In this document: positions 1 to 64,000 of the stretch, one piece after another
Layout: the number at the start of each line of letters is the position of its first letter
How positions within the stretch are numbered: the first letter of the stretch is position 1
Assembly: GCA_947579605.1 (NCBI GenBank)
Contig: OX388329.1
Span: 23,082,299-23,146,298 of the forward strand
Source of the DNA: Athripsodes cinereus
Lineage: Eukaryota; Arthropoda; Insecta; Trichoptera; Leptoceridae
Reading direction: 5' to 3'
DNA length: 64,000 nt
Program-made: the position numbers and the translations under genes
Notes under the pieces: generated by a model
The model's database searches: none
What the model saw: the letters and a program-made list of their open reading frames with translations, nothing else
What the model was told of the DNA's origin: nothing

Positions 1-1685
1 CGTCAAATTATATCTGATACACATGGGTAAGCCAATACACTTTTTCTTAATCGTGATTAAGGGCTTCTCTCCGTTTTTCTTGATATGATCCAGATTCAAG
101 GCAACAGTTTATTTCATATTTCTTTATGTTATTAAAAAAGGACTTTCCAGGAAGGCACCCAGAGTTAATTCTTTTTGAAAAAGTAACATTTAATATCCCT
201 TATAGAAATTGATCCCTATTAGGTGCTAGTAGTCACTACAAAGTTCATATAAGTTGAGTAATTCGTCATTTGGTCGAGGAATTTCTACATCGAACATTCC
301 TCAATTCGGATTATTTCCACAGAAACTACAGTCCACGACGTTTTTCTTTTAGCTAACCATTTTTCAACAATTTTCTTCCGTAAAGTGTTTAATGTATATT
401 CACAATTTCTTGTAAGCCGTCCAATGGTCTTCGGCTTTCTTTCATAGCTTTTAAATATCAAAATAATAGTCTATCATCTGTTACACCAAGAGTAGGTACG
501 GGACTTCATCATTTCTCCTTTGAACTTCAAAAATAAGGGAAAGTGTTTTACATATCCTAACGTATTCACTTCGATATTTCTATTCCATTCATACGATTTT
601 CATTATAGGTAAAACCTATAGATTATGTATCCACCGAATACTTTCATTCATACAGGTAAGTGAATTACGTAACCTGTTTCAATGTTATTGGATTCGCCCT
701 AATGCAAGCTTATTGGGACGATCCAATATTTTTACTAAATAAAATATAAGTGAATTTTGTAGCCTCAAACATAATCCAATTTATAGTATTAAAATGACAT
801 ATCAAAATAATAAAAAAACTGGAATTAGAGATGAATATTTCACTATATTTTTCTTATAACATTTAAAATAATAGTGCGAAAAATCGTTTTTACACATTCC
901 ATAGACAAGAAAATTATTTGTATTTCAATATATTTATTTTAAACTTAAATGTTCCATCGTGATAATAAAACTACATTATTCTGTCGTGGCTATTTTCTCT
1001 TACTGATGACATTTAAATATATTTTGTATCAAACACGTAAGTATACTTGTAAATAATTTTCAATAAAAAATAAGAATTTGTAAAATTTTACAATTTAATT
1101 AGGTATATTGAATAATAATAATAATTTATGAAAAAACAAATACAAGCTGTAATCGATTAAAAATCCATCATACATTAATACTTACGCCTTAGTATTAGAT
1201 ATTAAATTTTATCCTCGTTGAAGTAAACGAGAACAGTAAAATATAATATATAATAATAAATTCTGGTCATTATTGTTTTATTAGTGTTGTACATACATAC
1301 TTTTTAATAATGTGTTGTTCAGTATCCATTAGGAAGCTACTGATCAACCAAACATACCCATATTAATGTTGTATAGGTCTCGTCCGTTGGGACATATAAT
1401 TCCCCTTTTCATGACACACATACAAAATCGATTAATCCGCTAAAATAAAAATCGAGAATAAAAACAATACATTGCCAGATGTTGTTGTCTTTATTATTAT
1501 TATTATCACTGTTTTTCTTTGTATGATTTGATTTACAGGCAACATGTTAAAAGGTCAAATATTTCCGACACTTTGATACTATAGCAAAACAAAACGTAAT
1601 ATCTGGGTACTATAGGCATCGGACGTATTCGAATAAGAATGGTGTATGATAATGATATTATAGTTTTCGTTGTGTTGTAGCTAAA
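1..1685. other. AT-rich intergenic DNA, no gene seen
   Basis: No open reading frame with a recognisable domain, no tRNA-like fold and no clear terminal repeat was seen. The stretch is AT-rich with short poly-A/T and ATA runs typical of insect intergenic DNA. Confidence 0.5.
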
Positions 1686-1795
1686 TAGGCAACATACCTC
1701 ATCGCTCAATTGAAGATGTTAAATGTCTTATACGAGTATCTATATTCTACAGGACATTCGAAAACTTACAGAAGATAGAAGGAAACCTATTCGTT
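1686..1795 (-). repeat. Family A retroelement fragment (copy 1)
   Basis: Divergent partial copy of the short interspersed repeat that also occurs near 5.2, 6.4, 9.3, 18.05, 48.2, 50.4, 55.5 and 59.9 kb. The shared core reads (plus strand) CCTCATCGCTCAATTGAAGA, then AATGTCTTATAC, then CAGGACATTCGAAAACTTAC. Sense orientation is taken from the copy at 18,054, whose 3' end carries a (TAG)n tail, so this copy is on the minus strand. Confidence 0.55.
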
Positions 1796-4480
1796 GATTG
1801 GATTTCCACGGGAGTAACGAAAAGAAGAAATAAAATTAATTATACATTATGAAATTAAAAACTTGTAGTGAATTTCTACGCAACCTGATATTATCATTTC
1901 AATGACACGTAGAAGTATTAGTTAGAACAACTTTTCAAATATTTGTCCTAGTTAAATTTTATCGTACAATTTTCTCTCATTTTTTTTGCTGTCGATCGAC
2001 AACCTTCGCAAAGACGACAATAACTCTAGAAAACTGATTGTTGTTAATACAATATAAAGTAATTATTAAGTCAAATTTGATGCTTTGATTGTACTACAGC
2101 AATATCTCGTAACTTAAATACAAAAGAACATCTACCACATTGCGCCATTGGCAGTAATATACCTAACTTATTATATTACTTTACTTTCGTTATATTACTT
2201 CACTCTTAGAGAACAGAACAATTTTCACATGCTACTTTTACTTCCTCATCTTTTATTTAACTTTTACATTCTTCTCAAGGTTGACGGTGTTTAAAAATCT
2301 ATGAAAAGACTCAATTTCACAATTTTATTTTGTTTTAAGTAAAAAACCGATATTGGCACAAATCATCCTTGTAGGATGCTATGCCATAAATGAAAAAAAA
2401 ACCGATAGTAACGTTACTGGTTGATAGTACATAGTACTGCATTGAAGGAAGACCTATATAAACAACTGAAATATCGTGGATCTTATTAGAAATACCCTTC
2501 CTAATGGAACACCACTTAAACAATTATCTAAAGCGAGAAATACAATATGTCCTTTTTCCAAATTAATTTGAAACCCTTTTTGAAAACGTTCCCAGGACCT
2601 TAATGCGGTTTTTGTTTTTAACAACAATAATTATTATTTTCATATTGTCTTTATCACTTCACTCTGTTTTCGATATTATTATATTATTTTGTTATATATT
2701 AATCCATCAAGTAGAGACATTTTATATTTTTATGTGTGGCGATCATTATATCCAGCTTTTTCAACATCTTGTAAAAAATATCCAATCTTTAAAAATGTGA
2801 TAAAAGACGCAATAACTAATACTTTTTTTTAGATGAAACACAATTATTTGAAGCAAAAAACATACTATCATTCTTCAAAAAATCAAAACCAAAATAATGT
2901 GCTTCGCACTCAAAGCTTTATTGTGGAGCTATTTAAAAAAAAACGGAGAGTATTTAAAGCGCCATCTTTGTGCCATAGCACCTCGAGGACGTTGTACATG
3001 ATAATGTTTTATCTTCAACAAAGTTGTCTGGCAAATTTACGAAGGATTAAAATGTTTTTTTATTAAAAGCTATCAGATTTGAATTTACAGAATTGATTTA
3101 GTTTTTGAGATGCGGATTGCCCAACAATCTTTCACTCACTTTTTGTCGCAGACAATATCTTCTAGATTTGTCTTGGATAATAATTCGGAAGATTCTGGTA
3201 GAAGACATTTTATAAAAATATTTTCGCCAATGATATATCCAAGCATAAAAATTCAAATGATTCACTCAAGAAAATTATTTCTTAAATTGACACAACATCT
3301 CAAAATTCTTCCAAACATCATATGGTTCTTCACAATACTCATGCTAATGATAATTATCTTCTACGTATCTGTTTTTATGATAATATTATTTTGCACAAAA
3401 ACATATGAGTTTTCTCAGCATTCTACAAAATAATAGCTATACAAAACGTATGTAGGTAGATAATCATGAAAGAAACCAAATTAAATTTTGCACGTATTAC
3501 GAGATGATAAAATTATGTTTGTACCTACTACGAAAATGTTCCATTGACAAGTAGGTATTATATTAATATTTTCAAGTTAGTTCAAAGAATCTCAAAACAC
3601 ATATGTATATGAGAATTTTTCATTCAAGACTAGTGTTGCCTTGGGAATAATAATATTTTTACCAGTTATTCTCGTTTGCAGATGTAAAGAATTAACAACC
3701 TACTGAGAACTTTTCTACCATGGTGCGAGGAAGTATCTACAAGTACTATACTAAAAATATATAGGTACTCTTGTACGTTTGCAAGAAAACTCATGCTTTT
3801 ATGTGAGAAAAACTTGGTTATTAGCAACACGAAGATTATTTCCATTTTTTCTTTTTATTCATGCCAAATATTTTGTACGCAGTAATAGAAAATATCATAT
3901 TTCTTACACTGACCATGATAAATAATTATTCAACTTTCTTTATTTTATTTTGTCCTTATGCAAAGTTATTTTATTTATTTATTTGATGAACGACTAAATG
4001 GACATTACAGTTAATAAGAAGAAAGTTTTATATCAACAATATTAAAATATATTAGATTTATTATTTTATATCAATAAACACCAATTAGAGTCACAATTTG
4101 CATTGTTTTAGTTTACATAATTATGGTAACAGTAATTTCGATAGCATGTTGATTTTCTTTTTTAAATAATTCAAGTAGTTAGCGTATTTACTTGTGGATT
4201 ACATTCAAAGATGTCTTCCAGAAAAAAATATTGTAAGTCTTTGAGATGCTGGTTTTTGCTAAACTCTGTAGGGTCTGTTTAGAAGTCGAAAACATCCTAG
4301 TATTTGGGTAGGTAGGTATATTAACATTATCATACGAGTTGTCAAATATATTTGCTAGTGAACATGTATGTTATAAATTCGGCAATAATTATAATATTAT
4401 GGGACATTTGAATTAGAAAGAAAAAAAAGACTTTAGTGTAAAGTAATATATTATTTTAAGGTAAATATTTTAATGATGTT
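1796..4480. other. AT-rich intergenic DNA, no gene seen
   Basis: Short open frames here (for example 2,603-2,800 and 3,110-3,433) are low-complexity Phe/Ile/Tyr-rich translations of AT-rich DNA with no domain. A TTTATTTATTTATT run near 3,970 could be a LINE tail on the minus strand, but no body is recognisable. Confidence 0.45.
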
Positions 4481-4655
4481 TTCTGCAACCTGTCACCAGC
4501 GATTCTTCTAGTGTCGTTTGAACAACGTGTTGGAGGTCTTCCTCTTCTCCTTTTATCTTCACGAGGTCTTCAATCAGAAAGCTCAGAACAGAGATGCCTG
4601 GAGAGATAATATGAGAGAGGCTTATGTTCAGCAGTGGACAGGAATAGCTGCATAA
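4481..4655. mobile_element. 5'-inverted LINE ORF2 3'-end fragment
   Basis: Two pieces of the C-terminal tail of a LINE ORF2 lie head to head. Read on the minus strand, 4,550-4,481 encodes GRPPTRCSNDTRRIAGDRLQ, the usual 'GRPPTRW.DD' tail. Read on the plus strand, 4,581-4,655 encodes AQNRDAWRDNMREAYVQQWT and a stop, the segment that normally follows it on the same strand. The opposite orientations suggest twin priming during insertion. The host-facing part is only a relic. Confidence 0.6.
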
Positions 4656-5239
4656 GTAAGTAAGTTTGATGTTACAGAATATGTAGCACATAAATGTTTT
4701 TATTTACAGATCATCAAGAACTATTATTTAAGAAGTGTTTTTGGGGCTGATTGAAATTGGATATCTTTTTTCTATGGATCATCTTTCTGCATCAGTATAA
4801 CATTGAAATTTCGCACTACAAGATAACTACTGTGGAACTTCACATAACGCAGATTATAATCAAGATCTTCAATAACATTTCTGGCACTGATTGTCCAAAC
4901 GCAATTCTTGATTGTTATTGATTTCAAGAGTTACGTATGGACATCAACATCAGGAATTTAAATATCAACAATGTCTACAACACCGAACATACAAAAAATA
5001 ATTTCAATGGATTTTTGGAAGGAATATGAAACTGGAGAAAACTCTGACTTTTGTTGACTATAATACTACCAAAGGGAGAAGAAAATTCAAACTCATCGCA
5101 GACCAATCCAATTGATTGTGACTCATTGTATGCAATATTACCTTTTAATTATTCTGGATATTACATACAAAATGTCCCCCATATCATATTGAAGCAAATT
5201 AGAAAAATGTTGAATAACATAAAAAAAAGAAAATTCACA
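4656..5239. other. Intergenic DNA, no gene seen
   Basis: Nothing recognisable beyond AT-rich sequence downstream of the LINE relic. Confidence 0.4.
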
Positions 5240-5330
5240 TACCACCTCATCGCTGAATTGAAAATGTTTATTTCATATATTTATTACAAGAAACTCAAAA
5301 ACTTGCAGAAAAAAGTGTCAAGTAACCATG
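5240..5330 (-). repeat. Family A retroelement fragment (copy 2)
   Basis: Partial copy sharing CCTCATCGCTGAATTGAAAA and a degenerate CTCAAAAACTTGCAGAAAA with the other family A copies. It lacks the (TAG)n-bearing 3' end. Confidence 0.5.
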
Positions 5331-6406
5331 TCAATTTCAGAATCTTCATAGCTACTGTAGCTGTGTGTTAATGAGCTGTTTACCTAATGAATTTTATTAC
5401 GCGACATACCTAATAATTTGTTTGAATAAAACAGTAAAGATAAATTTAATGTTCGGGTCGAATGTTTGATAATATTACCAAAAAAAATAAACTTGTAGCA
5501 TTACGTTGTGCTAGTATGATTAGTGAGAAAAATGTCACGTCGTGTACATTGTATTAAATTTATTTCATGTAATCATTCAAGTCTCCAGCTTCTAGGTAGC
5601 TGTGTAGATAATTTGATGGTGGCGACACATCAATGTTCATGACGGATTTGAAGGAAACTCGTTTCTGTTAATATTTCGCTTGAGTGGTAGCAAATTTACT
5701 TTCTGGACAACTACGTCTGTCTCAATTTCGACACGAGAGGTGGTAATATAGTTAATATATTTGCAGTGGCGTAGCCTGGAGGTAAATTGTAACGAATAAG
5801 TCATCCGTTCATACATTTACATAGAGTGTCAATACTACATAGATAATAATACTACAATACTGAGATATACGTACGATTTTATATTGAATGCAATTAATTT
5901 GAGGGGAAATTTTCGGACATCCATATCTCGGTCAGAATAACGCAATCATCTCTGGTATAAAAATGTATTGATTGAAATAATATCTCAAGAGAAGAGGCTT
6001 GTTTTCGTTATGTATTCTTCAATGTGAAAGTTTAATGGAAAAATAATATAAATTTATTTTATGAAATTTTACGTTTAAAAATAGAATTAAGACGCGGCGT
6101 GGAATGAATGCAAATGTTCAGGCCTAGGCCAGAGCGATAGCTGGCTGACATTGAAGAGAACTAATATGAGACTCGAAGAAAGAAAAAATCTGAATGAAAC
6201 TCGAAGAAATAAAAAATCATTTGTAAACTGTATAGAGACAAGATTGGTGATTCTTATTCAGGGCGCTAGCGTCCCTTCGTTCTGGAAATTTAGTAGGGCG
6301 TTTTTAAATTTTTACCATTTAGAGGGCGCTGCAGAAGTTCGAGTGGGCATTGTATCAATTTAATAAAATGAGTTCATTTACAAGTAATGTATTTCTGTTA
6401 ATCAAT
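5331..6406. other. Intergenic DNA, no gene seen
   Basis: No coding, RNA or repeat signature I can name. A locally more GC-rich patch near 6,255-6,345 contains two GGGCGCT-type words but no clear element boundaries. Confidence 0.4.
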
Positions 6407-6640
6407 ACCATCTCGGCATACCTATAATAAGTGGGGTAGCTAATGTAATAAACATGCAAGTCATCCTCTCCGTACCAATAAAAGTTAAGAAATTAAGAAT
6501 GGATGGCATGCCTCATTGCTGCACTGTAGATGTTCAATGTCTTATACGTGAGGTTTTACGAATACTTGCCTTTTACAGAACACTCGTAAACCTGCAGAAA
6601 AGAGTGGAAGGCCTATTCTGTAGTTATGTATGTGAGTGAT
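6407..6640 (-). repeat. Family A retroelement (copy 3, near full length)
   Basis: Spans both ends of the family: the 3' part in sense (plus-strand words ACCATCTCGGCATA and AAGTGGGGTAGC) through the 5' part (TTTTACAGAACACTCGTAAAC, CAGAAAAGAGTGGAAGGCC). It diverges by scattered substitutions from the copies at 18.05 and 50.4 kb. The translations across it are not conserved between copies, so it is non-coding. Confidence 0.65.
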
Positions 6641-7504
6641 AATAAAATTATACAAAATAATAATAAATGAATAATGTTTTTTAAAAATGATAATGTGTTT
6701 CATTTTTGTATTTCTCATCACTTTTTTATTTGTAGTAGGAAATCTATTGCATAAAATATATACCTACAAGAGAAAAGCGTTAATTTTACATTTTTTATTA
6801 TGGGGGGCACTGGATAATTTTGCCATGGAAAATGGAAGCCATTCTTTCAATATGTTGGATCATTGGTCACGATGAACAAGTGATTAAGAAATATGCCTTG
6901 ATGCTCTGAAATTTAAGTATTATTTAATAAAATTATGTTTTATTTATTATAATCTTTGATTACCTAAACACTTCTGATATATCCTTAATATATATAATTT
7001 TCTGTTACTACATCTCTGAAAAGAAATTTCTCTGAAGGAAATAATACTTAAGATTCTTTTATCAGCATAATTCCACATAGAATCTCGTGTCGCAATGCAG
7101 GGATACCTAGTATATAAACGAGATGATGCGAAAAAGGTAAGTAAGAGAGAAATCAAATGGTAAGTAAACACTAACTAACCCTCTAACAAGAAAAACGATT
7201 GAATCCGATTAAAATGGTACCCTGCCAGTTTAGTAGTCTTAATATATTTTATAAAAGGTTATACAGAGACCCAAAAATACAGTATGAGGTATAAGATGTT
7301 AGCTAACCTTACCAAATATTGGACTACATCTATATCAATTAGACATCTGGATTAGAGAACCATATTTACACAATACTTACTACACTGTGCAAAATCTAAT
7401 AGGAAGTAAAAAAGGCGTCCCAATTCTTACAATTCGATTCTAGTATAGTTTAAGTGATCACTTTCCTTGTTCGATTCTAAACATTACAGCTATATTTTTA
7501 CCGT
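6641..7504. other. Intergenic DNA, no gene seen
   Basis: AT-rich. Short frames at 6,687-6,875 and 6,947-7,171 have no recognisable domain. Confidence 0.4.
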
Positions 7505-7800
7505 ACACAGCGGTGAAGTTTCATCCACAATTCTCAGGCAGATAAGTCTTCATACAAACAACCGTTCATAGTCACAATAAAATTAACACACCAATATCAA
7601 TTTAAGAATTCGTCTATCCAGGCTTTATTAATCGAGTTGTCGTTTATTTTGTACAACCTATACTCCATATTTAAATCCTCAACTAGCCGCAAACAACGTA
7701 CCATCGGAAACTCGCCAATCTGGAAGATCTGCAAAGAGATGGCGAGACAACTGGAGCTTTGTGACCCAGGAGACGCCAAAAAACAGATCAACTGAAAGAA
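7505..7800 (+). repeat. Retroelement fragment, LINE-like tail
   Basis: The first half (to about 7,645) matches 9,745-9,890 in word order (CATCCACA, TTCTCAG, CAGATAAG, ATAGTCACA, TTAACA, CTATCCAG). The second half can be read on the plus strand as GRSAKRWRDNWSF, a LINE ORF2 C-terminal style 'GR..KRW.D'. Both halves are degenerate. The orientation and the link between the halves are inferred. Confidence 0.4.
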
Positions 7801-9284
7801 GAAACAAATGGTTCAAGTTTTACTATTTCTAGTAGACCTGGTTTCTACTTACAAAATTATTGTTTAAAACTTGAGTTTCCCCGCTTTGTAAGTATTGATA
7901 TGAAAGAACCATACGAGAGATAGGTGTAATTGGTGGACGATACCATGATACCATAAAGCGCTTAAGTCAAGCTATCCCGATTTCATTGCATATACTTAAT
8001 ATATTATTTTTTTTATTTCACAGCACAAAGAACAACGATATCGATAAATAAATAATGTAACGTTCCGTTTAAGATGTAAATGGAAGTCCCCAGACTTCTG
8101 CGGTATCCGGGTGGACAGTGGATCTCCTTCAATTCTATCACGACACTGCAATCCAAGAGATTGATAAAGATTAATAAACATGAAATATCTCTACAAAATA
8201 TTCTTTGTTTCATCTTTTCACGACAAGAGAACTAAAAGTGAGTAAATTATTATGAAATGTATCTTAGAAATCAAATGGTAGAAAAATAAGTTTGTGTTTT
8301 TGTTAAATTCAAATGTAATTAATCGAAATACAAAAGTTTTTATTGTACCATAATATACCTAAAATTTATGTAGATGAAGACAATCTGTTAAAGATCTTTA
8401 TTTGCAAAGTAATATTTAATTTAAAATTATACATTTCTCGATCCAAAATTATTATTATGAATATTAATTTACATCAATCAATTAATATTTATGAGTTTCT
8501 TGTAAAGTATTAAGAATAGTTAGTATGTATTAGTGATGTACCTTCTATTGAATATTAATTTGTATTAGCGATATTTAAAACATTCGAATTGCGAAAGCAA
8601 CGTGAAGAACGAAATTATGACTTGGTACGTAAAGATATTTTACGCTTATTGGATTGTGAGTGTGTCCAGGATTACAAGACTCTGGACCATGCTATTTTGA
8701 CTGCCCACTTCAAGATTGTGGCGATTTTTTATTCTTTTCTTTGCTATACGCACAATATCTTCCTAACATCGGATATTTCATTGATTTGGATAACGAAAAA
8801 GCTCTCTGAAGCATTTGATATTTTGTTTCCAGATTTTATTTATTAATTATGCCCTGTTATATCAGTCCTTTAATTTTTATATTTTAATCTAAAAATAATG
8901 AGGTAATAATTGTTTAACTTCAGTTTTGATGTTAAATTATTCTTGACAGGTGGAGATCATCCAAATTAGGGTGCATCGCACCCAGCAAAAATACTCTGTA
9001 AAACAAGAGAGACAATGGTTCTAGTTGGGTCATGTTATGGGAATCTTCAATGATTGAGTGTTGTTCTTTTATCAATAAAAATTTAGATAGCCTGGGCGCC
9101 CTTCTTTCACAATATATCGTTTCTATGACAACGACATCAGAGGCTAAGCAGATGTAAGTCACTTGGCGTAAAAACACTCTGAAAGGGGGAGGCCATTTTG
9201 TGTTCTGTGTTCCCAAGAAGACCGTTGAAGATAATTATTCATTTATTTCATTTATAAAATACGCGTTTTATGTACCTACCTGTA
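7801..9284. other. Intergenic DNA, no gene seen
   Basis: No supported gene or element. A TATTTTTTTTATTTCACAG acceptor-like string near 8,005 is not followed by a convincing exon. Confidence 0.4.
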
Positions 9285-9860
9285 CCATCACGGCATATCC
9301 TATACTACATGAAAAAGCATGTACGTTTTTTTTTTTTTTTAAAAAGATATATCTGGGTTTTGTTTGTTACAAACCCAAATACAACCTTATACACCTTTCA
9401 CAGTAAGCTACTAAAAGCTTGTGTCGTGAAAGGGGAGTTTGCCGGCACCTGGTATCGAACCACGGACCCCATGTTCACGAGGTCGAGACTCTACCTCCAG
9501 GCTACCGACGAACTCCTTGTCCTACCGTTGTCCTCCGTATCAACAAAATTAAGACATTCAAGATTGTGGCGCGCCTACCTCATCGTTGAATCGTACATAG
9601 ATGTTATTGTATTATACATTATGTTTTACGAATACCTACCTTTGACAAGACACTCAAAAACTTGCATAAAAGAGTTAGTCACCTATTCCTACCAGAAACT
9701 CTTCTTCTCATTTGACAATTATTATTTTTTTATACGCGGCGGCAGAATTGCCATCCACACTTCTCAGCATTATACAACCAGATAAGCCTCCATATGATCA
9801 GTCATGGTCACACAAAAACTTAACAGTCTAATGCCGGGAAAAATTCACCTATCCAGATAT
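9285..9860 (-). repeat. Family A retroelement (copy 4), split by a SINE
   Basis: The plus-strand word TACCATCACGGCATATCC begins near 9,285 and the rest of the repeat (CCTACCTCATCGTTGAATC, ACAAGACACTCAAAAACTTG) resumes near 9,541. The gap is filled by a tRNA-derived SINE. Similarity to the 7.5-kb fragment continues to about 9,860, so the parent element was longer than the roughly 230-bp core seen elsewhere. Confidence 0.55.
9332..9540 (-). mobile_element. tRNA-derived SINE nested in family A copy
   Basis: On the minus strand the sequence starts near 9,520 with GGAGTTCG and later has AAACTCCC, which pair like a 7-bp acceptor stem. A perfect B-box GGTTCGATACC lies between them, and an A-box-like TAGCCTGGAGGTAG sits upstream of it. 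A non-tRNA body and a poly-A tail (poly-T at 9,331-9,344 on the plus strand) follow. A real tRNA gene is excluded because the anticodon arm is not formed and the tail continues for about 110 bp. Confidence 0.65.
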
Positions 9861-10021
9861 ACAGGATATCAAAGGATTAGGCTCAGAACGCGGGTTCAAA
9901 ATACCAGCATTGTGTCTGAAATATCTGTGTTCAAAAACTTTTTTACAATATTACAAGTGTTTATTATAGTAGATTTTTGAATTTTAATGTACGAATTAAC
10001 CGGTAAATCTAATTTTTGTAA
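9861..10021. other. Intergenic spacer
   Basis: Nothing recognisable between two retroelement relics. Confidence 0.4.
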
Positions 10022-10308
10022 ATTATTTATTAAAGATTTCGGAGTTACCCCTGTAGCTGACATGACTAAGGTATTATATAAACGGACCTAGAATGCCAAA
10101 TATTTTTTATTTCTCCTGCTAGTTCTGTATATTTACGTATTTTTTCTGCGGCGGTTGTTTGTATATTATATGTATTTAGGACAGCGATGTCTATTAGGTA
10201 CGTTATTTTATTACGTTTATCATGTAATACTAAATCGGGTCTATTATGATGTATTTGTCTATCTGTTATTATTGTTTTATCATAATAGAACCTGTAATTT
10301 TGATTTTC
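10022..10308 (-). pseudogene. LINE ORF2 C-terminal relic with RPD...D motif
   Basis: Reading the minus strand from about 10,308 gives an open stretch with ENQNYRFYYDKTIITDRQI, then HHNRPDLVLHDKRNKITYLI, then DIAVLNTYNIQTTAAEKIRK. This is the C-terminal region found in many LINE-encoded polyproteins. RPD followed 14 residues later by D resembles the catalytic motif of restriction-like endonucleases in R2-type elements. A frameshift near 10,080 separates this from TLVMSATGVTPKSLINN, the usual 'SATG.VPK.L' ending. The copy is dead and 5' truncated. Confidence 0.7.
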
Positions 10309-11934
10309 TAAAACCGGTTACGAGTAAATTATTTTTACAATATATTATTTGTAACATCACTATTGGGTAAACATAGTACATCTACAACCAATTATATTAC
10401 AAATTTTCAATCAAAACTTATTTTAGTAATTCAATTACCCAATTATAATATTGATCCGAAAAATATTTTAGTAGGTACAAGCATTAAGATTAGGTATAAA
10501 ATTTGATTCAAGTACACTAAAGAATGAATTTAAGCAAATAATATTTACAGTCAAGAATGAATAAATAACTAATTATATATTTTAATCATAATATAAAATT
10601 GTTAATATATGTACCTATATACCTACATGAAGCCACCTTATTTAGGTTAGCTTGATAACGAAGTCGTACGTTGAAACCCAGGTTACTGTAATAAAGTTAT
10701 TGATAAAACTCAAAATCATATTTTCACTTGTAATTAATATTGCCAATGTTTAATTAATGAACTTGATGTTTTATTTAACAGTAGGTGGGTAGGTACTTTT
10801 ATTTGATTCAAGTCTTTGTGGGAATCACAGTAACCACTTACAGTTTACTTTGAAATTACAAACAGAAACAATTTATATTGATATTTAATATGTATAAATG
10901 TTCGAGTCTGTTCGTTGAAGAAATGTTCTGTTCTAATCAGTCAGTCACATTTCGAGTCAAATAAGAGTAATTTCAAAAATTCTATTGAATTATGTAAAAA
11001 ATGTAACATATCAGACAGCTGGCGTTCTGTCAAGAAGTCAAACCAAACTAGCCTAAACAGAAAAAATTGAAATGACCATAGACTCAGAAAATCCTGGTTA
11101 AGCATTTGTAATCATCTTCACACTACCTATATACACCTCATCCCTTGCGGTATTGGCCGAAAGAATCAAATGCCTCATGCCCCTATTCTTGCACACTTTT
11201 CGCTTCCATAGTTTTCAGCGGTTCTTCGCTTTTGTTCTCTTATTCAAAGTGTCCAACCTGCAGAATATTGGATACGTAATTTTTATTATGATAATTTGCA
11301 ATGGAAACTCTGTATATTTTCTTCTAATTGATTCGATTATTCAACTTAACAATCATACTGGGTTTACAATTTATTACTATAACATTTTCTTGAATATCAG
11401 AAGCTTCATTCGTATAACTAAGTATGTACCGACATATATTATTGAGAAATAATCATTTTGAAACTACTTATTCTAATGAATCTGCGAGTTCTAATGAATC
11501 TGCGAGTACTTGAGCTAATTATTTAATTACCTTCCAATAATAAAAATTCAAGTATGTGATTCTGTTAGGCTGAATAGTTCCCTAAAAATGAAGTTAAAAC
11601 TGATTAATTTTTACAATTAAAAATCAGTAAAGTTATGAAGGTTAATTTTGATTTATTAATTCATATTTTTCAACACAATAAACAGCTGTTGCCTCTTATT
11701 TATAAAACAATATAGATATACCTTCTTGACACAAATAACATCAAATACATACACATTAGTCTTTGTGAAATTAAACCAAACCAAAACAAATAAAAATACT
11801 ATTTATTATTTTATTTCAATAGATACAACAGCTTTGACAATGAATAATACAATAATATATTAATTTGTTGAAATAACTTTATTTGTCGGATATTTCAGGA
11901 GTCCAAGGACTCCGATTTATCCGTTTAGGTGACA
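10309..11934. other. Intergenic DNA, short direct repeat only
   Basis: No gene seen. At 11,471-11,506 the 18-base unit TTCTAATGAATCTGCGAG is repeated exactly twice in tandem. Confidence 0.45.
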
Positions 11935-12240
11935 ATTTATTTATTTATTTATAATAACATATACCACACAAGGCCATTAAACATAAATATACAAAAAAAA
12001 TCACAAATAGTTCGATGCAATACAACAATCCTTTCAAACGCAGTCACATTTACTTATCACACACACACATACACAGGTGACAATATTTATATTTCAACTG
12101 TCTCTAGTCTAGTAGAAATGCCAGTGTTGGCATCTCCGACCCTACAAACATGTGACAATACACACTACACACTGATCATCCAAACATACCTACTATTAAA
12201 TCTGAAAATTGAGAAAAACAGAACTAATTACAAAGGAATT
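11935..12240 (-). repeat. Possible LINE 3' end
   Basis: Starts with TTTATTTATTTATT, the reverse complement of an (AAAT)n LINE tail, and continues into non-coding sequence more C-rich than its surroundings. It resembles the tails at 12,660 and 15,177 in layout only, so the assignment is weak. Confidence 0.3.
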
Positions 12241-12659
12241 TAAATAAATAATTTGTTCCATGTTATTTATAAGTGCTATACCTATTATTTTTATATATTC
12301 TATATATTTTTTTTTTAACGTTTACAAAACGAGCATGTATATCTTCTAATTAGTTAATCTGATATTCTCAAAACAAAGTAGTTTTTATTTTTACATAATT
12401 ATCACATAATAATACATCGTCATGATTGTTTTCTAATAATTGCACTCGTAATTAATATTTGGGTATTTAATATTTCGAGTACATTATTCGTACTTTGAAG
12501 AATCCTCGTCAAGGAGGTTTGGGAATTCCCATCTATTTTTGATTACATACACTGTTACATAATCTACAGAGTTATGTATCATACCATTATTTACAAAGGT
12601 GCTACCTCCTTACTCCCTCTATTTATTAATATCAAAATCTCCCAACAGGCTTATAATAT
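12241..12659. other. Intergenic DNA, no gene seen
   Basis: No gene, RNA or repeat recognised. Confidence 0.4.
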
Positions 12660-12900
12660 TTATTTTATTTATTTATTTATCACTATTACAAAACGTTAGA
12701 AAACACACATGGACAGAAATAAATAAAGAAAACGCACTCATCATCCAACCCCTTGCTATATAATACCAAGCCCACAAGTTTGTCATTTATTACAAAAGTT
12801 ATACAAAAAATTAAAAAAACAACAAGACACCAATCCAACATGCATAACAGGCAGCCAAAACAGATATGTGACTGAACGTGCGCGCCGGAACAAGCAAGTC
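12660..12900 (-). repeat. LINE 3' UTR fragment
   Basis: Begins with the tail-like TTTATTTATTTATTTATC. Near 12,769 it has GCCCACAAGTTTGTCA, matching GCCCATAAGGTTGTCAC at about 15,311 in the 3' UTR of the LINE that hosts the Gypsy insertion. Its distance from the (AAAT)n tail is also comparable, so this is probably a second, 5'-truncated copy of that LINE. Confidence 0.45.
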
Positions 12901-13330
12901 AATCAGGACTATACAGTCATAACCTGCAGCAATATATTATTTGTAATAAGTAATCATTATTAGTTAAAACATTACAAATACACAGTACAATTACGTTACC
13001 ATTGAGTAATAATAATAAAAACATGCATTGACAACTATAGGTATTACAAAATTACATACGCACTCAATCCCGTGGAGTCGCCGATAAAGAATAGGTCTTC
13101 CACTTTTCTGCCATTTAACAGTATGAAAAAAAATATGGTGTGATAATTAATGTATTCATGTTTTAATTTAATATTTTTATGGTTTGTATTTTTTGCATTT
13201 AAATGGTGTTGGATTAATCTATGCATATTTGTGTGATGCTTTTTACCAAACATTGTAAGTTCTTTTTTTTTATGTAAAACTCGATGATATTATAATTAGA
13301 TATCTCTTCTTTGTTACTAAATTAGTTTTC
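12901..13330. other. Intergenic DNA, no gene seen
   Basis: Nothing recognisable. Confidence 0.4.
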
Positions 13331-13423
13331 TGTAACGTTGACCATAACTCCTATAAAGGCCTTTCCATCATGCGCTAATCGGAAGAGTTCCTTCACACGC
13401 CTGATTCCAGTCCAGTCTTTTAC
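13331..13423 (-). pseudogene. LINE ORF2 C-terminal relic
   Basis: The minus strand encodes VKDWTGIRRVKELFRLAHDG followed by KAFIGVMVNVT. This is a typical C-terminal tail of a LINE polyprotein. No reverse transcriptase motifs flank it, so the fragment is short and truncated at both sides. Confidence 0.55.
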
Positions 13424-14040
13424 ATGCATAGCCATGAAGCTAATCATCTACCAAGACCAAGTCGTCATTCTACTGTTCCCGTAAATATAAATTGGAGGAT
13501 TTCATATTTAATCCCACGCAAAATAAAATCCAGATGTTAAGTATTAGATACCAGAAACATTTTTTTTTATATAGAAAATATAACTGGGTAATATAGGTAC
13601 CTATTATGTATTGTCTATTATCCAAGTCGCGCACACATTGCGAGTAATTGCTCATACAGCCTGCGGTCTCGTGATGACGCGAATGGAGTAATTTATAACA
13701 GTCAATCAAATCGTTAACAAATTCCTCATCAATCAACCTTCTCCACTTCTTATTCTATGAGTGGGTATTTATTTCACTACTACACTTTTAGTTTTCTGGT
13801 TTTATGTTATATTTACCTACCCTACACAGTTATCGTTTTATCGTTACATTTTATCATATTAACTAAGTATCCACTTACCACCTCATCATTCGCCTTTCAA
13901 CTCTCCTCCCGGGAGCATAGGATAGAAATCAGCTTCTACCATTCAGAGCGTCTTTGCACCAAATGAGTTACCTCCCCCCACAACAGTCTTAACGCTCTGG
14001 TGACATTTTCATAGGAACTGTTTGTAAAAAGGGAAGTCCA
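13424..14040. other. Intergenic DNA, no gene seen
   Basis: Short frames only, none with a domain. Confidence 0.4.
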
Positions 14041-14190
14041 CACTGAGAAAAATACTAACGAAATTTGACAACAAATCGTTGGTAAATTTACCAACGCTTG
14101 TTTGCGAAAAGTTAATATTATAGATTCTTACTAATGAATCGTTTGTATTATCTCTGGTCCTAATCTGATAGTACAGTATTTTTCTCAGTG
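14041..14190. mobile_element. 150-bp MITE with terminal inverted repeats
   Basis: CACTGAGAAAAATACT at 14,041-14,056 is an exact inverted match to AGTATTTTTCTCAGTG at 14,175-14,190. The interior is AT-rich and non-coding, with another small palindrome (TTGGTAAATTTACCAA). GTCCA lies directly left of the element and two bases beyond its right end, a possible target duplication. The superfamily cannot be fixed from so short an element. Confidence 0.75.
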
Positions 14191-15176
14191 CGGTCCATTG
14201 CAACCCCTGTGGAGGAAAAAGCGATGCTAATTTTGGACACCTATCATAAGACATTTACACAACAAGACCCACCCAGACGCACAGCAATATTTGTGACATG
14301 CTCAAACCACCTTAGGTACATCCGAAATTCTCCTAAGACACTTATCTACGATACAATATTTTCAAAGGGAAGCGACCATCATATACCTCAACTACTCCGG
14401 AATAATATATAATAATTATTTTCTTCGTAGAATTGATTTCAGAAGATTTCTATACTGTCAAATAAATAAATAAATATACCTACCAAATAAATAAATATAT
14501 ACCTACTCAATTGAACTTAAATGAAATTTATTCAGTTTAAATTTTCCAATAAATAATAATACGGTATTTGTGTAAAAGGCCTGTAAAAAAGCTTTTTGAG
14601 GAAGCACTTTGATTATCTTAAATGATTTATATTTGATTTTTTTTTTCATCAACAAGCAATTAAAATCTTGTTGACGCTAAGTTCTTCCAAAAGGTGTTAT
14701 AAAGTGTGAAATAAAAGATGAAAGACGCAAAGTTTTCTCCAACAAGAAGTATATAAATAAAAGTTAAGAATTTTATGTAAGTAATTCCGAGAAATCTTAA
14801 TATTTTATAGTACTTCAACTCTTTCTTTTAACGAAATAAGTAAAATGATAAATTAACACTAAATTGTCTAATGTTGAGAAGGTTTCCATGGATAAAATGT
14901 ACTAGTATAATTATTGTTGAGAATGTTTTATACAAATTAAAAAAAGGTATATCTTGCACTGGATATACCTTTTTTATTTTACATATCCAATAAGGTATAT
15001 TGCCTGATTGTACACAATATTACCAATATATTTAAATACATATGCACTATCGTGGCTAATCCTACAAATATGTATCTCGTAGAAAAGCTATAGTGGTTCG
15101 CAAAACAAAAGTAGAACTACCATGTAGGAAGGTCGCGTTGCACGTGTACCTGATTGTAGATGGACGAAAAATGTGA
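14191..15176. other. Intergenic DNA with a small perfect hairpin
   Basis: No gene. At 14,941-14,974 AAAAAGGTATATC and GATATACCTTTTT form a 13-bp stem with the 8-base loop TTGCACTG. It could be the core of a small MITE, but I found no flanking duplications. Confidence 0.5.
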
Positions 15177-15338
15177 TTTTATTTATTTATTAAGCATCAA
15201 CAGTACACTATAGATAACATACTCAATAACAAACAATGTAGTCAAAGAAGGCATCAATACATTGCCCCATTTATAAATGTACATATTATAACAATTTGTA
15301 TTATATCAAAAGCCCATAAGGTTGTCACATTTAAATAT

Positions 15339-15342
15339 ATAT
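15339..15342. repeat. Left target-site duplication of Gypsy element (ATAT)
   Basis: ATAT directly precedes the 5' LTR and the same four bases follow the 3' LTR at 21,739-21,742. Four bases is the usual duplication for Ty3/Gypsy integrases. The AT-rich surroundings make a chance match possible. Confidence 0.65.
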
Positions 15343-15714
15343 TGTTACGTAATCACCATTAGGAGGGTACTTAAGTTTGGAAGTTTAATGAATTTGAATT
15401 TTTATATTATTTTTGGTTATGGAATGTTTGGAAAATAATGACAGGTGGTTGTTTTGGTTTTGATAAAAAGAAAGATCTAGATAGGCTGGAAGAAAGATGT
15501 TATATAATGTGTATATAAGAAATCTGTGTGAACTGTAATAATATGTGACGTATATATAAATAAGAGATGTTGTAATATGTATTTTAAATAAATAATAATT
15601 GTAAATAAATAAAAACGTTTAAATAAATTGTTAATTTTCAAGATGTCATCCTTTTAATTGAATTCAGACTTTATTTTCCCTGACACAAGTTATAGAAAAA
15701 CGATTTACGTTACA
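15343..15714 (+). repeat. 5' LTR of Gypsy element
   Basis: 372 bp, starting TGTTACGTAA and ending TTTACGTTACA (TG...CA, imperfect inverted ends). It matches the 3' LTR at 21,367-21,738 base for base as far as I can read. Promoter-like TATATAAATAAG lies near 15,554 and AATAAATAAT-type polyadenylation signals near 15,587, consistent with the U3-R-U5 layout. Confidence 0.93.
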
Positions 15715-15715
15715 T

Positions 15716-15730
15716 TGGTGTCAGGTGTGG
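15716..15730 (+). other. Primer-binding site of Gypsy element
   Basis: TGGTGTCAGGTGTGG begins two bases after the 5' LTR. TGGTGTCA is complementary to a tRNA ending ...TGACACCA, as expected for minus-strand priming. A leucine tRNA is a plausible primer, but I cannot check this against the host tRNA set. Confidence 0.7.
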
Positions 15731-15782
15731 GGTTGTGAATCAGATATTTAAGTGCTTAGTGGAAATAAAGACTGTGTAAAAT

Positions 15783-18053
15783 ATGTCATCAAAAAAATTA
15801 ACTCTACTTGACTTGAAAGTGGTGGATCTGAAGCGCGAACTAGAAGAAAGAGACGCGGATACATCTGGAACGAAGGGTGTGCTCCAACTTCGACTAAGAA
15901 AGGTGATGGAAGAAGCAGGTGAAGATCCGGAAACATATATCTTCGAGTTGCCTATAACCACCAGTGAGCTTTATAAAGAAATCGAAAAGAAGCTTCAAGA
16001 AAATGCTACAGCTATGAAAGAAGAAATAGAAAGGCTTCGAGAAGATTCTAGAGGAACGAAAGAAGAAATTGAAAGGAAGTTTCAAGAATATTCTGTGTCC
16101 TTTGATGAAAGGATTAGCGAGTTAACAAAGCAGGTGAAAGTTTTGGAGAATCAGGCGCTTTCTTCAACAGCAAGAACGGATTTTGAGCAGAACACAACGG
16201 CGGACACAGAGTTCAAGTGTGTAGAGAGTGGTGCAACTTCAATGGTGGAGCATGTGCGTAGTGATATGCCAACTTTTGATGGAAAGAACTCTTGGGAAGA
16301 GTACTTAACTTTGTTCGAAACAGTAGCTATGATAAATGGCTGGTCGATGACAAGAAAAGCATCAGTATTGAGTATATCTTTACGAGGAGATGCTTTAAGA
16401 GTCCTTCAGATGATTCCGCTTGCGGACAGACAAAACTTTAAATCTTTGGTTGAGAGACTGGAGATGCGATTTGGACAAAAGCATATGGAACAAGTTTATA
16501 GGTCACAGTTGAAGAATCGTGTGCAGAGGCCCAATGAAACTCTACAGGAATTCGAGGCGGATGTAGCGCGTCTAGTGAGATGTGCATACCCTACAGTTTC
16601 TGATGATGTATGTGAAAGTCTTGCAGTAGACAAGTTTTTGGATGGACTACGAGCAAGTGAGACACAACAAGCTATAAAACTGGCTAGACCACAAACTCTT
16701 AGGGATGCTTTAACCCAAGCACTCGAATTTGAAGCTGTAAGACAATCCGTACGAGGTCACGCTCAATCCTGTGTGATGGAAGCTGTACAAGAAAATCAAC
16801 CACTTTCAATAGAAGACGTAGTTAAGAAGGTTTTGGAGGCCTTGAAAGGAAAGAAGAGACAACTACGTTGCTGGGACTGTGGACAAATTGGACACCTGCG
16901 TAATCGGTGTCCAGGAAAACTAAAAAGGGTTGATGGAAAGGTGCAACTGTCGACCCGCATTGCCAATGCCTCGAAGAGATATGCAGATGTTGCGTCGTTC
17001 AGCGGACAAGTCAGCAGCATGTTTATAAATGGCAAAGTAAATGGAAAGAATTTGAAACTTTTGTTGGACACTGGAGCAACAAAGACAATCATGAGACCTG
17101 ATTTAGTTTGCGAAAAAAAACAAATAAAATCAACTAAATGGACATTACGGACGGCAACTGGAGTGTCGGCGTCTGTATGCGGTGAGACAGTTGCCAACTT
17201 TCACATTGGAAGCACCATCTTCGATCATCAGGTGTTGGTGGCTGAGATAGAGGAGGAAGTTATTCTTGGAATGGATGTAATGGCGAAGTATGGATTCAAA
17301 CTGGATCTGAAGAGGCGAACTCTGAAAATTGGGGATGAAGATATTCTTATACAAGAGCATGAAGAATTCGCTACACGTGTGCTTGCGGCAGAAATTGTTA
17401 CTATTCCAAAACAAAGTGAAATGTTAGTACGAGCCTACTTAGATTGTGACATTCCAAATGGACATGTTTTAGTAGTGGAGTCCAACGCTAATACTGAAGC
17501 TGGAAAAGGAGTGTTGATTGCGAGAGTACTGATTCAAGCTAAAAAGGATATTTTGGTCAGGCTAATGAATATCAATGACTATCCAGTGACTATCAAAGAA
17601 GGAGTTTATTTAAGTATGTGTTCATCGGTTTCGTCAGTAACATGTAGAGTGAGCGGTGGCCAAGTTTCTTCAGAGGAGGTACCAAAACACCTTGACGACT
17701 TAGTGAAGGAGGCTTGTAAGGAACTTACCAAGGAACAGAGCAAACAGATTAGATCCTTCATCGCTAGAAATCAGGATGTCTTCGAGAACCCAAGTCAACC
17801 CAAAGGAAGAACAAGTGTTGTTAGTCATCGAATAGACACAGGTGATGCAAGACCCATTCGTCAAGTACCCAGAAGATTACCTTTAGCAAAACGGGCGGAA
17901 GCAGATCAAATTATTCAAGATATGGAACGGGACAAGGTAATAGAACCGTCAAGCAGTCCATGGTGTTCACCTGTAGTGCTGGTTAGGAAGAAGGATGGCT
18001 CAACTCGGTTCTGTGTTGATTTTCGCCAACTTAATAATGTTACTAAGAAGGAC
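15783..18053 (+). pseudogene. Gypsy gag-pol, upstream part (SAP-Gag-PR-RT start)
   Basis: Starts at ATG 15,783 and runs 757 codons to the insertion. Residues ~7-45 resemble a SAP DNA-binding motif (VVDLKRELEERDADTSGTKG). Residues ~60-125 are a heptad-rich coiled coil, and ~155-330 a retrotransposon Gag domain. A zinc knuckle C-x2-C-x4-H-x4-C sits at C363-C376, and the protease motif LLLDTGA has D429 as catalytic aspartate. The reverse transcriptase starts near 680 (SSPWCSPVVLVRKKDG, RFCVDFRQLNN) and is cut after VTKKD at 757. The frame continues into the inserted repeat and stops at its TAG repeats. Gag and pol share one frame, so no frameshift is needed between them. Without the insertion the downstream part is in the same frame. 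Confidence 0.9.
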
Positions 18054-18284
18054 CCACTCTTCTGCGTAAGTTTTCGAGTGTCCTGTAAAAGGCAGGTGTT
18101 CGAAAAAAATAAGACATTTTACATCTTAAATTCAGCGTTGAGGTTTGCCACCCATCCTGAATGTCTTGATTTTACACTGGCACGAAGAGGACAGTTTGTA
18201 TGTTTCTTACATACAGCTGATCTGCTGGCTACCCCACTTGTGGGATATGCCGTGATGGTATAGTAGTAGTAGTAGTAGTAGGAC
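18049..18284 (+). mobile_element. Family A retroelement inserted in Gypsy RT (copy 5)
   Basis: Bases 18,054-18,284 have no counterpart in Gypsy reverse transcriptases. The sequence either side rejoins as KKD|SYPLPRID, a classic Gypsy motif. AGGAC occurs at 18,049-18,053 and again at 18,280-18,284 as a 5-bp target duplication. The insert ends in (TAG)7, a microsatellite tail like that of many non-LTR elements. Its body matches family A copies at 6.4, 50.4 and 55.5 kb. With the duplication it adds 231 bp, a multiple of three, so the frame is kept but seven consecutive TAG stops block it. Confidence 0.85.
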
Positions 18285-21200
18285 AGTTACCCTTTGCCTC
18301 GTATTGATGATACGTTGGACACATTGGCTGGCTGTAAAATCTTTTCAACGTTGGATTTGAAGAGTGGATATTGGCAGGTTGGACTGGAACCTAAGGATAG
18401 AGAGAAAACAGCATTCTCTATTGGAAGTGGATTATGGCAGTTCATTGTTATGCCGTTTGGACTTTGTAACGCTCCGGCTACTTTTGAGCGTTTAATGGAA
18501 AGCGTGCTGAGAGGATTGTCGTGGGAGACCTGTTTAGTGTACCTGGATGACATCATCGTGCTTGGAAAATGTTTTGAGGAGCACTTACGAAATTTGGAAC
18601 AAGTGTTTTCACGATTGAGAGCGGCCAACTTGAAACTCAATGTTAAGAAATGTACATTGTTCCGAAGACAAGTCAACTATCTGGGTCATGTTGTCTCTGA
18701 GGAAGGAGTGGCGGTGGATCCTGAGAAGATTAGAGCTGTTCAAGACTGGCCTACACCTAAAGACAAGCATGAAGTAAGAAGCTTTTTAGGCTTAAGCACT
18801 TACTATCGGCGATTTGTTTTGGGCTTCGCTGATATCGCTAAACCATTGACAAAACTCACAGAAGAAAGTAATGAATTTATATGGGATTCAAAATGCCAAT
18901 GCGCGTTTGAAGAATTGAAGAAGGTATTGATTAATTCCCCGATTCTAAGTTATCCTCGAGCCGAAGGGAATTTTATTCTGGATACGGATGCAAGCAACGT
19001 CGGCATTGGAAGTGTACTATCTCAGGTTCAGGATGGTCAAGAACGCGTAATTGCGTACTTCAGTAAAGTTTTGTCAAGGCCGGAACGCAACTATTGTGTA
19101 ACGCGAAGAGAGTTACTTGCTGTAATCAAGTCAGTTGAGCACTTCCGCAAATACCTATATGGACGGAAATTTCTTTTAAGGACAGATCATTCGGCGCTTG
19201 TATGGCTGTTACGATTCAAGAATCCTGAAGGTCAGGTTGCAAGATGGATAGAAAGATTGCAAGAATATGACTATGATTCTGAGCATCGAGCTGGACTTCG
19301 TCATAAAAATGCTGATGCACTGTCAAGGCGTCCATGTCCAGAGGATTGCCAGCATTGTAATAAAGCGGAGGAAAGGTTCGTCATGATTCGTAGAACTACA
19401 GTCATCGATAATTTTTGGCAAGATGATGAAATTCGAGCGCACCAGTTGGAAGATCCTGACCTTGGACTTTTGATGCAGTGGAAAGAAAATGATCGAAAAC
19501 CTTCATGGGAAGAAATAGCTTCATGTTCACCAAATGTTAAATCATATTGGGCACAATGGCAATCCATAGTTGTGGAAAACGGGTTGTTGAAACGTATTCT
19601 GGAAAGTGAAGATGGAACACAGCAGAAACAACAGCTATTGGTTCCAAGGAAGAGAGTTCCTGATGTCCTTAAGCTGCTTCACGATGATGTGTCTGGTGGA
19701 CACTTGGGAGTTAAAAAGACTACAGAAAAGATTCGTCAGAGATTTTATTGGGTCCGTTACACTGAAGATGTAAAAGATTGGTGTAGAAGATGTGTGACTT
19801 GTGCTACTTCGAACGGACCTCAAAAACAGAGGCGTGCGCCAATGAGACAGTACAATGTAGGTAGTCCATTTGAAAGAATAGCCATCGACATAGCAGGACC
19901 GTTTCCCACAACTGAAAGAGGGAACAAGTATATTTTAGTAGCAATGGACTATTTTAGTAAATGGACAGAAGCCTATGCATTACCAAATCAAGAGGCTACC
20001 ACTGTTGCTGAAATCTTGGTAAGAGAGCTGATAAGTCGTTTTGGAGTACCGTTGGAGCTTCATTCGGATCAAGGAAGAAATTTTGAGTCAGCCGTATTTC
20101 AGCAAGTATGTGAGATATTGGGAATTCGAAAAACGAGAACAACTGCTTTGCATCCACAGTCGGATGGAATGGTGGAGCGAATGAATCGAACATGTGGAAA
20201 ATATCTGTCGAAGGCGGTGTCTGATCATCAGAAGGATTGGGACGAATACATCCACTTGTTCTTATTGGCCTATCGTTCGGCAATTCATGAGACAACGGGA
20301 CAAACACCAGCGAGTGTGATTTTTGGCCGTGAACTACGGTTACCTTGCGACTTGCAGTATGGATCTAAGCCTGGAGAGGATCTTGTTGGAGAAGATTATG
20401 TATCGGAACTTCGAAGAAAGATGAACGACATCCATGAACGTGTGCGGGCTAATATTCAAGTCGCTAGTGACAGGATGAAGGAAAGATATGATGTCAAAGC
20501 TGTGGAAGGAGGGTATCAAGCTGGAGATTTAGTTTGGTTGTTCAATCCTCAACGGAGACGAGGCTATTCACCGAAGCTTCAAAAATCCTGGGAAGGACCG
20601 TACGAGGTGATTAAAAGAATAAATGACGTTATTTATCGAATACGACGAAAATCAAATGGCAAGCCGAGGGTGGTACATTTCAATCGCTTAGCACCGTTTT
20701 TAGGAGACAATAAAAGTGAAGGAAACAACCCGATTGTTCAAGTCTGTAAAGTCTTAAGTGAAGAGAAGAGTTTTGAAGAATTTATGAAGACGCCTCAACG
20801 AAGAATTCATCATGGTGTCACTATCGAAGTTGAGCAAGATCTTTTTGACACTCCAGAGGATTATGTTTTGGCTCATTGCTTGGCTCAGAATGCAAAATTT
20901 ACTAATGGCATAGCCAAAGTTTTCAAGAAGAAGTACGGGATATTGGAAGAGATTAAGGCCAAGAGTTTAAAAATTGGAGAAGCGGTCCATCTACAGCATG
21001 GGGAACGACATATATTTTACATGGTAAATAAAGCAATCCCTGAAGAACAAACAGAGTATGTTCAGATGTGGCACTGTTTACAAAGTTTGCGGGATCAAAT
21101 GTTACAAATGAATCTTACGAAGCTCGGCATACCAAGGATAAGTGGCAATATGGATTGGAAAGTTGTTCGAAATATGATAGAAGAGATCTTCTGTAATACT

Positions 21201-21350
21201 GGAATCAATGTTTTAGTTTGTTGTTTTAATCCAGGGTATAGTGAGAACATCAAGAAGTCTGTACCTTGTTATTTCTTCAAGACTTCACATTGCAGAGAGG
21301 ATTCAGGATGCTCCTATCTTCATCCAGAGAATTCGTTCGGGACGAACTAA
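18285..21350 (+). pseudogene. Gypsy pol, downstream part (RT-RH-IN-macro-CCCH)
   Basis: Residue numbers count from codon 18,294. The RT continues with PLPRIDDTL and the YLDD active site (83-86). RNase H has DTDAS at 230. The integrase has an HHCC-like zinc region near 463-500 and a catalytic triad D532, D592, E628 with the canonical 35-residue D-E spacing, then a GPY/F-type module near 770-800. From 841 to about 978 a macrodomain follows (DLFDTP, LAHCLAQ, GIAKVFKKKYG), closest to TARG1/OARD1 ADP-ribosyl hydrolases. Lys913 and Asp954 align with the human catalytic pair K84/D125, with the same 41-residue gap. Residues 992-1010 form a C-x7-C-x5-C-x3-H zinc finger. The stop is at 21,348. The frame has no initiation codon of its own because the insertion at 18,054 cuts it off. 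Confidence 0.9.
20814..21227 (+). other. Macrodomain region in Gypsy polyprotein
   Basis: Encodes a fold readable as the ADP-ribose-binding macrodomain of the TARG1/OARD1 class. The first strand is GVTIEVEQDLF, the binding loop region LAHCLAQNAKFTNGIAKVF, the strand with the candidate nucleophile HIFYMVNK (Lys913), and the loop PRISGNMD with Asp954. In the family, the lysine attacks ADP-ribose on glutamate-linked targets. The domain sits after the integrase GPY/F module and before the zinc finger, so it would be part of the same polyprotein or a processed C-terminal product. Activity is inferred only from the retained residues. Confidence 0.8.
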
Positions 21351-21351
21351 A

Positions 21352-21366
21352 TTAAGAGGGAGGCAA
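21352..21366 (+). other. Polypurine tract of Gypsy element
   Basis: TTAAGAGGGAGGCAA lies directly before the 3' LTR (TGTTACG at 21,367). It is the expected plus-strand primer. Confidence 0.75.
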
Positions 21367-21738
21367 TGTTACGTAATCACCATTAGGAGGGTACTTAAGT
21401 TTGGAAGTTTAATGAATTTGAATTTTTATATTATTTTTGGTTATGGAATGTTTGGAAAATAATGACAGGTGGTTGTTTTGGTTTTGATAAAAAGAAAGAT
21501 CTAGATAGGCTGGAAGAAAGATGTTATATAATGTGTATATAAGAAATCTGTGTGAACTGTAATAATATGTGACGTATATATAAATAAGAGATGTTGTAAT
21601 ATGTATTTTAAATAAATAATAATTGTAAATAAATAAAAACGTTTAAATAAATTGTTAATTTTCAAGATGTCATCCTTTTAATTGAATTCAGACTTTATTT
21701 TCCCTGACACAAGTTATAGAAAAACGATTTACGTTACA
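21367..21738 (+). repeat. 3' LTR of Gypsy element
   Basis: 372 bp, same ends (TGTTACGTAA ... ACGTTACA) and, by eye, the same sequence as the 5' LTR. The following ATAT completes the target duplication. Confidence 0.93.
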
Positions 21739-22548
21739 ATATAATGAGTTACAATCCATTGGATTGGTCTGCAACGAGTTTGGTTTTTCTTCTCCATTCG
21801 TCTCTATTCTCAGCCAGTCTTTTCAGCTCTACGTATGAGCCACAGTTCATGTCCCTCTTCAGTTGGTCCATATATGCGTCTCTTGGTCGGCCTCTGCTAT
21901 TTGTCCCTTCGGTCTTACCCTCCGCGATGGCGATGAGTAGTCCTGGGTGCCTAATGTTGTGGCCAATCCAGTTAGCTCGTTGTTGGCTGATTATCTTAAG
22001 GAGTTGCATTTTTTCGCCTACCCTGGTTAATACTTCTTCGTTTTCGACGTGCTCCGACCAATGGATCTTAAGCATGCGTCTGTAGCACCACATTTCAAAG
22101 GCCGCCAACCGTCCGCTTTCACTCTTGTTGATGGTCCATGTCTCACAACCATAAAGCAGAATGCTCCATACAAAGGCTTTAGTAAGGTTCTTCCTTACGC
22201 TTAAGTCAATATTTGGGGATTCCAATATCTTCGATTTTTTGTTGAAGGCAATCCTTGCCTGGTTTATTCTGCTTACAATTTCTGTTTTGGAGCGTCCATC
22301 CTGGTTTATTCTGCTGCCCAGGTACACGAATTCACTTACTTGTTTGATGCTCACTCCATTTAAGGCAATGTTCGCAGTCACTTCCTCTTTTCCAACGACC
22401 ATACATTTTGTTTTTTCTTTATTTATTTTCATGTTGTACTTTGACAACAGTATACTTTCCATTTTTCCTAAGGCTTCGTTCAGCTCCATCTCGGAGTCTG
22501 CGAGCAGTGCTATGTCGTCAGCATAATTATGTATCTTATCATGTCGAC
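21739..22548 (-). pseudogene. LINE ORF2 C-terminal half (RT thumb and tail)
   Basis: Reading the minus strand from 22,548, the reverse transcriptase catalytic motif NYADDIALLADS comes first. It is followed by about 245 uninterrupted codons including NKEKTKCMVVGK, FVYLGSRINQDG, LLYGCETWTINK, EMWCYRRMLKI, RANWIGHNIRHP and GRPRDAYMDQLKRDM, the standard order for CR1/Jockey-type LINE ORF2 ends. It is 5' truncated, with no N-terminal RT motifs or endonuclease. The open frame shows the truncated copy is young. It abuts the Gypsy 3' LTR because Gypsy inserted just past its stop. Confidence 0.88.
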
Positions 22549-22554
22549 CTTTTT

Positions 22555-22720
22555 CCCATTTATTTTTACTCCTGTCCAGTTCTTCATTTCTTCTCTCATT
22601 TCTTTCAGTTCTTCATTTCTCAGTTCTTTCTTCTCTTCTCTCTCAGTTCTTCATTTCTTCTCATTTATTCTCATTTTCATTTCTTCTCTCTCAGTTCTTC
22701 ATTTCTTCTCATTTAAATAA
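22555..22720. repeat. TTC/TCAT pyrimidine-rich tandem repeat
   Basis: Degenerate tandem units of the type TCAGTTCTTCATTTCTTCTC, at least four copies, next to the truncated 5' end of the LINE. Low complexity, no coding meaning. Confidence 0.7.
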
Positions 22721-24954
22721 AAGAGAAAAAAATAAATATTAAAACAAGAATCTACATTTAGACAATAAAAAAATACAAATGAACAACAGTTGTCTGATCT
22801 TACAACAGGGATATAATTACTCAAATAAATATTAAACAATCAGTGCTGTCATTCACTTCATAACCTAACCTACTTACTTGTTGTTCCATACACACATACA
22901 AGAAAACATGAATTAGTGTCACAAAGTAAAACATAAAGAAGGAAGTAAAAGGATAAACTGGAGATCTAGAATACAACCCAGAAGCGTGGGTTGACTTCAG
23001 GTAAAGATGGTCCGATAACATTAAGAGAGCGGCTATAGTCAGCACAATAAAACAGCTGCGTCCAACAGAGAATTGTGGAAGTCCAAGAGAGAGGTATATA
23101 TCCAATATTAAAGATAAGGTAGGTAAAGTAAAGTAGAGGAATTTGAAAGATACTTCTCATAGATATTATGTATGTAATACCAATAAATATGTGATATAAA
23201 CATCAAATATAATTGACATGACTGTAAAAAAATATGTATTGTCGTAAAAATATTACAAAAACGTTTTCACTCAAACAACTTGTTGATTGTGTCAAAAATA
23301 AATGACATTCTTATAACTTTGACATTTTTGAAATGGCGTAAATTCTGACGCCCACTGACGGAATAAAATTCATAGGAAATCATAAAAAGCTACCACATTA
23401 CTTAGTAAGAGCATAATTTCCATTTTCTCAACAATTTAATAAAAATAAAGTATATTTTTATGAAATGTAAGGCTTTTAGCACTAACCATTTTATATCCAA
23501 TACGATAAAAATAACCTTTAAATAGTAAAAAGTTATGGGTGGATATTTGATAAACCTAATGTCTCTGTGTATAATTAACTATTTACCAAATACTGGATAA
23601 TTGGCAAATCGTAGAAACACGTACTCTAATAGAACAATATGTTTTCATATCAAAAAAGTTCCTTGTAAAGATGTTTTTATGTATGTATATGAATGACTTA
23701 TGATCTGATTTTCGACCGAAATGTATGCGGAAACCAACAGGTATTTCATGGACGAAAAACCATAAATGTATAATGTTAGCCGTATGAAGCGCCCGGCAAA
23801 GAATTGGTATCTCACTCTTAGCTCTGATAGTATACTATACTCCATTTCACTGCGTACAGTTGGACAGAGAGTTGGCTCATGCCTTTGCATATGGTACGAA
23901 ACTCGGCCCGCCGCCGCCAGAATATTATGCAGTTTGGATTTGTCGAAAAGATGTCATGTTTTAACATTGGTACACGTGTCTCTTCAAGACAATGTCACAA
24001 AATGGCAACATCAAAACTTGTATGCGAGGAGTATCGCATATTATGAATTCATAATACATAAAACAAGCAATTTGAGAAAAAGATTAAGAAGATTAATACA
24101 TAGAACAGTAAAATATATTATAAATTATGTTCTCTTTTTGGAAAAAACATTGATTTCAAATAATGTTACGTGATTTAATACCAAGTATAGAATACTTTTA
24201 CGTAAAAAGAATGTAAATTTATCAATATAATAATAGATTTGTATGGTTTTGTTTTGAAATATTAGTATCGTGTTTTTTATTAATTTGTCTCAGTTATATC
24301 ATACCACAAAGATTTTGGTCGATAAATAATAAAATGTTTGATATATATTTAAAAAAGACAATGCTCATGTAATTGTTGGAGAGCTTGTGTATTCACGTAA
24401 TTGAAAAATGAAGAGATTGAAGGAATTTATTATTCGATGATCCTGACTCTCGGGTTATTTCGAACTTATTGTAAAAAAATCTGCCCTCTGTCCATCCATG
24501 ATACACACGTTTTATACAAGTTTATAATGAATTTTGACCTGCATAGTTTGATAACGACTTCACTAATCGAAATTTGTTAAACTGCTTCAGTAAAATCGTA
24601 TAAACTTTGAAAAAATTAGTTTTTGTTTTTAATATGAACGAGTCTATTCCTAAAATGAGTGTGAGTAGATAGCTCTAGTAGCTGTCTGAACCTAATTCAA
24701 AATAATAGTTAAACAATAATTTATTGATTTTATGTATTTTTGCTTTCCGGCTAAAATACAGTGTAGTTTATTTAATTACTTATATTGTTTTTAGTGTCTG
24801 CTATGCTAGAGTTAAAATGTTAAATTGTAAAAATAGAAACATATACTTTTTATTCTTCTTCTTCTATTAGGTAATTCTATTAATTTTGCCAAAATTAAGA
24901 ATAAAATATAATGTGAAATAATAGTGTAAATGCGCCCTTGAGATGATTCTATAC
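22721..24954. other. Intergenic DNA, no gene seen
   Basis: No supported gene. A frame at 23,766-24,173 has no recognisable domain. A small GC-rich patch (CCCGCCGCCGCC) near 23,908 is isolated. Confidence 0.4.
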
Positions 24955-25235
24955 TATACTATATCCTCACGCCGTGTCCCAAGTGGGGTAGGCAGAGAGA
25001 ACGGAACGCCAAACAGATCTATCTTTACACACTTCCTTCGCTTCCTCCACATTCATACAGTTCCTCATACACGCACGTCGGTTCCTCTTACTCAACACGC
25101 GGCCGTCCTCGAGAATTTGATACACGTGATCAAGCCACGTGGTTCTCGGACGCCCGCGTTTCCTCACACCCTTTCTTTCAGATAAGTATATCCTCTTTGT
25201 CATTCTTACCTCGTTCATTCGTTCAACATGAGATG
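24955..25235 (-). pseudogene. LINE ORF2 C-terminal fragment (copy 1)
   Basis: The minus strand encodes SERKGVRKRGRPRTTWLDHV, then VLSKRNRRACMRNCMNVEEA, then DRSVWRSVLSAYPTWDTA and a stop at about 24,967. GRPR.TW.D...DR..WR is the usual LINE ORF2 C-terminus. Similar minus-strand fragments occur at 34.7 and 41.9 kb. All are truncated to this tail. Confidence 0.7.
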
Positions 25236-27113
25236 ATTCGAATCATGAAAACGGAGCAAAATAAATTATCTAATAATAATAAACAAAGTTTCATAAAATA
25301 TACATTTCTATACCAATCAAATACCTTAATCATTGATATCAACACAAAAATATACTTACACATACTTACCGTTACTACATCCTTTTTTCAACTGTTGGGT
25401 ACAATTTCCAATGATGATTTTGTATAATAGGTATCTTATTGTGACATAAATATTTAGATCCTAGAGGTATTCGTCTGGAAAAATAGTTAGATAATATGAG
25501 ATTTCTTCAGATTCATAATGATAATAATAATATTTTACGTAGTGTTGCCCACCCTCATTGGCCAGTTTCCAACCCGTAGAGTGTCATAACAACGACCGAT
25601 CGCGGTTTTTGTTAATGTATTCAACCATATTTCATAACACACAGACAACATTTTAAGTTGGGCATTTCCCGGTTAAATTATCAATAAATAATCTTATTGA
25701 TGTTGATGTCATCAGCTGCCGCGGTCACTAAACTAAAACCGTATCTATATTAACACATTAACCCTCTCATGCGATGCATTTTAATTTTTGAACTGCACCC
25801 CAAAGAACTATTAAACTAAAAGTACCAACATACCAAGTACGAGTACCTACCTATCAAACTATAAATAGTATCGTAAAAATAAAAATAGTAGGTACCTACT
25901 TGAAACAGATAAAAATATACCAATTTTAATTATTTATAGTTTTCTGAATGCCTCAAATAAGGTAAATTCTTTTTTGAGTGATATGTTATGTCCCCCCAAC
26001 GCCAATGTTGGATATCTATGGCGTAGACCTCCTGCCTTGTGCTAGCTGAAATAACCCCTCCTCCCTATGTATTCCTATCCATTCTCTAGTTTTTCCCAGC
26101 TAGACTTTCGCCTTCTTCTCACAACACGCCTGCTTTCAATTTTCCTTTTATATGTACTTAGCTAATATCTATCTACATAGATCTATTCTAATTACCAACA
26201 TTGTAATTACACTATGCGATTATAATAGATACTATTATGTAGGTACACTATAATAACACTTTAAAAACATTATAAGTATTTAAATTCTTCTTACCTATGG
26301 CAATAAAATAATACTCTGAAGTTCTCTAGGTAGATATATTTGCCAATAAATAGACAACATATCAGTAAATTTGACAAGATTACATGCTATTTTTCAAAGT
26401 AATAAGAACGCCAGACAGTCGAAGGAACGGAAATTACAAAAATGCCATAAGGAAGACAGATTTTGAAGAAAATACATACCTATTTTATATTTAATAAATA
26501 TATAATATTTGTTATGTAGATGATGTGTGTCCTATTTGGAAACTCAAAATAATTTAACAAAGGAAGCAGAATAGACATGACTTCTAATCTAATGACAATT
26601 AGTAGTTACTTGTGTTTCATGTGATTTGATGCATTCTCTCTACAAAAAAGCTAGACATTTAAAAGCAATAGGTACCTACCTGAAATAGGTAGCTTTTTTA
26701 TTGTTAAATATACACCGAAAAGTGTTCGCGGAATTCTTTACTCCTACATCGATCTCGTATGAATTTCATTTTGTTCAGTGTAAATTGGCTCCAAAACCCC
26801 ATCCAAATGTTATCCAACAGGACATAGAAATATATATAGATACTCGATAAGTCGTTTCATTAGGAATAAGAAATTCAATAAGTCGTTTCATTTCTTACTT
26901 CTAAAGCGGGGAGATCAACTGTCTACTTCAATGCATTTTTCCATATTACTATTTTGTACATAGTTACTATTTTTGCTTACTTCCGTACTATTTATGGCCT
27001 TTTCTGAACTTGAACCTTTTCGTATGTGAACATTCTACTACTTAAGTACTGTATATTTATTATTCTATGCATTCCTAACAATAAATGGCAAATCAACCCA
27101 AAACAGATATTTA
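25236..27113. other. Intergenic DNA, no gene seen
   Basis: No gene recognised. AATAAGTCGTTTCATT occurs twice within about 60 bases near 26,850-26,890. A C-rich patch at 25,990-26,130 has no identifiable element. Confidence 0.4.
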
Positions 27114-27329
27114 AATTTTATTAAATAAAATATAAAAATATATTATTGAGCACTGTTCAATTTCCACTTTGTTAGGTTAGATACCGAACGTTTTCGCCTA
27201 TACTTGTAGGCATCTTCAGGGGAACGATGCCTACAAGTATAGGCGAAATCGTTTGGTATCTAACCTAACAAAGTGGAGATTAAACAGTGCTCAATAATAT
27301 ATTTTTTTTATATTTTATTTAATAAAATT
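27114..27329. repeat. Head-to-head palindrome P1
   Basis: Left arm 27,114-27,213 and right arm 27,227-27,329 are near-perfect inverted copies around a 13-base centre (CTTCAGGGGAACG). From the centre outward the minus strand reads CCTGAAGATGCC, a short stem, then GGCGAAAACGTTC. This resembles the boxes of a hammerhead ribozyme and of Penelope-type terminal repeats. ATTAAACAGTG is shared with palindrome P2. The arms are non-coding. Confidence 0.8.
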
Positions 27330-30300
27330 AAAAATGGATTTCCACAGTATAAACACAAAAACTCTTGAGATATTTAAATATTTGATAAATAACTTTATCT
27401 GGGTAGCATAGGTAGATAATACGCAAAATCGTCCCATTTAATATAGGTAAATATTTAATTATTATTATGACAACTTTATTGTCAAAATTTAGTTATGCAT
27501 GAAGGGGTTGTAACCAAAATATAAACCGATGATTTTCTATCTTCATAAACAGTGGGCCTTTGCATAATAGTTATTTGGTGAATATGTTATAGGTACATAT
27601 TTCGGTTACTGTGAAACCGCAACCACAAAATTCTGATATACCTGAACTGGTATTTTGGAGCAACTCATTCGATCTACTTTTAGAAAACATATATGGTAAT
27701 AGTTTTCCAAATGTACCTATGTTCCTAATTGGTACACCGAACTTCTCGCTGTTTCGTATAGATACCTTTAATATGTAGGTAAATAAAATAATTTTGAAAT
27801 TAATCTTTATTTAGATTTTTTGCTCCTTGACAATCCTTACGGGTGAAAGGTTGAAACAAACCAGAAACAATTGTCCGACATACAGAGCGATTTATTAAGG
27901 AATATGACAGAATCTATTCAATCAATCGACTATTATTTTTATCAAATTAATTATATCCAAGGGCTTATCCAAGCCACATCTGCGAAAAACAAGCTAATAA
28001 ATAGGCAGGTAAGTGTAAATATGTACCTATCTCTAAGATTGATTTTTAAGTAATATAAGGTCTAAAAGTTAAAATAATATCTAAAAAAATCATGAGGCTC
28101 AAATTATACACGAAACTTTTTTACGGAAGAAGAAGTATTTACCTACTTTTACTTCAACGACAATGATGATGATATATTTCTGTGGCGCCGTTTTACGATT
28201 CTTCTATCTTCTCGAGGGTGCCAGTGAGAAGGGTGGCTTTCATTTTTCTTTCAAGGGTGATTACTTTGGCGTTGCAGGCAAAAAGCATATTTCCCCATTG
28301 GGCCTGCACCACCGAAAGCTCTGTCGTGGAATAATGTGGTCTTGTCATGGAATTTCAATTTGTTTTTATTTTATTTGTTATAATCAAAATCAATAAATAC
28401 AAAATAATTACATGTTAAATAAAATTCACTATGGTTAATTGCTCGTATTTTTTGGAGGCTTCTAACAACTACAACTCCACACATTAGGATTTCAATAATG
28501 TTTGTATCTGTATACACATCTTGTCTTGTGTAGTCTTAACTACAATATCTACCATAATTTATTCCTATAGTTATGAAAGATTTACAATGAAAATAGAAAA
28601 TTATTAAAATAAATTTGTTTCCATTATTTTAATCGAAAATTAATAGAGTCATCTGTTGAAAACTATATTAAACATTATATCGACATCACTGTTGAGTTCC
28701 ATACCTACGTGCTATTAATACTAAAATATAATTTCATAGAGGGTGAAAAAATATTATTAATTTTGAAATATTATAAAAATATGATTTTTACATACAAAAG
28801 GCAATGCACGATCAACATAAAATATCCATAATAATATTTGTTTTTTTTTTAACAATGCGTTAAAGATTTTTACTGTTTTCAAAATATTACGATAGATGGT
28901 TCTATGCCGGAATATGTAGGTGTAGATTGAGTATAATAATATTATTAAAATTAAATGCTAATGGCATCCATACACATATACCTACTGAGTTTTCAGATGC
29001 TAAATACATACTATCATTAATGAAATTAAACAAAAAGAACATTAAAATTTAATCCATATTTGTAAAATTTTACATTAAAAACCAGTGACGTACATTATCT
29101 GTTTAGATTGACATAAAATACTATATAGAAACATTAATGGAATGAAATCAGATGATTGAAGATAAAAAATGACTTATTTAAGAAAATATATTTCATTACA
29201 AATAAAATAATATTAGGTTTCTTTTTCATGATAGAAGCCTAAAATTGAATTTCATGGATGAAGTATAATTATTTTTTGTACCATTGAGGCAAAAGGTGCA
29301 ACGCAGAGATAAAAAAAATCATACGTCAGTAATTTTTGACAAAATAAACTTGTGTTAGTTTTAGATTCTTTAGAATATCCCGTAGTTGATTTTAAATATT
29401 TTTTAGTCAAAGATTATTATATCAAATCCAGTGAAGTAGGATTGTGCCGTTTGATTGTGAAAAACAGCGCTATTTTCATATTGTACTTTGTAATGATATT
29501 GCCAATTTGACTACAAAATTTCACATGCACAAAGCGCCCATTGGGAAGATCTGTATTTATAGACAACTTCAGAGCATTAAAAATCTCGTTTTATACAAAC
29601 CGCCAAAATAACCGTACATGAAGGTAAAAGAAGACGCCATTATGCAGGTTTTGTTTGTTTTTGGACGCGAGTAATATGCCCGTGTGCTAATAGAGTCTTA
29701 TTTACGCCGTATATAGGTATTATTTTATAAATTAAAGTATTACATTATCTTCATTTTATGTTTGTTAATGACTATGCCTTTTATTAAATATTTGTGTGGT
29801 CTACGGCGCTGTAAAAAATAAAATCTGTGGACGAGGGAACCCGATCCGTGTGTCAACCTGGACATCTCCGGTAAAACATGTTTATTCACTGTTATTTTAC
29901 AATTGTATTGCATTTGAATATGTTTATTATGAAATTATGTGCCTGTAACTTATGCAATAATGATGATGCACTGCTTATTATACATGTTTGTGTAATTTTT
30001 ATGTAATTATTCACAGCGCCATGTCCGGGATCCTTCATTTTGTTCTTGAGTAAAAAAAAAACATCCCATTGTTACAATACTGTTTACTTTGATAGTCGCA
30101 TTCAATCATGACTATGTTTTTGTTTGTTAAAGGGATGTGTAATATGATAATTGAACATTTTTGTTTCATTTTGAATATAAAAATAGCTTCTAGCGTGTCG
30201 TTTTTTAAAGACACCATTAATCATCCTTTGTGCATTTGGATTTTTTTTTTCAATAATAGTCTTAACCGAATTCTGATATGAAGGATTAAAATCTGGTGTT

Positions 30301-32497
30301 TTTTTTTTACTTCTAAATGTTTTTTATTTCATAAATCTTGTGGAAATGATTTATTAACTTTGTTAAAGGTTTTTTGTTTGCTTATGCCAAATAACCTTGA
30401 AATTTTATGAGAAAACCATAAGGAAGTTAGGTAATGCAAATGGTGCTATGAAAAACAGATAAGTAAATTCTACCCTAAAGCAGCGTTTATCAAAAAAGGT
30501 TTTTTGTCCATAAGTTAATAGCAGCCAAATTTCAATATATTGCACAATATTTTATCATTCACAAAGGGAACAGAGTGACGTAAACATGGCTAGGAGAAAG
30601 GATGCTTGCGATGAGACATGGCCGATCGAGGATTAAATAGCTAAACCATGTAGAGCAGATACTAAAGATCCACGAAAACCTTCATGAATGCAGTGGAAGC
30701 AGAAAGTGTCAGCAAGGAGAGTAGTAAGTGGCGCTTAAACGTTGCTACCAGTTCAAGAGGGAAGTGGTGTGATGAGATGGATGGATTTATTCGCTGCTGC
30801 AAAAATATGATTAAAAATATACTAACATATTTTGAGACTTTGAACACAGAAATGAAGATAGCCTGTGCTGGTGCTGGCATAACAAAATTACATTTTCTTT
30901 CTTGAAGCTGGTAGGCGATTCCATAGGGAACAATGACAAAAGCCTACTCAAAGAAATCAGACTTACAGATAATATGCATTATTAATTACGATTAAATATC
31001 TATTTTGACAGAAATATGGTACTTGTGCATCTCTTTGGAGATCAACTATAATGTTTTGTACAAGCATGTGAAATGTTAAGTTGTTTGTTTACTCACGACA
31101 TTGTGACAAGAATGATTCAGGGAGAAAGATGGTAGGAACCATTTTGGACAATCTCTGTGTTGAGAAATAACAAGATGTTCCTGTTCACGTATTCACTACA
31201 TGATCAAGAAAGCAATTTAGTGTACCACCTGCAATTTCATTCTTTTGTCCCACAATCGTCAGTAGATAACTTTATTGTTATTTAGCAAAGATTATTCAAT
31301 TGTTTTATGTCTGTAAAGCTTATATTCAAAACTATAAAAAATATTGTACGAATTTAAATATTTCAAATTCATTGTTTGAATCAAGTATTTAGTCTCCTTG
31401 TTTTGAAATTACCATTATCTTTGTATTAAATGATTTGTTATTGAATAATCTCTGTCAAGTTAAGACTGAAAAAGTACCTATACTTAGGTGTATCATAGTT
31501 TTCACAAACTTAAAAACATTATTTCTTTAATGACTATTCAGAAGTAATTAATTACATGTCACATTGTCATTTCAAACAGTCAAACATTTGTTAACCGAGA
31601 CAAGTGACTAGATACATGCATTAGAATTGTATTAGTAGTGGTTACTTATCACAATCAAATAGAAAAGATTCTTTTAGTTAGTAGTTCCCCCACATTATGT
31701 GCCAATGTCAAAAAAAGAAATGTTTTTTTAAAGTGACATAGTGATGAGTGGCCTGATGGTAGTCTCGAAGATTTAAGCTGATTCAAACTCGCTGCCGATC
31801 TATTCCACTTTCACAATACAAGCTATTGGTTTGCATTAAAATGTGATAGAAGTCATACTTCATTGAGGTTTTTTTTATTCTACCACATCCATTATCAGAC
31901 CATAGAAGACCCTCTTAAACGGTAAATGCTGTAGGTGAATTAAAGAATGCTAGACGCCTAAGTTTAAATTCTTCACATTATAAATTTTGACAAACTTTGT
32001 CTACATATTGCGTCTAAACGATATTGTAAGAATTGTTTACTGCGAAAGAGGGTCATTTAGGTCTTAAATTTACGTATGCTAAATCAATGAAATTCATATC
32101 ACACATGCATGCGCATATTTTACGTCAATACGGAATAACATTGTGACATCAAACTTTTATAAGTGAACGATGTTATTAACTATCAAATGAGATAAGATTT
32201 TTCAGTGGGACAATTAAACATACTAATGATTATTAAAACTTCTTAAAAGATAGGTAATTATTCTATTTCTAGGTAATTTTTTAAATATTTTTAAGGATTT
32301 AATGTCGAAGGTAATAATACAAAACATTAAGGGTTGATAAATATTTTTCAGTATCTCTTTGTCTCTCCCATACGTTTGGTGTAAAGTAGTGGTTATGGGT
32401 TGAAGTTTATGTAATATAAAAGACAAAATTAATTGAGTTATGGTAGACTTAATAAAGGTTACTGAAGTATTACACATTAAGTATTCATAACTTAATA
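27330..32497. other. Long intergenic stretch, no supported gene
   Basis: No open frame with a domain. A less AT-rich segment at 29,800-29,880 ends in CTCCG|GTAAAA and could be a 5' untranslated exon of the downstream BTB-psq gene, but there is nothing to prove it. A patch at 28,180-28,340 is also less AT-rich without identity. Confidence 0.4.
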
Positions 32498-32640
32498 ATA
32501 ATAATAACCTTTATTGCACAAAATTAGTATACAAAGAATAAAAAAAAAACATGACAACATTACCACTGAATACATAATTTTGTGCAATGGGCGAATTTAA
32601 ACAATAAATAGAAGGAATTGCAGATGTAAAAATTAGACAT
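32498..32640 (-). repeat. LINE 3' end (tail family with TTTTGTGCAATAAAGG)
   Basis: ATAATAATAATAACCTTTATTGCACAAAA followed by ATTTTGTGCAATGGGCGA is the reverse complement of a LINE 3' end. A plus-strand copy of the same end lies at 59,470-59,560. 5' truncated. Confidence 0.6.
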
Positions 32641-33601
32641 CTGAGATGGAAGTATGATGGAGAAAGTACATAAAAAGTTACGGATTTATTAAACATAGTG
32701 ATAGTGACCTAAGATGTCTCTCTCGCATTGTTTAATCTATAGTAGAATGAAACGCTTATTTCAAGTTATCCAATCCAAAACATCTAAGGACTAGTAACAT
32801 TATCTAGGAAGAACCTAAAAACTAAATAAATCATCAATTTTTTTGCTTTGTTTACTCGTTGTACTTATTTTAGTATTGATTGCTCAGCAGAAACGGTTTG
32901 TCCTTCATGGGTGATAATAATTAATATAAGTTTCCTTCATGAGATATGCACACTAGAGAATATGTCCAAGGTTGGACATTAATTACAACAATTTAAGTCA
33001 CTCATTTCACATAGTCATAATGAGCTTTTAATAGACAATAGAGATCCTTTCTTTGTATTCAGAATTTTCTAGATGCAGTGTTGATTGATAATTAGATTTT
33101 CAAAGACAATCAAATGTTTTTCCACTCTTTCTTTAGTTTGCTGCATCCATTTCCTTACAGTGATCTTCCATACATATCCGATTTTCTAGCCTGACAACTA
33201 TCATGACTGTTCTCAGTTGACGCTCTAGAACTTTTATTTTCCACCTTGAATCCGAGCATCTGGCAAAACGTATCCTGCTTTGCTCCATTTAAAGGCAGCT
33301 GACTTCAACTGCATTGGTTACTTTTTTTTTATTTTTTCCTTAATCGATCGAAGAAAATAAATTTATTTGTTGTATTTATAAAATGTATGGGATCTTTTTG
33401 TTCAGGTTTGTGAAGGTGGCTGTTTGTACATTTTGAATTTGCATTGCGGATTATCATCTAGAGCAGCGATTTGTACAATTACGGTAAGATTTTCACAAAT
33501 TTCATTACCAATTCATTTTTGGTATGTTCATAATATAGCGAATGATTATATTGTTTTTGTTCTATATATGATATATGTTTTGAATTTCGTTTTTCTTTCA
33601 G
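32641..33601. other. Region upstream of the BTB-psq start
   Basis: No coding exon seen. The coding exon is preceded by a clear acceptor (TTTTTCTTTCAG ending 33,601), so at least one 5' untranslated exon must lie upstream, position unknown. Confidence 0.45.
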
Positions 33602-33604
33602 GAC

Positions 33605-36600
33605 ATGGACAGGAGTGTCCAACAGTTTTGTTTGCGGTGGAACAATCATCAACCTAATTTTATATCAGTGTTCACTTCTCTCTTGAACAATGAGACTTTA
33701 GTTGATGTGACGTTGGCCGCTGAGGGCAAACACCTTCAAGCGCACAAGGTTGTTTTGTCAGCATGCAGCACTTACTTTCAGGTGATTTTCTTTTACATAA
33801 TTGTCTCATAGTTACACGAGCTTATGATAGTGTAAAGATTTTTTATATCTTGCACATAAGTTGAATCCAAATATATGAGAAAGAATCAAGAATTAATCTT
33901 ATTTAAATGCAGTCTTATTGGGTGTGTATGAACGCAAATGATGAAGTATGACATCGGTGATAAATTGTTTATTAATTCTTTGCGTATTCTAAAAAACATT
34001 CCCATTTTATTTTGTTATTGTATTAGTCCTCCATGTTAAGTCATAATTTTTGTTGTACAAGTGTCATAGTTTTGTGTGATTTCAAGTTTTAAGTTTAATT
34101 TAATTTTCAAATACAAATGGCACAAGTTCATTTAGTACGTGTTAAAATATACATATGTAAAGAGCAATAACAAAAGTGACATTCAACAACTTTGATTAAA
34201 TAATAAATTTATAGTTCCAACAGATTAAAGAATTAAACTAGAATATAGTTTTCAATAAATACAATTTTCCTATTCTATTTCCAGTCACTGTTCACTGCGA
34301 ACCCATCGAGGCATCCTATAGTCATACTAAAAGATGTCAAGCACTCGGATCTCAAGATTTTGGTGCATTTCATGTACTACGGAGAGGTTAACGTGTCTCA
34401 AGACCAATTGCCTCAAATTTTGGACGCAGCGAGGATGCTCAAGATTAAGGGATTAACTGAGATGTCCGAGCCAACATCTAATGCTAATAGTAACCCAGTA
34501 AATACGACCGAGCGACCCAATCTACTGACTCCTGGCGAATCCTCTTGGCACTCTGATGCACAACCACATCATGAACTGTCTCCGCATCATTCTCTTTCAC
34601 CATCTAGTAGGAGGAAGAAGTAAATATAAATTTTATATATCAATTAATACATAATTAGGTCTTATTTACTAGTTTATATATTTTGCTGGTGTACAAATAT
34701 TAGATTTACTATTATTCTATATATGCCATATAGATCTATCCTTACAAATTTCTTTTGCTTCTTCTACATTCATATAATTTTGCATGTATCTTCGTTGATT
34801 TCTCTTAGCACATACCCGTCTTTGAGAATTTGGTACACGTGATCAAGTTATGTGGTTCTTGGACGCCTAGGCTTCCTCACACCCCTTCTTTCAGACAAGT
34901 TCATCCTCTTACTTAGTGTATACATTAGTATTAGAATTCTATAATTAAATGAATTACAAACTAACTTTTTATTCTTCTATAGATTTTAATCTAAAAAAAC
35001 ATCTTTCAAAACCCTGCTTCGTTCAAAAAATGTTGCTTTTTATGAAAAAACAAATGATTTTTTATCCAACATATTCAATAGACAAAAATTTGAATATAGA
35101 GTATCTGTTTTCCTCTTCCTCACGTAATAAAGGTGGCCATACAGAACAGAAAGCAAACATAATAAATGGATTCAAATATTTATGTAATTTCGTCAGCCGG
35201 TGTGGCGCAGAGGTAACACTCTTGCCTTTGAGTCATGAGGTCCCGGATTTGATTCCCGGCCAGGGCAGATTGAAGAATGACCTTTTTCAAATTGTCTTGG
35301 GTCTGGGTGTTACATGTATATGTGTTTAGTGCATTGTATACATGTGTATCGTCGCGTTAGTACCCATAAAACAAGATTCATATCTTTGTTTGGGACTCGC
35401 TCGATTATTATTATTATTATCATTGGACAATATTAAAGTGTCATTTACGTGCCAAAGCACCTCAAGGACACTGTACAATTCATAAATTCTAGGACATTAC
35501 ATCCACGTCATATTATAAATATAGATAAATACATAGATAAATGAGAACTCTTGGATACATAAAGGTATCCACGTCAGATCTGTTTTGTCTTGTCTATACA
35601 TGTTATGTTACATGTTATTTACTAATATTGATTCCACATGTCATGATCATGTTGTGATCAGATACAGATGTTTTCATTAGATTTACTTTTATTTCTAATT
35701 TATGTCTGATGTACAATTTTTTTTACTTGATTTGCTATAATTTCCAAATATAGTCCACGGAATATAATAAAAATGTGATGACATATGCACAAAATGTATT
35801 TTGGTGTTGAAATGCTAGACAGTGCTATTTGCGTATTTATATTTGTGCAGTGCAATAATGCTCTTGACATAGTTTAGTATCGCTTCTTTCCTTATTCCTA
35901 TTGCCGTGTTTACAATATTTAGTAACTACACTGAAATTTGGAAGCCTCAATTCATTTTAAATATTTCAGTATGCAACATTGAAAATAAAGTGCTCTTTTC
36001 ATAATTTTGCTAAAAAATTGTTGGGTTTTTTTTAGAAATCGCAAGCCATCTAGATCTCCATCTCAAGAAAGAACAACTGAGCCTCCTCAAGAACAGGCAA
36101 ATGTACCAGCCATACGACCAGAGCCAACTAACTTTACAAACTCCGCACCTAGCAACCCATTTTGTTCCAAATCTAGAGTGACCGAACAACAGGCAAACGA
36201 CTACAATACATCCAAGGACAGTTTTGACGAAAGCGGACCAATGGAAGGGAATCTCATTATTGTAAGCCATTATTTATTTGTAATATGAATGTATTTATTT
36301 CTAATGTACATTTATTTCCCATACACCACAATTGCTTATGGAGACCTACAATGTGATATCAAATTATTTCTCTTTATATATATATGTAAATATATATATT
36401 TTGTCATATTATTTCTCTTTATATATATTAAATATTTTATCCTTTAATACGCATGTTCATTGAATAGATTTAGAATAAAATGAATATCACAATCAAAAAA
36501 TGCTTTATTTACATATATTTTTTTATTCTATTTTTTACTAGGATGCTGATGAAGAACAAAACGATTGCAACATTATCCGAGTTTCCAACGATCCAATGGC

Positions 36601-37324
36601 AGAGACACAAAGCGTGCCATCAACTCCACAGCAGGGCTCTCAGTGGTCTGGTATGGATGGATCATACCAGCGCTACTCTACACCACCATTCCATTCAAAC
36701 AACGTTCACAACATCCCGCCATTCAACATGAATACATTTCACTCACAAGAAATACCATTTGGAATGCAGGGAATGATAAATCCATACGAATATCCTAACA
36801 CATCGCAGAATCAATCGCAAAGTACTGAAGTAATGAGAACATCTCCCGGACCATCTTGTTCAAACCCGACACCACAAGACAATCAGGCTTCATCAGCTCC
36901 AAAACGACGTCGTACAACAAACCCTCAGTCTGAAGAGAATTTTCAACAAGCTTTAGAGGCTGTGAGAGTTGGAGGTATAGGTTTTTGTAAGGCAGCTAGA
37001 ATGTATGGTGTTAATAATAGAACACTGTGGTTGGAATATAAGAAAAAAGGGTATCCAAATAACAGACCAAGTATCAAAAGTCGTATAAAACAAGAACATT
37101 CATCTCCACCACCTGATGAAAATCCACCTGCCATTCCAGATCAGCAACTAACTCTTCTATGTCAACCTCATCCTGTTAGTATGATGAACTTTATAGATGC
37201 ACGCCCCGTGGATTTCACATCCGGGATACAGAACGTCAACCGTCCAAGATTTATAGATGATCCTATGAACTTGCATAATTCTCCTCTCAATCTCCATGGA
37301 ATAAACTTTAGCACATTGCAGTGA
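33605..37324 (+). CDS. BTB/POZ and pipsqueak-type HTH transcription factor
   Basis: Five-part model: 33,605-33,781, 34,285-34,619, 36,036-36,261 and 36,542-37,324, with GT-AG junctions and matching phases (0, 2, 0). The total is 506 residues. An upstream untranslated exon is implied. Residues ~4-115 form a BTB/POZ dimerisation domain of the insect ttk/bab type (FCLRWNNHQ, LVDVTLAAEG, AHKVVLSACSTYF, FMYYGEVNVSQDQLP). A basic patch PKRRR near 367 is a likely nuclear signal. Residues ~375-420 form a psq helix-turn-helix (FQQALEAVRVGGIGFCKAAR, GVNNRTLWLEYKKKGYP) that binds DNA. The linkers are rich in Pro, Ser, Asn and Gln. BTB-psq proteins regulate chromatin and development, but I cannot assign an ortholog (bab, psq, Tkr or another). 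Intron 2 carries a LINE fragment and a SINE. Confidence 0.88.
34715..34915 (-). pseudogene. LINE ORF2 C-terminal fragment (copy 2), intronic
   Basis: Diverged minus-strand copy of the 25.0-kb fragment. Shared plus-strand words are TTTGAGAATTTGGTACACGTGATCAAG (broken here by substitutions), GTGGTTCTTGGACGCC and CCTCACACCCCTTCTTTCAGA. It lies in the second coding intron of the BTB-psq gene, opposite to the gene's direction. Confidence 0.6.
35192..35420 (+). mobile_element. tRNA-derived SINE with (TTA)n tail, intronic
   Basis: Starts GTCAGCCGGTGTGGCGCAGA. TGGCGCAGAGG is a perfect A-box (TRGYNNANNNG) and GGATTTGATTCCC is a slightly degraded B-box about 40 bases downstream. The tRNA-unrelated body contains TAGTACCCATAAAACAAG and TTTGGGACTCG, ending in (TTA)n/ATT repeats. 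This head-body-tail layout is that of an RNA polymerase III SINE rather than a tRNA gene. It is in the same orientation as the BTB-psq gene. Confidence 0.75.
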
Positions 37325-40300
37325 TTTGTTTAAACATGTGATACACGCAAAATAAGATAATAGTTTTTTTTTATGTTTATTTGTGTTATTTTATTATTTT
37401 GACAATTTAGTATTACTAGTTTTTATTACTATTGAAATGTGGTGCGTTTATCGGATGATTGTTTGCGAAATTTTAATTCGAGGACTAGAACATCGGCGAT
37501 ATAATTGCATTTAACATTATATTTTTAATTTAATTCCACAAAATTGTACTACTTAATTTTAATTTTATTTAATACTTCCCTTTAAGGACTCATTTTTAGT
37601 TTTTAATTCCTTGTTCCTAGTTTAAGAATATTGACCAGTGAAAATTTTGAGTAAATTTTTAAGTGGTTGGTTTGGTATTTATTCAGTTACAAATGCCTTG
37701 TTTTTGCCTGGGATGGGCAATTTCAGTATTAATTTATCTACAACTTAACTTCACGAGTAATTGTTGAATATAGTTGTATAATTGTAAAAAAAAAAATGTA
37801 GAGAACACACATTTTTTGCAAATTCGATATTCAATAAGGATTAATTTAATATTCATTGACAAAATTAGTAGGTATCACAAGTGTCCATTTCAAAACATAA
37901 TATTGATGTAAGGAAATAATATTTTTTTAATGAACAAAAAAAAATATGTAAGAATATTCATATAACGAATTTTTAGATAAATTAGTCATTATCATAGACA
38001 AATTCAGCACATTTAAAAAAAAATTGCACTGTGGCTATAAACTCTTATTTTATTGCAGCTTTACTTAAGATAAAATATTCCAGTTCAATTGTATATATAT
38101 GTTCACTTTTCATTTACTCTCCAACCAATACACTAATCACCATGTAAATATCGTTATCTATTAAAATATATCATTTATTATTGAAGATTGTATTATATTG
38201 GACATACTTGTAAATAAAACAAAGCCTAGTGAATACGAAAAAGACAAATATTTGTGAATTGAGTGAATATTAAAGAGGAAAGTATTGGTGAGAGTTAGGG
38301 TATAGGATTTTTTTTAAAGTTTTGAATTGTTTGACAGCTATGATTCACAAGGCAGCTTGAAGAACTGATTTGCCTTTGCCAGGGCAATCTGTGGGTTACT
38401 CATGACACTTCAGTCTAGATTTTTTTAAGTATGGATTTACTGCGAAGATATTCCATCAATGACTAAAAGTATCTTTATATAAATATCTTCAAAAATGACA
38501 ACTTGAAAATAGATTGTTAGTCTCAAGATTACCAAATGTCATACAAAAGTGGGTATTATAAGAATTTTGTTAATTTCCAGATTAGAAGCCCACAATTTTG
38601 ATTAAATATTTATGTTAATTTAATATTTTCTAAAATTCTAGATTACGACTGTTTCGAGAGTAATTCCATGCTATTATTCAGAGTCCATGTAGCTTATTTT
38701 TTTATAGTTTATTTAATCAAAATGCGTACATTATTTACTTTTAGGTTAATGATTGTATATATTTTATATGACAGCTATTTATAATGACGAAAAAATAGGA
38801 TATAAAATGTAAAATAAATAAAATGCGCCATTTTTCTGCTGGCTCAGATGTGGAGAACATGTTCAGATAGACACCGTAGTTTTCTTTATCCATTTAATAT
38901 ACATATTATTTGCAACCAAAGTAATAAAAAGTGAATCTCATATTTAAGAAGTCATATTATGGTAATAAGATTTTTTCAGTATAATAATCTGTAAATGTTG
39001 TGTATATTCTGAGAAAAGAAAAACAATTATAATTATATGAAGACTGAATTTCTTGATATTTTCACATCACAAAATTAATAAGTAAAACTTTCAATATGTT
39101 ATTATTTCAATTTATAATCTGTCCTTCATAGTTTATCTAAATAAATAAAATCTATGAGCTGTTTGAATTTATGCATCTTAATATTTAATTAGATGGTATT
39201 TAGTTTTATCCTGATACGTTTTGGTAACTTTTGTAGTTTTTTTAGTCTTGTCAATTATAATGTGCATACATTTTTTTTTTCTCCATAATAATTTTATTCT
39301 TTGGAAAGAAATCTTTAAATGTGTCATGTGTCTGTATCTGAAATATTCTAACAATTCTGTAAAACATTTTTTTTTTTATTGTTACTGAGTTGCACGGTCG
39401 TTGAATTCTATAACAAATATTGTATTAAATGTTATATGAGTGAGAAGATTTACTTTATTTTATCACATACATTATATTCGTGCGTATTCAATTTATTCTG
39501 TTTGTAAAATGTTATCTCTTTGAGGGGAAATACCCGACATTATCGTGTGCATTAATGAAAGGTGTAAACACAACAACAACAAAAAAATTGTGTGAATGAC
39601 ATCTCATGTGACAAAACTTCAAAGATTTAGTTTAAACTATTTTTATTTTATTTCCTGTTTGTAAATATTTGTCTATTTTACTTTTTAGTTTTAACTTGTA
39701 TTTTTATAAAAAAATATCTGTCCTTGTTTTTTTTTATATTTATGGGACATGAGACATAAATTTTTCATTGTTTCATATGTGTGTGGTTTGGTTTTGAAAT
39801 TAAACAAATCCATTTGTAGTTTAATATCAAGAGGGCCCAAAAACTAATTAGATTTAGACCTATTTCTATACTGACATTGATTTTCTCAGCTATTATAAAA
39901 TATTTATTTTTTATTATCACACAAAATTCATTGGAACTATTTTTGAAAATGCAGTTTTATTTATCTCAATACATGAAATATTTCTAAGTATTTTCTATGG
40001 ATCTGTCTACTTTCGCCTCCAAACCTCTCATAAGTAATTTCTTTGATGCCATTGACTGCACACAGATTTTAAAGGAATTAGGAATAACTGGATATAATTG
40101 ATAGCATCTAGAACAAAATTACTATACACTTAATAAATGTAATGTCATATTTTGTTATTTTATTTGTAACTGTAATAAATATTTCAGTTGATAACAATAC
40201 TATTATTAATCAAACATTATTGTCTGTCAATAATAATGCCTTTTAACATAAATAATCAGTTGCCAATCGGCATCTTTTGTTAACTGAAATTCGCAACACG

Positions 40301-41119
40301 ACCACGGAAATGTCAAATGTTAGTATCAGGACATCACATTGAATAAATAAATATTAAATTGGGTTTTCCAATAATTTGCACATTATGTAATTAGTTTAAC
40401 ATCCATATTTACAAAATACACTTTGATTTAGACAAGATGTGTTCTAAGAGTGTGATAAGTTATTGAAGAGAATTTTACTTTTTTAATAGATTTCAGCTCA
40501 CTTAAACGCATCATTCTATCACAACTAAGTAAAGCATTTATAATTTTACCCAAGGAGATTAGCGAGTTAACCGTACCATAATTTTAGTTAAAACACTTGT
40601 ATCATAGATTATATTCATGTATATATTGTATATTTTATAGCATAGTATTTTAATCAGACATAATAAGATTATTATATAAATGTTAGAATATACATACTGT
40701 GTTGAATGTTCTATATGTTCTTTCTGTAATAGAATAGAAATGTAAAAGAATTATTGTTATACTCTATCATAAATATAATATTAATGTAAGTATTTATGAC
40801 AATCTCGTTTGTAAATTTGTTTGGCACAACTATTGTGGTGAAAACACATATTTTTTTAAAACGCCTTTATCAATTGTGCTTGTATAGAATGTAACAATAT
40901 CGAGGACTAATAATATCAGTTTAAATAGACGAGGTGAATTTATAATAAGGTATAACATGCCATCATATAAATTAGTAAAAAAATGTGATAAATACGTTAA
41001 CTTTTTTGCACATTTCCTTGAGCTCGATAACTATTTACTATTATTTTTTATATATAGAAAGGTGGATATGATTGGATATTGGTGATAAACATATTATATT
41101 TATAAAGTATTTTGCATTT
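37325..41119 (+). other. 3' flank / probable long 3' UTR of the BTB-psq gene
   Basis: No coding sequence and no recognisable transposon for 3.8 kb, unlike the transposon-rich DNA elsewhere. Candidate polyadenylation signals include AATAAA at 38,213-38,218. TGTAAATA (Pumilio-type site) occurs at 38,143, 38,209 and 39,660. The true transcript end cannot be seen. Confidence 0.4.
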
Positions 41120-41371
41120 GCGGCGTACAGACAGCTAGATGTGAACGTCAAACATCAATCATCAAGCAAAAATATTAAATCTTTTGGCGACAATTCCGAA
41201 CATTCTCCGAATAAATATTTGAATGAATGCCTTCGTTACGTCTCTAGGACGGTAACGGAGGCATTCATTCAAATATTTCTTCGGAGAATGCTCCAAATTG
41301 TCGCCGAAAGATTTAAGATTTTTGCTTGACGATTGATTATTGATGTTCGCAGCCAGCTGTCTGTACGCCGC
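41120..41371. repeat. Hairpin of two inverted 120-bp coding-like arms
   Basis: Left arm 41,120-41,239 and right arm 41,252-41,371 are inverted copies with 14 mismatches in 120 and no indels, around a 12-base loop (GTCTCTAGGACG). Both arms are open in the same translation phase and give related peptides: AAYRQLDVN... on the plus strand and AAYRQLAAN... on the minus strand, both ending KYLNECLRY. Eight of the 14 differences are at third codon positions. The minus-strand frame also has an ATG just outside the arm (MDRSMAAYRQL). No family recognised. A transcript would fold into a 120-bp duplex. Confidence 0.85.
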
Positions 41372-41879
41372 CATTGAACGATCCATCCAAGTGTAGTTTT
41401 ATTTCAATGAACAAAGATATTTTTTTATTTACATACATCACACCTCTGTTTTTTCATCACAATTTTTAATAATATCCTTTCACATAATTAATTTTTTTCA
41501 CATTGTGTGTAATTATTAATTTCATGCCATTAGTAAAATTTTGCTTTATATTACCATGTATTGATTAGTACAATTTGAAAAGACCCACCATATTTTTAAA
41601 CGTAAGATTTCTGAATAAATATGTTTTACGAGAATTGACATTGACTGAGGTATATTTATGTATATTAATTAGACCATGAAAGATGTTGTATGTATATACC
41701 TATATATGTATAATTTGTAGACGTAAAGTTTATTTTTTGATGTATAATCCTGCGCGGTTGAAGGTATTTGATAATTCTCCATCACAAAACTTAACACAAC
41801 TGAAATACTATTAGAGCAACATGCCGTATCCAAATTTTCATATCTTTATGACTAGTATGAGTTTTTACCTGTTAAAACT
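41372..41879. other. Intergenic DNA, no gene seen
   Basis: AT-rich, nothing recognisable. Confidence 0.4.
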
Positions 41880-42055
41880 AATGAATGTACTACAATCTCA
41901 AGTAGGGTAGGCAGAGAGGCCTGACACACTTCTTTCCCTTCTACATTCATGCAGTTCCTCTTGCACGCACATCAATTTCTTGTACTCAGCACGCACCCAT
42001 CTATAATTAAGTCACGGGGCTCTCGTATGCTTGTGATTTCTCACACCGCTATTGT
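41880..42055 (-). pseudogene. LINE ORF2 C-terminal fragment (copy 3)
   Basis: Shares with the 25.0-kb copy, on the plus strand, AAGTAGGGTAGGCAGAGAG, CACACTTCTTTCCCTTC, CATTCATGCAGTTCCTCTTG and CGCACATC, ending in TTTCTCACACCG. It is internally deleted (the LDHV...ILEDGR part is shortened) and non-coding now. Confidence 0.55.
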
Positions 42056-43880
42056 CAATGAATGTGCTGATGTGATCAATTTTAAACTTGACATTTACAT
42101 TATTAAAGTGACGTCATTTTTACTAACTTCTTTGTTGCGTAAACTACTATAGACTCTTTACTAAGGGCTGCATCATTTTACCACAGTTATAATATTATTT
42201 ATAATACCATCACAAGTGAATTTCGAAGACCACCCAACCATTGAAAATGTGGTGAAATATAATTCATTGTGATATTGATTATTAAATATTTATATTTTTT
42301 ACTTAAACAATATTTCATATTTATCTATGCCATACAAGTCAATATTGTAACATCTCAAAATCTCTATATCTTTACACATATTTGTATTTTCTATGGATAT
42401 TTTAGTTTTACATTATAATTTTGAACACAGTGGGTAGTGCAATAACTGCTTACATTTGAGTCACACCGTTAAATGTATACAACAGCAATATTGCTAGATC
42501 TCCGAAATAACTTTATTCTTTATTTAATCATTATTATTCCATTGGGTATTATCAGATATGTGATATTATAGTTTTTTTTTCAGTCCATACAGTTTTGTAA
42601 AATTTTCCTTTTTTATATTCTGTCCGAGTCAGTTTGTATAGTATAAATAATATGTTGTTCATAAGATTAATTTTTATCATAGTTTAATAAATAAGTGAAC
42701 AAAATGTGATTTTTACCTTTGGTGATGTAACACACACACAAACTCATAAAAACAATATTTCTTTATATGTATTTATTTTTTTCTCTGTCCATATTTATAA
42801 GCCCATGTGATGTGATAATTTTTTACAAATATCTCCTTATTTATTTATGTAATTTCTGGAATCTTTCAAGTTCATAATAGTTTGTATTTCATGAAATTCG
42901 AAGTGACATAATATTTTTTTTACTTTGGTCATAGTTAGCCATTTTATTTATGATAATATGCAATCCATGTGTTCAACAAGTTGATATAATTTTATTCTTA
43001 TGAAATAATTTAATTTTGTAGTGAAATCTTTTGCATTATTATTTATATTTCATATATTTTTTTCATATATATATATATATATAGAAAGTTTCTACAGTCA
43101 TTATTAATTGATAAAGATGTGTTATGTCATTGAAGGTCTTAGGGTCATTAAAAAACGATATGTACCATTAAAAATATGTGTAATAAAGGCAGATAACTTA
43201 ATTAATACATATCCATAATATTAACTTGTTTTCTTTACTCTTTTACCCAATGTTTCGAATCTGTGAAATGGTTGTAAACTTATTATGAGTTCGTAACTTA
43301 AGGCACAGTCGATTAGTTTGTGGATCTATTCGTGGATGAAATATAATTATTTATTGTTTGTTGTGCAGATGAGTAGTTTGTTGAGTAAATTCTTAAGGTC
43401 GAAATTACAATCAGTAGCTTATCGTGGAGCTTTGGTGAGGAGGCTTAAAAGTTAAGTCGAGCTTACTGCTCACACGAGAATTTCAATCAATATTTGACTG
43501 CGACTTGACTAATCCTAAACTAATATGGTTAAGTTGGTTGCCCTACTAGTTGTTTTATTGTGATTTTGTCTATACATCAACCTCATGTCTGTCATGTTAA
43601 TGGGGACGCGCGCCATTTTTCATATTGTTGTTTTGATTTTGTGAACGCTCTTGGATTTTTTCGTTACCAAAACAGGGTCAGTAACGTAAAATCCAAATAG
43701 AAGCGCAAATGAAACAACCTTAGCAACAACAAACAAAAAGCGTAAATATGGCACGAACATATGACATTAACATCAGTTTGTTCTTATTGTAACTAGTGGC
43801 GCCTTCTGGTGATGAAAAAATTAACTGAGTTTAATCGAGCTTAACGTTGTTGAGGACACCCCCGGGTATTCCTTAACTTT
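42056..43880. other. Intergenic DNA, no gene seen
   Basis: No gene recognised. A (TA)n microsatellite lies at about 43,065-43,082. A somewhat less AT-rich part from 43,590 may belong to the inverted-repeat element that follows. Confidence 0.4.
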
Positions 43881-44125
43881 CGATGGTATAGCGCACAGAT
43901 GTAAGTGCAGTTTTTACCGAAAATGAGTTATTATACGCATCCGAATCTATATCATCTCAAGTATGTTCCTTAGGAATATTATTGCGTAACTCTGTGTCAC
44001 TCACAAGATATTTAACAAAAACTATGTGTGGTTAGTACTAAATTGTATAGCATCTCAAACTTTCAACATTGATTATCTCAAAACTATGAAAACTGCACTT
44101 ACTACATCTGTGCGCTATGCCATCG
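43881..44125. repeat. Inverted repeat upstream of the coiled-coil gene
   Basis: The word starting CGATGGTATAGCGCACAGAT at 43,881-43,915 is inverted at 44,088-44,125 (ending GTGCGCTATGCCATCG), with one substitution and a 3-base indel. CTTAAC/GTTAAG words extend the arms a little. It is possibly a decayed foldback or MITE about 360 bp before the start codon of the next gene. Confidence 0.6.
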
Positions 44126-44486
44126 TTATGGAGTAGGTTAAGCTGCAAATTCGTGCTATGGAGACATTGTAATTCACGTAATTTTGGTAAGCTAAGCTTT
44201 ATGTGTTCCTTAAGGTTAAGGAGGATCTTAAGCCTGCACCCCAAAATTATAATTTTGGGCCTTAATGTCGGCTTATAATTTGGGCTACATAAAATAACAA
44301 ATGTGTGTATGCTCAGTACACATTGTTGAATTATACCACATATTTGAGCAAGTACTGAATTTAAATATAAAATTAATGATTCCTCTATCTGACAGATTTT
44401 GGAATACAAACAAGAAAATTGAATATTATTTTTATGTCATAAACGTTGTTATTCCATTTCATAGGATTTATTTTTATTTACACATT

Positions 44487-47400
44487 ATGGCATTGAAAAG
44501 ATTTATGGTAAATAGATTAGACTCAATTCCAGAATTGACAGAATACAGTACACCAGTGAATAGTAAGTAAATAATATGAAATTTGTCATCAAAAATTGAC
44601 TTAATATGTAGCAAGGAATTCTAGGAATTATTTTTAAAGACTTTCCTTTGCTTGACAGCCATGAAAATATCGCCAATTAAATTCAGGACAACGAAAACTA
44701 GTAGAATTAGAGAACAACTATGTCATGAGAAAATTAAATCAAACAGCCTGAAAAATTCTGCAGATATTTTGGTTTGTTACAAAATTTATTACATTATCTT
44801 TCATGGATTCATTAAAACTTGGATAGTTATCGATTTTTATAATATCAATAAAAATTTCTTTTGTAGGAAAATCCAAGGAGAATTAAGAAAATTACAAGAA
44901 TATTTGATCAGAAAACTGAAGTTGAAATTAGTCCTTCACAAGTGGATGATGCAAGTATTGTATTACCACAAGGATATTTGGGACAAGGTGTGTTTTTTAT
45001 AGTTATATCGTCCCTCTTCTGACTAACTGTCGTATCTGTCATTTTTGGCGAAATCGAGTTATGATCACCAATGTGTATTTATATGTGCTCTGCATGTTCT
45101 CACTGAAGATCACACCTGTAACTGTTACTGTTATCCTGGAATAGCCTTCTGATTTGTTATCGTATTTACGAATTATTCTAAATAAAATGTGTTGTATCTA
45201 CTAATTCCTCAGAATTTCATCCCAGAAATGATTCTGAGATATATGAGAATAGGTACAAATAAAATAATGTAATATTAATTTTAAAATGTTAAACTAAACA
45301 CTGTTTAATTTTCACTATGATTAATTTAGTCCATTTAATATAAACTAAATTCTAATTGCCAAGCGCTTTCTCCTTGCGGCATCTTCAGGGCAAGAGTTTT
45401 AAGGCGAAAGCGCTTGGCAATTAGAATTTAGTCTATATTAAATGGACTTAATTAATCATAGTGAAAATTAAACAGTGTTTAGTTTAACATTTTAAAATTA
45501 ATATTAAAATGAATTTTCACAACGTTAACGCACCTACTTTATATTTAATAATGTAATATATTTACACTGTATCATATAACTAGGAGAGACGGAAATATGC
45601 ACGGAAAAACACAAAAAACGCTCTCCTGAACAATTTACATTTAAGCAGATACGACTGTTAGTCAGAAGAGGGACGATATTATCACTTATTGAAGGAGTGC
45701 AGTTTATAAAATTTATTTATTTCTGAAAAAACATGCCAACAGCCCAACACATACACACAGCCACGACACAACAGAATAAATCAGTTCTCAAGTAATGCTG
45801 TGCCCTTTTATAGGCATAAATGCATTTTACCTGAGCTTCCCTATCCAAAACCCCTACTCATACATGAGTTCCCCAAAACATTCACCGAGATTACAGGCGT
45901 AACCTGTCAATAGGTCCCAGTAAAAACGCCAAGGTAACCTATAAGGCAATGGGGATCGTGGAGAAGCAACCCAGGCATTATTCTATCTTCAGTAAACAAA
46001 TTTATCTTGTTATTGATAGGTGGTGGTGATGTTGGACATGCAATTGAAAAAGATGAAGAAGTCCTTGGTGTAGAAAATGGAAAGGTAAATAAACTAATAA
46101 TTTTTACATATCACAAATTTGGATCCAAATCAGGTATATATGTTGCATGTTTGTAATCCCACAAAACAGTAATTCTCAAAAGATTTAGGCACAATATAAC
46201 AGGTATAGGTAATAAGGAAATTAAAAGAGCATATACAAAATATCTTAACAATTGATTGGTTATCTATTGTAGTTCATATCGGTTTATATATTTGATAGAA
46301 GGGATGTGAGAAAGTGCAGACATCTGGGAAACATGTTTATCAAATTCTTAAGGATGACAGCATGTTGAATAAGAGAAATTGGCGTGCACTGAAATTGAAA
46401 CTGCATGAATGTGGAGGAAATGAAAAAAGTATGGGAGGATAAAATATGAAACTCCAATGTACTCTACTTGGGATACTGCATGATGGTATAATACAGTATG
46501 TTATTCATAAATTTTGTTTTGCAGTCAAAATTTTGTGACTGGTATGTTTTGAGTAATATTAATATTCTGTAAATTATTTATATGAAAAAAAAAAAATATT
46601 TACAGGATAGTAATGCCACTTATAGGATCCATGAGACAGAAAAGGAGATGTCTCAAGCTGAGGAAATTAAATTACGAGACGGGTTGATTATAAGATGTAA
46701 GAAGCGAATCGGCAAATTAAATAAAGCAAATAATATTGATTTGTTAGCCATCGAGCGATTGGAGACTCAGGTATTTTGATAAACATGTACATGGATTGTG
46801 GGCAACTAAAATCATAATGGAATAATTTGGACTCACTCTTTAAATTTTCTAATCTATAAAGAACTCTGTTAATTTCTATTTCATAGATAGAGAAAACTAA
46901 AGAACAATACAGATATCGTTTAGAAACAGAATTACAAAAGTTTGAAAAGGCGGAGACTGTTTTTAAACACATGTCAAAAAGGCGGAGTGAGTTAGAGGAA
47001 AGGTAATTATTACAATCTTATATTGTCAGAAAAATCTGTTCATAAGTAAAATATTAGAGATATACAGATGTCTACTTTAAAAAGTTTCCTGTTCTGTATA
47101 TTTGAAAATGTATATTCAGAATGATGGAACATAGATCCCACTTTGACAGATTTTCTACAATGATTTGAATAGTTGATCACCACACAGAAGGGGAAACCTA
47201 TTTGAGAGACTAACTGTATTATGTCAAATATAAGAAAAAGGGTAAATTTTCAGGAACAAGCTTCTCGAATATCAAATTGCGCAAATTGAAAAAGAAATTC
47301 AGTTCAAGAACGATGAATCTAATAAACGTAAAGAGGAGATAATAGAAGAAATACAAAAATCTGAAGGTAGTTTTATGAGAATCCAGGGTGTTACATTTGA

Positions 47401-47662
47401 TATTTATACAAATACTGTAAACTTGGCAAATTGTTTTGTAAATATGTTTAAAATGAAAGTGTGCTAATTTATTATGTGACCAACATATAGATTTTATGCC
47501 TTAATTTCATATGTCTAATATTCTTTTTATTTATTTATAGAGTTCAATGTAATACTATATAATGTGGAAATATATGATATGTTGTGGAATTTATTATATT
47601 CGTTACTTTTATTTTTCATTGTTGTGAATTGTCCGTGGAAATATGTGTCCCGTAATAGATAG
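44487..47662 (+). CDS. Coiled-coil protein with C-terminal membrane anchor
   Basis: Eight-exon model: 44,487-44,562, 44,659-44,771, 44,867-44,987, 46,020-46,084, 46,606-46,770, 46,887-47,002, 47,254-47,366, 47,541-47,662. All junctions are GT-AG with compatible phase, giving 296 residues. Residues 1-120 are polar and basic (MALKRFMVNRLDSIPE, FRTTKTSRIREQ). About 125-255 is a continuous Glu/Lys-rich coiled coil (IEKTKEQYRYRLETELQKFE, RNKLLEYQIAQIEKEIQFK). Residues 271-285 (LWNLLYSLLLFFIVV) are a single hydrophobic segment followed by a short basic tail NCPWKYVSRNR, the layout of a tail-anchored protein with its N-terminus in the cytosol. I do not recognise the family. ER, outer mitochondrial or nuclear membrane are all possible. 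Intron 3 (1 kb) contains a palindrome and another repeat. The exon joins are strong, the start less so. Confidence 0.78.
45271..45505. repeat. Head-to-head palindrome P2 (intronic)
   Basis: Arms of exactly 100 bp (45,271-45,370 and 45,406-45,505) differ at about two positions. The 35-base centre contains GCGGCATCTTCAGGG. On the minus strand from the centre it reads CCTGAAGATGCC, GCAA, GGAGAAAGCGCTT, the same box order as P1. ATTAAACAGTG is shared with P1. It lies in intron 3 of the coiled-coil gene. Confidence 0.85.
45708..45990 (-). repeat. Probable LINE 3' end (intronic)
   Basis: Begins with an AATTTATTTATTTCT tail-like run, followed by about 270 bases clearly richer in C than the intron around it (GCCAACAGCCCAACAC, CCGAGATTACAGGCGTAACC). 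This layout fits a minus-strand LINE 3' UTR, but I have no homologous copy in the window, so it is an inference. Confidence 0.35.
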
Positions 47663-47674
47663 ATAGGTACTTGT

Positions 47675-47790
47675 AAAACCACCACCGAGGAAGACCACCA
47701 AAAAGATGGAAAGACAGCTGGTCTTCAGCATCACAAGTGGCATCAACTTCTGAACTAACAGATTGATGGTCTACATCAAGAGTAAGAAGA
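47675..47790 (+). pseudogene. LINE ORF2 C-terminal relic
   Basis: Thirteen bases after the coiled-coil gene's stop the plus strand encodes RGRPPKRWKDSWSSASQVAS, a LINE ORF2 C-terminus style motif, then decays into AGA-rich repeats. It is probably part of the gene's 3' UTR. Confidence 0.45.
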
Positions 47791-47948
47791 AGAAGTATTT
47801 GTAAAACATTATTCACATACAAGACTGAGTCCTATCTGCATAGTATGATTGTTTCAACATGAATTTTGTCTATTAATGTCAATCAACTTGACCATTACTA
47901 AGTAAAGTTGATATTTTCAACCGACGGTACTTGGTGGAAATTCATGTT

Positions 47949-48155
47949 GAATTAATTAAAATAAAACACTTAGGTATTAGTAGTATATCCACGGTGACTT
48001 TTTATTGGACGCGAGCCGGCTTTCAAGAGCTTCCGCTCTCATCATCAGGCTGGCGAAAAGACGATGATGAGAGCGGAAGCTCTTGAAAGCCGGCTCGCGT
48101 CCAATAAAAAGTCACCGTGGATATACTACTAATAAGTGTTTTATTTTAATTAATT
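47949..48155. repeat. Head-to-head palindrome P3
   Basis: Arms 47,949-48,046 and 48,063-48,155 are identical apart from an indel of about five bases, around a 16-base centre (AGGCTGGCGAAAAGAC). From the centre the minus strand reads CCTGATGATGAGAGCGGAAG, CTCTT, GAAAGCCGGCTC: a CTGANGA box, a 6-bp stem with GGAA loop, then GAA and the palindrome AGCCGGCT. These are hammerhead-like elements. Sequence to its left (GACGGTACTTGGTGGAAATTC) is shared with the half copy at 56 kb. Confidence 0.88.
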
Positions 48156-48166
48156 CATTACTAAGT

Positions 48167-48255
48167 ACATCACCCTTAACCCACAAGTGGGGTAGTCAGT
48201 AGATCAACCATGTATGATAAACATATATACAGTCTCTCCCTGCCATTAACCCATT
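48167..48255 (-). repeat. Family A retroelement fragment (copy 6)
   Basis: 3' part only: plus-strand words CCCACAAGTGGGGTAGTCAGTAG and CTCTCCCTGCCA correspond to the end next to the (TAG)n tail. Truncated. Confidence 0.5.
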
Positions 48256-48749
48256 CAATACCAACTCCGAGTGTATTCTTACTCCCATAAAATTCTATGA
48301 GGGGTGCCAACTACGATTTATCTCGTAATATTCCTACAGTAATTACTAACATAATTAAATGGTTTAGCACTAAAAATATTAAATGGAATGAAGGATGGCC
48401 TCTTGAAATAATAAAATTATATTTAAGAAAAGTTGATCCATTGAAAAAAAAAATACTTAAAGAATAACTTGTAAAACGATAAATGTATGGTGGCACAGAT
48501 TATCAAGTCACTCAATGTGTGGCATTGAATGGATTAAAAATGACACATTTAAGAATGGTTGACACAACTCCTTGCTATATTGAAAATGTAAAATGTTTGA
48601 TCATTTTATGAATTCATAATACAAATCATCACTCAATGAGCTTTATTACATAATATTCTAGGGTCGTTTTGATAAAAGTATGAAAGAAAATGCGGCACGC
48701 TAAAAAGAGATAGATAGTACGTGGTTAGAAAGGGAGGTCGCGAATGGCT
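48256..48749. other. Intergenic DNA, no gene seen
   Basis: Nothing recognisable besides AT-rich DNA. Confidence 0.4.
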
Positions 48750-49060
48750 TCACTACGCAGTGTTCTCGAACCTACCGATTTTTCGGTATTTATACCGAAA
48801 TGGGCCGAGTCCTACCGAAATACCGAAATGCCCTAGAAATCTACCGATTTTTACCATTTGTCGGCTGGTAAGTATAATCGGTAGATAAGTACCGGGTATT
48901 TAGTAAAAGTACCGGATACTTATGGATTCGAGCTATTGACCATCGTCGGTACAAATACCCCATTATACCGATTTTGGGTACAAAATATACCATTTAGACC
49001 GATTTTAGCGGATAGTTCTACCGATATTGAACAATGTCGTTCGAGAACACTGTCACTACG
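48750..49060. mobile_element. hAT-type MITE with exact 8-bp target duplication
   Basis: The element is 48,758-49,052 (295 bp). Terminal inverted repeats CAGTGTTCTCGAAC and GTTCGAGAACACTG are perfect. TCACTACG flanks both sides exactly (48,750-48,757 and 49,053-49,060), the 8-bp duplication of hAT transposases. The interior is packed with ACCGAT/ATCGGT and TACCGAAA words, which look like subterminal transposase-binding repeats. No coding capacity. Confidence 0.95.
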
Positions 49061-50084
49061 TCACCCACTGAAGGATTGTTCACATCAGCCAGTATGTGGA
49101 ATAGTTACTATCCGTGGTAAACTTATTTTACAGAAAATACGAGTGATTTGATTGATTCATACATTTCAAACAAGAAGTTTTCTTTTTATAATATATTCAC
49201 GAAGAATCTTAAAATCAATAATTTAAATTGTTATTGTAATTTATCTATAACTCGCCAATAAAATAATTATGTAGCTACATAACTCCAATTTAAAATTTAC
49301 AATAATTATGGATGTAGTAAAATCACTGCAGTAAAATATAAATATGAATGGGTAAAATAGAGGCTCAGCTACTCGTCTGTCTCAATATCTGTTTTTTGAG
49401 GAAGCAAAATAATTGATCTACCTCTTTCATCGCCCTCAACGCTTAACATGTCCCAGCCAGGACCATCGTCTCTCCTGTATTACGGAGATTGCAGACCATT
49501 TGACATCCAAAACCTATCTACCTATCTACATCAAAAACATTTGGAAAAAAATTATTGGAGGCGTTCTAACATCCCAAAACTTCGTGAGAAAAAATCAGGG
49601 AATAATAAAAAAGTTCCCTTTTAACTTATGTGAAAGACACGTATTTTTTCAAGAGTGCCATGGATCCAAAAGGTATTTATATCATTGTAAATAGGTATTT
49701 GGTCAATTTATTGATTTAAATTTTCCGTGAAATACGATTAAAAAGTGTATTTTATGTATGTTTACTTAAATTTATTGTTCTGTGACTATCATTTGAATGA
49801 AAAAAAAATACCAATAACTGTATCTGAAAAAAAAAAGTAAAATACAGGAAAGTTAATTATGTATTCTTACTAAGCTGGAGGAAATGTCATGTTATAAAAT
49901 AAAAATATAAGAATCGTATTGAATAGAATTAACCAACATTTGGTTTTTCGCCATTCAAGTTTCTCATGTAGTTTGCTTCGTACTAATGCAAGTACTATTG
50001 TTCAGTGAACGGCCTCGATTTGTTGTATGTTTATCTTCTATGTACTTGGCTATACGCGTGCGTCACACGCAATATCGGCCTTAC
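49061..50084. other. Intergenic DNA, no gene seen
   Basis: A frame at 49,413-49,694 has no domain. No repeat boundaries found. Confidence 0.4.
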
Positions 50085-51310
50085 TAAAGCCGGGTTTACA
50101 CTATCGAAGTACACTTGGACCAAGTGTACTTGTACAAGTAGATCGCATCATAGTGCACTTGGATGCCGGTTTACACTACAAGTTGAAATTTCCATCCAAG
50201 TAGCATTTGTGTCTCGCGCAATCAAGATAACGACGACTGATCTCTGGCTGCGAGGCGTAGAAATTGTAGCGGAAAAATTGAACCATGAAAATATTTGGAC
50301 TCGGATGTGATGACTTTAATTTGAGAAGTAGAAAAGGAAGATATAAATACTTTTAAAAATAATTTGGGATTCAGTAGCGAACAATTAAAAATTTGCTCTA
50401 TATTATATTATTTAAACTACTGTACCACTACTACAAACTTTACCATCACGGCATATCCCACAAGTGGGGTAGCCAGCAGACCAGCTGCATATAATAAATA
50501 TTCATGCTGTCTTCTCTGTGCCAATATAAAATCAAAACATTCAGGATGGGTGGCAAACCTCATCGCTGAATTTAAGATGTAAAAGTCTTAATTATTTCGA
50601 ACACCTACTTTTTACAGGACACTTGAAAACTTATGGAAAAGAGTAGGAGACCAATTCTTTACCGGGTGCTCTACGGAATCTGAAATACTATAATATAAAA
50701 TGAAAAAATGTACTTGTGAAATGTTTAAATAAATAACTTTTGAAAAAATATTACTTAACGTATTTAATAATTTAAGTTAAAAATATTATTTATTTGAAAA
50801 AATATTAATTTTTATTATTTAATAATAAATTAATTATTTCATTTAATTTTTATTATTCTTATTATTTTATTTATTAATCTAGCAAAACAGTCATTTCACA
50901 TAAATACTACAAAATGAGACATTACATCAATATCTGGTCAACGCAGTATACGAATGCTTCAAGTATATCGGTGTGCTTACAAATCTGTAGAAAAGAAAAT
51001 AAAACATGAAATGACTTCATCAAATTCATTAAACAAAACATAAATCGCTCATTTTAATTTTTCACAGCACTTTGTCCGCTTCGTATAATTCTACGAACCT
51101 AAAAGTTTCGCGCTCGTTACACCGTCTTTTAGTTAGCGCCATTTTGTTTTTATAAAACCGTCATAGTACACTTGGACGAATAGAGTTTCGTCCAAGTTGA
51201 CTTGGATGGCGGCTACTTGTACAAGTACACTTGGATCACCTGTTTACACTATCCAAGTAGCGTCCAAGTAAGCCATCCAAGTATACTTGGATAGTGTAAA
51301 CCCTGCTTTA
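50085..51310. mobile_element. Non-autonomous DNA transposon with TA flanks
   Basis: Both ends read inward TAAAGC(C/A)GGGTTTACACTATC followed by CAAGTA/ACTTGGA words. The 1.2-kb element is framed by TA, compatible with a TA duplication. Each subterminal region of 120-150 bp carries many inverted copies of ACTTGGA and TACTTG, likely transposase-binding sites. There is no transposase frame, and a family A copy sits inside. The superfamily is uncertain (Tc1/mariner-like by TA, hAT-like by subterminal repeats). Confidence 0.82.
50419..50680 (-). repeat. Family A retroelement (copy 7), nested
   Basis: A complete-looking copy inside the TA-flanked transposon. It has a degenerate CTAC-rich tail at 50,419-50,434, then TACCATCACGGCATATCCCA, GTGGGGTAGCCAGCAGACCA, and on to GGACACTTGAAAACTTATGG. 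It is the closest copy to the Gypsy insert at 18,054, on the opposite strand. Confidence 0.7.
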
Positions 51311-51567
51311 CAGAACCTATCCGCGCTGACTATAGATAGATAGATAATTAGATACACAAATCGGAGACGCGTATGCGCCATGGTATTGTGACATTTAGAG
51401 ATTGAGTATAGGCAAAAGTACTTATTGTATCACAACATTCTGGCTGCGTTGTTTTGCTAGTGTTCCATTTTGTGATGGCGTGCTATTGTAAAAGTTTTTC
51501 GCGGTTTGTAACATTGTTAATCAAAGTGTATCAACTAATCGAGTGAAAATTATAAGGACAAACAACA

Positions 51568-54500
51568 ATGGACCCCGGGAATTCTTGCAATCCTTTGTTT
51601 CGTTCTTCTGAGAGCGAGTATAAACCATCATTGAACTCTGACGACAAACTTGAAGATAAAACTACTACAGAGAATGTGAACTCTTTAGAAATACTGGAGA
51701 TAAAAGATGGTCCGAAGGTTGCTAGTTGGGTTGATGGGATTCTGTCATGCATGTGGCCAGTGTTTTCTTTTGTGAACAGAACTTCCGATTTAAAGCAAGC
51801 TAAAGGTATGTAAGTGCGTAAATTGGTAAATTTCCCACCTATTTACATATATGTATGCGCTATACACGCTATTACAAGGTATCTACCTTTCTGTTTTCCC
51901 CAATATTGATCTGTGATAGGAAGCCAAAACAATAACATGGCTGCCAACATCACGTTACGAAATGAGGCTTTAGATTGTGTAATATTATTATGTAGGTACT
52001 TGTTTATGTTTTCATAATTTACGTATTTTTGGAATACCTATTCCTGGAAATAGAATAGAAAGTACTTCGGTGTAGATATTTTTTTTATGTTTGTTCATAT
52101 GATGTGATCCACTAAAATATTATGTGAAGGTTATATTTGATAGATGTGTAAAAGATTAATTTTTTATAACTTATAAATTTCCACAACACAGCCAAGGGAC
52201 TTTATCTTTATGGAACTCCCAGTAAGTGTATAATATTTGTATTATAATTGTTTTAGTTGATTCTTGGGAAGTCCCATTTGAGGCTATCACAGATCTTAAT
52301 TGGATTGGTGCTGGGGCCCAAGGAGCTGTATTCAGTGGAAAGTTAAATGGAAAAATTGTGGCTGTGAAAAAAGTACGAGATTTTAAAGAAACAGAAATAA
52401 GGCATCTCAGGAAACTTGATCATGAGAATATTGTCAAGTTCAAAGGTGTTTGTACACAATCACCTTGCTATTGTATTATAATGGAATTTTGCCCATTTGG
52501 ACCTCTCTTCAATGTGCTACGAGTGGGTGATCTACTTAGTCCATCCCTTTTCATGACCTGGGCTAAAGGAATAGCACAAGGAATGGCTTATCTACACTCT
52601 CACAAGATCATTCACAGGGATCTCAAAAGTCCTAAGTATGTACCTACAGCGTTTTATACATATTTTCCTTTGCAATGCGTTGAATATAAAGTCATGTAAA
52701 CATTTATACAAAATTCATTAAAAGTATTAACATGCATTTTTATGGTATATTTGTTACTAAATTATAAATTAAACCTGTGTAATTATGTTGCTTTGCGAAA
52801 TATTTTAATTTAAATTTAAGCATTTGTTGTATGTCCTTGTCTTTTTCAATTTTCTAGCATTCTCATAGGTGAGAATCAAGTTGTCAAAGTGAGCGATTTT
52901 GGTACAAGCCGTGAGTGGAATGAAAGAAGCACAATAATGAGTTTTGCTGGAACAGTCGCGTGGATGGCACCAGAAGTTATTCGTACTGAACCATGTTCTG
53001 AGAAAGTTGACATCTGGTCATATGGTGTTGTGCTTTGGGAACTATTGACTTGTGAAATTCCATATAAGAATGTGGATTCTTCGGCGATTATATGGGGTGT
53101 GGGTAACAATTCTCTGTCTTTACCAATTCCATCTACATGTCCCGATGGCTTGAAACTTTTGATGAAGCAATGTCTTAATCCTATTCCACGAAATAGACCA
53201 TCATTCAAGATTATTCTTGACCATTTGGATATTGCAAGTGAGAAAATACTAAGTCAACCTGATGAAAAGTTCAAAGAGGATCAAGAATCATGGAGAGATG
53301 AGATACAACAATGTATGGAAGAGTTGCAAACTAGTCCGCCACAACAGTCAAAAGTTGAAGGTGATTTGATAAAAAAACGGAAAGAGGAGCTGAGACACGC
53401 TTTAGATATTAGGCGTATATATGAGCAGAAACTTATACGGACAAATGATCTTTATATGGAACTAAGTGCTGTGCTATTACAACTAGAACAGAGAGAGAAA
53501 AATATTGCAGAGTATGTATAGCATATTATGTTATTTTTATTTTATTTATTTATTTAATCAAGTTATAAAGATAACATTTAATTTTATAACTTATAATAAC
53601 CTTATGATTAACTACTATTATACTTATTTTCTATTTCAATTATGTTAAATTATGAATCAACTTTTATAAAAGATTCCAATAAGAAAACAATAAATTCCAA
53701 TAAGAAAACAAATCATTCCACTAAGAAAACAAAAATCAGTCTGATATTATTTAAGCCATGCGAATTAAATTAAAGAAACAATCTACATAATTACAGTTTA
53801 ATAAGAATAATAAATATACCCCATTAGGAGATAAGATAAAAAATATATTCAAATATATTGTTTTTTTTCAAATTTCAAAAATCTATTCATAAAAACAGGA
53901 ACTTAATATTCTAACCAAACAGATAATTCATTACTGACATATGATTTTATCAAATTTAACCGTCATATACATAAGTCAATGTCCCTTCCATGTGAATTCA
54001 AACTATTTGTGTGCAGTTTTATGCTTACATCAAAACCTTCATGTTAAAAAAATGAAGTATATACAAAAATAGATTTGAACATCTCAAATGGCAGATATTA
54101 AAACTGTATCAAATTAAGAGACTTGCCAGCCCTGTATTGTATATTTTTTAAAGATCAATATAATTTGCAGCTATGGGTAATTTTCGATAAAGCAAAAACT
54201 GTCCATTTGTTAATCATGTGTTTATCTACTCAATCTAATGTTTTTGTTATTGTTTTTCAGACGTGAAAATGCCATTGCCAGGAAAAATTGTAAATGTGAC
54301 ACGTCCAAGAAGATGCACCCGCTATATCATCGGCAAACTTCATCATCACCAGATGGGCCTACTTCTGCCTTCTCTAAATTTGATAACCTCAACTCCATAC
54401 TGACATCATTTAGTCATAGGATGGAAACTAATATAAACCCTAGTAATATAAGTAAATTAAGGAAATCATATAAGAAAAATAGCAAGCTCTCGCCAAGAAG

Positions 54501-54846
54501 TGGACCCAGGAAGAGAAAACCTATAAACAATGCTTGTACTCAAACTGATACAAGTAAATGTGATATACAAAAGGTGGAAACTTCGTTGAGGACTCTGACT
54601 CTACAGGACAATCTTGAAGATGCATCTATGTCGTCTGTGAATAATCATTCAGATGACCGCTGTGTAGACAATGGAAACATTTATACACCAGCTGATATGT
54701 ACAACCATTATGTTGAAGAGTACAATGGAAATACCGTTAAAGAAATTAATATAGATTGTGATACCACAAAACCAGTTACTAGTAGACGTAGTAATGCTGC
54801 ACAGCTAGCAGGAGATAATGTAGGCGGCGGGGCTGTAGTGGCTTGA
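51568..54846 (+). CDS. wnd: DLK/LZK-type MAP3K (wallenda homolog)
   Basis: Model: 51,568-51,805, 52,192-52,221, 52,257-52,635, 52,858-53,511, 54,261-54,846, with GT-AG junctions and 628 residues. Before the kinase, [10 protein letters not shown] matches the conserved leader of DLK/LZK. Kinase ~100-345: glycine loop GAGAQG 107-112, Lys127, HRDLKSPN from 209 with N216 made across a splice, DFG 229-231, APE 253-255. [15 protein letters not shown] and [12 protein letters not shown] are family hallmarks. About 380-445 is the leucine-zipper coiled coil ([17 protein letters not shown]) used for dimerisation. The family phosphorylates MKK4/MKK7, feeds JNK/p38 and acts in axon injury and synapse growth; Highwire/PHR ligases normally restrain it. 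The C-terminal tail is shorter than in fly or human. It has a TQT motif at 527-529, a possible LC8 dynein light chain site. Exon 2 is only 30 nt. Confidence 0.93.
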
Positions 54847-54992
54847 GTGATTTTGTAGGCAATTATTATTTTTATATATTAGTTTTAATGAAACTTTGAA
54901 ATTATTAAATTTATTACATATATTGTAATATTATTTATATATTAGAGACTAAAGACAGCTATTGTATTCCTGAAATTATTCTATTATTGTAG

Positions 54993-54998
54993 AATAAA
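54993..54998 (+). terminator. Candidate polyadenylation signal of the DLK gene
   Basis: AATAAA 147 bases after the stop codon, the first canonical hexamer in the 3' flank. Confidence 0.5.
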
Positions 54999-55504
54999 TT
55001 TTATCAATCATGTATATACATATCTCTTTTACTATCTAACCTATAAACATGGCTCTGCTACTGTATAACCTCATTAGAAATAGCTGATATATTATAAGAC
55101 GAGCATGTAGCTAAAGTAAGTGGAGTCAAGATTTATAAAAAATAGTTCAATGTCAGTTTGTAGATATTATCAATTTACATCATTGTTGAATTACGTTAGT
55201 TTATAAATCTTTGTCAAAATGTTTCATAAAGATGACTGCTGTCTGCATAATTACCAACTACACTCATTCTTTTTATGTTTTCATTATAATATCTTGTATT
55301 CTTCTATAAAAATTAACTTTAAAGGTATAAATAAGTAATATCTTCCAACTGTTGAAAAGAGAACAAACCATGGCTTTTTTACAATATTAACATGATTGCC
55401 ATGCTTTATACATGTGATATTTTAATCCCAATCTTGATTCCACATTACTTAGTTCATATTGATAATGAGATGTAAAAATTTGGATAATTCAAAATTACCT
55501 TTAA
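54999..55504. other. Intergenic DNA between DLK and dynein-2 genes
   Basis: No gene or element recognised. Confidence 0.4.
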
Positions 55505-55632
55505 GGTTTGCCACCCATCCTGATTTTTTTAGGCACAGAGAAGATGGCTTGTATGTTTTTTACATGTAGCTGGTCTGCTGGCTACCCCAATCGTAAGACA
55601 CGCCATGATGGTATAGCATTAGTGGTAAAATG
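55505..55632 (+). repeat. Family A retroelement fragment (copy 8)
   Basis: Plus-strand copy: GGTTTGCCACCCATCCTGA, GCACAGAGAAGATGGC, GTCTGCTGGCTACCCC, GCCATGATGGTATAG, then a decayed tail. Same orientation as the Gypsy insert. 5' truncated. Confidence 0.6.
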
Positions 55633-56039
55633 GGCAGTTACTATTGGTAAGAATTATTTGAAGTTGCAATGTCACATTTTCAATACCTTCGAAGAATACT
55701 GGTGTTTGGTCTAGCATCCTTCTAGAGTAGAATTAAAGTCTTCATTTCAATTAAAATACAGTTAATAATATGAAACTGCTTCTAAAGAATGTTTTTTAGA
55801 TAATAATGTTCTATTCATACATACATTGATATGTTGATAATTAGGTCGCAGGTTGATATGTTGGTCACAGGTTGTCGCACGTACTCAGATTGTCATATCA
55901 TTGGTTTCTATATCACTAACATCTTTACTCCTACTTTTCAATAGGTACAAATGGCTAACTATATATAAAAGTTAGAATTTGATCCTAAATTGAAATATTT
56001 CCTTCAGTTAATAAAAATAAAACAAATATTATTTATTAT

Positions 56040-56260
56040 GTACTTCCACATTGACTTTCGAACCACAATCTCGAACTTGCTTTCAAGAGCTTCCGCTGTC
56101 ATCATAAGGCTAACATAAAATAAAATAAATATATTTAAATACATGTTTGTGATTAGAATGTCGCGATTAATAGTCAGTGTGGAATTACTAAATATGAGTG
56201 TTTTATTTTTAGTAATTTGACATGAACTTCCATCAAGTACCGTAGTAGGACAATATTAAT
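56040..56260. repeat. Single-arm relative of palindrome P3
   Basis: CTTTCAAGAGCTTCCGCTGTCATCAT at 56,079-56,104 (interrupted by one change) matches the left arm of P3. AGTGTTTTATTTTTAGTAAT and ACTTCCATCAAGTACCGTAG at 56,198-56,245 match the inverted sequence left of P3. Only one arm is present, so this may be a non-palindromic form of the same element. Confidence 0.6.
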
Positions 56261-56459
56261 TACATCGCTTTCAGTCACAAAGTATTTCAATGTTGTAACA
56301 CATATCAACAACTAGTACACAACCTTTTTCAATACCTTTACATCCATTTTAAGTTTGCAGGTAATAAATTTTAATTTTTTATAATACAGTCTGTGATTCC
56401 TAAAATGAATGAAAAATAGTTTCTAGTTATAGTTACGGTGTCTCTTGTTTACTACTTAC

Positions 56460-56473
56460 GCTACCATAGCAAC
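56460..56473 (+). promoter_or_regulatory. RFX X-box upstream of the dynein-2 gene
   Basis: GCTACCATAGCAAC fits the X-box consensus RYYNYY-AT-RRNRAC at every position. It lies 176 bp before the start codon of the WDR60-like gene. RFX transcription factors use this site to drive ciliary and intraflagellar transport genes in animals, including insects, at about this distance. No other perfect X-box was noticed near the other genes. Confidence 0.85.
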
Positions 56474-56648
56474 CACCTTCATTGTGAAAAGTCAATACAT
56501 TTTTGTGACTTAATACAAATACAATACATGCTTATAATCATATTAGTATGTTGTCATTTCTAATTTTGTATGAATTGCTTTCAAACAAAATGTTATAATT
56601 TGTAATTTTACATTTGTGCTTGTGAATTTAGATAATAAAATAGTGACA

Positions 56649-59600
56649 ATGGAGAGAAAGCAAAAAATAAGTAGACGAACATTAGATATTAATGATTCTC
56701 TTGAATCACATAGTTCAGTAAGTGAACCTCAGCTGAAGAAAACCTCTAAATCTATAGAAAGTAAAGGTAAAAAGGAGATGACTTCGGTAAAATTAAAGTC
56801 ATCTAGTACATCTTTACAGAAAGTTCCTATTTCTAAAAGTTCAAGTGTCAATAAAACTTCTAATAGTGTGCCATCAAAGTCTAGTAGTGTTGTGAATAGT
56901 ACAAGTAAACCTTCTGGCGTATCTAGCAAAGTAAGTAAAACTTCAGTAGTGCTAATTTCAAGTAGTAAAAATGAAGTCAAAACTAAGAGCTCTGTATCAA
57001 AGATAAGTAGTAGATTAGCGGCACCAGTAGGTGCAAGCAGTCCAAGATCAAAATATGTCAAAACTCGTGACGAAAATCAAACTAAAGCTGGTGCCAAGCC
57101 AAAATTCACTAATGTAACTGTTCGTTCTCCAACTAGAGAATCAACACAAGGAAAATTGGTTGGCAATCATAAAATTGTAGTAAATACCAATAAAGATAGC
57201 AATTCCAAACGTGGAACTGTAAAAAATAATGAAGATGCTATCGATATGGACACGATTTCAAGGAATCATCAAAGATATAGAACGCGAACATTAGAACCAA
57301 ATGAAGTCAAAGTGTTGAAATCAGAAACAAGTAAGGTTCATGATAATGATCTGGAACGACTATCAAAAATTGTAAAGAAAGATGAAGATAAGAAACTTTT
57401 TGCTAAACCAGAAGCATTCTATGTACCATTAGATGAAAAATTTACAGAACCTCCAAAAACTAAGACACCAACTGAACCTGAATCAGATTCTGATAAATAT
57501 GAAGAAGATTTTGAATCATATGAATCTGATTTTGAATCATTTGTTTCATCAGATGAAAAAGATTCTAATAAATCAAGTCTACATGAAGACTCTGAAGATA
57601 GTGTGGATGATAATACTGAAGACCATCATTTACCAGCAAATAATTTTAATCAACATGATGAGGCCCACTTAGATTCAGGAAATTACGATTTAAAAGTAGA
57701 TGTTGAAGAAGGAAAAGTCGATGAAACAAAAGGAAATGTAGAGCTAGATAAAATTCCTTATACATTTTTAAAAACAAGGGAAGTTGATTCAGCAAAAATG
57801 CCTTCATATTTAGATGAAGGTTTTGATGAAAATTCTGGTGGATTTTCATCTACTTCAAATTCTGCAAATGCCAGGTTTGAAGAAACAATAAATGCCAAAA
57901 AGCAAAATGATAACGAATCTATATCAGATGCTAGAAAATATAAACAAAGGTTGAATTATTACCAACAAAGAGCTCGAGATTTATCAAGTTTGATAACATT
58001 TGACAATGTTGAGTATGCTTTATTTGAAATAAGCCCTATTCCATATGACGTTTTTATCAAAACTTATGGAAAAAGCAATGTAATTCAAAGATCATGTCAA
58101 ACAAATGATGACAATGTTGAAGATTATACTCAAACTGAAATAATTGCAAAACAAAGTAAATGGTGTCAATTTCCAGTGGAATTTTCAAAATTTAATATCA
58201 TAACCAAGAGTCCTGAAAAACAGTCAAAAAGAATATATTCAAGTTACATTTATAATGATGATACAACTATGCATGATAATCAAATAACAAATATGGTGAC
58301 AGAAATCAAACCTATAGAAAATCCTTTAGAAATTTATAGAAGTCAACGTTTGGGATGCACGGCAGATAAAACAAAAATCGAATCCATGGATTTGAGTACG
58401 CTGTATACTGATCCAATACAATATAAAAAGTTGTACAATTTTGTTGATAAAGTAGGAAAGTTTATGATCAATTATTTAAAAGAAAGTTCATCGAGTGATC
58501 AATCAAATTCACAAACTGTAAAATCTGAATATGCATTCAGCGAAAAGTATACAAGCCCTTTGGATAATGTATCAAAACATGTGAGTTATTTGAAGAATAG
58601 ACCACCAAAAATGCTTGCAGTTTGTCCCAGTAATATAAATTTGTTACTCACAGTTCATCCAAAGTGTAGTAAAAATATTAAAGAAAATATTGAAGATTTG
58701 ATATTTTCTAGAACACTTGTTTGTATATGGGATTGTACTATTAGCAATATTACAGAGCCTTCAAAAATTTTACTTTCGGTGGATAATATTAGCTGTTGCA
58801 GATTCTACGATGGTTTGAATGGTATTGTTGTCGCAGGAACAGAAGATGGGTAAGTTTTTTTTTAGTAATTTTGAAATCACATTCCTCAAAATTCTTATAT
58901 TCTGAAATACGACTTCCCTGATCACTCGTAAACGAGTGGATTGCCTTTGAAAATAGAATAGAATAGAAATACGACTTGTCATAGTTTGGAGACACAATTG
59001 CTTAAATTTATTTTCTTTCTTAGTTATAAAAAATATCACAAAAAAATATATTACTCCTACTTGAAGATCAGATGAATAATTCCTGATTTTAATAATTTAT
59101 TGTATAGTTGAACAAATTACTAAAATATTGTTAGCTTGCATATTTTACTGATGATGAATGCATAGTTGCTTAAATAGTAATTATACTCGAATTACGTAAT
59201 GATCTAATTATTTGTTTATTTATTAATTTAATGTGAGAAAACCTGGATTGATTACGTGGATCAAACGCTCGTGGATGGCTGCGGATTGAGTGAGAGAAAT
59301 TGGTGTGAATGTATTAGAAACTAGATTATTTAGATGGAGAAAGCGAAATTTAGTGTTCCGTTTTCTCTGCTTACCCCATCTGGGATGTGCCTTGAGCGTA
59401 TAAATGGATAGAATTCTTCAAAGTTGTATTTTATTTCAGGTTAGTTGGAAGATATCGCGCTTCTGCGAAAAACTCGCCCATTGCACAAAATTTATTTGTC
59501 TAGGTTAAATTGTTTGTTTTGTTGGTTTTTTGTGCAATAAAGGTTTTTATTATTATTTTATTTTCAAATGTATACTTTTTTTTCAGTATACTTTGTTCTT

Positions 59601-61791
59601 GGGATTTAGAGGAGCACGATATGTGGCACAATCTTATTCAGGGCACTATAACGGATCAGTCAATCGTGACAAAAGAAATGAAAAATGCGAACAATGAAAA
59701 AGGTGTAAAAGAGATGCATTTGAACATAGATAGTCTCATTGTACGATGTTGTTCTTTTACTTCATTCTCTTTGGATTTGGAAGATGATGTCAAGACATTC
59801 TATGGAGCAGTTGTGGATATACTGATAGATAAATTTCAAAAGAATAATATAGATAAAAGTTATGCTGGGTGCCATTATAATCAGGTAAGTACATTTTATT
59901 TTATATTAAGTTTTAGTGTCCTGTAAAAGACAGGTATTTTAGACAGGCACGGAGAGGTTACTTATAATACGTTCAGTGCATGCAGTTAGTCCACTGTTAA
60001 AGAAATATCTATTTATTTATCCATACTATCGCAGAATATACCATTAGTGAAGTACCCAAGTACCCAGTAGACTAAGTGCATGTAATGAACATACAAGCCA
60101 TCTTCTCTGCACCATAGAAAAGTTATATATACAATGGAAATCAGTCCACATGAATTTGTAAAAATATTTCTTATAACACAAAGTTCTGTTAACAAAAAAA
60201 TTGCCGACACTTGTAAATTTCATACTTATTAAATTCTATTGCATAGGTACATCTTGGTTGAAATAAATAATGTAATTTCACTGTTAAATTACATAAAAAA
60301 AATTAAACTCAATTTTACAAAGTGGATAGAAATTCAACTAGCAAAATATTTTCAGCGGTGTATACTTACTTAGTTAGAACAATTATTTTTTATATTTATG
60401 TTAGGAAATTATAAAGTTGTACGGAGGTTCAGTTGTATATGAATGTTTTTTTATGCATTTATAATTTCTTTTAGGTGGGAGTGTTACAGGAATATGGATT
60501 ACTTACAATATGGACTGTAATAAAATCAAAGTCAACTACTGCCAATAAGTTTTATTCGGACACAAACAGTTTAGCCAGTCATACGTCGCAAGCGTATTGG
60601 TCTAATTTAAAATTTCACAAACATTTAGTTTTGAATCTACAAGAGACATTTAGACACATATGTATATTAAATAGTTCAGTTGTTGAAAGAAAATTTGTTA
60701 AGAAATCATTATCGTATCAAGAATTCCCATTGACGGATGTTAAAAGGAAAAATTCATATAAGCGAACAATCACACCAAGAGGAGCTAGTGATAATCAAAA
60801 TGATTCTTTGAGTTTTATTAGTAGAACAAATAATGGATCTGATTTTAGTATATTAAACTCCAATACATTACAAAATCAAACATCTTTGATATCAAACTTA
60901 AGCGGTTTGCCAATGACTGATTGGGAATCAAAACTTAAATGTTTGACTTTAAAATGTATGTATGATGCAAATGGTACGGAACATTTCTTAGTTGCATGTT
61001 CTTCAGGATGGATATTACACTACAATCAGAGAGGTAACTTGCAGAATCCACAGGTGTTTATATGTTCTAGTAAGTATTCTCGCAATAATGTTATGTGCCT
61101 ATAAGCGAAATTTCATAAATGCAGCGAAATCTTAATGCACCTACCTAACATTTCATAACAGAAATTCATCATGTTTGTCGTCTTGAACAATCCGTGTAAC
61201 TCTTATGTTTTAGATCCTACTTCACAAATCAGATCTATTGAAATATCTCATCATAATTTATCATATTTCCTTGCGGGATGTGACAATTGTGTGGATTTAT
61301 TCAGTTTGTCAAATCCCAAACCACTAAAATCATTCTTCAATGAGAAAAGTACAGAGAATTTGGAAAGATTTTACAGAGAGGAAATAATTTGTATCGAATG
61401 GTCTAAGCTAAGACCTTGTTTATTCTTTACATTGAGCAATAAAAGTCGTTTGACAGTATGGGATCTTTTAAGAAGTGATTTAGTGCCAATAATATCTGAA
61501 GAGTTAAAGAAAGAAAATGACTTTGTCGCATCTATGAAACTGCTTCTAGATGAAAGACAAATACCAAATAAAGAGTATATTGTAAGTACTATACAATAAG
61601 TATCAAGCAATTAATATAATAATCAAGAAGTTTGGTAAAGTTTCTTATTATTTTTTTACAATTTACAGATCTTATACTATTCATCGGGTAGTATTGAAAA
61701 GCATAATCTATTGAAGGAATTGGAAATGTCAGTACATCAAAACAAAGACATTGAAGCAGCCGTACTTGCAAGATATATGAAATTATTGTGA
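56649..61791 (+). CDS. WDR60/DYNC2I1-like dynein-2 intermediate chain
   Basis: Model: 56,649-58,849, 59,587-59,884, 60,475-61,069, 61,214-61,581, 61,669-61,791, with GT-AG junctions and 1,194 residues. ATG 56,649 sits in GACAATGG. Residues 1-~430 are disordered, Ser/Lys-rich then acidic (KYEEDFESYESDFESF). About 430-500 matches the conserved WDR60 segment (RARDLSSLITFDNVEYALFE, VIQRSCQTNDD, YTQTEI). TQT at 494-496 is a likely light-chain binding motif. The rest forms a diverged WD40 propeller (TLVCIWDCTISN, GTEDGILCSWDLEEHD, KSRLTVWDLLRSD). WDR60 with WDR34 carries the dynein-2 heavy chain in retrograde intraflagellar transport, in insects mainly in sensory cilia. The third intron end at 61,213 was chosen by phase, because an alternative acceptor at 61,161 would shift the frame. 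The human protein is slightly shorter. Confidence 0.9.
59470..59560 (+). repeat. LINE 3' end in intron 1 of the dynein-2 gene
   Basis: AACTCGCCCATTGCACAAAA and TTTTTTGTGCAATAAAGGTT, then TTATTATTATTTTATT. It is the plus-strand counterpart of the LINE end at 32,498-32,640. It ends about 25 bases before the exon 2 acceptor. Confidence 0.6.
59915..60130. repeat. Family A fragments, head to head (copy 9)
   Basis: AGTGTCCTGTAAAAGACAGG at about 59,918 is the 5' part in sense. ACATACAAGCCATCTTCTCTGC near 60,090 (split here by substitutions) is the 3' part in antisense. Both lie in intron 2 of the dynein-2 gene. They could be two insertions or a 5'-inverted one. Confidence 0.45.
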
Positions 61792-61897
61792 TAAAATATA
61801 CCACGTAAACAAATGACATTTCAGAAAGCATGGAAATGAAGAACAAATTGTATATAAACTAATTTAATTGAAATATATAATACATTTGTTCCTGCAA

Positions 61898-61903
61898 AAT
61901 AAA
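61898..61903 (+). terminator. Candidate polyadenylation signal of the dynein-2 gene
   Basis: AATAAA 107 bases after the stop codon, just before the foldback transposon at 61,951. Confidence 0.55.
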
Positions 61904-61950
61904 AATTCTCAAGTGTTGTTTCATTTGTCTCAGTATATATGAGTATAAAG

Positions 61951-62630
61951 CAGTGCTCCACAACTGGTGTGCCATTAGCTGAATTCAGGTGTGCCGTGGT
62001 GAAATACAATGTATTTAATTTGTACAATTTTTCATTAATTTAATATACAATTACAATTTATTTTTCAAAATATTGTATAGAATAATTATTTTAACTAAAT
62101 AATGTTTCAATGGTTCCCCAGCGCTTGGCCCCGTAGTCAAAACACATTTCAGCGTTTTCGTTCGAATATATAGACGATGTTGCGACAAAGTGTCGTAGCT
62201 GAAATACACAATAAGCAGGCGCGTGCCTTCCATACATGCAAATATGCAACGCATGCTCTACAATAAATGTATAATCTTAAAAATTGTGTAATATAGTAGT
62301 GTAGAATATCATTTTAAGATTATTTATGAATTTTTAACTACTATAGTATGTCATTTTCTTAGATTTATTTATTTATTTTAGGGCATGCGTTGCATATTTG
62401 CATGTATGGAAGGCACGCGCCTGACAATAAGCTATGAAAATTTACACTTTATTGCAACATTGTCTATATTCAAACGAATACGAAATGAAAATGTAACGCT
62501 TAAATGTGTTTTGACTAGGCCTACTGGTACCAACTGTCGAAAACTGAATTCTAAGAAGAATTTTTATTTGCCGTGGAATTTCAGGAAGAGTTTTGGTGTG
62601 CCGTAAATGAGAAAAGGTTGCGGAGCACTG
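61951..62630. mobile_element. Foldback hAT-like element with 41-bp perfect core repeats
   Basis: Terminal repeats CAGTGCTCCACAAC (left) and GTTGCGGAGCACTG (right) are hAT-like. The two halves are inverted copies of each other over about 300 bp. They are diverged outside, but identical for 41 bp at 62,216-62,256 and 62,383-62,423 (the word begins GCAGGCGCG/CAGGCGCGTGCC and ends CGCATGC). Flanking 8-mers GTATAAAG and GTTTATAT agree at five positions, a decayed duplication at best. The frames crossing it (MRCIFACMEGTRL on both strands) reflect the repeat and not a gene. Confidence 0.8.
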
Positions 62631-64000
62631 GTTTATATGTAAGTCTTATGTGTGGAAATAATTTTTCTTGTGTTTATGCACGGTTGTGTATTTCACAAGT
62701 TGACATTATACAACATATATACTTTTGTACATTTTGTCTTTTACATGAGCATTCAATAAGCACATTCATACTTTTGTTTAATACTTTTCGAGAATTGTTT
62801 GAATTTTATGTATGTGATAATTAGTTAAATATAAAAAAAAAGATCAAACTGTTCATTATACATACAAGAAATAGCACTCACTGAATTTCTTTCAAAAGTA
62901 GTAAATAAAATTGACAGATATTTAATTAACAATAATTAATCAAATATAATAATAAATAACCTTTTTCTTCACATTTTATACATTACATTTCTCTTAATGC
63001 CATATACCTAGTTGATTATATTTTAAACACATGTAACATTTATTGGAATATATTGTAAATACATATTATTATTCATTTGATAGATGTTTTGGGTGCATTT
63101 TATAGATTCCTGTAGAAATATTTTATTTGTTTGGATCTGTCAACCTTTATATTAAATTTTCAAATAAAATATGTATGGAATTATATTTTTTTCGAATTTA
63201 TTTAATGCCTATGTTCGGTAGGTAATATCCATGTCACAAATGATGATGTACATATGTTGGCTGGCTCTACAATGATCTTTCGTGTCTGTGATACGGAAGA
63301 GGTGATGGTGCTGGTTGGATGATCTCCTAAATCAAGATGATAGCTGGCCAAAAATGATGTTGTTTTTCCCACTCATTAGATACCGGATCTCAAAGAAGAC
63401 TCTCTTTCATGTTGCACAGTCCCTATAACAAGGATATCAGAATGTTGTGAATGACTTGGAAAGAGCTGGCTTAATAACTTGACACTAAATTCTTTGACGG
63501 GAAGAGATTTATATTGCAAAATAACAAACTATTCTTTGCTCCATATTTCAGTATGATGAATTGACATCAAAATCTTAGTACTGTATTTTATTATTATCTT
63601 TGATTAGGCAAATTACATTATGACTTTTGTGAGAGGTTGTCAAAAAGAATGATTAATAATAATAATTATAAAAGAACAAAAAAATTCTGATATCATCTTA
63701 ATAGTCTAATAAGATAGAAGGAAAACGAGGAGACTATTTATCAAGAAAAGGAAAATAAATTGAAAAACAAATAATGATTCTAAATATTTTATTAATAAAA
63801 ATGTGTACATTCTACAAAAAATTTAATCAAATTTACAATTTTACAGATAAAGGGGGTATGGCTATGGTCCATAATAAATCAATAATATATAATCAATTAT
63901 TTTCGTTCATAAGATTTATCAAAAATCTTTCTGAGAAATTATACAATTATTTTTTCGATTTTCCTTCCAGCCAAATTTTTCATTATTAATTCAATTTCTC
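62631..64000. other. AT-rich intergenic DNA, no gene seen
   Basis: No supported gene or element. A less AT-rich segment at 63,230-63,430 was examined on both strands without recognising a protein or repeat. Confidence 0.4.

What the first reader, a model, noticed from the sequence alone, without database searches (positions are those of the whole stretch)
20814..21350. Gypsy retrotransposon with a TARG1-like macrodomain and CCCH zinc finger after the integrase
Seen: the pol frame runs about 178 codons past the usual GPY/F end. It contains a macrodomain-like segment (DLF, LAHC, GIAKVFKKKYG, FYMVNK, PRISGNMD) and then C-x7-C-x5-C-x3-H. Known: TARG1/OARD1 removes ADP-ribose from glutamate/aspartate using a Lys-Asp pair (K84/D125 in human, 41 apart). 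Here Lys913 and Asp954 are also 41 apart. Inference: the element may have captured a host ADP-ribosyl hydrolase, possibly to counter ADP-ribosylation-based defence or to aid nuclear steps. Host PARP/ZAP-type factors pair CCCH fingers with ADP-ribosylation domains, which makes the pairing suggestive. I know of no described LTR retrotransposon with this layout.
Basis: partly seen in the sequence, partly recalled or inferred. Interest (0 to 1): 0.92.

Follow-up and report, generated by a model that had tools for sequence, protein, structure and literature searches.

The report
Retrotransposon with a TARG1-like macrodomain
A young, many-copy insect-type Gypsy jumping gene has, fused to its integrase, a relative of the cell's TARG1 ADP-ribose-handling domain plus a zinc-finger motif, and other jumping-gene families in the same genome carry a worn form of that domain elsewhere, which suggests that such elements have a recurrent use for ADP-ribose biology.

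Summary
In the window's Gypsy element (identical LTRs 15343-15714 and 21367-21738) the pol frame runs past integrase into a macrodomain (about 20826-21218) and a C-x7-C-x5-C-x3-H motif (21267-21323). The macrodomain matches human TARG1/OARD1 by sequence (E 1e-19) and predicted fold (best 8 PDB matches all TARG1), and keeps TARG1's K84/D125 pair at 41-residue spacing. It is no one-off: at least 118 copies in this genome span the segment, 48 of them in a frame of 1775 aa or more, and an outside 990-bp contig encodes a 73%-identical integrase-tail/macro/CCCH protein. Beyond the finding, at least four other Gypsy families of this genome (one tested has a baculovirus-F-type Env) carry a TARG1-like domain between RNase H and integrase, under purifying selection but without D125. 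The functional reading is only partly supported: ligand loops are altered, the published TARG1 motif is not met, and in this young family the macro segment shows no measurable purifying selection (few sites). No stand-alone host TARG1 was found, so host capture is unshown. Best reading: an ADP-ribose eraser or reader tied to integration; untested.

The parts
15343..15714 (+). 5' LTR, 372 bp, TG...CA; preceded by ATAT
   Evidence: identical to the 3' LTR over all 372 bases
15783..18263 (+). Gag (SAP domain, Gag, zinc knuckle), protease and start of RT; frame broken within RT by an insert in this copy
18294..21350 (+). RT (rest), RNase H, integrase, macrodomain, CCCH motif; one open frame of 1018 aa
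19641..20696 (+). integrase: H2C2 zinc-binding, core and p58-type C-terminal domain
   Evidence: Pfam hits at residues 450-507, 525-618 and 768-801 of the ORF; piece alone
20826..21218 (+). TARG1-like macrodomain; K84 equivalent at 21030-21032, D125 equivalent at 21153-21155
   Evidence: PDB sequence match E 1.1e-19; AF2 model pLDDT 85-98 by blocks in this part and Foldseek top 8 all TARG1; hhalign E 3.5e-22
21267..21323 (+). CCCH motif C-x7-C-x5-C-x3-H
   Evidence: sequence; Pfam under cut-off in the window, above cut-off in P0081; unmodelled (pLDDT under 50)
21367..21738 (+). 3' LTR, followed by ATAT (4-bp target duplication)

Best explanation
Shown: a young Ty3/Gypsy family whose Gag-Pol ends in a TARG1-type macrodomain and a CCCH motif, covalently continuous with integrase. 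Inferred: carried into the particle and the nucleus with integrase, the macrodomain handles ADP-ribose that host PARPs put on the integration complex, either on protein carboxylates or on cDNA ends or single-stranded cDNA (human TARG1 acts on both kinds of substrate), most likely removing it so that cDNA stays usable; the CCCH finger would hold element RNA or nascent nucleic acid near it. The related domain between RNase H and integrase in other Gypsy families of the same genome would be an older module of the same kind that has lost the catalytic Asp and so probably binds rather than cleaves.
For: TARG1 match by sequence, profile and predicted fold; K84, D125 and D20 equivalents kept in the window and in P0081. 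At least 118 copies span the segment, 48 with an open frame of 1775 aa or more (counted). P0081 from a separate 990-bp contig keeps integrase tail, macro, dyad and CCCH at 73% identity. TARG1-like domains in at least four further Gypsy families of the genome, with dN/dS about 0.17, 0.29, 0.36 and 0.37 in the 4 of 6 family pairs whose dS was not saturated (dS 1.4-1.75, so rough). TARG1 removes ADP-ribose from DNA ends (lost in D125A) and from thymidine in single-stranded DNA (lost in K84A) (PMC5725667, PMC8501950: passages). Foldseek against viral models ranks several insect-virus proteins high (Kadipiro virus VP8 E 8.2e-15; Frankliniella and Thrips viruses).
Against: Residues that contact the distal ribose or form the ligand loops of TARG1 are changed in both family members (T83 to N, S35 to A, G121 to S; G123 to N in the window; 3 residues missing after D125). 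Variants shared by two or more of 72 sequences: integrase 4 replacement/13 silent, linker 3/2, macro 6/1, CCCH tail 1/0, i.e. macro looks unconstrained in the recent burst (few sites; with singletons included the integrase-macro difference is not significant, p 0.15). No assay; no expression data; CCCH weak in the window and unmodelled.
Confidence: 0.45

Rival explanations
1. One reading: the macrodomain binds ADP-ribose (or PAR-marked chromatin or DNA breaks) without hydrolysis and tethers the integrase to such sites, as chromodomains at the integrase C-terminus of chromoviruses are thought to do (targeting role recalled).
For: Same place (integrase C-terminus) as the chromodomain (PMC2774666, passages); loop residues altered; the mid-pol relatives lack D125 in all four family representatives examined.
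Against: Both catalytic residues are kept at exact spacing in both C-terminal members, which a pure reader does not need; ligand contacts, which a reader does need, are changed.
Confidence: 0.3
2. Recent passenger: a transduced cellular piece that rides along in a successful family without use.
For: Shared variants in macro fit the neutral expectation (6 replacement, 1 silent); the 71 copies compared are 97.3-99.9% identical to the window, so time has been short.
Against: P0081 keeps the frame, dyad and CCCH at 73% identity; the same kind of domain recurs in at least four other families, with dN/dS 0.17-0.37 where it could be estimated.
Confidence: 0.15
3. One ancient acquisition by a Gypsy lineage, then relocation of the domain from between RNase H and integrase to the C-terminus (or the reverse), so that the two placements are homologous inside the elements and neither is a fresh host capture. 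(A question of history, separate from the three functional readings.)
For: In this genome the integrases next nearest to the window family (32-35% identity) belong, in 17 of the 18 listed rows, to elements with the mid-pol domain. Element macrodomains group together with support 89/88 when the viral outlier is left out.
Against: With L013 included support falls to 38/6, and OARD1 plus the C-terminal group held together is as likely (p-AU 0.519); long branches. Only 150 of 1633 integrase candidates were scored and the list is cut.
Confidence: 0.4

Closest known systems
TARG1/OARD1 (C6orf130) ADP-ribosyl hydrolase
   Same: macro fold, Lys-Asp pair at 41-residue spacing, 27-38% local identity to the listed OARD1-type proteins
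   Different: fused to integrase; T83, S35, G121 and (in the window) G123 changed; shorter loop after the Asp; motif TKx(30,35)Px[IL]GxGxD not met
Ty3/Gypsy chromoviruses (chromodomain after integrase)
   Same: a cellular-type domain at the integrase C-terminus (PMC2774666, passages)
   Different: macrodomain plus CCCH motif instead of a chromodomain; no Chromo model among the Pfam hits
Gypsy elements of the same genome with a mid-pol TARG1-like domain (L009-L012, L101-L109)
   Same: Gypsy pol; TARG1-like domain in Pol; integrase 32-35% identical where listed
   Different: domain lies between RNase H and integrase; D125 missing, Glu or Arg; no CCCH seen; L009 has a Baculo_F-type Env (Env not tested in the others)
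Fish retroviruses with macro-domain ORFs (Basta et al. 2009, as cited in PMC4977317)
   Same: retroelement that acquired a macro domain
   Different: Retroviridae; additional ORFs per the review passage; the original was not held
Insect-virus proteins with similar predicted fold (e.g. Kadipiro virus VP8, Frankliniella and Thrips flavi-/negev-/virga-like viruses)
   Same: matching predicted structures, 16-27% identity
   Different: unrelated replicons

Membership tests
TARG1/OARD1 macrodomains | macro fold closest to TARG1 | tested here: met
   note that 20 of the 25 rows behind the model were OARD1-type proteins
TARG1/OARD1 macrodomains | catalytic K84 and D125 | tested here: met
TARG1/OARD1 macrodomains | published motif TKx(30,35)Px[IL]GxGxD | tested here: not met
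   motif from PMC6397177 (passage); window reads NK-x33-PRISGNMD (counted by hand), P0081 NK...PKISDGMD
TARG1/OARD1 macrodomains | de-ADP-ribosylation of Glu/Asp or DNA | not testable with these tools
   needs an assay
CCCH zinc fingers | spacing C-x7/8-C-x5-C-x3-H | tested here: met
   window sequence, P0081
CCCH zinc fingers | score above a Pfam CCCH cut-off | tested here: inconclusive
   below cut-off in the window, just above in P0081
Ty3/Gypsy LTR retrotransposons | LTRs, short target duplication, PR-RT-RNaseH-IN order | tested here: met
Errantivirus (env-carrying Gypsy) | env gene after pol | tested here: not met
   only 16 nt lie between the pol stop (21350) and the 3' LTR (21367)
Chromoviruses | chromodomain at integrase C-terminus | tested here: not met
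   no Chromo model among the Pfam hits up to E 1

The most novel reading that the evidence does not exclude
TARG1-type macrodomains are a recurrent Pol module of insect Gypsy elements, acquired or moved to two places in pol, and they act on ADP-ribose attached to retroelement cDNA or the integration complex; this would make PARP-type ADP-ribosylation of retroelement DNA a germline defence in insects and the C-terminal macro-CCCH an element-encoded eraser.
Probability: 0.25. Interest if true: 0.92.

Novelty: new variant of a known kind. Interest (0 to 1): 0.78.

Why it matters
It adds an ADP-ribose-handling enzyme fold to the short list of cellular domains carried by LTR retrotransposons, in a family young enough to be active, with a second, more worn form in other families of the same genome. 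If the domain works, it points to ADP-ribosylation as a battleground between insect hosts and their retroelements, and it offers a simple in-vitro test.

Tried and rejected
Protein-database searches for long polyproteins gave nothing: window ORF, region 836-1018 (80 candidates, none at E 0.001) and an L009 pol piece, macro-like region (367 candidates, none). So recurrence outside this genome rests on P0081 alone, whose organism is not given. Viral contigs: alignment A1 gave one relative, L013; A4 and the L101 segment gave none. Pfam PF01661 in the own genome found 3 exon hits; by eye these are MACROD- and GDAP2-type genes, not TARG1. Two exact TARG1 patterns gave 0 matches; a TARG1 gene split over short exons or diverged from these patterns is not excluded. 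In the VIA-align second look at the L009 model, TARG1 chains do not stand out from other macrodomains. The stop-codon count in the copies was not used as evidence, because copies were chosen by matches spanning the segment. Origin by tree: unresolved. Rejected: chance resemblance; one-off transduction; a frame artefact.

In one search I first typed 117 open-frame values and missed one; one search repeats the count with 118. For the variant count I fetched 69 of the 109 copies listed (lists 1, 3, 5, 6; lists 2 and 4, 40 copies, not fetched) plus 3 others (L083-L085), and dropped L083 (partial): 71 copies plus the window. One search's list itself left out 9 of the 118 full-span rows: those with a stop, with an odd length, on contig C89, and the window.

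Full report
What is there. The window holds a Ty3/Gypsy LTR retrotransposon, 15343-21738. Its 372-bp LTRs are identical and flanked by ATAT on both sides. The 5' frame (15783-18263) encodes a SAP domain, Gag, a zinc knuckle, protease and the start of RT; RT is interrupted in this copy by an inserted stretch ending in a GTA repeat, and the frame 18294-21350 carries the rest of RT, RNase H, integrase and 178 further residues. Zero differences in 372 LTR sites puts the insertion at less than roughly 1.2-1.4 million generations (95% bound) at mutation rates of 2.8-3.5e-9 per site, which are recalled values.

The extension. Residues 841-1018 match human TARG1/OARD1 at E 1.1e-19. An AlphaFold2 model of 20763-21347, built on 25 rows of which 20 are OARD1-type proteins, has block pLDDT of 85-98 over the macrodomain and under 50 over the tail; its eight best PDB matches are all TARG1 (4j5s_C E 2e-14, TM by target length 0.93). 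Profile comparison of window plus P0081 against OARD1 gives E 3.5e-22. The K84 and D125 equivalents are Lys913 and Asp954, 41 apart. D20, H32 and C33 are also kept in the window, while S35 is Ala, T83 Asn, G121 Ser and G123 Asn, and three residues after the Asp are missing. A published TARG1 motif, TKx(30,35)Px[IL]GxGxD (PMC6397177, passages), is therefore not met. The CCCH motif has canonical spacing; Pfam scores it below cut-off here and just above cut-off in P0081.

Copies. A search of the window's own 716-Mb genome gave 146 matches (150 of 166 candidates scored, so a lower bound); 118 span the whole 216-residue query, 48 of these lie in an open frame of 1775 aa or more and 18 in one of 1412 aa (counted). 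Among 71 fetched copies plus the window, variants shared by two or more sequences are 4 replacement/13 silent in 333 integrase codons, 3/2 in the linker, 6/1 in 142 macro codons and 1/0 in the tail. Integrase against macro: Fisher p 0.009; macro does not differ from the neutral expectation, integrase does. With singletons included (61/33 and 29/8) the two do not differ (p 0.15). The numbers are small and such variants reflect few master lineages. They speak against strong constraint on the macrodomain during the recent burst, or for fast change.

Outside the genome. P0081 (242 aa, a 990-bp assembled contig, organism not given) has integrase tail, macrodomain and CCCH in one frame: 25/29, 96/132 and 14/21 identical in the three parts, 25/37 in the linker. 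It keeps both catalytic residues.

Source. No listed match looked like a stand-alone TARG1 gene. Two exact-pattern scans gave 0. Nine candidates were not scored, and a gene in short exons could be missed, so absence is likely but not shown. The integrases next nearest to the window family (32-35%) are, in 17 of 18 listed rows, those of elements with the mid-pol domain (by position; the row at C24:191479 could not be checked; 150 of 1633 candidates scored and the list cut). Trees do not decide between one acquisition with relocation and two acquisitions (support 89/88 without, 38/6 with the viral outlier; p-AU 0.519 for the alternative). No insect OARD1 could be included: the 120 rows listed of 520 are, where an organism is named, vertebrate proteins.

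Mechanism. Human TARG1 removes ADP-ribose from Glu/Asp, from DNA-end phosphates (lost in D125A) and from thymidine in single-stranded DNA (lost in K84A) (PMC5725667, PMC8501950; passages). A domain tied to integrase sits where PARP-made adducts on cDNA ends or on the integration complex would hinder integration. I put an eraser first (0.45), a reader/tether second (0.3), a passenger third (0.15); the relocation history is a separate question. What is shown is the sequence match, predicted fold, fusion, copy number and dyad; the biochemical step and any counter-defence role are inferred. Several insect-virus proteins also have predicted structures that match this one, which makes ADP-ribose a plausible point of conflict in insects; that is circumstantial.

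Literature. Nine searches of the open PMC library listed no paper that by title or abstract start concerns a macrodomain in Gypsy elements; some lists were capped. PMC4977317 (passages) reports macro-domain ORFs in fish retroviruses. A term search inside PMC13172572 and PMC12992720, on insect Env-carrying elements, found no 'macro' or 'ADP-ribos', and inside PMC10221186, on macrodomain loss, no retrotransposon or TARG1. Most subscription papers and bioRxiv's own holdings are outside that library, so novelty is provisional. That the host is an insect is recalled from the type of elements and genes; no call named the organism.

Noticed in passing
window 15813-15902: A SAP domain near the start of Gag (Pfam E 4.5e-6, residues 11-40); unusual for a Gag as far as I recall.
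   Followed up: no
G000, 18 copies with a 1412-aa frame: A recurrent shorter open frame of 1412 aa beside the 1779-aa class (42 copies) suggests a subfamily with a shared frame break in the gag part.
   Followed up: no
window about 18060-18290: The RT of the window copy holds an inserted stretch ending in a GTA-type repeat, perhaps a short retroposon; its ends were not defined.
   Followed up: no
L013:4001-4441: TARG1-like gene in a 169-kb viral contig (IMG/VR), with the GCGxD loop and a TK pair.
   Followed up: partly
G000 as a whole: No stand-alone TARG1 gene was found although MACROD-like and GDAP2-like exons were (the last two named by eye).
   Followed up: partly
window 21749-22489 (-): Remnant ORF that reads like a non-LTR retrotransposon reverse-transcriptase tail (by eye), next to the 3' LTR.
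   Followed up: no
BFVD models of Kadipiro virus VP8 and of Frankliniella- and Thrips-associated viruses: Predicted structures of several insect-virus proteins match the window's macrodomain model, above the alphavirus macrodomains in the ranking.
   Followed up: no
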